A stretch of 37,003 nucleotides of DNA, taken from Syntrophobacteraceae bacterium (GTDB lineage Bacteria; Desulfobacterota; Syntrophobacteria; Syntrophobacterales; Syntrophobacteraceae). Every line of letters starts with the position of its first letter. The stretch's first letter is position 1. Below the pieces are notes generated by a model. The model worked only from the letters and a program-made list of their open reading frames with translations. It was not told where the DNA came from and searched no databases. The DNA lies in the NCBI GenBank assembly GCA_013314815.1, contig JABUEY010000025.1:1-37003 (forward strand), in the 5' to 3' direction. Positions 1-37,003 of this stretch are shown piece by piece. Both the position numbers and the translations under genes were made by a program.

Positions 1-1005
1 GCTACCAATTACCTGGTTTCCATTGACCCGGCACGCTCCATTGCCCAAACCCATCTGGCGGGGCGTTTTCATGAGAAGACCGACGGCTTCTTCTTTCCTT
101 CTGATGTTTGGTGCGAAGAAAAGAGCCATACCTTCGACACGCCCGAGAACCGATTCATCAAGTTTGTACTGGAGCAGTTGGCAAACAGGCTAACCATACT
201 GATGGAGGTCCTTGTCGGGCGAGGTGGGGGCTATTTGAACCCGGAGCTGGCAAGTAAGCTTTCCGTTCTCGATCGAAAGCTTTGCTCTTTCCTCTCGGCG
301 CCATTGTGGAAAGATGTTGGCATAATGACCTATGTGCCGGCGAGCTCCCAGGTACTGCAAAAAAGGGACGGCTACCGACACCTCTACCATTTGTACTGCC
401 TGCTATACCAACTGAGCAGGGCTCAATTCCACTCTATGGATTTTCAAAACATTATGGAAACCAAGGATATCCCTACCCTGTACGAATACTGGTGCTTCTT
501 TGCGGTTAAACAGATTCTAGATCTTCGTTCCAGGGTGCTTAGCGCAAGCCCCATCGTTCAAAGCGACCCTCTCGAACAAAAGCTCGTGACGGGACTGCTG
601 GTTTCCTATGATAACGGACTTACCTTGTGGTTTCAGAAGTCCTATAAAGCAAGGTTGGAGAGCTATTCTCATCAGTTAGTTCCGGATATAGTAATCCAGA
701 GCAGCAATAGAGAGATCGTCTTCGACGCCAAGTTCAAAGGGAGAGTGGAAGACAACGAGATCGACTCGTACCATTTCCATGACATCGACAAGATGCATGC
801 CTACCGGGACGCACTAAGGGATGTGCGTGGCGCCTTTATTCTGTATCCGGGAAACGACCTGGATATGTTCATGGCTCATGAGGGAAGGACCGCCTACGAC
901 GGAGTTGGCGCTTTCCCCTTAAATCCAGGGGAAGACGGCAAGCTCGATCAGCAGAACACGACCGAGGTCGAACAAATAATAGACGCATTCCTCAAAGAAG
1001 ATTGA
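1..1005 (+). CDS. PD-(D/E)XK nuclease domain protein (PF04411/DUF524-like), 5' end missing
   Basis: The reading frame is open from base 1, so the start codon and N-terminal part lie left of the window; 334 codons are visible. An early stretch reads DTPENRFIKFVLEQL, which is typical of PF04411-type proteins. Near the end, PDIVIQ followed about 14 residues later by FDAKFKG fits the PD...(D/E)xK nuclease core. Known members of this family are often encoded next to a McrB-like AAA+ GTPase and are thought to be the nuclease half of a modification-dependent restriction or defence system. That partner would be off the left edge, so the defence role is inference. There is an internal TTG at 178 but homology runs upstream of it, so it is not the start. 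The stop is TGA at 1003-1005, with no clear terminator after it. Confidence 0.75.
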   Translation, partial: ATNYLVSIDPARSIAQTHLAGRFHEKTDGFFFPSDVWCEEKSHTFDTPENRFIKFVLEQLANRLTILMEVLVGRGGGYLNPELASKLSVLDRKLCSFLSAPLWKDVGIMTYVPASSQVLQKRDGYRHLYHLYCLLYQLSRAQFHSMDFQNIMETKDIPTLYEYWCFFAVKQILDLRSRVLSASPIVQSDPLEQKLVTGLLVSYDNGLTLWFQKSYKARLESYSHQLVPDIVIQSSNREIVFDAKFKGRVEDNEIDSYHFHDIDKMHAYRDALRDVRGAFILYPGNDLDMFMAHEGRTAYDGVGAFPLNPGEDGKLDQQNTTEVEQIIDAFLKED

Positions 1006-1416
1006 TGCCGAGTTCTCTGGGGTATCCTCGTTTACTCACACAGGAGTTTAAGAGGTGATGCGTCGGAAGGGCAGAAAACGGGCATGAGTTCGCACTGTTA
1101 CGATGCTCGTGGGTGTAAGACAGGACTTTCAGCGTCAGGCTCGCCATTAAGCTTATTTCCTTTTCAATTCCACCTCTGGCAGACCTCGTGCTCTCGCCCG
1201 TGTCCCGGTCTGGAATTCGCCTTGGACGAGCAGGCTCGTCGTAACGTTCGCCCCAATCGTGTTCGTCATCCTACGGACTGCAAGTTCGCCTCCGATTGCT
1301 CCCCACCCCGCCTCGCGACGACGCAGTTACCTTCAGCTATCGGGATTGGGCACCTCCCGAGAGAGGACTTGCACCTCTCTGATCGCACCTGCTCCCAGGC
1401 GCACAGTCTCAGCCTT
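1006..1416. other. Gene-free stretch of unknown origin ahead of the transposase relic
   Basis: About 410 bases with no convincing protein on either strand. It contains a short perfect hairpin at 1361-1379 (six paired bases, gagagg/cctctc, around a seven-base loop). Read on the minus strand the stretch has an RNA-like feel, with many short conserved-looking GC segments such as the reverse of 1262-1300, but I could not match it to a known RNA. It runs directly into transposase homology at about 1417, so it may be the flank or an inserted part of a decayed mobile element. Confidence 0.3.
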
Positions 1417-1714
1417 CGCATGGATCACGGGACGCAATACCTCTCGGACCATTTCCAGACTCAGCTCCGCTACTGGGGAATTACTCCGAGCTTTGCCTTC
1501 TTGGAGGAGCGTCAAACCAACGGGGTGGTGGAGAGGTTTTTCCGCACGATCAAGGAGCAGGCGCGATGCGCCGGCAGGCGCCTCGGCCCGTAGTGGGTTT
1601 TTCCGCACGCTCAAGGAGCAGGCGATCTACGGACGGATCTTTTTCCATGAAGATCGCTCAATTTGGGATATAGTATGCAGCATACCGTCTTACTGTTTCC
1701 TCACTGAGGATTGA
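1417..1714 (+). pseudogene. Transposase relic (integrase-core, IS481/IS3-like)
   Basis: Only the C-terminal end of an rve-type integrase core remains. From 1417 one frame reads RMDHGTQYLSDHFQ, then GITPSFAFLEERQTNGVVERF and FRTIKEQ, matching the DNG/S..YTS...Q...GI and N.VVERF..TLKEQ blocks of these transposases. The frame ends at a TAG at 1591-1593. The homology resumes in the next frame with FFRTLKEQAIYGRIFFHED. The break is caused by a duplication: a 29-base segment at 1535-1563 recurs at 1596-1624 with one mismatch, offset 61 bases, which shifts the frame by one. No N-terminal half and no terminal inverted repeats are visible, so the element is dead. Confidence 0.7.
1535..1624 (+). repeat. 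29-base direct repeat inside the transposase relic
   Basis: Copies at 1535-1563 and 1596-1624 differ at one position (A to C) and encode FFRTIKEQA and FFRTLKEQA in different frames. The 32 bases between them (1564-1595) contain cgccggcaggcg, a small inverted repeat. This looks like a local duplication or an imperfect insertion that froze the gene. Confidence 0.75.
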
Positions 1715-1871
1715 AACAATTCTGGCAAACAAGGGCGACCTGGAATGCTCATGTCTTGCCTATTCGTAGTATCGGGTTTTTGATATTCGAGTCTCCATGC
1801 GGACAGCTTGGCAGGCGGGGTCTCAAATCCCCCATCCGGTTCTTTTGCGACTCACAATGCGGAGAAACACC

Positions 1872-2558
1872 ATGAGACAGAGTTTCAACGGGCGCAGATG
1901 CATTGGGATGGTCGAAGTATTCTTGTTGATGCTGCTGATGGCATGTCTTCCGGCAAATGCAGATGAGTGGGGGGGATACAGTTCAAGGTGGACGGACAAT
2001 TTTGACGGTTCGTCCCTGGACCCTCGCTGGACCTGGGCGCGTGAAGACCCAACCCACTGGAGTCTCATCACCCGCCCCGGGCATCTGCGCATAGTCACTC
2101 AAACCGGCGGTATTTTCGAGTCGACGGAAAAACAGAAGAACCTGCTTCTGACGCCGGCGCCCGAAGGCGACTTCAGAATCGTTACGAAATGTACCATCGA
2201 CCCAACGGAAAACTTTCAATATGCCGGACTGATGGTCTACCAGGGTCGGGACAGGTACGTCCAGGTGAACCGGGCCTTCACCGACGGAAATTCATTCAAC
2301 TTTGACGTGGAGACCGGTGGAACACCGACCAACCACCGCGTTCCGGCATCGGCGACCACGTTTTACCTGCGCATTACGAAACAGGGAGATACCTATACCG
2401 GCGATTACAGCCTGGACGGTGAATCCTGGACAACAATCGGGCTGGGGACCGTTTCCCTGGCCGGCTCGAAAGTGGGCATCTGTGCCGCCAACAACCTTCC
2501 AGGCAAACCGCACATTCCCGCAGATTTTGATTTTTTCACTCTTTACAGCAACCGGTGA
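1872..2558 (+). CDS. Secreted concanavalin-like (DUF1349 / GH43 C-terminal-like) protein
   Basis: A 228-residue protein with a signal peptide: a basic start (RQSFNGRRC), a hydrophobic core (VFLLMLLMACLP) and likely cleavage after ANA at about residue 31. The mature part is a single beta-sandwich-like domain with WTDNFDGSSLDPRWTW near its start, QYAGLMVYQGRDRYVQV in the middle, YSLDGESWTTIG, and DFDFFTLY at the end. This pattern is known from the C-terminal domain of family 43 glycosidases and from DUF1349 proteins, which bind or act on carbohydrate. No catalytic residues can be assigned, so a lectin-like or glucan-related role is inference. The ATG at 1872 is preferred because GGAG lies 7 bases upstream; an ATG at 1797 is in frame but lacks a ribosome site and would bury the signal peptide. 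Confidence 0.75.
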   Translation: MRQSFNGRRCIGMVEVFLLMLLMACLPANADEWGGYSSRWTDNFDGSSLDPRWTWAREDPTHWSLITRPGHLRIVTQTGGIFESTEKQKNLLLTPAPEGDFRIVTKCTIDPTENFQYAGLMVYQGRDRYVQVNRAFTDGNSFNFDVETGGTPTNHRVPASATTFYLRITKQGDTYTGDYSLDGESWTTIGLGTVSLAGSKVGICAANNLPGKPHIPADFDFFTLYSNR

Positions 2559-2757
2559 GGATTCTGCCACGAGGGGAACACCTGAAAGGGTTTCAGACCC
2601 GATTCGAACGTCACCCCACAAGGTCTTGCATCCCTTGACTCTGCCCTTTCAGAAGAACGGCGACCCCTTCCGGCCGGCCGCCGTTCTGTTGAGGGCTGGA
2701 TTGCGGATCGGCTGAAGACAAGCCGTGATTCCGGTGTCTGTTTATCCGCCCCGGCGA

Positions 2758-5058
2758 CTATTCCGCCAGAGGCACACGCAGACCGCCGGAACGAGCCTGC
2801 ATGCCCGGCTCAAAGAGGTCTCCCTTGTTATGAACGCAGAAACCCGAGTTCGGATCATAGCCTGACGCGCCGATTTCCGGGAGCTCGAACAGGACATCAT
2901 CCGCTCGCCCGTCACGATTGGCGTCGGTCGGTTTGGCCCTGATCATCACAAGGAGGGACGGGTGATCGAACGGCGCCTGGTCGCACTGGACACGCCGGTC
3001 GGTCAAGGTCAGCATGAAGGCGGTCAAATGGTCAATCTCGTCGTCGGTCAGGTCCAGAGGCTGAACGAAGCGGTCGACATTGGTCCCGAAGTCAGGCGCC
3101 GGAACAGGAAATCCTTCCTTCCCCAGCAGCCCCGTACCCGACGTGTCACCGGTGTAGCTGGGATCGATCAGGCTCTTGTCGCGCCGGCTGCCTCCACGAC
3201 TGTAGAACTCGACCACCTGGCGCAGGGTGCCGTAGGCGCCGTTATGGAAATAGGGTGGAGTGAGGCCCACGTTCCGAAGGGTCGGAGTTTTGAAGCTCCC
3301 CGCCACCATCTCACGCTCCTCATTCCAGTCGAAGCTGGGGTCCACCGAATCCGTGGTATCGTTCACGTCGGTGTCACAGCCCGGATAGACCGGAGTGCCG
3401 CCGAGTTCGATCAAGGTGGGGGTGTTGCACGGGTCGGTGACGCCCGAGGTGTCATTGACCGGCAGACCCAGCTGTTCGGCAAGGAAGATGCGCGCAATCG
3501 AGAGGGGATTGCCATAAATATCGGTCCCACCATTTCCCGGGTCGAAACTGGAAGGGGAAACCCCGATATTGAAGAAGCCGCGATCATGGACAGCACCCTC
3601 GATGACGGCCGGTGTTCCCGGTCCCCGGTCATTCATGCGGGACCGTTCCACCATCACGAGACTCGTCCCCGCCTGGAACTGCGATTCCGCCGACAGGGGT
3701 AAAGGATGGCAGGCGCTGCACGCCGGTCCGGGACGACCGCCGGTATTGGGCCCGAACAGGGTGAAGAGGCGGAATCCGTCCAATTCACCGGGAGTCAGCG
3801 CATCGGAAACATTCTGGCATACGGGTACTCCCGCGACCAGTGCGGGATTGCAATCGTCAAAGCGGCTTTTGTCCGACACCAGCTTCGATTCATAGATCAT
3901 GATGGCGATACCCCAGAACATGGAGAAGTTGTGTTCCATCTGGGTGTACCCATGCTTTCCACCGGCTTTCAATTGGCCACCTTCGGTGATGATGAACCGG
4001 CCGTTGCTCTTCCAGTATTTCTCGTGGAACGCCTTCTGGATCAGGTCGGAATAGGTGAATCCGACCCTGAGGCCTCGACCGGTGAGGAAACGAAGACGAA
4101 GATCGCCGAATGGTCCGGGTTTTCCGAACACACTGTCCTGGGGGTGAATCTTCTGCAAGGCAAGCGGCCGGCGCAGGAGCATCTTCCTGCCGACATCCGC
4201 GAACGTGCGCCCCTCACAAGACATCTCTTTTTCGCTCAAGGGAGGTCCGACCGCCTGGGAAGCCAGGCTCGCGTCATCGAGGTCCAGGTAACCCAGCTGG
4301 GGTTTCCCCGCGCCGTCCAATACGATCAGCCGTTTTTGGGGATCCCCCGCAATATCCCTCGGCCCGAAGACTCCAACCCCGTTGAATTTTCGATGGGCTC
4401 TGCCGTCCCAAAACTGAAAAAGACTGAAAACGGCATTGACCGTCGTCGGTGTGTTTCGCGGTTCCACCTGTCGGGCAGCGTATTTTCCCGCATGGAAGAT
4501 ATCGTTGTTCGGCTTTCCACACCAGTCTTTCACCCCGAATATACGCCTTGTTTTGAAGAACGTGGCATCGAACGATCCGGGAGACGAAACGGCGTCATCG
4601 GTTGCGATCACGATGGGTGAGTTCCTGTCTTTGTAGTCGGAGAGTTCGTAGATAGGAAAATCATCCGCTTTGAGACGGTAGGTGGCATCGATGGGGAACC
4701 CCCCGGACTTGGTGGTGCCGATGGGGGCATTCGGCAACGGTTCTCCGTCAAAGTTATCGATGGCGCCAAAGGAAGTGTCCTCCTCCGGCTCCTTCAAAAA
4801 GCCGGGGGTCAGGACATTGTTGAGTCGAGGGTCCGCTCCGGCGCTGAAATGGCAGCTGTAGCAGGACTGTCCGTCGCTGCCGACCTGTTGATCGAAGAAG
4901 AAGGCCTTGCCAAGAACCAATGCCCAGTTTGCATCCTTGACAATCCCGCTGAGATCGGCAAGCTTGGGAGTCAGCACAGCCTGGCTGTTCCCTGCGGACA
5001 GCGGAACGACAAGCAGAAAGAAACCTGCACAAAAAGCAGACACGAGTTTTCTCATCAT
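2758..5058 (-). CDS. Di-heme cytochrome c peroxidase / MauG-family protein, long form
   Basis: A 766-residue exported protein. The signal peptide covers about residues 1-26 (KLVSAFCAGFFLLVVPLSAG). Two haem c attachment motifs are visible: CYSCH at residues 66-70 and CSACH at 447-451. The C-terminal block FKTPTLRNVGLTPPYFHNGAYGTL followed by LTDDEIDHLTAFMLTL is the classic end of the CcpA/MauG family. Family members reduce hydrogen peroxide or oxidise proteins in the periplasm. About 380 residues separate the two haem sites, roughly twice the usual distance, so there are large insertions. Start: ATG at 5058 or the adjacent ATG at 5055, both behind AAAGGAGGGAG; upstream in-frame ATGs (to 5226) have no support. 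The gene is monocistronic as far as seen. Substrate cannot be inferred. Confidence 0.88.
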   Translation of the reverse strand: MMRKLVSAFCAGFFLLVVPLSAGNSQAVLTPKLADLSGIVKDANWALVLGKAFFFDQQVGSDGQSCYSCHFSAGADPRLNNVLTPGFLKEPEEDTSFGAIDNFDGEPLPNAPIGTTKSGGFPIDATYRLKADDFPIYELSDYKDRNSPIVIATDDAVSSPGSFDATFFKTRRIFGVKDWCGKPNNDIFHAGKYAARQVEPRNTPTTVNAVFSLFQFWDGRAHRKFNGVGVFGPRDIAGDPQKRLIVLDGAGKPQLGYLDLDDASLASQAVGPPLSEKEMSCEGRTFADVGRKMLLRRPLALQKIHPQDSVFGKPGPFGDLRLRFLTGRGLRVGFTYSDLIQKAFHEKYWKSNGRFIITEGGQLKAGGKHGYTQMEHNFSMFWGIAIMIYESKLVSDKSRFDDCNPALVAGVPVCQNVSDALTPGELDGFRLFTLFGPNTGGRPGPACSACHPLPLSAESQFQAGTSLVMVERSRMNDRGPGTPAVIEGAVHDRGFFNIGVSPSSFDPGNGGTDIYGNPLSIARIFLAEQLGLPVNDTSGVTDPCNTPTLIELGGTPVYPGCDTDVNDTTDSVDPSFDWNEEREMVAGSFKTPTLRNVGLTPPYFHNGAYGTLRQVVEFYSRGGSRRDKSLIDPSYTGDTSGTGLLGKEGFPVPAPDFGTNVDRFVQPLDLTDDEIDHLTAFMLTLTDRRVQCDQAPFDHPSLLVMIRAKPTDANRDGRADDVLFELPEIGASGYDPNSGFCVHNKGDLFEPGMQARSGGLRVPLAE

Positions 5059-5519
5059 CTCCCTCCTTTCTGATGAGCTGTTAACAAGGAACCTGTACGC
5101 TGGACAAAATCCGCATTCCGTGGATCGAGAACCGTTTTCCCCCTTTCCCTTCCACCGGTCTGCTGCTTCAACGGACATACCGTGACCCAGGTAGTGCCCG
5201 GCAATCCGCAAGGCTTCAAAGGGCAAGAAAAATCCTGCACTGTACTGCCTGGAAGTCTATCGAGGGAAACCGCCCGCGTTCAAAGTTTGAAGACGCCAAT
5301 AGAGGTGATGCGCTGGGGAAAAGACTGAATCGTGAGAGTGGAAGGAAAGCTGCTGCCTTCCCTCCCGATACCGGGCTGAATCTCCTGAATGCCTCCTTCT
5401 TACATGACTTGCCAACCTTGATGAAATGGGGTGTTCTTACTATTTACTGGAGCAGAATGCCGTATTTCTTGCCTACAGGTGGATCGAAACGCCATACATG
5501 CGGCAAGACGTGTTTCGAG
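5059..5519. other. Intergenic stretch upstream of the peroxidase gene
   Basis: No protein is supported on either strand. The first 20 bases hold the Shine-Dalgarno site of the peroxidase gene. I see no confident promoter, hairpin or repeat in the rest; the right half merges with the decayed end of the enoyl-CoA hydratase relic. Confidence 0.5.
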
Positions 5520-5795
5520 TTCAATACCTCCATTATCCCCGACACTCTTCCCGAGTAAAGGATCTTCTCCGCGTTTCGCGCTTCGACGCAGTGCTTCAAC
5601 ACCTCGACGATTCACGCAAAGAACGTAGACCCGAAAGTGACTTCGTTCAATGATATCTTTGCCTTTCCGGTCGCCATGATTCGATGGTCGACCGCCGCTG
5701 CAATCATGCATCCACCGGCAAAGGCATGCCCGTTCAAAGCTGCGATGATCGCTTTTTGGAAACGTGAAGATATACCGCTGCCGTTCACGCGAAGG
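5520..5795 (-). pseudogene. Enoyl-CoA hydratase/isomerase (crotonase) relic with in-frame TGA
   Basis: On the minus strand from about 5795, one frame reads QKAIIAALNGHAFAGG, then CMIAAAVDHRIMATGKAKIS and LNEVTFGSTFFA, the central crotonase block with its acyl-CoA oxyanion-hole glycines (GHAFAGG). A TGA at about 5612-5614 follows FFA, and in the same frame the homology continues as IVEVLKHCVEARNAEKILYSG. After that the similarity fades and a TAA closes the frame. Intact relatives have Gly where the TGA stands, so a GGA-to-TGA change is the simplest reading. The N-terminal third is missing; upstream sequence is repetitive. An intact gene would be about 250-260 residues, so this is a non-functional remnant. 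Confidence 0.7.
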
Positions 5796-5797
5796 AG

Positions 5798-5835
5798 TTG
5801 TAAGGACGTAGTGACCTTGTAAGGCCGTAATGACG
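5798..5835 (+). repeat. Two tandem 19-base units at the edge of the crotonase relic
   Basis: Units at 5798-5816 and 5817-5835 share 16 of 19 bases (ttgtaagg.cgta.tgac.). The following 40 bases repeat the word acgtcgttg twice. The block sits where the N-terminal part of the relic should be, so it may mark the breakpoint that destroyed the gene. Confidence 0.6.
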
Positions 5836-6106
5836 TTGGTGCGGGAACGTCGTTGTTGTGCGCATACGTCGTTGCGGGACTGACGTCCTGTCGGGTGTAA
5901 TTGTCCTTTGTGCGACAACCGTCCAGGCAAGCGTTTATGAGAAAATGCCGGAAGAACCTCTTTCCGCGGCCTTCGAAAACTTTCTGTTGCCTGTTCCCCC
6001 CATGAACTCGGACTCTTCCTGCTTCAGGCTCCACCGAGTACAGGGCTGTATGGCCCAATTTCCTGAAATTCCATTGATATTCTCTGGAAATAAGTATTTT
6101 TGCATA

Positions 6107-6138
6107 GACAATTCCAATTGGACAAATTGGAATGTGTC
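6107..6138. promoter_or_regulatory. Inverted repeat, likely operator, within the promoter of the desulfidase operon
   Basis: ATTCCAATT (6111-6119) and AATTGGAAT (6125-6133) are perfect inverted copies around five bases. The symmetry extends to GACA (6107-6110) and TGTC (6135-6138) if one G is skipped. It overlaps a good sigma-70 type promoter, as expected for a repressor site. The regulator is unknown; none is encoded next to it. Confidence 0.6.
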
Positions 6139-6145
6139 ATATAAT
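6118..6145 (+). promoter_or_regulatory. Predicted sigma-70 promoter for the TudS-like / ABC operon
   Basis: A -35 box TTGGAC at 6118-6123, a 16-base spacer and a perfect -10 box TATAAT at 6140-6145. Transcription would begin near 6152, leaving a leader of about 210 bases before the ATG at 6362. I recognise no riboswitch in the leader. Confidence 0.55.
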
Positions 6146-6361
6146 GGCTTTCATGGATGAGATAAATGCTCTCGTAAGCCATTTGCATGGATACCCTGCC
6201 TGCACACGGGCCTGACAGAGTCTATGTCCGTTTGTCGGAGCCATAAGCCCGGTAAAGAGGAAAATGAGATCACCTGGCATGGTGGGGAAGACGATCGAAG
6301 GTTTGGAGGGCGGATCTGTGTTTTCTTTCCTGGCGGCGACTGGAAGGTTGCAGGAGAATGG

Positions 6362-6892
6362 ATGATGCTGCGCAGCAGAAGGGTACTCGTCGTATGTCAC
6401 TGCCTTCTCAATTCCAATGCAAAGGTGCAACCGCTTGCAAAGGTGGGGGGAGTCCACGCCGATGTTTTGAAAAATTACATCGATGACGGAGTCGGACTGC
6501 TCCAGCTTCCGTGCCCGGAGCTCGCCTACCTGGGTATCAACCGTTGGGGTATGACTCGAGAACAATACGATCATCCCAATTTTCGATCTCACTGCGAGAG
6601 CATCTCTGCGCCATCGGTCCATCAGATCGAGGCGTTCGTACAGGCCGGGTACGAGATTGTCGGAATCATGGGAATGGATGGCAGCCCCAATTGTGGAGTG
6701 AACCGGACATGCCTGGGATACAGGGGAGGTGAGGTCGCGGGCCTGGGCGATGGGGGTGGGGGAAGGAATGCGCTGAGGATGGTACCCGGCACCGGTGTGT
6801 TCATGGAGGTGCTTCGGGCCGTTTTGGAGAATAAAGGCTTGCGGATTTCTTTCCTGGCAGTGAATGAGGGAAATCCCTGTGACAATGCGTGA
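6362..6892 (+). CDS. TudS-related putative [4Fe-4S] desulfidase (DUF523-like)
   Basis: A 176-residue cytosolic protein. Three motifs match the TudS/DUF523 group: CHCLLN with C12 and C14, LPCPEL with C51, and GSPNCGVN with C111. In TudS, three cysteines hold a [4Fe-4S] cluster whose free iron takes sulfur from a thio-substrate such as thiouracil. C14, C51 and C111 are the likely ligands here (inference by motif position). The true substrate is unknown. ATG 6362 is chosen because AGGAG lies five bases upstream (6352-6356); the frame is open back to an ATG at 6224, but that 46-codon extension lacks family similarity. It is followed after 20 bases by a binding-protein gene and then a permease, so it may act on something imported by them. 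Confidence 0.75.
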   Translation: MMLRSRRVLVVCHCLLNSNAKVQPLAKVGGVHADVLKNYIDDGVGLLQLPCPELAYLGINRWGMTREQYDHPNFRSHCESISAPSVHQIEAFVQAGYEIVGIMGMDGSPNCGVNRTCLGYRGGEVAGLGDGGGGRNALRMVPGTGVFMEVLRAVLENKGLRISFLAVNEGNPCDNA

Positions 6893-6912
6893 TCGCGATC
6901 GGGAGATGGAAG

Positions 6913-7689
6913 ATGGAACTGAGAAGGATTGCACTTGTGTTCGGGATGTGTTTGCTGTTGCTGGTGCCGCCCCTTTCGGCAGCCGCGGATGATTCGTTGA
7001 AAAAAGTGATGGAAAGAGGTGAACTGGTTGTCGGATTCTGTGCCCAGTACCCGCCGTTCGAGTCCAAGAACGAAAAGACGGCCGAATTCGAAGGGTTCGA
7101 TGTCGACCTGGGGCGGGCCATAGCCGGGCAGATGGGGGTCAGGGCAAGGTTTGTCGACGCCGAATGGCAGGGGCTTCTCGGAGGGCTGAAGAAGGGCGAC
7201 TTCGATGCCCTGATCACCTGCATGTCCAAATCGGAAGCAAGAAACGAGAATGTAAACTTCAGCAACGTCTACTACACCCTCCCGGATGTGATTGTCGTCC
7301 GAAAGGATGAATCCGCCGTCAAAGACAAGGAGGATCTCAAGGGGAGAATCGTCGGCGTCCAGTTGGGATCGGGAAGTGAACAACTGGCGGACCAGCTGAA
7401 GGACCACTTCAAGGAGATCAAACGCTACAATTATAACCCCGAAGCCTTTACGGACCTCAAATTCAAACGTATCGACGCCGTGATAGTCGGCTACGCGTAC
7501 GCTGTGAACCAGATCAAGACGGATCCTTCGTACAAGGTTGTGGGGAAACCCCTTGCCGAAGCGGAAATCGTCGTCGTCGCACCCAAGGGTGCCGACGCGC
7601 TGACGGAGAGGATCAACGTCGCTCTGACCGCAATCAGGGCGGACGGGACATATGATAAGATCCATGACCGCTGGTTGAAGGTCGAGTGA
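6913..7689 (+). CDS. ABC transporter substrate-binding protein, polar amino acid type (SBP_bac_3)
   Basis: A 258-residue periplasmic binding protein. Signal peptide at about 1-25 (LALVFGMCLLLLVPPLSAAA-like core). The mature part shows the family 3 pattern: LVVGFCAQYPPFE, then FEGFDVDLGRAIA, WQGLLGGLKKGDFDAL, the hinge SNVYYTLPDVIVV, GVQLGSGSE and a final YDKIHDRWL. Such proteins capture polar amino acids or similar small molecules and deliver them to a HisM/GlnP-type permease, which follows. ATG 6913 is preferred over a GTG at 6889 because it places the basic N-terminus directly before the hydrophobic core. It lies 20 bases after the desulfidase stop. Confidence 0.88.
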   Translation: MELRRIALVFGMCLLLLVPPLSAAADDSLKKVMERGELVVGFCAQYPPFESKNEKTAEFEGFDVDLGRAIAGQMGVRARFVDAEWQGLLGGLKKGDFDALITCMSKSEARNENVNFSNVYYTLPDVIVVRKDESAVKDKEDLKGRIVGVQLGSGSEQLADQLKDHFKEIKRYNYNPEAFTDLKFKRIDAVIVGYAYAVNQIKTDPSYKVVGKPLAEAEIVVVAPKGADALTERINVALTAIRADGTYDKIHDRWLKVE

Positions 7690-7705
7690 AAGGCTGCCGC
7701 CGAGC

Positions 7706-8368
7706 ATGGGCGAATTCCGGTTCGACATCCTGGCCAACGCCCTCCCCCTGCTGATCGAGGGGCTGTGGGTTACCCTGTATGTCTCGCTGCTTTCGTTCCT
7801 GCTCGCACTCTCCATCGGATTCACCGTCGGCATTCTCAGGTCCAGATCGCCCCTGCTCAGGGCGATTCTTGCACCCTATGTCGAGGTATTCAGGGGAACG
7901 CCGCTCCTGATCCAGCTCTTCTTCATCTACTACGGCCTGCCCTCCCTGGGCATCACCCTCGACAGTCTCACCGCGGGCATCCTCGGGCTCGGGATGAACG
8001 GCGGCGCCTACATCTCGGAAATCATCAGAGGCGCTTTGCTTTCCGTTGAAAAAGGGCAGCAGGATGCGGCGATGTCTCTCGGGCTTTCCTGGTTCCAGAG
8101 CATGATTCACGTGATTCTTCCCCAGGCTGTCTCCGTGGCCATCCCCTCCCTGGTCAATTCCTTTTCGGCCCTCCTGAAGGAATCCTCCCTTGTCTCCGTT
8201 CTTGCCATAACCGAACTGACCCGGGTCAGCCAGCTCATTTACACTCGCACGTTTCGAGCCCTCGAGGTCTACCTGGCCGTCGGGGCTCTTTACTTCATCA
8301 TGACCTATTTTGCCTCCCGGGTTTCAAAAAGGCTGGAATGGAAATTCCAGGTGAGCGGCCGCCTGTAG
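7706..8368 (+). CDS. ABC transporter permease, HisM/GlnP family
   Basis: A 220-residue inner-membrane protein with several hydrophobic segments. The first lies at about residues 12-40 (LLIEGLWVTLYVSLLSFLLALSIG). The family signature for contact with the ATPase reads GAYISEIIRGALLSVEKGQQDAAMSLGLS at about residues 99-127. The sequence FRGTPLLIQLFFIYYGLP is typical of polar amino acid permeases. It begins 16 bases after the binding-protein stop and is clearly the same operon. No ATP-binding gene follows: the next gene is on the other strand. The transporter therefore needs an ATPase encoded elsewhere, or the locus has lost it. Confidence 0.88.
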   Translation: MGEFRFDILANALPLLIEGLWVTLYVSLLSFLLALSIGFTVGILRSRSPLLRAILAPYVEVFRGTPLLIQLFFIYYGLPSLGITLDSLTAGILGLGMNGGAYISEIIRGALLSVEKGQQDAAMSLGLSWFQSMIHVILPQAVSVAIPSLVNSFSALLKESSLVSVLAITELTRVSQLIYTRTFRALEVYLAVGALYFIMTYFASRVSKRLEWKFQVSGRL

Positions 8369-8492
8369 AGACACAGAAAGGCCGCAGAGTGCAAATCCCT
8401 CGATCCTCTTCCCGGAAACAACCGTGCAAATGTGCCTGCTCCGAAACCTTTCGGATGCGGGGTCTGTCGATGAACAGATCTTCAGGATTTCC

Positions 8493-8521
8493 AACAAAAC
8501 CCCGCCTGCTCACCAGCGGGC
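8493..8521 (-). terminator. Rho-independent terminator after the metallo-beta-lactamase-fold gene
   Basis: Read on minus, a GC-rich stem (CCCGCTG...CAGGCGGG, one bulge) over about 8501-8520 is followed by GTTTTGTT. It begins about 10 bases after the stop of the minus-strand gene at 8530, the right place for its terminator. Confidence 0.5.
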
Positions 8522-8529
8522 ATACGACA

Positions 8530-9252
8530 TCAGGCCAGCAACTCCCTCATGACCTGCGCCAGGTCACAGATGGCGGACTCACCATCACCCAAATAGGTTG
8601 AACCGTGCATGGGTGCAATCACGTTCGGCCTGAGGGCAGCAAGTCGGTTCAGAAATTGTTCTGTTTTGGTTGTATATGGCAGATAATCGGCAAAAGGCCC
8701 TTGCTGATAGTCAATGAGCGTCTTCCTGAACCGGCCGATAATGTCACGGGTCGTCACCGGTTCCACGTCCCCATCCTGATGGAAAAGATCGGAACATAGA
8801 AGAATGCCTCTTGTCTCTTCAAAAAGATGGCCGGCGTCCCAGGCGTGAGGCACATGCGGTGTCTGAAGGAACTTGAAACGGTACTTTCCCGTCAGCAGTA
8901 CTTCTCCGTCTTCCAAGGCCCTGGCTGGACGTTCGGCCACCACATCGTCCACGCTTACCAACTTCGAGACGAGGCTGCATATCGCCGTCGCGTGCGGAGC
9001 TGTCTTCTGCCACTCCCTGAGTGCGCCGCATTCATCTGCCTCAAAATGACTGAATCCGATCCACCGTATTGAAGTGGGATCCATCAGCCTGGCAACAACT
9101 TCATTGACTGTCGGAAAGAGCCCCTTCATCCCGGTATGGTAAAGAAGTGGTTCTTCATCCCTCACAAGAAATTGATTGAACTGAATGTTAAACTCCGGAA
9201 TGAAGGTGGAAATCTTGAAAAAATCAGGTGAAATTTCAGTTACCTGGCTCAT
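8530..9252 (-). CDS. Diiron metallo-beta-lactamase-fold protein (flavodiiron-like ODP domain)
   Basis: A 240-residue cytosolic protein made only of the diiron domain of flavodiiron proteins. The ligand set is intact: H69, E71 and D73 in [10 protein letters not shown]133 or H136 in [10 protein letters not shown]155 in CSDLFH and H216 in MHGS. There is no C-terminal flavodoxin domain, so it cannot accept electrons through a built-in FMN. Stand-alone proteins of this kind are called oxygen-binding diiron proteins and have been linked to oxygen sensing or reduction in anaerobes. Start ATG 9252 has GGAGGAG seven bases upstream. It is a single gene with its own terminator. Confidence 0.85.
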
Positions 9253-9578
9253 TATTGTTCTCCTCCAGTCACCATCTCAAGAAACGCTCCAGGATCCACG
9301 ATCCGGATCCCCCGGAAACTCTCAACCCCTAACAATTCATGAAAGAAGCTGGATACCATCCCGTGGCCTCCCCAAGTATCCAAGATTCTAAAATAACAAT
9401 CATCCGGCAAAGATTCATGAACGGGGCACACAGTTCCGGCATTTTGTCAGAACACATACCTCCGGTGCTTTTCATGCAACCGGTGCTTTCACGCAAAGGA
9501 TCGATAGCATCACAACATGAGATGGGATGGTCTGTGCGGGACGGCGAACCGGGGGTGACAGTACGCGATGCTTCCCTG
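9253..9578. other. Intergenic stretch between two minus-strand transcription units
   Basis: No gene is supported. It holds the Shine-Dalgarno site of the diiron protein and a short direct repeat, ccggtgctttt at 9462-9474 and ccggtgcttt at 9480-9491. I see no convincing promoter or terminator for the phosphonate operon that ends at 9579. Confidence 0.5.
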
Positions 9579-10694
9579 TCAGGAAGGTACGATTGCGGCT
9601 CGGAGCACTTTGCGTCGAGCGACGTCTTGAAAGGCTGCCTGGATTCGTTCCAGGGGATATCTGGCGTCCACCAGGTCCCGGAATGGGAAGCGGCCGCGGT
9701 TGGCCACCACGAAGTCCAGGGCCTGCAGCAGATGCCGGGGATGGTAGTTGTGCACCCCCGAGAGGGTGAGGCAGCGCGTGAGGATCCGGTTTGCTTCGAT
9801 CATGACGGTGGCGCCCGGATTGACCACTCCGGCAAGAACGTACCGCCCTCCGGCGCGCAGCAGATTGAGTCCGATGGGAATGACTTCCGGGACACCGGCG
9901 ACCTCGATCACGGCATCGGCCCCATCCGGTCTGCAAAGGTTCCTGATGCGATCCTCCAACCGATGGGCTTCGGAGCGGGGATCCAGCGCCACATCCACTC
10001 CGAAGCGGCTGGCCAGGTCGCGACGAGAGGCTACCGGATCGACTCCGACCACCAGTCGCGCTCCGAGTGCCTTGGCCATTGAAGCCCCGTAGAGTCCCAG
10101 CAAACCGAGACCCTGGATGACCACTGTGCTGCCCAGGCCGATGCATGCCGCTTCCGTTGCCGCTGCCATGGTGGCCACGCCACAGTTGAGCGGCGTTGCT
10201 TCTTCATCGGACAGGCCTTCGGGCAGAGACAGGATTCCCGTGCCGGGCTGAAGGTAACAATAGTCGGCAAATCCGCCGAGCAGGTATGGTTCCTGGTGAG
10301 CTGATTCGTGTCCGTATTTTTTCACCCCGGTACATTTTTGCGGCATATCGAGCACATGTTGATAATAGGGGTCCCCGCTGCAGAAGTATTCAGTCCAGGT
10401 GACGCGGTCTCCAACCTCCAGCATGGTCCCGCGCAGGTCGCGGCAGACGCTGCCGCTCATGGCCACAATATGGCCGATAGCCTCGTGCCCCAGGATTCCA
10501 GGGCAGAGCGAGGGGCGTAGTCCCTGGTAGGAATGAAGATCGGAGCGGCAGATGGTGGCCATCCTCACACGCACCAGGACTTCCCCAGGGCGAAGGGCAC
10601 GCAGAGGGAATTCCTGAATCAGGAGAGGCAAGTTGGGAGCGGTAAAGACCGCAGCGCGGCTGGTGTTGGGCATTTCCCGGATCATTCTCTTCAT
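9579..10694 (-). CDS. Zinc-binding alcohol dehydrogenase, phosphonate-associated (HpnZ/TIGR03366-like)
   Basis: A 371-residue medium-chain dehydrogenase. Catalytic zinc ligands are visible as C49 (TICRSD), H70-E71 (GHEAIGH) and C171 (NCGVAT). The NAD(P) loop reads GLGLLG near 195-200, and VVGVDP follows. The usual four-cysteine structural zinc lobe is reduced to C105 and C121 (FCSGDPYYQH...PQKC), which I recall as a feature of the phosphonate-associated subgroup. Its ATG overlaps the phnA stop as ATGA (10691-10694), so the two are translationally coupled. Likely substrate is an aldehyde or alcohol from phosphonate breakdown, such as acetaldehyde released by PhnX; this is inference from position. 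Confidence 0.82.
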   Translation of the reverse strand: MKRMIREMPNTSRAAVFTAPNLPLLIQEFPLRALRPGEVLVRVRMATICRSDLHSYQGLRPSLCPGILGHEAIGHIVAMSGSVCRDLRGTMLEVGDRVTWTEYFCSGDPYYQHVLDMPQKCTGVKKYGHESAHQEPYLLGGFADYCYLQPGTGILSLPEGLSDEEATPLNCGVATMAAATEAACIGLGSTVVIQGLGLLGLYGASMAKALGARLVVGVDPVASRRDLASRFGVDVALDPRSEAHRLEDRIRNLCRPDGADAVIEVAGVPEVIPIGLNLLRAGGRYVLAGVVNPGATVMIEANRILTRCLTLSGVHNYHPRHLLQALDFVVANRGRFPFRDLVDARYPLERIQAAFQDVARRKVLRAAIVPS

Positions 10695-11953
10695 CGGCTC
10701 GATACCGTACCGTTGACGGCATAATCAAAGATTTCGCAGTTTTTGATTCCGCGTGTTGCGGCCCTCACAGCGTATTCTTCCGTAAGTTTTCGATTGAGGA
10801 CGAATGGGACTTTGCTTTCGGAGACGGCACCGTGGGTCCTGAGGCGACGACCTTCCAGGCCCGACAGGTCATGGTCCGCTTCCGCGGCACCCATGCAGGT
10901 CGACCGATCGCCCAGGACAATAACGTCGCCTTCACGGTCTGAGGGCAGGTCGAATTCGCGGACCGCAGTGTTCCTGTCCAGGACTCGCTCGATGCCCGGC
11001 AGTTCCCGGGCGATGCGCATGACGCCGGCGGGATCGGTGCCATCGAAGCACCAGACCCTTGCGAATCCCCCAAGAGAACCATGATGAGCAATGTAATGGT
11101 CGGTGATGGGGCAGATGACCCTCGTTCGTCCTCTCCCGAGTCGAACATCGAGAATGTCCTGGAGCCAGACCACGTTGGGGGAACCATCGGGCCCGCATTT
11201 GTCATTCATCCCATGGTCCGCCGTCAGGGCCACTACTGCGCCCAGAGCGTCGAACCGGCCGAAGAAGGTGTCCAGGGCTTGATAGAAAGCGGTCGCCTCC
11301 GGTTCACCCGGAGCGTACTTGTGCTGAATCCAGTCGGAAAGAGAGAGGTACATGAGCTCCGGCCGCACGATTTCCAGGAGTCGAATTCCGGCGGCAAGGA
11401 CGAAAAGAGATAGTTCGGGGGAATAGATATGGGGCACTGGCATGCCTGCCAGGTCGAGTACACCCTCGATGCCGTTTTCCGCGACGGTGCACCGATCGGC
11501 CTGTTCAGAAGAAAAGCAGACACTGCCGGAGGAGAGATCCATGCCCTTGCTCAACTGGCGCCGCAGTTTGTCTTTGGCGGTAATGGCAACAACATTTGCC
11601 GCGGCCCTGGAAAATTCGGCAAGAATGGTGCCGGACCGGAGTAGTTCCGGGACCGTCATACACACGGCTTCTCGGGTCTTTGCATCCAGGTGGAAATTTC
11701 CGGAGATGCCATGTACCGAGGGAGGGCTGCCGGTGACGATGGACATATTGTTGGGGCAGGTGAAGCTCGGCATGGCGCCGTCGGCGATGGCGGCGAACCC
11801 GTGAGCCATGAATCGTGTCACATGAGGAAGAATGCCCGTTTCAACGCCATGGAGGAAGTATGCGGGGTCGCCTCCATCGACACAAACCACGACTACGGGC
11901 TGCTCGGGCCGGCGGTAGGTAATTCCGTTGAGGCTGATGCCTGATCGAGTCAC
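10691..11953 (-). CDS. phnA: Phosphonoacetate hydrolase
   Basis: A 420-residue enzyme of the alkaline phosphatase superfamily. It cleaves the C-P bond of phosphonoacetate to acetate and phosphate. The metal-binding and nucleophile residues are in place: D26 (VDGGDP), T65 (PSFTCPNN, the nucleophile), D207 and H211 (LSDWIQHKY), D246-H247 (TADHGM) and H374 (RTHGAVSE). Length matches known PhnA proteins. The start is GTG at 11953 with AGAGGA seven bases upstream. It sits 22 bases after phnE and overlaps the dehydrogenase by four bases. This is the hydrolase, not the unrelated Escherichia coli protein also once called PhnA. Confidence 0.9.
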   Translation of the reverse strand: MTRSGISLNGITYRRPEQPVVVVCVDGGDPAYFLHGVETGILPHVTRFMAHGFAAIADGAMPSFTCPNNMSIVTGSPPSVHGISGNFHLDAKTREAVCMTVPELLRSGTILAEFSRAAANVVAITAKDKLRRQLSKGMDLSSGSVCFSSEQADRCTVAENGIEGVLDLAGMPVPHIYSPELSLFVLAAGIRLLEIVRPELMYLSLSDWIQHKYAPGEPEATAFYQALDTFFGRFDALGAVVALTADHGMNDKCGPDGSPNVVWLQDILDVRLGRGRTRVICPITDHYIAHHGSLGGFARVWCFDGTDPAGVMRIARELPGIERVLDRNTAVREFDLPSDREGDVIVLGDRSTCMGAAEADHDLSGLEGRRLRTHGAVSESKVPFVLNRKLTEEYAVRAATRGIKNCEIFDYAVNGTVSSR

Positions 11954-11975
11954 CAGGTTGTCCTCTTCAGTGACT

Positions 11976-12767
11976 TCATATGGTCAATCTGCGAATGCCA
12001 GCCGAAGCCAGGTCTATGAGAGAGACAAAAGCGATAATGATGAGCAGCACTGCCGATGTTTCCGCATAGTGGAATCCCCGGATAACCTCATAGAGCACCA
12101 CTCCGATGCCCCCGGCACCCACCATTCCAACCACGGAAGCTGAGCGTACGTTCGCTTCGAAGCGGTAGAGCGAGTAGGAAATCCAGAGCGGCAGTACCTG
12201 GGGGATGACTCCGTAGACGATCTCTTCGAATGCACTGGCGCCGGTTGATCGAACCCCTTCCACCGGGCGAGGGTCGATGGCCTCCACCGCCTCGGCAAAG
12301 AGCTTTGCCAGAGTGCCGGTGGTGTGGACCCAGAGCGCCAGTACACCGGCGAACGGTCCGAGTCCCACCGCCACAATAAAGAGCATCGCAAACACCATCT
12401 CATTGATGGCTCGGCAGGCATCCATGAGCCGGCGCATTGGCTGATAGATCCACGGAGAAACAATGTTTTCCGATGACATGAGGCCGCAGGGCACGGAGCT
12501 GACGATCGCCAGGGCGGTTCCCCACACGGCAATGTGAAAGGTGACGAGCATCTCTTCCAGGTAGAGTCGCCAGTCGCGGAAGCTGGGTGGGAAGAAGTCC
12601 CTGCTGTACTGCGCCATGTTGCCAAAATCCCGAAAAAGGTCCAGCGGCCGCATGTCCGCTCCGTTCCATGCCCACGAAAGCAGGGCGAGCCCGCCGGCCC
12701 AGGCCAACGCATGGGCCAGCTTGCGCCGGGACCGTGCCATATCGGTAAAGGTTACAGCCTGGCTCAT
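11976..12767 (-). CDS. phnE: Phosphonate ABC transporter permease
   Basis: A 263-residue inner-membrane permease of the PhnE family. About five to six hydrophobic segments are visible, including [16 protein letters not shown] at about 19-34, [18 protein letters not shown] at about 76-93 and [17 protein letters not shown] near the end. FRACRAINE-like sequence ([15 protein letters not shown]) and [17 protein letters not shown] are characteristic of PhnE. Its ATG follows the phnD stop with no gap (TAG then ATG at 12767), so the two are coupled. Confidence 0.9.
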
Positions 12768-13751
12768 CTACATCTTCTTGGAGAGTTGAGTTTCAATTTC
12801 GGCCAACTGACGATCGATGTCCATCAACTTCGTCTTGCGGTCGGCATTTGACAGGGTCGTATCCGCTTCCACCCTGGTCTTCGCCCTGAAGAGTTCAAGT
12901 TGTCGGATGGGAAGCAGTTGAGCGTTTGAAGAATCACGAAAACCGCCGTAGCCGTAGATGCCTTTCATTACCGACCTGCCGCGTTCCGTATTGCCGTAGG
13001 CAAGAACAAAGGTTTTGATCTTCTGCTTTACATCACCGGCAAGGTCTTTGCGCCAGACAAGCGGGTCCGATGGAATCTCGGGTGACGTCCAGAGGATGCG
13101 TATCTGGGCGGCCTTTTCCGGTGACTGGGCCTTGAGCTTCTCCATTTCCTCGGAATTATTCGTCGCAACGTCCACCTGCTGGTTCAAGACAGCAGCCAGA
13201 TTGGAACCATGATTGGCGGAGGTCATGACCTTGAAATGGCTCTTGGGGTCGATGCCGTTCTTTGCAAACACGAAGAAACCGGGTACCAGGTTGCCGGAAG
13301 TGGAGTTGGGATCGCCGTTGCCGAAGGTGTACTGTTTGCCGTTCGCGAGGAAGTCATCGAGAGACTTCACGGGGCTGCTCCGGTGGGTGATGAGGTAGGA
13401 ATGGTAGCCCGTGCTGCCGTCTGCGAAAACGACCTGGGCAAAGACTTCACCGCTGGCCCGATCGACCGCCTCGATGGCAGCTTTGTTTCCCATCCACGCA
13501 AACTGCACCTTGTTGAAGCGCATCGCTTCGATGATCCCCGCGTAATCCGAGGCATAAAAGGCCGTGACCTTCAGGCCGGTCTCCTTGTTGAGATCGTCGA
13601 TGAAAGGTTGCCACGCCTGTCTGAGAGCAGCGGTGGCGTCAGTGGAAATGATGCCGAAATTCAATTCCGCTTCAGCGCGGGCGATACTCGAAGATCCGGC
13701 GAAGAAGACGAAAAGCAGCAGAAGGCAAAACAGTGTACGAAGTCTGTTCAT
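12768..13751 (-). CDS. phnD: Phosphonate-binding periplasmic protein
   Basis: A 327-residue binding protein with a signal peptide at about 1-26 (LFCLLLLFVFFAGSSSIARA). The family blocks for phosphonate binding are clear: FYASDYAGIIEAMR, VQFAWMGNKAA, GDPNSTSGNLVPGFFVFA (the S-T-S-G group contacts the phosphonate in PhnD structures) and SANHGSNLAAV. The C-terminus is a charged helix (SNADRKTKLMDIDRQLAEIETQL). It delivers alkylphosphonates to PhnE and PhnC. The ribosome site AAAGGA lies about six bases before the ATG. Confidence 0.92.
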   Translation of the reverse strand: MNRLRTLFCLLLLFVFFAGSSSIARAEAELNFGIISTDATAALRQAWQPFIDDLNKETGLKVTAFYASDYAGIIEAMRFNKVQFAWMGNKAAIEAVDRASGEVFAQVVFADGSTGYHSYLITHRSSPVKSLDDFLANGKQYTFGNGDPNSTSGNLVPGFFVFAKNGIDPKSHFKVMTSANHGSNLAAVLNQQVDVATNNSEEMEKLKAQSPEKAAQIRILWTSPEIPSDPLVWRKDLAGDVKQKIKTFVLAYGNTERGRSVMKGIYGYGGFRDSSNAQLLPIRQLELFRAKTRVEADTTLSNADRKTKLMDIDRQLAEIETQLSKKM

Positions 13752-13788
13752 GAGAATTCCTTTCTTGCGGAGTGATGCAGGTCAAAAG

Positions 13789-14634
13789 TCATCCCAGGGC
13801 CTCTGCGACCTTGGGAACCAGGCCGGGCTTCACGGGAGCCGATACGAAGGCGGCATTGCTGTCGAGAATCTCATCCGCCGCAGCCCCGTAAAGACCACGC
13901 AACAATGAAGGGCTGAGGTCCCTGGAAAGACCATCATAGACCACCCGCCCATGATGCAGGGCGACAGTTCGAAGGCAGTACCTCAGCGCCACTTCCACCT
14001 GGTGCAGGGACACCAGCACGGTGACCCCCTGTTCCCGGTTGATGCCAGAGATGATTTCCATGACGTTGCGAGCGGATTCAGGATCGAGTGAGGCGATGGG
14101 TTCGTCGGCCAGGATGATCTTAACCCGCTGCACGAGACTGCGTGCAATGGCGGCGCGCTGCTGCTGTCCTCCGGAAAGCGTCGAGGTTCGCTGCCATGCA
14201 CAATCAGCTATCCCAACCCTGGCCAGGGCCGAGAACCCCTCGGCCATTTCCCTTTGTGTGAACCACCCAGGAAGACTTCTCCACCACGGGACTCTATGGA
14301 GCAGCCCGGTGAGAACGTTGGTGATGAGCGGCAGCCGGCCTGCCAGGTTGAACTGCTGAAAGACAAAACCGATACCCGCTCGAACCGCACGCACCTCACG
14401 GTCGATCCGCCCCTGCCGCTGCACCGGGCGTCCAAGCACCGTGATCAGGGACGGGCAATCCTGGTCGGCGGCGAGAAAGCCCGAAATGTGGCGAAGAAGC
14501 GTGGACTTGCCGGACCCCGAGGCGCCTATCAGCGCAACGAACTCTCCCTGGGCGATGTTCAGGTTGATGTCATTCAGAGCCCATTTGCCGTTAAAGGTCT
14601 TGCTCAAACCCGTCACACTGATGGCTGGGGGCAT
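13789..14634 (-). CDS. phnC: Phosphonate ABC transporter ATP-binding protein
   Basis: A 281-residue ABC ATPase. Walker [10 protein letters not shown] is at 37-45, the signature LSGGQQQR at 153-160, Walker B ILADEP at 174-179 and the switch histidine H211 in [28 protein letters not shown] is the typical PhnC Q-loop region. The ATG at 14634 is chosen over 14682 because GGGAGGAG stands four bases upstream. It lies between phnW and phnD, completing a full PhnCDE importer. Confidence 0.92.
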
Positions 14635-14727
14635 CGCGCTCCTCCCGGAATAATCTGTGAACACAGTGGTGCATAGACTCATGATGAAACCCGCTCTCCG
14701 CCAAAGGCCGATGCCCCGGCTTCAGCC

Positions 14728-15867
14728 TTATTTGAAAACCTCTTGCACGGACTGCTCTTCCCACGTCATGGACTCCCGTACCGCCTGCAACAGGCGCTCG
14801 ATGTCCCCGGGGAAGACATTGCCGATACTGCCGATGCGAAAGCTGTCCGTGGAAGTCACCTTACCGGGGTAAATGACAAACCCCCTGCCCTTCAGTTCAT
14901 TATAGAAGCTTTTGAAATCATACAGCGGGTGTCGCGGAGTGAAGAAAGCGGTGATGATCGGTGACTGACACTCGCGGGGCAGCAGGCAGCGAAAACCGAG
15001 CTCCTCCATTCCTGTCGCCAGCAGGTCCTGGTTCGCTCGGTACCGGGCGTAGCGCGCCTCGATTCCTCCCTCTTCATCGAGCTCCCTCAAAGCTTCTGCA
15101 AAAGCCCGCACCACGTGGGTGGGAGAGGTGAAACGCCATCTTCCGGACTGCTTCTCCATGGTCTCCCACTGATCGTACAGGTCCAGGCTCAAAGATCTGG
15201 CCCGCCCTTTGATCTTCTCAAGTTCTTCGCGGCGGGCGATGACAAAACCAAAACCGGGGACTCCCTGAATGCACTTGTTGGAGCTGCTGATCAGGAAGTC
15301 TGCGGCGAGGGCATTCATGTCCATGGGAATCCCCCCGAAACTGCTCATGGCATCCACCACGTACACCCGGCCGAAATGCTTCACGATTTGCCCGATCTGT
15401 TCTACGGGATTGAGCATACCGGTAGTGGTTTCACAGTGAACGACGGCCACGTGCGTGATGGTCTCGTCGTCCTGGAGGGTATCCCGCAGCAGGGTCAAAC
15501 CGGGACGAGCGAATTCACCGCTGTCGTGAACTTCGACCGGGATGCGCAGACGGACAGCGATCTGTGCCATGCGCTGACCATAGGCACCGTTCGAGAGAAC
15601 CAGCAACTTGCCGTCTGCAGGCACGGCAGTACCCAGCACGGACTCAACCGTAAAGGTGCCACTGCCCTGCATCAGGACTGAAGAAAAGCCTTCAGTCGTG
15701 GTCGCCAGATCGACCAGCTTCTGCCGGATGGCCTGAACGATCCGATGGTAATCGTCGTCCCAGGTACACCAGTCGCCGAGCATGGCCGCCTTGACACCCC
15801 TGGTTGTGGTGAGCGGCCCGGGGGTGAGCAGGATATAGCGCTTTTCCAGCAGGTCATCCTGGTTCAT
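14728..15867 (-). CDS. phnW: 2-aminoethylphosphonate-pyruvate transaminase
   Basis: A 379-residue PLP-dependent class V aminotransferase. It moves the amino group of 2-aminoethylphosphonate to pyruvate, giving phosphonoacetaldehyde and alanine. N-terminal LTPGPLTTT, the ring-stacking region [11 protein letters not shown]172 ([11 protein letters not shown]) and the PLP lysine K198 ([16 protein letters not shown]) are all present. [18 protein letters not shown] near the end is a PhnW hallmark. GAGAAGG lies eight bases before the ATG. It follows phnX by 24 bases. Confidence 0.93.
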
Positions 15868-15891
15868 CGGTTTAACCTTCTCGATCCGGAG

Positions 15892-16725
15892 TCATGGACG
15901 TTCTCCGCGGGCAAGGCAAATGTTGATCTGTTCAACGATTGCACGGCACTGACCAACGTCTTCGATAAGGAAGTGAGCTCCGGCACTCTCGAGCCGCTTC
16001 CCGGCTCTTTCGATGCGCTGCCGGAGATCCTCTTCTTCCAGGACTGCCGCTTGCTGTTCACTGAGCCCCAGTTCATTTCCCGTTTTGGTCACACCAACCG
16101 TCCACATTCCCGCATTCAGCCCCTCCTGAATGTCCGCCACGGTATCCCCGATCTTGACCATGGCAGCGAAGGGGTGAACCTGCAGATTCAGGGCATTCAG
16201 GTAGCACATCCAGGGATCAGGCCTGCCCGAGGGGACATCGGATGAGCAGACGATGCAATCCGGGCTGTACCCCTTCTGCGCCGCAGCCGGAACGAGTGCC
16301 TCCATCATGGAGCGGGTATACCCGGTGGTCGACCCGATCCTGATGCCTTCCTCCCGGAAGGCAGCCACGGCCTCGATCAGCCCGGAAACGGGATCCGAAT
16401 GACAGGCTGCCATTGCGGTCATCAGCGGCTCCAGTTCCTGGTACATCGACGCCACATCATCTTCACGCGGCAGGCGCCCGTGCGTTCTCACCCACCTTTG
16501 TGAAACGGCATCCATGCCACAGATCGCCCGGATGTGATCTCTTTTGTTGAGTCCCATGGGTCCTCTGGCCTCTGCAGGCGTGATATCCACTCCGTATTTG
16601 CCGAACACTTCAATAAATACGGCGACCGGGCCGACACAACCGTAGTCGACGGCCGTACCCGCCCAATCCAGCACCACAGCCTGAACCCTGCCGGTATAAG
16701 GCTTGCCGCGGACCATCACATCCAT
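15892..16725 (-). CDS. phnX: Phosphonoacetaldehyde hydrolase (phosphonatase)
   Basis: A 277-residue HAD-superfamily enzyme that hydrolyses phosphonoacetaldehyde to acetaldehyde and phosphate. The nucleophile is D20 in LDWAGT, and the Schiff-base lysine that sets phosphonatase apart from other HAD enzymes is K61 in GLNKRDHI. GSTTGYT and KIGDTVADIQEG form the remaining HAD motifs. The ATG at 16725 is chosen because AAGGAG lies eight bases upstream, inside an alternative start at 16743 which would add six residues and has a poor ribosome site. It is the first gene of the phosphonate operon. Confidence 0.92.
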   Translation of the reverse strand: MDVMVRGKPYTGRVQAVVLDWAGTAVDYGCVGPVAVFIEVFGKYGVDITPAEARGPMGLNKRDHIRAICGMDAVSQRWVRTHGRLPREDDVASMYQELEPLMTAMAACHSDPVSGLIEAVAAFREEGIRIGSTTGYTRSMMEALVPAAAQKGYSPDCIVCSSDVPSGRPDPWMCYLNALNLQVHPFAAMVKIGDTVADIQEGLNAGMWTVGVTKTGNELGLSEQQAAVLEEEDLRQRIERAGKRLESAGAHFLIEDVGQCRAIVEQINICLARGERP

Positions 16726-17122
16726 GTGCTCATCTCCTTCCATCTTCTTCTACAATCCAAGCTCCTACCTTCAACCCGCTCTCCCCATGCCAGGCGTCAA
16801 TATGGATTCTGACGATTCCTGTCGACATCGTCGGCTTCAATGTAGACATCGATTGTTACAGAACGATTGAGCGTCGGTTAAGATCAGGCGGTTTTCGGCA
16901 GTCAAAGTTCCATTGGCGGGAATCTTCTTGGCAGCAGGTTCAGCTGGAGATCAAAGTCCAGGGCTGCTTTTCTCCAAGTGCAGTAACTCTAAGAGGAAGG
17001 TCACGGGGCTTGTATGGTGTCTATATCAACTTCACTTATTTTATAATGGAAAAGCAAGAGGTTACCGGAAAATCATTCCGGGAGGGATCACACATCCGGC
17101 ATCATGCAGCCAGCCGGTTTCT
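16726..17122. other. Regulatory gap upstream of phnX
   Basis: About 400 bases without a gene, holding the start region of the phosphonate operon. A pair of direct repeats lies at 16820-16851. A possible -35 (TTGACT on minus near 16900) has no good -10 partner. The right part, 16900-17122, shows nothing I can name. Confidence 0.5.
16820..16851. promoter_or_regulatory. Two direct repeats upstream of the phn operon, possible operator
   Basis: TGTCGACATCG (16820-16830) and TGTAGACATCG (16841-16851) differ at one base and are spaced 21 bases apart, two helical turns. Each core (TGTNGACA) is close to a palindrome. They lie about 95-125 bases upstream of the phnX ATG. A dimeric regulator binding in tandem is a reasonable guess; no regulator gene is in the cluster. 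Confidence 0.4.
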
Positions 17123-17902
17123 CTACAGGAGCCCGTTTTCCTCCATTTCAGCCAGGATCCCGTAGAAATCCAGGTTTGCGGTCCTGAATCCCTCGAATCC
17201 GAACACCATGTTCGCTTCAAGGACGTAGTAGCGGCCGTGAGCGAAACAAACGTCCAGGCCGACATCGTCGAATCCACATTTCAAGGCCGATTCCCGGGCG
17301 AAGGCGACGGCTTCCCCGGGTATATTCTCGAAGGAGATGCTTCCTCCGCGCGAGACATTGTTCCGGAACTCCCCCTCGGCCCGGATGCGCCAGTAGGCAT
17401 GAATGACCCGGCCCTTGATCACCACGACGCGAAGGTCCTTGTCGATGGGCAGATATTCCTGGATGTAGGCGGGAAGATGCCGGTCAAGGTAGGCATCGAG
17501 CTCGTCCGGACCCGTTACCAGGTATACTCCCTTCCCCATCGAAGAGCCCACCGGCGTCTTCGCGATGAAAGGGTATCGAAAATCCACCAGGATGCGTTCC
17601 ACCCGGTTTCGCCCGTAATAGATTCTCGTTTTCGGGTGTGAAATGCCGAGCATCACGAAAAGATCGGTCTGGCGTATCTTGTTTCCCACGAAATGACAGC
17701 TGTTCCGAGGGTGGATCCTCTTCCCGACGGTCCGCAGAACGTTCTCATAAAGAGGACCTGGATAGTAAACCGTTTCAGCCTCCCTCACGGCCTGCTTCGC
17801 GTCCTCCGGATAGTCGTCCCAGTTGGGCAGCACTCCGATGCACCGGAAGCCGCCGCAGGTACGCAGCCTCTTCCCCAGCGCCGTTCTGCTCCTTCTCTTC
17901 AT
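17123..17902 (-). CDS. ATP-grasp family protein (RimK-like)
   Basis: A 259-residue protein with an ATP-grasp fold. Visible parts are FIAKTPVGSSMGKGVYLV (nucleotide-binding loop), YIQEYLPIDKDLRVVVIKGRVIHAYWR, the RimK-type NNVSRGGSISF, and the metal-binding end GLDVCFAHGRYYVLEANMVFGFEG. RimK relatives join an amino acid to a protein, peptide or small acceptor with ATP. The acceptor cannot be told. ATG 17902 is used because the ATG at 17914 has no spacer from its GGAGG. It is divergent from the tetR-mqn operon and may share its operator. Confidence 0.72.
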   Translation of the reverse strand: MKRRSRTALGKRLRTCGGFRCIGVLPNWDDYPEDAKQAVREAETVYYPGPLYENVLRTVGKRIHPRNSCHFVGNKIRQTDLFVMLGISHPKTRIYYGRNRVERILVDFRYPFIAKTPVGSSMGKGVYLVTGPDELDAYLDRHLPAYIQEYLPIDKDLRVVVIKGRVIHAYWRIRAEGEFRNNVSRGGSISFENIPGEAVAFARESALKCGFDDVGLDVCFAHGRYYVLEANMVFGFEGFRTANLDFYGILAEMEENGLL

Positions 17903-17999
17903 ACTCTCCCCCATCCTCCGACGAACACAAACCAGACCCGGGACGCGCAGGAGAAAGACGGCCCAACGTTCAGTCGTTCTGTTCCGCCGACTTTGTCCT

Positions 18000-18027
18000 T
18001 TGACATCGAGCGCGATTATCCTATAAT
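18000..18027 (+). promoter_or_regulatory. Sigma-70 promoter of the tetR-mqn operon
   Basis: Perfect consensus boxes TTGACA (18000-18005) and TATAAT (18022-18027) with a 16-base spacer. Transcription would start near 18034, about 30 bases before the tetR ATG. The -10 box overlaps the palindromic operator. Confidence 0.75.
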
Positions 18028-18047
18028 GACCACCTGGTCATTTTCAA
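18018..18047 (-). promoter_or_regulatory. Possible divergent promoter of the ATP-grasp gene
   Basis: On minus, TTGAAA (18047-18042) and TAGGAT (18023-18018) are separated by 18 bases. The palindrome at 18025-18042 fills the spacer, so a bound repressor would block it. Confidence 0.4.
18025..18042. promoter_or_regulatory. Palindromic operator in the tetR/ATP-grasp divergent promoter
   Basis: AATGACCACCTGGTCATT is a perfect inverted repeat of eight bases (AATGACCA/TGGTCATT) around two. Size and symmetry suit a TetR dimer. It overlaps the -10 box of the tetR-mqn promoter and the spacer of the opposite one, which suggests autorepression and control of both units. Confidence 0.7.
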
Positions 18048-18063
18048 GGAAACTGTAGAGCAG

Positions 18064-18720
18064 ATGATGATTCCTCGAGAGACTTTCAACAATCTCGAAA
18101 GTGAAAAGAAGCAGAAGATCCTGGAGACTGCGATTGACGAGTTTGCCTTCCACGGGTTCAGGCAGGCGAGTCTGAACCGGATGGTGCAGAGGATCGGAAT
18201 CGCGAAGGGTTCCATATTCCAGTACTTCGGCAACAAGGAAGGTCTTTTCCAGTTTATCTTCAATCATGCGGTGGAACTGGTGAGGGGATCCCTGCGGCAG
18301 GTGAAGAAGGAGACGGCGGGATCCGACTTTTTCGAACGCATCCGCGGAAGTATTCTCGCGGGAGTCCGTTTCATCGAGAAGCACCCCAGGGTCTACCGGA
18401 TTTACCTCAAGATGATTTTTCAGGAGGACTTCCCGCTTCGGGCGCAATTCCTTCAACAGGTGCACCTTTTCTCCGCCGAGTACCTCAGGCCGATGGTGGA
18501 GCAGGGCGTTGCCCGCAAAGAACTGAGGCCGGACCTGGATGTGGATATGGCCGTTTTCTTTCTCGATGCACTGATGGACCGGTTTCTCCAGGCCTCCTGC
18601 GTCTCGTTTCTGGATGCGGGAGTCGGGCTCTACCAGGCTCCACCTCACGAGATAGACCGGCGTGTGGATGAATTCATAAAGCTGATCCGGTTCGGAATGG
18701 CCGCCGAACCCGGCAGGTAA
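18064..18720 (+). CDS. TetR family transcriptional regulator
   Basis: A 218-residue regulator. The N-terminal helix-turn-helix spans about 15-60: ILETAIDEFAFHGF, then ASLNRMVQRIGIAKGSIFQYFGNKEGLF, the TetR signature. The C-terminal ligand domain (about 65-218) has no recognisable ligand motif. The start may be 18064 or the adjacent ATG at 18067; the ribosome site is weak. It is the first gene of the menaquinone operon, with mqnE beginning seven bases after its stop, and a palindrome lies in its promoter. Autorepression and control of menaquinone genes are inferred from this layout. Confidence 0.85.
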   Translation: MMIPRETFNNLESEKKQKILETAIDEFAFHGFRQASLNRMVQRIGIAKGSIFQYFGNKEGLFQFIFNHAVELVRGSLRQVKKETAGSDFFERIRGSILAGVRFIEKHPRVYRIYLKMIFQEDFPLRAQFLQQVHLFSAEYLRPMVEQGVARKELRPDLDVDMAVFFLDALMDRFLQASCVSFLDAGVGLYQAPPHEIDRRVDEFIKLIRFGMAAEPGR

Positions 18721-18727
18721 CGATCCA

Positions 18728-19849
18728 GTGGAGCGCATTGTACAGATGCTTGAAATCAAGACTTACGGAAGGCTCGGAATTGCGGACATCTGCGATAAGG
18801 TGCTCGCGGGGGAACGGCTGAGCGTGGAAGACGGCGAACGTCTTTTCGCCTGTCCGGACGTGTTGGCGATCGGGTCTCTCGCCCACGAGATGCGGACGCG
18901 TCTTCACGGCACCAGCGCCTATTACGTCATGAACCAACACATCAACTATTCGAACATCTGCGTGAACGGGTGCAGATTTTGCGCGTTCGGACGGGAAAAG
19001 GACGATCCCAAGGCGTTCCAGCTTTCCATCGAGCGGATCCTCGAAAAGGTACGGCAACGTCTCGGCGACCCGATAACGGAAATCCACATTGTGGGAGGTT
19101 GTCATCCTGATCTTCCCTTTTCTTATTATGAGACAATCCTACGTGAAGTCAGGCGGCTTCGCCCCGATGCATCCATCAAGGCCTTTACCGCGGTGGAGAT
19201 CGCCCATTTCGCACGCAGTGAGGGCATTACCACGCGCGACGTCCTGATTCGACTCAAATCGGCGGGACTCGACATGCTGCCGGGAGGTGGAGCCGAGGTC
19301 TTCAGCCAGCGGGTGAGGGACCTGCTGTGTCCGAGGAAGCTGAGCGGCCGGGGATGGCTGGAAGTCGCCGGGCAGGCTCATCGGCTGGGAATCAAGACCA
19401 ACGCAACCATGCTCTACGGACACATTGAAACGGAGCGCGAAAGGCTCGAACACCTTGACGCTCTGCGCACACTTCAGGACGAGACCGGCGGATTCGTGTG
19501 TTTCATTCCCCTTCCCTTCCAGCCGGCGAACACTCGGATCGAGGGAGCCGTCTCCACCACGGGTGTCGAAGACCTGAGAACCATGGCGGTCAGCCGGCTC
19601 ATGCTCGACAACTTTCCTCACATCAAGGCCTACTGGGTGATGCTCACGGTCAAACTCGCCCAGGTTGCCCTGTATTTTGGAGCGGACGACTTCGACGGAA
19701 CGGTGATCGAGGAAAAGATAGGGCATATGGCCGGAGCCGAATCCGAACAGGCCCTGACCAGGGGCGAGCTCGAGAGGATTATCCGGGAAGGAGGATTTAC
19801 GCCCGTCGAAAGGAACTGCTTCTTCGAAAGGGCGGATAAGGCTGTATAG
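18728..19849 (+). CDS. mqnE: Aminofutalosine synthase (radical SAM)
   Basis: A 373-residue radical SAM enzyme. It joins the MqnA product, 3-[(1-carboxyvinyl)oxy]benzoate, with SAM to make aminofutalosine. The cluster motif CxxxCxxC is at C78, C82 and C85 (NICVNGCRFCAFG). MqnE hallmarks are EIHIVGGCHPDLPF, KAFTAVEIAHFAR, SAGLDMLPGGGAEVF and TNATMLYGHIET. The start is GTG at 18728 or ATG at 18746; both have modest ribosome sites. It is followed 65 bases later by the paralogous mqnC. Confidence 0.92.
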   Translation: MERIVQMLEIKTYGRLGIADICDKVLAGERLSVEDGERLFACPDVLAIGSLAHEMRTRLHGTSAYYVMNQHINYSNICVNGCRFCAFGREKDDPKAFQLSIERILEKVRQRLGDPITEIHIVGGCHPDLPFSYYETILREVRRLRPDASIKAFTAVEIAHFARSEGITTRDVLIRLKSAGLDMLPGGGAEVFSQRVRDLLCPRKLSGRGWLEVAGQAHRLGIKTNATMLYGHIETERERLEHLDALRTLQDETGGFVCFIPLPFQPANTRIEGAVSTTGVEDLRTMAVSRLMLDNFPHIKAYWVMLTVKLAQVALYFGADDFDGTVIEEKIGHMAGAESEQALTRGELERIIREGGFTPVERNCFFERADKAV

Positions 19850-19914
19850 CGGATCGCGGGAAGGGTGCCGGGAGCGGGATGCCTGGCGGGTTCCCGGCTT
19901 TTTCGAGGAAGGTC

Positions 19915-20979
19915 ATGCCGATGGAGGATTTTAAGAACGACGGAAGATTTGAAGGTCGCCTGAGCCTGGACGACGCCTGGCGTCTCTACCGGCAGTGCGA
20001 TTTTCTGCAGCTCGGCCGGATGGCTCATTCAGTCCGCCTGGAAAAAAACCCCGAGCCATACGTGACCTACGTGGTGGACAGAAACATCAACTACTCGAAC
20101 ATCTGTGCGTGCGGCTGCCGATTCTGCGCATTTTTCAGGGCGCCGGGCCAGGACGGGGGCTACGTGCTGGGCAGGGACGAACTGGCCCGGAAAATCCAGG
20201 AAACCCTGGATCTCGGGGGAACCCAGGTTCTGATGCAGGGCGGCCATCACCCCGACCTTCCGCTCAGCTTCTACGAAGAGATGCTTCAGTTCATCAAGAG
20301 TCGTTTTCCCATTCACATTCACGCGTTTTCTCCCCCCGAAATCGTTTATTTTGCGAGGATCGAGAAGCTGGGCATCGCGGAGGTCATATCCCGGCTCCGG
20401 GCGGCCGGGCTGGATTCCATTCCCGGCGGGGGAGCCGAGATCCTTGTGGACTCCGTCCGAAAGCGGGTTTCCCCCAACAAGTGTTCCTCGGGGGAATGGC
20501 TCGGTGTAATGGAGGAAGCCCATCGGCAGGGTCTTCGCACCACCGCTACCATGATGTTCGGCCACGAGGAGGAGCCTTTCCACAGGATCGAGCATCTTTT
20601 CGCCCTGCGGGAACTTCAGGACCGTACGGGCGGATTCACCGCCTTCATCCCGTGGGCGTTTCAGCCGATGAATACGGCGATCCAGAGGGACCCCGAGACG
20701 GCGGTATCCTACCTCAGGCTCCTTGCCGTGTCCCGCCTGGTCTTGGACAATTTCGACAACATTCAGGCATCCTGGGTTACGATGGGCCCCAAGATCGCTC
20801 AACTGGCACTTTATTTCGGAGCCAACGATTTCGGGTCGACCATGATCGAAGAAAACGTTGTGGCGGCCACCGGTGTTCACTTCCGGCTTTCCGTGGAAGA
20901 CATCAGGAGGATCATCAGGGCGGCCGGTTTCGAGCCCTGTCAGAGGACGATGGTGTATGAGCGGGTGCATGGGCACTGA
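19915..20979 (+). CDS. mqnC: Cyclic dehypoxanthinyl futalosine synthase (radical SAM)
   Basis: A 354-residue radical SAM enzyme that cyclises dehypoxanthinyl futalosine. The cluster cysteines are C64, C68 and C71 (NICACGCRFCAFF). GGTQVLMQGGHHPDLPLSFY, HAFSPPEIVYFA and DSIPGGGAEIL are the MqnC-specific blocks that distinguish it from MqnE. Start ATG 19915 follows AGGA by five bases; ATG 19921 is also possible. The stop TGA is one base before the ATG of the next gene. Its substrate needs MqnB-type removal of hypoxanthine first; no mqnB is in the window. Confidence 0.92.
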   Translation: MPMEDFKNDGRFEGRLSLDDAWRLYRQCDFLQLGRMAHSVRLEKNPEPYVTYVVDRNINYSNICACGCRFCAFFRAPGQDGGYVLGRDELARKIQETLDLGGTQVLMQGGHHPDLPLSFYEEMLQFIKSRFPIHIHAFSPPEIVYFARIEKLGIAEVISRLRAAGLDSIPGGGAEILVDSVRKRVSPNKCSSGEWLGVMEEAHRQGLRTTATMMFGHEEEPFHRIEHLFALRELQDRTGGFTAFIPWAFQPMNTAIQRDPETAVSYLRLLAVSRLVLDNFDNIQASWVTMGPKIAQLALYFGANDFGSTMIEENVVAATGVHFRLSVEDIRRIIRAAGFEPCQRTMVYERVHGH

Positions 20980-20980
20980 G

Positions 20981-22237
20981 ATGAAACAGGGAGGCCATGC
21001 CGTTGTGCACAGGGCCTCGTGGCTTGTCCCCATCGTGGCTTCCCCCGTCTCCAACGGGGCGGTCATGGTAAGAAACGGGACTGTCCTTGCCTTCGGACGC
21101 TATTCTGCCGTCAAGGCACAGTGCCCGGCCCATACGGAAGAGATCGATCACGGTTCGTCCGCCATTCTGCCTGCCCTGGTAAACGCGCATACCCACGTCG
21201 AACTTTCGGCACTGCACGGCCGGATTCCTCTGCCCCAAAACGGCTTTCCCGCCTGGATCGAAAGACTCTTTGCCCTCCGGACCCGGCTGTCCTCGGGCGA
21301 ACTCGAAGAAGGATGCCGCACGGGTGAGGATCTCCTCGCCCGCGGGGCGACCGGGTTGTACGGAGATATCACCAATGGAATGAATCTCAGCAGGACTCTG
21401 CATTCCGCAGTTCCCGCCCGGGTGTCCTTTCTCGAGGTTCTCGGATTCAACATCGAAGACCTCGACCAGGCTGTTCCCCCTCATCTCCTCCAGCATATCG
21501 AGGAATCGGACCGGGGCGGCGGTTCGTGTTCGAGTATCGCCGCCCACGCCTGTTATTCCACTTCGGAAAGTATTCTAAAGAGTGCAAAGGACTGGACACG
21601 AAGCAGGAGGCTGCCGTTCAGCATCCACACGGCCGAACACCCGGAAGAAATTGAGTTTCTGCGGGAGGGCACCGGGTTTTGCCGAGGCCTCCTCGAAAGA
21701 CTCGGGAAATGGGTTCCCGGCTGGCAACCACCCGGTACGACTCCCGTTCGCTACCTGGATCGGCTGGGAATTCTCGACTCCCACACCCTCCTCGTTCATG
21801 CCGTCCACATGACCGAAGACGACTGGGAGGTCGTGGCGCGCAGACAATGTGCGGTGTGCTTCTGTCCGAGAAGCAACCGGAATCTCAACGTCGGCCTGCC
21901 CGACATCCGGCAGGCGATCCGCCTCGGTATTCCTTCAGCACTCGGCACGGACAGCCTGGCGGGCAACACGGATCTCGATCTGTTCGAAGAAGCAGCCTTT
22001 GTACTTGACCTTTACCCGGAGATTCATCCTGAAAAGGTTCTCTATATGATGACTCAAGGAGGAGCACAAGCCCTTCACAAGACGTCCTTGTTCGGAAGCA
22101 TCGAAAGTGGAAAGCGATCTGCACTTGTTGCGGTGTCCCTCCCCGACTCCGTGCCGCGATCTCAGTTGAGTGAAACGATCATCCGCAAGGGGAGAGAAGG
22201 AGCGTGGCGATGGGCCAGTTGTCCCGAGGCCGATTGA
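20981..22237 (+). CDS. mqnX: Amidohydrolase, probable aminofutalosine deaminase
   Basis: A 418-residue amidohydrolase of the adenosine/SAH deaminase type. Metal ligands are H70 and H72 (NAHTHVELS), H216 (HTAEHPEE) and D324 (GTDSLAGN), with H273 and H276 (LVHAVHMTED) in the active-site strand. Between mqnC and mqnA the natural role is deamination of aminofutalosine to futalosine, as in organisms that use this branch. The family alone does not prove the substrate. The ATG at 20981 is one base after the mqnC stop; ATGs at 20957 and 20969 overlap mqnC and are less likely. Confidence 0.82.
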   Translation: MKQGGHAVVHRASWLVPIVASPVSNGAVMVRNGTVLAFGRYSAVKAQCPAHTEEIDHGSSAILPALVNAHTHVELSALHGRIPLPQNGFPAWIERLFALRTRLSSGELEEGCRTGEDLLARGATGLYGDITNGMNLSRTLHSAVPARVSFLEVLGFNIEDLDQAVPPHLLQHIEESDRGGGSCSSIAAHACYSTSESILKSAKDWTRSRRLPFSIHTAEHPEEIEFLREGTGFCRGLLERLGKWVPGWQPPGTTPVRYLDRLGILDSHTLLVHAVHMTEDDWEVVARRQCAVCFCPRSNRNLNVGLPDIRQAIRLGIPSALGTDSLAGNTDLDLFEEAAFVLDLYPEIHPEKVLYMMTQGGAQALHKTSLFGSIESGKRSALVAVSLPDSVPRSQLSETIIRKGREGAWRWASCPEAD

Positions 22238-23070
22238 GACTGGGAAAGATCGGTTTTTTGAATGTGATGCCGATCTACCATCCCCTGGAATCAGGAATAA
22301 TCGATCACCCGTTTTCGATCGTGTCCGGCACCCCGGCCTACCTGAACGGTCTTATGGCCGAGGACAGGCTGGATTTGAGCGTGGTTTCCTCCATCGAGTA
22401 CGCCCGGCATCCGGAGCGATACTTCATCCTTCCCGATCTTTCGATCAGCTGCCACGGCCCGGTGAAAAGCGTGCTGCTTCTGAGCCGGCTGCCGGTCGAC
22501 AGGCTGAAGGGACACAAGATTCTTGTGTCGAGCCAGTCTCACACGTCCATCGGCCTGCTGAAGATACTCTTTACGAAGAGATTCGGCCTGGATCCCGATT
22601 TTGAAACAGGCAGATGCTCCGAATCGCTGACCAAGGACGAACTTCCTCCTGCGATGCTGGTGATTGGAGACGAAGCGCTGAGGCTGAGGCATCACCCTTC
22701 TTATCCTCACCGCCTGGACCTGGGTGAAGCCTGGCATTCCTGGACCCGCCTGCCCTTTGTTTTTGCCCTGTGGGTGATTCAAAGGCGGGCGGTGAACGGG
22801 CGGAGCGGGCTGTTCGAGGCGGCCATGGCGGCACTGGCTGCATCGAAACGATGGGGCCGCGAGAATATCGGTACGATCTGTGAACTGGCTGCGGCGAAGG
22901 GCATCATGAACTCGCGCGAACTTCTCGATTACTACGACTGCCTCGGTTTCGATCTGGGCCGCAGTGAGCGGGAAGGGCTCGATCTCTTTTTCAGAAATCT
23001 TTTCGAGATCGGGGAATTGACCGAGGTTCCCCGGTTGGAATGGATCTCCCCTTTGGCCTCGGTTGCCTGA
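22210..23070 (+). CDS. mqnA: Chorismate dehydratase
   Basis: A 286-residue enzyme of the periplasmic-binding-protein-like fold that turns chorismate into 3-[(1-carboxyvinyl)oxy]benzoate, the first step of the futalosine route. KIGFLNVMPIYHPL, LDLSVVSSIEYARHP, GPVKSVLLLSR and DEALRLRHH are the expected blocks, and there is no signal peptide. ATG 22210 is used because AAGGAG lies seven bases upstream; a GTG at 22204 is too close to it. It overlaps the deaminase gene by 28 bases. Confidence 0.9.
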   Translation: MGQLSRGRLRLGKIGFLNVMPIYHPLESGIIDHPFSIVSGTPAYLNGLMAEDRLDLSVVSSIEYARHPERYFILPDLSISCHGPVKSVLLLSRLPVDRLKGHKILVSSQSHTSIGLLKILFTKRFGLDPDFETGRCSESLTKDELPPAMLVIGDEALRLRHHPSYPHRLDLGEAWHSWTRLPFVFALWVIQRRAVNGRSGLFEAAMAALAASKRWGRENIGTICELAAAKGIMNSRELLDYYDCLGFDLGRSEREGLDLFFRNLFEIGELTEVPRLEWISPLASVA

Positions 23071-23117
23071 AAAGGGAGATACAACAGGATAGGTCGAAGC
23101 ATCCGGAGTCAGCTGAT

Positions 23118-23951
23118 ATGTGCGGAAAAAGCTTGAGACTGAAGCGTTTTCTCAGGCCGCTCGACGGACGCGTCGTCATACTGCCCCTGGACCATGGAGT
23201 GACCTGCGGCCCCATTCCCGGGCTGCAGCGCGTGGAACATGTGATACGCATGGGGATTCGAGTGGGATGTGACGGGATGGTGGTTCACAAGGGGATGATG
23301 AGATTCCTGGAACCGATCGCGGAGAGACTTCCCGGCATCTTCATGCACCTGTCCGCGAGCACGGGGCTCGGGCCTTCGCTGGATCACAAGGTCCTGGTGG
23401 GAACCGTCGAGGAGGCTGTGAGACGCGGAGCGGACGGCGTATCCGTTCACGTCAATCTCGGCGGGGAACAGGAACCGGCAATGATAGAAGACCTGGGACG
23501 CGTTGCCGGAGCATGCGCGAAGTGGCAGATGCCTCTTCTCGTGATGATCTATGTGCGCGGCAACCTCGTCTCGACTCCCGTGCCGGATTCCGCCATAGCC
23601 CATGCGGCCAGGGTTGCCGCTGAACTTGGAGCCGACATCATCAAGATCCCGGCTCCCGCGCAGGATGCGGTGCTGGCCGAAATTACGGGGGGACTGCCTG
23701 TTCCGGTGGTCGTCGCGGGGGGAAGCAGGTTCCCCGATACGAGGCTCCTGCTCGACCGAATCGCAGGGGCTCTCGCTGCAGGGGCGGGAGGATTCGCCAT
23801 CGGCAGGAACGTTTTCCAGCATGAAGACCCCGAAGCCCTTTTGAGAGCCGTCTGCAATATCGTCCATCACGGCTTTTCATCGGAAAAGGCCTGGGAACAG
23901 CTGGTTCGGGCAGGGTCTCCGCCGGCGGATCGCCTGGAACACAGCGGGTGA
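23118..23951 (+). CDS. DhnA-type aldolase, probable ADTH synthase (or class I FBP aldolase)
   Basis: A 277-residue TIM-barrel aldolase of the archaeal type. The catalytic set is visible as D25 (LPLDHGVT), Y145 (LVMIYVRG) and K176 (DIIKIPAP, the Schiff-base lysine). This same trio is known in 2-amino-3,7-dideoxy-D-threo-hept-6-ulosonate (ADTH) synthase, which starts an alternative path to dehydroquinate and hence chorismate. FBP aldolases of this family share the residues, so the substrate is inferred from the neighbours: mqnA, which uses chorismate, stands just upstream. GGAG lies nine bases before ATG 23118; no DHQ synthase II gene is in the window. Confidence 0.75.
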   Translation: MCGKSLRLKRFLRPLDGRVVILPLDHGVTCGPIPGLQRVEHVIRMGIRVGCDGMVVHKGMMRFLEPIAERLPGIFMHLSASTGLGPSLDHKVLVGTVEEAVRRGADGVSVHVNLGGEQEPAMIEDLGRVAGACAKWQMPLLVMIYVRGNLVSTPVPDSAIAHAARVAAELGADIIKIPAPAQDAVLAEITGGLPVPVVVAGGSRFPDTRLLLDRIAGALAAGAGGFAIGRNVFQHEDPEALLRAVCNIVHHGFSSEKAWEQLVRAGSPPADRLEHSG

Positions 23952-23962
23952 GAGAGAGCACC

Positions 23963-24547
23963 ATGCGGAAGAATCACCTCGTTTTTGCCATAACGGGCGC
24001 CAGCGGTGCACCCTATGCTCGGACCCTTCTTCGCGCCCTACCTCCCGGTTTCCAGGTCCACCTGGTAGCCTCGAAAGCAGGAAGGCTGGTCTACGAGCTG
24101 GAGGTGGGAAGGCCGTTTGAATCGGACATCCCTTCGGGAGTCCGCCTCTACGACGAAAAGGATTTCACAGCCCCCTTCGCAAGCGGTTCCTTTCCATCGA
24201 CGGGAATGGTCATTGTCCCCTGCAGCATGGGAACCCTGGCCGCCATCGCTCACGGGATCTCCCGGAATCTCATTCACCGCGCCGCAGACGTGTGCCTGAA
24301 GGAACGCCGGCCGCTCGTCCTCGTGCCCAGGGAGACTCCCCTGAACCCCATTCACCTGAAAAACATGCTCCAGGTCTCGGAGGCCGGGGGGGTCATCCTG
24401 CCGGCCATGCCCGGGTTTTACCACCACCCCCGTTCCATTGACGACCTGGTCCGCTTTGTTGCGGCCAGGATCATGGACCAGCTGAACATTCCTCAGGATC
24501 TTGTTCCTCCGTGGAATTCGGAATCACCGGGCCTCCCGTCCGACTGA
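23963..24547 (+). CDS. ubiX: UbiX-like flavin prenyltransferase
   Basis: A 194-residue protein. VFAITGASGAPYARTLL is the FMN-binding start (GASG at 12-15); VPCSMGTLAAIAHGIS and LVLVPRETPLNPIHLKNML are the UbiX signatures. UbiX makes prenylated FMN for a UbiD-type decarboxylase. In the futalosine route the UbiD/UbiX-like pair acts on the 1,4-dihydroxy-6-naphthoate branch after mqnD. The UbiD-like partner is not in the window. ATG 23963 follows a purine-rich GAGAGAG; a GTG at 23948 overlaps the previous gene by four bases. It is the last gene of the operon. Confidence 0.85.
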   Translation: MRKNHLVFAITGASGAPYARTLLRALPPGFQVHLVASKAGRLVYELEVGRPFESDIPSGVRLYDEKDFTAPFASGSFPSTGMVIVPCSMGTLAAIAHGISRNLIHRAADVCLKERRPLVLVPRETPLNPIHLKNMLQVSEAGGVILPAMPGFYHHPRSIDDLVRFVAARIMDQLNIPQDLVPPWNSESPGLPSD

Positions 24548-24617
24548 AAACGGCAGGAAATCCTTCCTCCTCCGTGCCTCCCAGGTGACGATGCCCACCC
24601 GGCGGCTCCGTCGCAAA

Positions 24618-25907
24618 TCAATGTTTGAAAGCCCTCTGCCCCGTCAGGACCATGGTGACTCCCGCTTCATTGCAGGCTTCGATCACTTCCCAATCCCTCA
24701 TGGATCCTCCAGGCTGCACAATCGACGTGATGCCCTGGCGAATCCCCACGTCGACGCCGTCCCGGAAGGGAAAGAATGCGTCCGAAACCATGGCGGCACC
24801 GACAAGTCCGCCCCTGGCCTGTTTGGTTTCCGCGTCGATTTCCTCCTTCTGTTCTTTCGGTCGGTCACCCTTCTCGATGGCAAGTTCGAGCTCCTTGTAG
24901 GACATCCTGTGGCGGTCGAAGCAGAGAGCATCGGCGTACTTCTGATAGGCCTTGTAAACGGCAATCTCGGCAACTCCTACCCGGTCCTGTTCTCCCGTGC
25001 CAATCCCCACGGTACAGCCGTCCTTGACGTACAACACCGAATTGGAGGTGACTCCCTGTTCGACAAACCAGCCGAAAAGAAGGTCTTCCAGTTCCAGGGA
25101 TGACGGTTCCCGGACGATGCGGTAGGTTTTGCCCTTATGGGTGGCCTCGGCCAGCTTCAAATCTGCGGCATCGCGCACCCTGTTCAGAGGCGACTGCTGA
25201 ACGATCAGGCCGCCGTCGATGAGGGATTTGAAGTCTACGAAACGCATGGGGATATAATCCGCCAGCCGGTCGATCCTCGAAACCTGGATGATGCGCAGGT
25301 TAGCCCGGCGCTTGAGAATATCGAGAGTGCCGGCTTCAAAATCAGGAGCGGCGACCACCTCGAGATAGTTTTCCGAAATGATTTCAGCGGCTTCCATGGT
25401 CACAGGCCTGTTCAGGACCAGGCAGCCGCCGAAGGCCGCTATGCGGTCCGCCCTGTCGGCACGGGCATAAGCTTCCGCAATGGATCCTCCGTAAGCCGCC
25501 CCGCAGGGGTTGTTGTGCTTGAGGATCACCGCGGCAGGCTTCTTCATGAGATACTTGACGATGTTCAGGCCGTTGTCCAGATCCGTGAGATTGATCTTGC
25601 CCGGATGTTTGCCCTCCTGCAGCATATCCTCTTCGCTTATGGCGCTCACCAGTCCGTTGCCGGGATCAATAAAGCGGCATCCTCCAAGAGTAAGATGCCC
25701 TCCGACCAGTTCGTACAGAGCAGCCTCCTGCCCCGGGTTCTCGCCATAGCGCAATCCCTTCTCGATCAGTTCCCCGGATTTTTCGTCCGGGAATTTCCAG
25801 GTGCGCTTCCTGTATGCCAGTTCCTGATCTCCGAACAGAACACGAAGGGAGTCGGGAAAGTGATCTTCCATTACCGTGCGATACATTTTCTTCAAGTCTT
25901 CTGCCAT
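24618..25907 (-). CDS. purH: AICAR transformylase (PurH-type) without IMP cyclohydrolase domain
   Basis: A 429-residue protein covering the transformylase half of bifunctional PurH. LRYGENPGQEAALY, the catalytic K130-H131 in ILKHNNPCG, and VSDAFFPFRDGVDVG with ITSIVQPGGSMRD are plain. It transfers a formyl group to AICAR to make FAICAR in purine synthesis. The usual N-terminal MGS-like cyclohydrolase domain is missing, so the ring-closing step must be done by another protein. It converges with the mqn operon, whose last stop is 70 bases away. Confidence 0.88.
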   Translation of the reverse strand: MAEDLKKMYRTVMEDHFPDSLRVLFGDQELAYRKRTWKFPDEKSGELIEKGLRYGENPGQEAALYELVGGHLTLGGCRFIDPGNGLVSAISEEDMLQEGKHPGKINLTDLDNGLNIVKYLMKKPAAVILKHNNPCGAAYGGSIAEAYARADRADRIAAFGGCLVLNRPVTMEAAEIISENYLEVVAAPDFEAGTLDILKRRANLRIIQVSRIDRLADYIPMRFVDFKSLIDGGLIVQQSPLNRVRDAADLKLAEATHKGKTYRIVREPSSLELEDLLFGWFVEQGVTSNSVLYVKDGCTVGIGTGEQDRVGVAEIAVYKAYQKYADALCFDRHRMSYKELELAIEKGDRPKEQKEEIDAETKQARGGLVGAAMVSDAFFPFRDGVDVGIRQGITSIVQPGGSMRDWEVIEACNEAGVTMVLTGQRAFKH

Positions 25908-25925
25908 GGTTTGTCCTCCATCTAT

Positions 25926-25957
25926 TTAAAAAAGCCCGGGGGGAACCCCCAGGCTTC
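25926..25957 (-). terminator. Rho-independent terminator after fadL
   Basis: On minus, AAGCC-T-GGGGG-TTC-CCCCC-GGGCTT forms a strong hairpin (25956-25932) followed by TTTTTT. It lies about 30 bases after the fadL stop and before purH, so the two genes are separate units. Confidence 0.85.
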
Positions 25958-25987
25958 TTGTAAAGCATCAGGACAGACAAAATCAAA

Positions 25988-27337
25988 TCAAAACTTATAG
26001 CCGATACTGGCACCGAACAGGTGTGCGTTTCCGTTTCGGTACTCTGAAGCCAGAATGCCTTCGCTGATCTGCCTTTCGGCCACATCGCGGTCCGTGATGT
26101 AGATGTAAGTATAGGAAAGATCCAGCGACCAGGGTCCGAACTTGAATCCGGGGCCGAAATTGAAGAGATGACGGTCATTGGCGGGAACCAGGTAATCCAC
26201 GTGCTCATCGGTCACAGGCTCCTGATCGTATACATACCCCGCCCGAAGATCGAGCCACGGCAGCGCATTGTATTCCACTCCGAACTGGATCCGCCACGTA
26301 TCGTTCCAGTCCTTGATTCTCGACACCACCGGCGACGTCCCCGGAACAAGAGGATCGTCATAAACAATGGTCAGCGCATCGTAGGTGCTCCACCGGTTCC
26401 AGACAGCACCGACCTCGAAGCTCCACCGCTCGATCGGCCGGAATGCCACTCCCATGAAGAGCATGTCCGGAAGAATTACGGAACCCGAAACGTCGGTATT
26501 CTGGAAGGAAGCATCCCAGATGGGTGCCAGGGGAGGAGGCAGAGGAAGTGCAGAAGAAGGCTTCTTGTCGAACTTGGCGTCCCCTTCAAGATGCTGTTTC
26601 ACCTGGCTTCTGTAGGACAGACCGAGAGAAACCCAGTCGAGCAGCCGGTAGTGAACGGCCAGGTTGAATCCGTAACCGTAGGAGTCGCCCTTCAGCGTCT
26701 GGTCGATGTCAAAGAGGTTCGTGCTGGGATCATTGACCTTGACACCCGGGACCCCCGCCCTGGCAAGCAGCACGTTGCCGTCGATAAAGTTTTCGAGCTT
26801 GAGATCAAACCACATCAACTCCAGCCCCGCCGCGATGGACAGCCGGTCGTTCAGTTTGAGAGCGACATTGGGATTGACCGTAAGGGTCTGAATAACGGCG
26901 TTATAGTTGTTATACCTGCCCGGCCAGCTCGAATCGAATTCCGTGCCCAGGCCGAAAGGAGAAAAGACTCCCAGCCCGAACCACACGCGGTCGCTGTATT
27001 GGTAAGTGGCGTACAAATGCGGCGGAACCCAAACGTTGTCCTCCGACGACGTGGTGATCGTTCGCCCGTCATACATGTTGGTCGTGGTCACATCCATGCT
27101 GGGTAATATTGCCGTGGCCCCGGCCATAAACTGGATCCCGGGAAGCTGGGTGATCCCCGCCGGATTGAAAAACAGCGCCGACGGATCATCGGCCCGACCG
27201 ACCATGGCTCCGCCCAGGGCGTTCCCCCTGGCACTGCCTTCATAAAGCCCGAAACCCGCTCCGAAGGCCGACTGCGCAGCCAGCAGCATGAACAAAGCCC
27301 CCCACACCACAACCGAAAAGCAACTCCTTCCCCTCAT
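25988..27337 (-). CDS. FadL-family outer-membrane porin
   Basis: A 449-residue outer-membrane beta-barrel. Signal peptide at about 1-26 (VVVWGALFMLLAAQSAFG), then AGFGLYEGSARGNALGGA and the family motif NPAG at 58-61, which forms the N-terminal hatch. Many alternating hydrophobic strands follow, and the protein ends in aromatic F, as barrel proteins do. FadL-like porins take up long-chain fatty acids or other hydrophobic compounds such as aromatics; which is used here cannot be told. GAGGAGGGGAAG precedes the ATG at 27337. It has its own terminator. Confidence 0.88.
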   Translation of the reverse strand: MRGRSCFSVVVWGALFMLLAAQSAFGAGFGLYEGSARGNALGGAMVGRADDPSALFFNPAGITQLPGIQFMAGATAILPSMDVTTTNMYDGRTITTSSEDNVWVPPHLYATYQYSDRVWFGLGVFSPFGLGTEFDSSWPGRYNNYNAVIQTLTVNPNVALKLNDRLSIAAGLELMWFDLKLENFIDGNVLLARAGVPGVKVNDPSTNLFDIDQTLKGDSYGYGFNLAVHYRLLDWVSLGLSYRSQVKQHLEGDAKFDKKPSSALPLPPPLAPIWDASFQNTDVSGSVILPDMLFMGVAFRPIERWSFEVGAVWNRWSTYDALTIVYDDPLVPGTSPVVSRIKDWNDTWRIQFGVEYNALPWLDLRAGYVYDQEPVTDEHVDYLVPANDRHLFNFGPGFKFGPWSLDLSYTYIYITDRDVAERQISEGILASEYRNGNAHLFGASIGYKF

Positions 27338-27749
27338 CTTCCCCTCCTCTGTGTTCCCCTGTTCAATGCCCCCCTTGTCTCAAGTACATACGCCCCCATC
27401 ATTCATCCGGCTGTCAAACCCGCTTCTGTCCCCACCTGAAGATACTCCCGCATAACCGGGATTCCTTCATGGAGAACAGGACAGCCAGAGAAATTGTGAA
27501 CTTATTCGAGTAATGCGATTAGTTCTTTTCTAAGTACCTTTGATAATTATAGAAAGAAATGCAGTGAAGCTAACAAAGCCACCCCGTTTCGTCAAGTGAA
27601 AATCCGTCAGGGAAGATCCGGGAAGACTGCATGGAAGCTGCGTTGTGTCACTATGTCGTTGTCGTCTATTCCGATCTGGTATAATGTTTCATCAAGACCG
27701 AAGGATGGGCAAAGCCGGTTCCTTTTCTGTATGAAGGAGAAACAGCATC
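27338..27749. other. Divergent regulatory gap between fadL and the MetE-like gene
   Basis: About 410 bases with no gene. It contains the Shine-Dalgarno site of fadL, an AT-rich core around 27480-27560 with a minus-strand TATAAT at 27551-27546 (weak -35), and an extended -10 TGGTATAAT for the plus-strand gene. Confidence 0.5.
27659..27685 (+). promoter_or_regulatory. Possible extended -10 promoter for the MetE-like gene
   Basis: TGG-TATAAT with the -10 box at 27680-27685. The best -35, TTGTCG at 27659-27664, has only a 15-base spacer, so the extended -10 would carry most of the recognition. The leader to the GTG start is about 60 bases. Confidence 0.5.
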
Positions 27750-28817
27750 GTGACATCATGGCAAGCAGCAGCTTCTGCAACGATGATTGGAAGCATGCCT
27801 CACAGGGATCGCTCGCGCGTTATCGATTTTGTCCTCGATCAGCTTCCCGAGATTCCCGCCTGGCCTCAGCTTTCCGTTTATCCGGCGGAGCAGATGATGG
27901 CCCAGTATCTCGAGGGGTTCCCGGGTGTTCGCACTGTCGAGGGGCGCACGTTCGTGGATACGGCATCTCCGGAATTCGAGAGCGAACTCTACTCGTTTTA
28001 CGAAGAATACCTGGAAGTTGAAGCTGGAACGGCAGATCTGCGTGAATCCAGGTTCCGCTTCGGTCCCGAAACGGGAAGATCCTTTTACGCATTCCTGGAA
28101 GCCATACAGAGACGGGGCGTTCAGCCGAAGGCCCTGAAAGGGCAGGTAGTCGGGCCGTTTACCCTGCTTTCTTCTCTGAAGGACCCCCTGGACCGGGCCC
28201 TGCTCTACGACGACCGGTTCAAAGACATCGCGGCCAAGCATCTTGCCATGAAGGCGAGATGGCAGGCAGGCAGGCTCGGAGCCCCCGACAGGCAGGTGAT
28301 TCTTTTCATCGACGAACCGGCTCTTGCAGGCTTTGGCTCGTCCGCCTTCATCAGTGTCACTGCCGACCTTGTCCTGGAACTTCTCAAGGAGGTGGTGGAT
28401 GCGATTCACGATTCGGGTGCGCTCGCCGGCATTCACATTTGTGCCAATACCGACTGGCTGCTGGCATTTCGATCCGGAGTGGATATCATCAATCTGGACG
28501 CTTACAATTACCTGGACAAATTCGCGTTATACAGCGGCGCCTTTGGGGAATACATCGAAGCAGGGGGAACCGTTGCGTGGGGCATGGTACCCACGCTGGA
28601 TCGTGATGCCGCGGACCGCGAGGATGCAGGCCGTCTTGCCGACCGCTGGACAGAAAGCGTGACGGGCCTGGTTTCTGCGCAAGTTACACCGGGCAGGATT
28701 CTGTCACAATCCCTTTTCACTCCCAGCTGCGGATGCAGCGGCCTTCCCGAGGAACTGGCTGAAAGAGTGCTGAAGACAACCAGGGAACTGAGTATCCTGA
28801 TGAAATCAAGGATTTGA
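27750..28817 (+). CDS. Core MetE-like methyltransferase (UROD/MetE-like superfamily)
   Basis: A 355-residue protein that matches only the C-terminal barrel of cobalamin-independent methionine synthase. TMIGSMPHRD at the start, KGQVVGPFTLL, LFIDEPALAGF, and candidate zinc ligands H229 and C231 (GIHICANTDW) with C327 or C329 (TPSCGCSGLP) are visible. Such short forms lack the N-terminal folate-binding barrel and in anaerobes are thought to methylate homocysteine or another thiol from a methyl-corrinoid rather than folate. The function is inference. The start is GTG 27750 with AAGGAG ten bases upstream; an ATG at 27783 is the next choice. Confidence 0.78.
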   Translation: MTSWQAAASATMIGSMPHRDRSRVIDFVLDQLPEIPAWPQLSVYPAEQMMAQYLEGFPGVRTVEGRTFVDTASPEFESELYSFYEEYLEVEAGTADLRESRFRFGPETGRSFYAFLEAIQRRGVQPKALKGQVVGPFTLLSSLKDPLDRALLYDDRFKDIAAKHLAMKARWQAGRLGAPDRQVILFIDEPALAGFGSSAFISVTADLVLELLKEVVDAIHDSGALAGIHICANTDWLLAFRSGVDIINLDAYNYLDKFALYSGAFGEYIEAGGTVAWGMVPTLDRDAADREDAGRLADRWTESVTGLVSAQVTPGRILSQSLFTPSCGCSGLPEELAERVLKTTRELSILMKSRI

Positions 28818-29686
28818 TTTTGGAAGAAACCCCGTTTTTTCTGTGGCGAAATATCGTTTTTTCCTGTAGCATTGCATATCAATTATAATAACTCCTGAAT
28901 TTGAACTACATGGATATCGCGAATAAACGAGTTTTGCGGAAAGGCGGCGACGTGCTCCAATGTGCGGCGCGTGCCCTGAACCAAGGGAACAGTCTGATCC
29001 AGGTCTTACCCGAAGCACGATTGTTCTTAATCTAACCGATTGATATCAAGGACTTGCTTCGATCATCGTACTTTACTGAACTGCATGGAGCGGATTCGGG
29101 ATCCTGACGGCAGGCAGCTGAAGAGTCATCTCCTTTCGTGTCTTGACAAGAGTCGAGGAGTTATTCAGAGTGGGGGCTGCTTTCGAACTTCGAAGGGAAG
29201 AGAAAAGGTCCCCCGTCGGATACAGGTTTTTCCCCATGCAATGATGCCATAGCAGAGTCTGTCGGATTACGCGGGTCGTCTCATGCGTCCCTTTCACGAC
29301 CAGGATGTACGGCAGGTCTCCGCGGCCTGTTGCCGTGTTCGGACTGGGGGAGCCCGTTCCCATGAGGTTCCGTTGGCTCCGTTTTCCCGGGAGATAAAGT
29401 CTACAAAGGATTTTTCAGGTACCCATCAGGATCTGCCAATCCGGATCATCCTCACTTGCTCAAGTCTCCGGGAAAGCCGCCGGGTGGTTCGCCCCGGATC
29501 CTGGATGCGGTGGAGAGGGGACGGGCGTGACGCGTTCCTGTCCGGGCTCCCGGCACAGGTCTTTTCCGGAATCACGGATGAGGCGCGCGCGAAGGTCCAT
29601 CTGCCAGGCCGGCTTGGTTATGAGTCCTATTGCACTGTTTTATTTCATGAACCACAGGATGGAAAGATACAGAAGAGGAAGGAAGA
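28818..29686. other. 870-base gene-free stretch
   Basis: Open frames here (for example 29283-29726) have no recognisable protein. The left third holds a TATAAT box and a candidate structured RNA (28921-29026). In the rest I see no repeat, terminator or gene. The last 15 bases carry the ribosome site of the next gene. Confidence 0.5.
28921..29026 (+). ncRNA. Candidate structured RNA (6S-like?)
   Basis: Bases 28921-28938 pair with 29009-29026 in an 18-position helix with 15 matches (three G-U), closing a 106-base rod. Inside it the 3' arm reads CCTGAACCAAGGGAAC, close to the CTTGAACCAAGGG element known from 6S RNA. A TATAAT box at 28884-28889 stands upstream. Flanking GATATC copies could extend the helix. 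6S RNA is usually 160-200 bases, so either the ends are further out or this is another RNA. No search was possible. Confidence 0.35.
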
Positions 29687-30109
29687 ATGCAGATCGAGTA
29701 TAAGAACATCGATGCAAAACTGGTAGTGAATGAAATACGAAACGGCCGTTCTCTGGAATCGGTTCAGAAGCTTTTTGGAATCAAGTTCAAGAGCGAGGTC
29801 CAGGATCTTTACCTCAGGGGTTTGATGGAACTGGGAGAAATTCCGCAGGTGGAGTTCAACAAGTCCATGGGAGCAAGGATCCAGCCGGCACCGGCAGAAC
29901 GTCCCGTCGTTCGCAGGCGTGAAAAGGCGTCCTCGAAGCCCGCCATGCTCATCAAGACAAGCAATTTCAGAACAATAGGGCAAAGCGGCAGCATTACCCT
30001 CAATAAGGCTCTTCTCATTGAACAGCTGGGATTCGGGGTAGGAGACTCTTTCGAGATATACAGGGAAGACGACCGGATTATCCTCAAGAAAACAGCCAAT
30101 CCCAACTAG
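29687..30109 (+). CDS. Small protein with C-terminal AbrB/SpoVT-like domain
   Basis: A 140-residue protein. The C-terminal part, about 95-136, reads IGQSGSITLNKALLIEQLGF then GVGDSFEIYREDDRIILKK, the swapped-hairpin AbrB pattern of small DNA-binding regulators. The N-terminal 50 residues (LVVNEIRNGRSLESVQKLFGI) look helical and could be a helix-turn-helix. A basic linker (RPVVRRREKASSKP) joins them. A regulatory role is inference; no antitoxin partner is adjacent. GGAAGGAAG precedes the ATG at 29687. Confidence 0.6.
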   Translation: MQIEYKNIDAKLVVNEIRNGRSLESVQKLFGIKFKSEVQDLYLRGLMELGEIPQVEFNKSMGARIQPAPAERPVVRRREKASSKPAMLIKTSNFRTIGQSGSITLNKALLIEQLGFGVGDSFEIYREDDRIILKKTANPN

Positions 30110-30187
30110 GCGACTCTCAGGCTTTTTCTCCGTGATGCATGAAGGGGCGGGGATTTTTTCCTTCTATCGAGTGTCTTGTGCCTCGCC

Positions 30188-30838
30188 TCAGCTCTTTTTT
30201 CGACGGAGATTATTCAGCACGTGCAGGAATCTCCAGAGGGCGGTGAGATTTGTGCCAACAGCCAGAATGAGCAGCGCGCCGACCAGGATGATGTCACGCG
30301 CCCATCCGCCCTGAGGACCGACCGCAAGAGTATTGATGACTGTATTGACGATTCCGGCCAGACCGATCAGGATGATTCTTTCACCCCGTTGAAAGACCCC
30401 GACCAGGCACCGCTCACCGAGCCCCTCCGCCCTGGCCCTCGTGTAGCTGACCATGAGCGATCCATAGATGATGAGCAAAATGATGAGAGAGAAGATGGGT
30501 GTGTTGCTTCCCTGTCTGTAAAAATAGCACCATATGCCAAGGTAGATGATCAGCTCCGTGTAACGGTCGAGCACGGAATCGAGAAAGGCTCCAAACTTCT
30601 TGCTCTGTCCCAGGGCTCGCGCGAGGGATCCGTCCAGGGTGTCAAGAAGTCCCGTCAGCAGGGTGAGGGTTCCTCCCCACAGGGGACTGTAGATGAAAGC
30701 GACACCAGCCAGCATGCTGGTAATGAGGCCCAGAAAGGATATGTGGTTCGGTCTCAGTTTCAGGCGAACCAGCCTGGGGACCATGTGGCGTTCCAGCAAG
30801 CTGTAATAGCCCGTCTCGATGGGTGTGCCTTTCAGCAT
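30188..30838 (-). CDS. CDP-alcohol phosphatidyltransferase family protein
   Basis: A 216-residue inner-membrane enzyme. The family motif DGxxARxxxxxxxxGxxxDxxxDR is complete (LDGSLARALGQSKKFGAFLD, then SVLDRY); its aspartates bind metal and CDP. About five hydrophobic segments follow or flank it. Members move a phosphatidyl group to an alcohol such as glycerol phosphate, serine or inositol phosphate; which one is unclear. ATG 30838 has GAGAGG five bases upstream; in-frame starts further up overlap moeA and are rejected. It is last in the minus-strand unit with moeA. Confidence 0.85.
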   Translation of the reverse strand: MLKGTPIETGYYSLLERHMVPRLVRLKLRPNHISFLGLITSMLAGVAFIYSPLWGGTLTLLTGLLDTLDGSLARALGQSKKFGAFLDSVLDRYTELIIYLGIWCYFYRQGSNTPIFSLIILLIIYGSLMVSYTRARAEGLGERCLVGVFQRGERIILIGLAGIVNTVINTLAVGPQGGWARDIILVGALLILAVGTNLTALWRFLHVLNNLRRKKS

Positions 30839-30917
30839 AGAAACCTCTCGAATTTGCAACTCGCCGAACCGGACAAATCGAAGGACAGAATTCCCGCAGG
30901 CCTGAATTCGATACTCA

Positions 30918-32231
30918 TCAGGAAGATTCCTCAAGACGCTCGAACGAAGCCTGAGCGGCTTCACTGGACCGATCTCGCTGTCCGTGTACGTCAAATACAC
31001 CGTTCCAAAGGGCGGCGGCCACAAGGGGCAGATCGTGCATGTGAACCGGCACTTCCTCCCCAGCAGCTACTTCTACCACATGAGATTCCAAAAGAATATA
31101 CCCAAAACTATTCCTGATTGTTGCAAAAAGAGATTCGCCTTTCTTGAGGGAGGGAGCGAAGGACGGCGGGAAGCGGCTCATGTCGAGTACTCCGCGCACC
31201 GCCTTACAGGAGCCCTTGTTTTTACTGACGGGGGTCTCGAGCCTGGCGGACAGGGCAGGCCGAGTGGGGAATCTCAGCCCCTGAAGGCGCCACAGAGAGG
31301 GAGCGATGAGTTCATTGAAGACCACCTGGGCCGCCCAAGGGTTGCCCGGCAGGCCCCAGTACATGCGGCCGCCGGCAGATCCCAGCGCACTCATTTTCCC
31401 TGGTGTCAGGTTGATCCGGCTGAAGTGCGTTTCGACACCCATCAGCTTCCATGCCTCGGAGATGCAATCCCTTCCTCCCCTCCCTGTTCCGCCGGTCGTG
31501 ATGACAACGTTTGCATCCAGTCCGCTCAGACAGTCCGCAATGGCGTGCGGATCGTCACCCACGATTCCCGAATGGACGGGAATGCCTCCCTGCTGGGAGA
31601 CGAGCCAGGCCAGAAGATGTCGATTGTTGCAGAAGGTCCATGGGCCGTCCAGGACTTCACCGAGTTCTCTTACTTCATCGCCCGTCGCCGCCAGGGCCAC
31701 CCTGGGCCGGATAAAGACAGGGATTCGAGGGTATCCGAGGGCGGCGATGAGGGCGAGTCGAGTGGGAGTAAGCAGATCGCCTCTCGAAAGAAGCAACTCT
31801 CCTTCCCTGATATCTTCACCCGGAAGGGAAAGACCCTGTCCACCGGTGACGGAATGGTGCAGGATCAGGCGGCCGTCCGCTTCATGGACCTTCTCCTGGG
31901 CTACGACAGCGTCGGATCCCGAAGGCAGGGGTGATCCGGTGAAAATGCGGATGCACTCTGCGGGACCGATACCGCAGTGGGGTACGTGCCCGGCTGCCAG
32001 CGTCCCGGGCAGAATCGTCAATGAAACGGGCTCCTGAGCCGATGCTCCCGCGGTGTCGAGACTCCTCAGGGCATATCCGTCCAGCCTGGACCGCGCTTCC
32101 CGTGGCAGGTTGTGCCGCGCCTTGACATTTTCGGCCAATACCCTGCCCGACGCATCCTCCAACCGGACCCATTCCGTCGCCGTCGAGGATGTCAGCTCAA
32201 AAACCACCCCTGCCGCTGCGCTCAGCTCCAT
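30918..32231 (-). CDS. moeA: Molybdopterin molybdenumtransferase (MoeA family)
   Basis: A 437-residue MoeA-type protein that inserts molybdate into adenylylated molybdopterin. Blocks seen are EARSRLDGYALRS, ECIRIFTGSPLPSGSDAVV, RPRVALAATGDEVRELGE (the MPT-binding domain) and GLPGNPWAAQVVF. The central loop reads TTGGTGRGGRD (245-255), which is nearer to the MogA/MoaB pattern than to the SGGVSVG loop usual in MoeA, so this may be a subfamily variant. The gene overlaps mobA by 10 bases. Confidence 0.88.
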   Translation of the reverse strand: MELSAAAGVVFELTSSTATEWVRLEDASGRVLAENVKARHNLPREARSRLDGYALRSLDTAGASAQEPVSLTILPGTLAAGHVPHCGIGPAECIRIFTGSPLPSGSDAVVAQEKVHEADGRLILHHSVTGGQGLSLPGEDIREGELLLSRGDLLTPTRLALIAALGYPRIPVFIRPRVALAATGDEVRELGEVLDGPWTFCNNRHLLAWLVSQQGGIPVHSGIVGDDPHAIADCLSGLDANVVITTGGTGRGGRDCISEAWKLMGVETHFSRINLTPGKMSALGSAGGRMYWGLPGNPWAAQVVFNELIAPSLWRLQGLRFPTRPALSARLETPVSKNKGSCKAVRGVLDMSRFPPSFAPSLKKGESLFATIRNSFGYILLESHVVEVAAGEEVPVHMHDLPLVAAALWNGVFDVHGQRDRSSEAAQASFERLEESS

Positions 32232-32800
32232 TCGATCCGCCTTAAGTCCTCAGCTGTATTTACATTTTGAAAACTCAGACCTGCCGGGTCCACAGAACGC
32301 CATTCCTCTTCCGCGAACTCCCGGACCCTCACCTTACCGTAGAATTCGACTATCTTCCTTCCGCCCCCCTCGAGGACTTCCGCGACGGCGGCACAGCATC
32401 GGCGATGATACAGCGCAAGCAGAGGCTCATATTTTCCGTTCAAAACGGGAACAACCGCATCCCATCCCTCTCTTGCTTCCAGCATCCTGTCGATCAGTTC
32501 CGGAACCAGGCAGGGCATGTCCGTCGCCTTGACACAAATCCAGTCGTGAGGGCTGAACAGAAGTGCGGTCAGAATACCGCCAAGGGGTCCTTGACGAGGA
32601 ATCACGTCCTGAACGAGAACGGCTTCCCGCAGGTCGAAATACAGGTCGAGTTCATTCGCCACGACCAGCACCGGGTCGCAACGGCGACGAAGCGACTCCA
32701 CAGCAATATCGATCAGCCTCATGCCGCGGAAGTTTTCAAGGGCCTTGTTCCTGCCGAACCGAACGCTCCTGCCTCCCGCGAGAACCGCTCCCGAAACCAA
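32222..32800 (-). CDS. mobA: Molybdenum cofactor guanylyltransferase
   Basis: A 192-residue nucleotidyltransferase that attaches GMP to molybdopterin. The nucleotide-binding start is AVLAGGRSVRFGRNK, followed by DVIPRQGPLGGILTAL and ICVKATDMPCL (the metal-binding D). VNGKYEPLLALYHRR is the second family block. The start is a rare TTG at 32800, directly after the mobB stop, with GGAGG eight bases upstream inside mobB, so it depends on translational coupling. Confidence 0.9.
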   Translation of the reverse strand: MVSGAVLAGGRSVRFGRNKALENFRGMRLIDIAVESLRRRCDPVLVVANELDLYFDLREAVLVQDVIPRQGPLGGILTALLFSPHDWICVKATDMPCLVPELIDRMLEAREGWDAVVPVLNGKYEPLLALYHRRCCAAVAEVLEGGGRKIVEFYGKVRVREFAEEEWRSVDPAGLSFQNVNTAEDLRRIEWS

Positions 32801-33457
32801 TCAATCATCCTCCAAACGAATCCTGATTTCAATCATCCCGGGCTGCTTCCAGCCCCTGAGACTGGACAGCATTCCCTGGACGGTGCTTCCCACAAAGTCC
32901 TTTACGAAATCATTCACGGGAAATGTCTTCCCATCCAGCTGGATCATGACGCGATGACGCCTGCGCGGCTTCAGGTACCGATCCTCCACCAGGTCCGCAA
33001 CAGCCTCGACCTGGCTGAAACGGAAGACGGGGACTCCCGGCTCCGCCTGGTCGTCGGTCACGACGGCGATGAGGTTATCCCCGGGACCGCAGATAGGGGC
33101 AGGTTCCACGGCGGTACGAAATATCTCTATCTTCGGGTAATGAGAGCGTTTGAATCCTTCGGCAACGATCACATCTTCGAGCCAGAAGTACCGCCCGACC
33201 AGTTCCTCGAGTTCTATTTCAGAACCGGTGCCGCGAATGGTCGCCACCTGGGAAGGCGAGGATATGGCGATGGTTTGAGCCCCCGCCCGGCGATGCCTCC
33301 ACGTGTCTTTCCCCTCACGGTCCATTTCGAAACCGTGGACATCATGCTTGATAGTTCCGACCCGATAGCCTCTTCGTGTCAGTTCTGGGATCAGCTTTTC
33401 GATATAGGTCGTCTTACCGGAGTCCGACGCCCCAACCACACAGATAATGGGCAGCAT
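32801..33457 (-). CDS. mobB: Molybdopterin-guanine dinucleotide biosynthesis protein MobB, extended
   Basis: A 218-residue P-loop GTPase that assists MobA. Walker A is GASDSGKTT (9-17), followed by VGTIKHDVHGFEMD and the family end DVIVAEGFKRSHYPKIEIFR. About 55 residues after residue 165 (RRRHRVMIQLDGKTFPVNDF then VKDFVGSTVQGMLSSLRG) extend beyond the usual MobB core and look like a small extra domain. GGGAGGA precedes the ATG at 33457. It lies between an aldehyde dehydrogenase and mobA. Confidence 0.88.
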   Translation of the reverse strand: MLPIICVVGASDSGKTTYIEKLIPELTRRGYRVGTIKHDVHGFEMDREGKDTWRHRRAGAQTIAISSPSQVATIRGTGSEIELEELVGRYFWLEDVIVAEGFKRSHYPKIEIFRTAVEPAPICGPGDNLIAVVTDDQAEPGVPVFRFSQVEAVADLVEDRYLKPRRRHRVMIQLDGKTFPVNDFVKDFVGSTVQGMLSSLRGWKQPGMIEIRIRLEDD

Positions 33458-33500
33458 AAAGAAATTCCTCCCGGCTTATCGGATCGGCACGCCGATCCGG

Positions 33501-34931
33501 TCAATAGGAAAGGTAAATGGTTTTGAGCTCGGTGTACTCCTCGAGGCCGAACCGGGATTTTTCTCTTCCCAGTCCGCTCTCCTTCATGCCTCCAAAGGGG
33601 GCCTGAGGATAAGCCTGGTGGATCCGGTTGATCCAGATGCTCCCGGCCTCGATTTCGCCGGCCCATTCGAGAGCGCCGGCCACATCATTCGTAAACAGGT
33701 ATGCCGCCAGGCCGAACGGCGTGGCATTGGCCTCCTCGACCGCCTTTCCGATATCATGGAAGCGGCAGGCAATGACCACCGGCCCGAAGATCTCTTCTTT
33801 CATGAGAGCCGTCCGAGGTTCGACTTGTGAGAGGACCGTGGGAGGATAGAAGTGACCTTTCTCGTAAAGGCGGGTGTTGTTTCCTCCCGTCTCGAGTCTT
33901 GCGCCGCCGCGAAGGGCAGTATCCACCTGCAGGCGCACCCTGGCCAGCACATCCGCGTTGTTCATCGGCCCCATTTCGACGCCCGGGTCGGCCGGATTGC
34001 CGATTTTCAGGTCTCTGACCTGCCTGACAAATTCATCCAGAAACGCATCGTAGATTTCGCCTGCAACGTAGATGCGGCTGACACGGTAACAGTACTGCCC
34101 GCAGTTCTTCAGACTCTGTGATACAAGCTGAGGGACAATTTCCGGCCAGGGGGCATCCGCACAGACGATGGCCGGGCAGTGGCCTCCCAGTTCCAGTATC
34201 ACCTTCCTCACCCACCTGGCGGATACTTCCTGGATCTCTTTTCCCACCTGGGTGCTGCCGGTAAAGGTGACGAGCCGAGGGACGGGATGCGCCGTCAGAA
34301 GGCGCCCGGTCTCGTGCCCCGAACCGGTCAGGACATTGAAGGCACCGGGGGGGACTCCCGCCGACGATGCGAGCCGGGCCAGCATCAGGGTGCTGAGAGG
34401 AGTATGTTCATCGGGCTTGGCCACGACGGTGCATCCCGCTGCAAGAGCAGGTGCAGCCTTGCAGGCCAGGGTGCTCAAAGGATAATTGAATGGAGTGATG
34501 GCGACGACGACTCCTGCCGGTTCCCGCACAACGAGAACCTTTTCCCGGTGGTACCCGAGAAGTGGAATCTGTCCCGACAGGCGCAGGCACTCCTCCGCAA
34601 AGTAATCAAAGAGATGCGCGGTGCTCGACACCTCTTCCCTGGCTGCCTGGAGAGGCTTGCCCACTTCCCGGCACACCAGGGAAGCAAGGCTCTCCGACTC
34701 GCTTCGCACCCTCTCGGCCAGGTCGTGGAGAATTTGTGAACGGCGCGGTGCAGGAATCGACCGCCACCCGCGAAACGCTCTCTGCGCGCCATCGACCGCT
34801 TCATTGACCAAGCCGCTTTCCGCGGCTGAAACGTATGCGAAAACCTCTTCGGTTGCAGGGTCGATCAAGGGATGGCAACCGCCCCCCTTTCTTTCCTCCC
34901 CCTGTATCCAGCATCCATGAAAAACCGGCAT
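33501..34931 (-). CDS. NAD(P)-dependent aldehyde dehydrogenase
   Basis: A 476-residue aldehyde dehydrogenase. Active-site residues are N149 (ITPFNYPLS), K172 (VAKPDEHTP), E247 (ILELGGHCP) and the nucleophile C281 (NCGQYCYRV). The end reads PFGGMKESGLGREKSRFGLEEYTELK. It oxidises an aldehyde to the acid; the substrate cannot be told. Members of this superfamily include succinate-semialdehyde, lactaldehyde, GapN-type and phosphonoacetaldehyde dehydrogenases. ATG 34931 gives the usual family length; ATG 34994 adds 21 unsupported residues. It is 43 bases upstream of mobB and may be co-transcribed. Confidence 0.88.
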   Translation of the reverse strand: MPVFHGCWIQGEERKGGGCHPLIDPATEEVFAYVSAAESGLVNEAVDGAQRAFRGWRSIPAPRRSQILHDLAERVRSESESLASLVCREVGKPLQAAREEVSSTAHLFDYFAEECLRLSGQIPLLGYHREKVLVVREPAGVVVAITPFNYPLSTLACKAAPALAAGCTVVAKPDEHTPLSTLMLARLASSAGVPPGAFNVLTGSGHETGRLLTAHPVPRLVTFTGSTQVGKEIQEVSARWVRKVILELGGHCPAIVCADAPWPEIVPQLVSQSLKNCGQYCYRVSRIYVAGEIYDAFLDEFVRQVRDLKIGNPADPGVEMGPMNNADVLARVRLQVDTALRGGARLETGGNNTRLYEKGHFYPPTVLSQVEPRTALMKEEIFGPVVIACRFHDIGKAVEEANATPFGLAAYLFTNDVAGALEWAGEIEAGSIWINRIHQAYPQAPFGGMKESGLGREKSRFGLEEYTELKTIYLSY

Positions 34932-35096
34932 GAAGTCCTCGAATCTCCCGCTCTTTCGCCTGATAACCCACTGCGCCTGTTCGGAGAAAAGCATCCCTCC
35001 TGCGGCTTTCCGCCCGCGTTTCAGGCGGGGCCGTATGACCTTTTCCCGAACAAAATCACCATACGTGCGGCACTATGTCACACCCCTCAAGGGCTG

Positions 35097-35381
35097 TCAA
35101 CGTGGTGTCTTGTCAACGTTCCGCATCGACCCGAGAGCCTTCAAAACTTTCTGAAGATGCAGGTTTTGGACCTGACTTTCTCTGGCCACTTCCAGCAAAA
35201 TCGTATAGACTTGCTCCTGTCCCATTTCGCGCGCCCGTTCGGCCCAATCCCTGTATGAGCGCTCGTGATCTTCGTTGTGGCGAATCCAGTGCTCCACCAT
35301 TTTCACCAGTTTGTATGCGTCGGATACACTGAGTTCATCCCTGTGGGAAGCGCTCTCATGATCGTGGTCATGATGCATCAT
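35097..35381 (-). CDS. Small His-rich helical protein
   Basis: A 94-residue protein with a His-rich start (MMHHDHDHES) and a helical body: VEHWIRHNEDHERSYRDWAE, then RAREMGQEQVYTILLEVARE. Histidines at the start could bind metal, a guess only. I recall similar short HWIxHNxxHxxxYxxWA proteins of unknown function. ATG 35381 is used since GAGGAG lies nine bases upstream; an ATG at 35420 has no ribosome site. It is 165 bases from the aldehyde dehydrogenase start and divergent from lgt. Confidence 0.6.
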   Translation of the reverse strand: MMHHDHDHESASHRDELSVSDAYKLVKMVEHWIRHNEDHERSYRDWAERAREMGQEQVYTILLEVARESQVQNLHLQKVLKALGSMRNVDKTPR

Positions 35382-35466
35382 GTCCGATTTCTCCTCTCCG
35401 TGGGAATTGACCCCTTCCATGCGCTATGTTAGCTTTTTGTGGACCGTGAAAGAGGCTTGAATTCTT

Positions 35467-36267
35467 ATGATTCCTTACCCGAACATCAATCCCGACCTCC
35501 TCGTCATCGGGCCCGTGCACATTCGGTGGTACGGGGTCATGTACGTGCTGGGGTTTGTTGCATCCTATTTCCTCATCCAGAAGCAGGAACGATCCCGTGA
35601 AATCGGCCTCACGGGCACGACGGCCCAGGACCTCGTCTTCTACCTGGCCATCGGACTGATTGTCGGAGCCCGCCTGGGATACGTCCTTTTCTACCAGTAT
35701 GGAGCCCTCGGCGAGTACCTGAAAAATCCGCTGGAAATCATAGCAACCTGGCGTGGAGGAATGTCTTTTCACGGAGGACTCATCGGCGCGGTCATCGCCG
35801 GCCTGCTGTTCTCCCGCCGACGAAAGCTCCCTTTCCTGGCCGTGGCGGACAGCACGGCCGTCACGGTACCCATCGGCCTCGGGCTCGGCCGGATCGGCAA
35901 TTTCATCAATGCCGAACTCCTCGGGCGCCCATCCAATGTGCCGTGGGCCATGATCTTCCCCACCGGAGGTCCGGTGCCCCGTCATCCGTCTCAACTCTAC
36001 GAAGCCGCCGGGGAAGGTCTCGTACTTTTTATCCTTTTATGGACACTTCGTCAAAGGCCATTCCAGGACGGAACGATGCTGGTGTTTTTCATGCTGTTCT
36101 ACGGAATCATTCGCTTCTTCCTGGAATTTTTCCGGGAACCGGATCCGCACATCGGGTTTTTGTTCGGACTGTTCACCATGGGACAGGTTTTGTGCCTGAC
36201 CATGATCGCCGGGTCCGGCCTTCTCTACCTGTGTCTGCGCCAGGTCGCCTCGATGCGCAAACCCTGA
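35467..36267 (+). CDS. lgt: Prolipoprotein diacylglyceryl transferase
   Basis: A 266-residue inner-membrane enzyme that moves diacylglycerol from phosphatidylglycerol to the lipobox cysteine of prolipoproteins. The key H102 is in MSFHGGLIG and the signature GRIGNFINAELLGR spans 141-154 (R142, N145, E150). HPSQLYEA and GIIRFFLEFFREPD are further Lgt blocks, and about seven membrane segments are visible. The ATG at 35467 is preceded by AGAGG with a long spacer. The gene is the first of a plus-strand pair with the CoA-transferase. Confidence 0.93.
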   Translation: MIPYPNINPDLLVIGPVHIRWYGVMYVLGFVASYFLIQKQERSREIGLTGTTAQDLVFYLAIGLIVGARLGYVLFYQYGALGEYLKNPLEIIATWRGGMSFHGGLIGAVIAGLLFSRRRKLPFLAVADSTAVTVPIGLGLGRIGNFINAELLGRPSNVPWAMIFPTGGPVPRHPSQLYEAAGEGLVLFILLWTLRQRPFQDGTMLVFFMLFYGIIRFFLEFFREPDPHIGFLFGLFTMGQVLCLTMIAGSGLLYLCLRQVASMRKP

Positions 36268-36294
36268 AGTCGTGGCTATTACCAGGAAAACTCG

Positions 36295-37003
36295 ATGTCT
36301 GAACTGCCTAAAGAAGATGTAATTCGTATGAAATCCGGCGCTTCACTCGCGTCGGCTCGTGAATGGCAGTCCCTCTACCGGGAGAAGACAACCACCGCGG
36401 AACGAGCCCTGCAGGCCATCCGTCGGGGAAATCGCGTGTTCATCGGATCAGGCTGCAGTGAGCCTCAACACCTTGCACAGGCTCTCGAAGAAGCCATTCC
36501 AGGGCTCGCCGATCTCGAAATCCTTCACATCCTCAGTGTCGGCAAAACGAGGTACACCGAAGAAGGCTTCGACAAGTGCCGCCTCAAATCGTTCTTTGTG
36601 GCCGCGGCAAGCCGTGAAGCCGTCGCGGAGGGTCGGGCGGACTATACTCCCATCAACCTCGGAGACATCCCTGCGCTCTTCCGTGACGGAGCCATGCCCA
36701 TCGATGTTGCACTCATCCAGGTCTCCCCGCCCGACAAGCACGGGTTCTGCAGTTACGGCATCGCCGTCGACATTGTAAAGGCCGCGGCTCAGAGTGCAAA
36801 GCACGTCATTGCTCAGGTGAATCCCCAGATGCCGATGACCCTCGGTGATTCTTTCATCCACATTCGCGACATCGACGCCATTGTTGAATGGGAGGAGCCG
36901 CTTCTCGAGGTGGGGCTCCCTCTCATGAATCCCGTTGCCCTGGATATCGGAAAGCACGTGGCCAGGCTCATCGAGGACGGGTCGACCATCCGGGCCGGAG
37001 TGA
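36295..37003 (+). CDS. Acetyl-CoA hydrolase / CoA-transferase family, 3' end missing
   Basis: An N-terminal fragment of 236 codons that runs off the right edge. It reads AERALQAIRRGNRVFIGSGC, then SEPQHLAQALEE, IDVALIQVSPPDKHGFCSYG, and HVIAQVNPQMPMTLGDSFIH, all typical of the acetyl-CoA hydrolase/4-hydroxybutyrate CoA-transferase family (PF02550). The catalytic glutamate lies in the missing C-terminal part. Such enzymes exchange CoA between acyl groups in fermenting or syntrophic bacteria. AGGA stands seven bases before ATG 36295. Confidence 0.85.
   Translation, partial: MSELPKEDVIRMKSGASLASAREWQSLYREKTTTAERALQAIRRGNRVFIGSGCSEPQHLAQALEEAIPGLADLEILHILSVGKTRYTEEGFDKCRLKSFFVAAASREAVAEGRADYTPINLGDIPALFRDGAMPIDVALIQVSPPDKHGFCSYGIAVDIVKAAAQSAKHVIAQVNPQMPMTLGDSFIHIRDIDAIVEWEEPLLEVGLPLMNPVALDIGKHVARLIEDGSTIRAGV

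Follow-up and report, generated by a model that had tools for sequence, protein, structure and literature searches.

A conserved three-gene unit of a TudS-like protein, a binding protein and an ABC permease in a Syntrophobacteraceae bacterium

TudS, a thiouracil desulfidase of the DUF523 family (PF04463; PDB 6z92, 6z93, 6z96, 6zw9), is reported to recycle thionucleotides (PMC10611767). The window analyzed here, a 37,003-nucleotide stretch of a Syntrophobacteraceae genome, encodes a TudS-like protein directly ahead of the binding protein and permease of an ABC importer. Do these genes act together to import and process one small molecule, and, if so, what could that molecule be? An earlier note on this DNA had read the locus as a possible unit for the uptake and desulfuration of a thio-compound.

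Gene order and its conservation

The three genes (Table 1) are separated by 20 bases (tudS-like gene to binding protein) and 16 bases (binding protein to permease), and family matches bear out the order of tudS-like gene, binding protein and permease that the earlier note had drawn from the open reading frames. The binding protein matches the SBP family PF00497 with 128.5 bits, and the permease scores 77.4 bits with PF00528 and 107.4 bits with TIGR01726. The locus thus encodes both an SBP_bac_3 protein and a HEQRo-type permease, the pair by which a polar amino acid ABC importer is recognized. No ATPase adjoining the unit was found in the window. Likewise, at the nine loci described below, no ATPase of the unit's own was found in the stretches examined, where the ATPases present belong to other systems (SaoA at L022, peptide importers at L023, and others). 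GlnQ-like ATPases are encoded near other amino acid permeases of the window's genome, on contigs C63, C87 and C208. An Rfam search of the window gave no match, and a promoter scan found nothing. Elsewhere in the window, a group of phosphonate genes includes those for the phosphonoacetate hydrolase PhnA (TIGR02335, 532.8 bits), the permease PhnE and a phosphonate-associated alcohol dehydrogenase (TIGR03366, slightly below the cut-off).

Table 1. Positions of the unit, of its key codons and of related features
Feature	Stretch	Positions	Strand	Remarks
tudS-like gene	window	6362-6892	+	176 aa; ORF open upstream to 6224; NCBIfam NF045597
C14, cluster-ligand-type cysteine	window	6401-6403		
C51, cluster-ligand-type cysteine	window	6512-6514		
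C111, cluster-ligand-type cysteine	window	6692-6694		
Periplasmic binding protein, SBP_bac_3 family (family 3)	window	6913-7689	+	258 aa; signal peptide-like start; alternative GTG start possible upstream at 6889
C43, pocket codon	window	7039-7041		
C103, pocket codon	window	7219-7221		
R110, pocket codon	window	7240-7242		
G193, pocket codon	window	7489-7491		
ABC permease, polar amino acid type	window	7706-8368	+	220 aa; TIGR01726 HEQRo_perm_3TM
Next gene	window	8530-9252	- (opposite)	ODP-type metallo-beta-lactamase-fold protein
Phosphonate genes	window	9579-12767	-	
822-residue ORF	window	2758-5226	-	di-haem cytochrome c peroxidase (CCP_MauG) match
RudS-type fusion	L114 (G000:C215)	1392-2546		
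SAO genes of the window's genome	L167 (G000:C174)	3970-10418		
Extended TudS-like protein	L026	2866-4056		
Decayed unit	L029 (G034)	7204-7978		
TudS-like gene and activase gene	L018 (Desulfamplus MAG)	3457-6526		

The earlier note had proposed looking for the same gene order elsewhere, and this order is indeed conserved, being intact in nine genomes. Besides the window's genome (G000), these are Desulfosarcina cetonica JCM 12296 (L015), a cultured strain, two Desulfobacteraceae MAGs (L016, L017) and the genomes G006 (L021), G004 (L022), G038 (L023), G177 (L053) and G521 (L109/L113). In these eight other genomes, identity to the window's proteins is 51-76% for the binding protein, 60-78% for the permease and 47-67% for the TudS-like protein. 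Given this recurrence in eight other genomes and the conservation of the proteins, the arrangement is more than chance. In a tenth genome (G034), the unit survives as decayed remnants that keep this order: the TudS-like fragment contains two in-frame stops, the binding protein is reduced to 27 residues and the permease to 135. These remnants adjoin a CGGC-domain gene. Of the 277 genomes in the class to which G177 belongs, two have the TudS-like gene (E <= 1e-30); these two are also the only ones with the binding protein (E <= 1e-60), and the two genes are neighbors in both. Run against a 395-genome sample of the phylum, a profile of the binding protein scores 505, 489 and 469 bits in the three unit genomes that the sample contains, followed by 192 bits for the next match. 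These genome searches were centered on the window's phylum, and a scan of genome contigs gave four loci; the binding protein had no match in plasmids (E <= 1e-60), and none was found in viral contigs.

The surroundings of the unit are not conserved in this way. In an all-against-all comparison of the flanking ORFs of at least 100 aa, taken from within 6 kb of the loci or from as much as the stretch offered, the matches between different loci were ABC ATPases with 23-33% identity and one pair of peptide-binding proteins with 28%. Only one specific flanking gene, saoL, recurs from one of the nine loci to another, at 42% identity between G004 and G177.

Within the NF045597 family, pairing with an importer is a feature of the close homologues of the window's TudS-like protein (47% identity or more) and not of the distant members sampled. 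Nine of the 12 whole close genes are followed by this binding protein and permease, two by an unrelated importer and one by none; two different importers therefore adjoin one type of enzyme. Dropped before counting were a truncated close gene without an adjoining importer (L067), a 28-residue fragment at a contig end (L030), the decayed unit and the distant TudS-like rows. At the two loci with the other importer (L019 and L020, in genomes G012 and G003 of one genus), an ATPase, a permease and a binding protein of the TauB/TauC/SsuA-NMT1 kind come after the TudS-like gene and form a complete importer unrelated to the window's. The single whole gene without an adjoining importer (L018) is followed by a gene for an acyl-CoA dehydratase activase. 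The unit's binding protein never stands alongside the distant family members sampled (L024-L028, L054-L066, L068, L069); at L028, another amino acid importer lies about 4 to 8 kb off. In a tree, the TudS-like rows of the unit do not form one supported clade.

The TudS-like protein

The TudS-like protein of the window is by score a member of NF045597 (CD3072 family TudS-related putative desulfidase; 182.9 bits, cut-off 130), a family whose name gives no substrate. With Pfam PF04463 (TudS/DUF523) it reaches 23.3 bits (E 6.9e-05), below the gathering score of 34.7. Its AlphaFold2 model (pLDDT 85.6) retrieves TudS (6z92) at rank 1 in Foldseek (E 6.4e-4). In a VIA-align comparison, the best four entries are all TudS (Z 9.8-10.0 over 136-138 residues, with Z 10 for 6z92 and 6z96 and an rmsd of 3.7 over 137 residues at Z 10.0), and the next entry, which is not a TudS, has Z 6.2. 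The protein as modeled thus has the TudS fold. This relationship was found by fold comparison alone, as neither a sequence search nor a profile of 23 homologues retrieved TudS from among the PDB chains.

In the TudS reference enzyme, Cys10, Cys43 and Cys104 are described as the cluster cysteines and Glu45, Ser101 and Ser103 as catalytic residues (PMC10611767). By motif, Cys10, Cys43, Cys104, Glu45 and Ser101 correspond to C14, C51, C111, E53 and S108 of the window's protein, so that both share the three cysteine ligands, the Glu and the first Ser; the motifs (ACLL, CPEV and SPS) were mapped onto the genome's own RudS via a weak profile match (Prob 3.6%, E 0.012). All five residues are invariant in 23 of 23 rows of alignment A5, from which the weak matches L028 and L069 were left out along with L026, L027, L061-L063 and L066. 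In L028 and L069, the third ligand cysteine is missing (SPTDG). The position of Ser103 is taken by Asn110 in the window's protein, and the 13 rows of alignment A3 have Asn (nine rows), Ser (three) or Thr (one) there. An extra cysteine, Cys78, is invariant in 13 of 13 rows of A3 and not in the 23 rows of A5. The window's protein therefore differs from TudS in its sequence (17% identity, below the Pfam cut-off), in this Asn and in being encoded with an importer.

Pfam found no match to DUF1722 in this protein, which is thus not a fusion of the RudS type. The one protein of the window's genome that exceeds the PF04463 cut-off is a separate TudS-DUF1722 (RudS-type) fusion on another contig (C215). 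In place of the expected SPSCG, which contains the third cluster cysteine, this fusion reads SPSSG. The protein at L026 is possibly a fusion as well: its TudS-like domain is preceded by as many as about 220 N-terminal residues for which Pfam gave no match. In addition, a selenoprotein in the DUF523 family is predicted in Desulfosarcina sp. BuS5 (PMC12013277).

The binding-protein pocket and the SAO neighborhood

The AlphaFold2 model of the binding protein (pLDDT 92.1) has the family-3 fold, as do GlnBP and AncQR (PDB 1wdn, 1ggg, 4zv1, 4zv2), with which it also shares the carboxylate-binding Arg. In GlnBP, the alpha group of the ligand is described as held by Gly68, Thr70 and Arg75 together with Asp157 and Gly119 of the small domain; Asp10 and Ala67 hold the ligand's side chain (PMC7400645). 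G193 of the window's protein aligns with the Asp of AncQR. Based on the AncQR alignment and motif spacing, we take C103 to be the counterpart of GlnBP Gly68, R110 that of Arg75, G193 that of Asp157 and C43 that of Asp10. Unlike GlnBP and AncQR, all nine unit binding proteins have Gly193 at the position of the amine-binding Asp and Cys103 at a ligand-contact position, and eight of the nine have Cys43 (Ala in G521); Arg110, Y46, W85 and Q150 are present in all nine. Paralogues were compared as the best binding protein, rather than all matches, of each of 27 other genomes with a locus, and these have Asp at position 193 in 27/27 and Cys at 43 or 103 in 0/27.

Given this pattern of R110, G193 and C103, the pocket may retain its grip on a carboxylate, would probably not hold an ordinary alpha-amino group, and would turn a cysteine toward the ligand site. 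Specificity for an ordinary amino acid is, besides the lack of a conserved gene order, what the earlier note had named as counting against its reading. The pocket, as judged from its sequence, argues against a protein built for such a ligand, because the amine-binding Asp is Gly in 9/9 and Cys replaces contact residues. We also considered that the pocket might always contain a two-cysteine metal site and rejected this idea: the intact unit of G521 has Ala for Cys43, so that a two-cysteine site is not essential.

SAO, which is predicted to deal with organometals (review PMC13188914), is represented by the NCBIfam families NF040727-NF040736 and comprises the SaoX, SaoB, SaoP and SaoA importer, the MerB-like 'organometallic lyase' SaoL and the efflux protein SaoE. 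Like the unit, it combines ABC import in anaerobes with cysteine- or selenocysteine-rich parts, and it adjoins the unit in two genomes. In G004, the unit lies downstream of a saoX-saoB-saoP-saoA-saoL run in which each gene exceeds its NCBIfam cut-off; saoL and the TudS-like gene are 359 bases apart. In G177, which belongs to another class than G004, saoL (175.8 bits, cut-off 140) lies at the contig end, 315 bases from the end of the permease gene, and is convergent with it, an orientation that differs from that in G004. Among 97 relatives, three have a SaoL above its cut-off, as do two of the 395 phylum genomes; together these are four genomes (G002, G004, G021, G177). In the union of 433 genomes, the intact unit occurs in five and SaoL in four, with an overlap of two (hypergeometric P 6.4e-4, before counting adjacency and for an association noticed after the fact).

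The SAO system also differs from the unit, since none of the three window proteins exceeds the cut-off of a Sao family (the permease reaches only 23.5 bits with NF040733, cut-off 295) and most unit genomes gave no match to saoL and saoB in the searches. saoL had no match in G000, G006, G038 and G521; the genomes of L015, L016 and L017 gave none either, but controls there were silent and its absence is therefore less certain. saoB was found in four of the 15 genomes tried, including the unit genomes G000 and G004, and the other seven of the nine unit genomes gave no match. In the window's genome, saoE, saoX, saoB, saoP and saoA are found on contig C174 together with a gene for a double-cubane-cluster reductase (NF040772). 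Here and in G004, saoP stops at an in-frame TGA beyond which homologous sequence continues (AEFIATSAGFGYSMVEAQTRMETP), as expected of a selenoprotein; saoP of the window's genome probably carries selenocysteine at this codon. The unit may be tied to the little-known, selenium-using SAO system. The importer at L019/L020 was considered as an SAO importer and rejected, its binding protein being about 20% identical to SaoX; its permease and ATPase give moderate scores with SaoP and SaoA. At L018, a double-cubane-cluster reductase gene lies upstream on the other strand, and the neighbors at this locus represent a second link of the TudS-like subfamily to genes that also stand in SAO loci.

What the unit may import and process

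As a three-gene import-and-process unit for one small molecule, the locus is well supported. In the fuller reading that we tentatively favor, the binding protein would catch a periplasmic small molecule that offers Arg110 a carboxylate or a comparable anion and lacks an ordinary alpha-amino group; a soft atom of this molecule (the sulfur of a thiol or thione, selenium, or a soft metal bound to a thiolate) would meet Cys103 and usually Cys43. The permease, working in the import direction as we infer, would form a homodimer served by an ATPase encoded elsewhere. Inside the cell, the TudS-like protein would carry a [4Fe-4S] cluster on Cys14, Cys51 and Cys111 with one iron open and, helped by Glu53 and Ser108, would take sulfur (or a like atom) off the imported molecule. 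A thio-compound is a plausible substrate, as a thio- or mercapto-carboxylic acid fits both pocket and enzyme. Of the import-and-desulfuration unit that had been proposed, the pairing of an importer with a TudS-fold enzyme holds up, because the gene order is conserved and the pocket does not appear made for an ordinary amino acid; its identity as a desulfidase is weakened by the score below the Pfam TudS cut-off and by the Asn in place of the second catalytic serine. Ala43 in G521, the importer-free genes at L018 and L067, the lack of an ATPase in the unit and the absence of a single TudS-like clade likewise count against the favored reading.

The earlier note had also held that a dedicated import-and-desulfurate system would be new, which is too strong, because E. 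coli CyuP and CyuA are described as a dedicated importer and a desulfidase that are encoded in one operon and used anaerobically, with cysteine as their substrate (PMC9040844). There, too, the importer gene adjoins the desulfidase gene, whereas cysteine is a substrate for which the window's pocket does not seem built. CyuA belongs to a different protein family from the TudS-like protein, and CyuP is a different kind of importer. Among open-licence papers, we found no report of an import-linked TudS, and the CD3072 name gave no match.

A serious rival to a thio-compound is a soft-metal or organometal-linked substrate. The SAO links at sibling loci suggest another substrate class. Here, the unit would handle soft metals or organometals beside SAO: the pocket cysteines of the binding protein, which suit a soft metal, would capture the metal-thiolate or organometal complex that a small carboxylic acid forms, and the TudS-like cluster protein would strip the thiolate sulfur or receive the complex. 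This is possible, if doubtful. Such a complex fits the pocket cysteines and the SAO neighbors (saoL beside the unit in two of the nine genomes, an overlap between SaoL and unit genomes beyond chance expectation, and five sao genes on another contig of the window's genome), but seven of nine unit genomes lack a saoL match and seven of nine a saoB match, the association was spotted post hoc, Cys43 is Ala in G521, and the TauBC-type neighbor at L019/L020 is not SaoX-like. Moreover, the substrate of SAO is itself a prediction from NCBIfam names and a review (PMC13188914). A narrower version, in which the unit serves the SAO selenoproteins as an auxiliary arm, strikes us as rather unlikely. In this version, the imported compound would be a mercapto-carboxylic acid in complex with a soft metal or organometal, and the [4Fe-4S] protein of TudS fold would either remove its thiolate sulfur or take its metal-bound chalcogen.

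Two simpler accounts need neither a thio-compound nor a metal. The locus could be an amino acid importer operon that by chance begins with a TudS-like repair gene, the enzyme recycling internal thionucleotides and the importer supplying ordinary amino acids. In its favor, both importer proteins fall within the polar amino acid family, and recycling of internal 4-thio-UMP has been reported for TudS enzymes, yet we consider this account unlikely: an ordinary amino acid fits neither pocket nor enzyme, the amine-binding Asp having gone in all nine binding proteins; the gene order is kept where the flanks are not; two unrelated importers adjoin close TudS-like genes; and the genome has a separate DUF523-DUF1722 (RudS-type) protein. 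It is less probable still that the TudS-like protein, rather than being an enzyme that acts on the imported compound, controls the importer's function or matures it as an iron-sulfur sensor or chaperone. Cys78 could then serve as a fourth ligand or redox partner, and one catalytic serine is lost; however, Cys78 is not invariant in the larger alignment, the active-site residues Glu53 and Ser108 are kept in all of its rows, and no DNA-binding or regulatory domain was matched.

A TudS-fold enzyme with an importer of its own, as in the reading that we favor, would mean that the TudS family also works on compounds from outside the cell. If the SAO-arm reading were true, the family would have a role in mercury-type or related organometal chemistry, which is not proposed in the papers that we found. 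The altered pocket offers a direct handle on this question, because it belongs to one soluble protein that can be screened for its ligand. Should the SAO link hold, that ligand may also reveal the import substrate of the SAO selenoproteins, which so far is only predicted.
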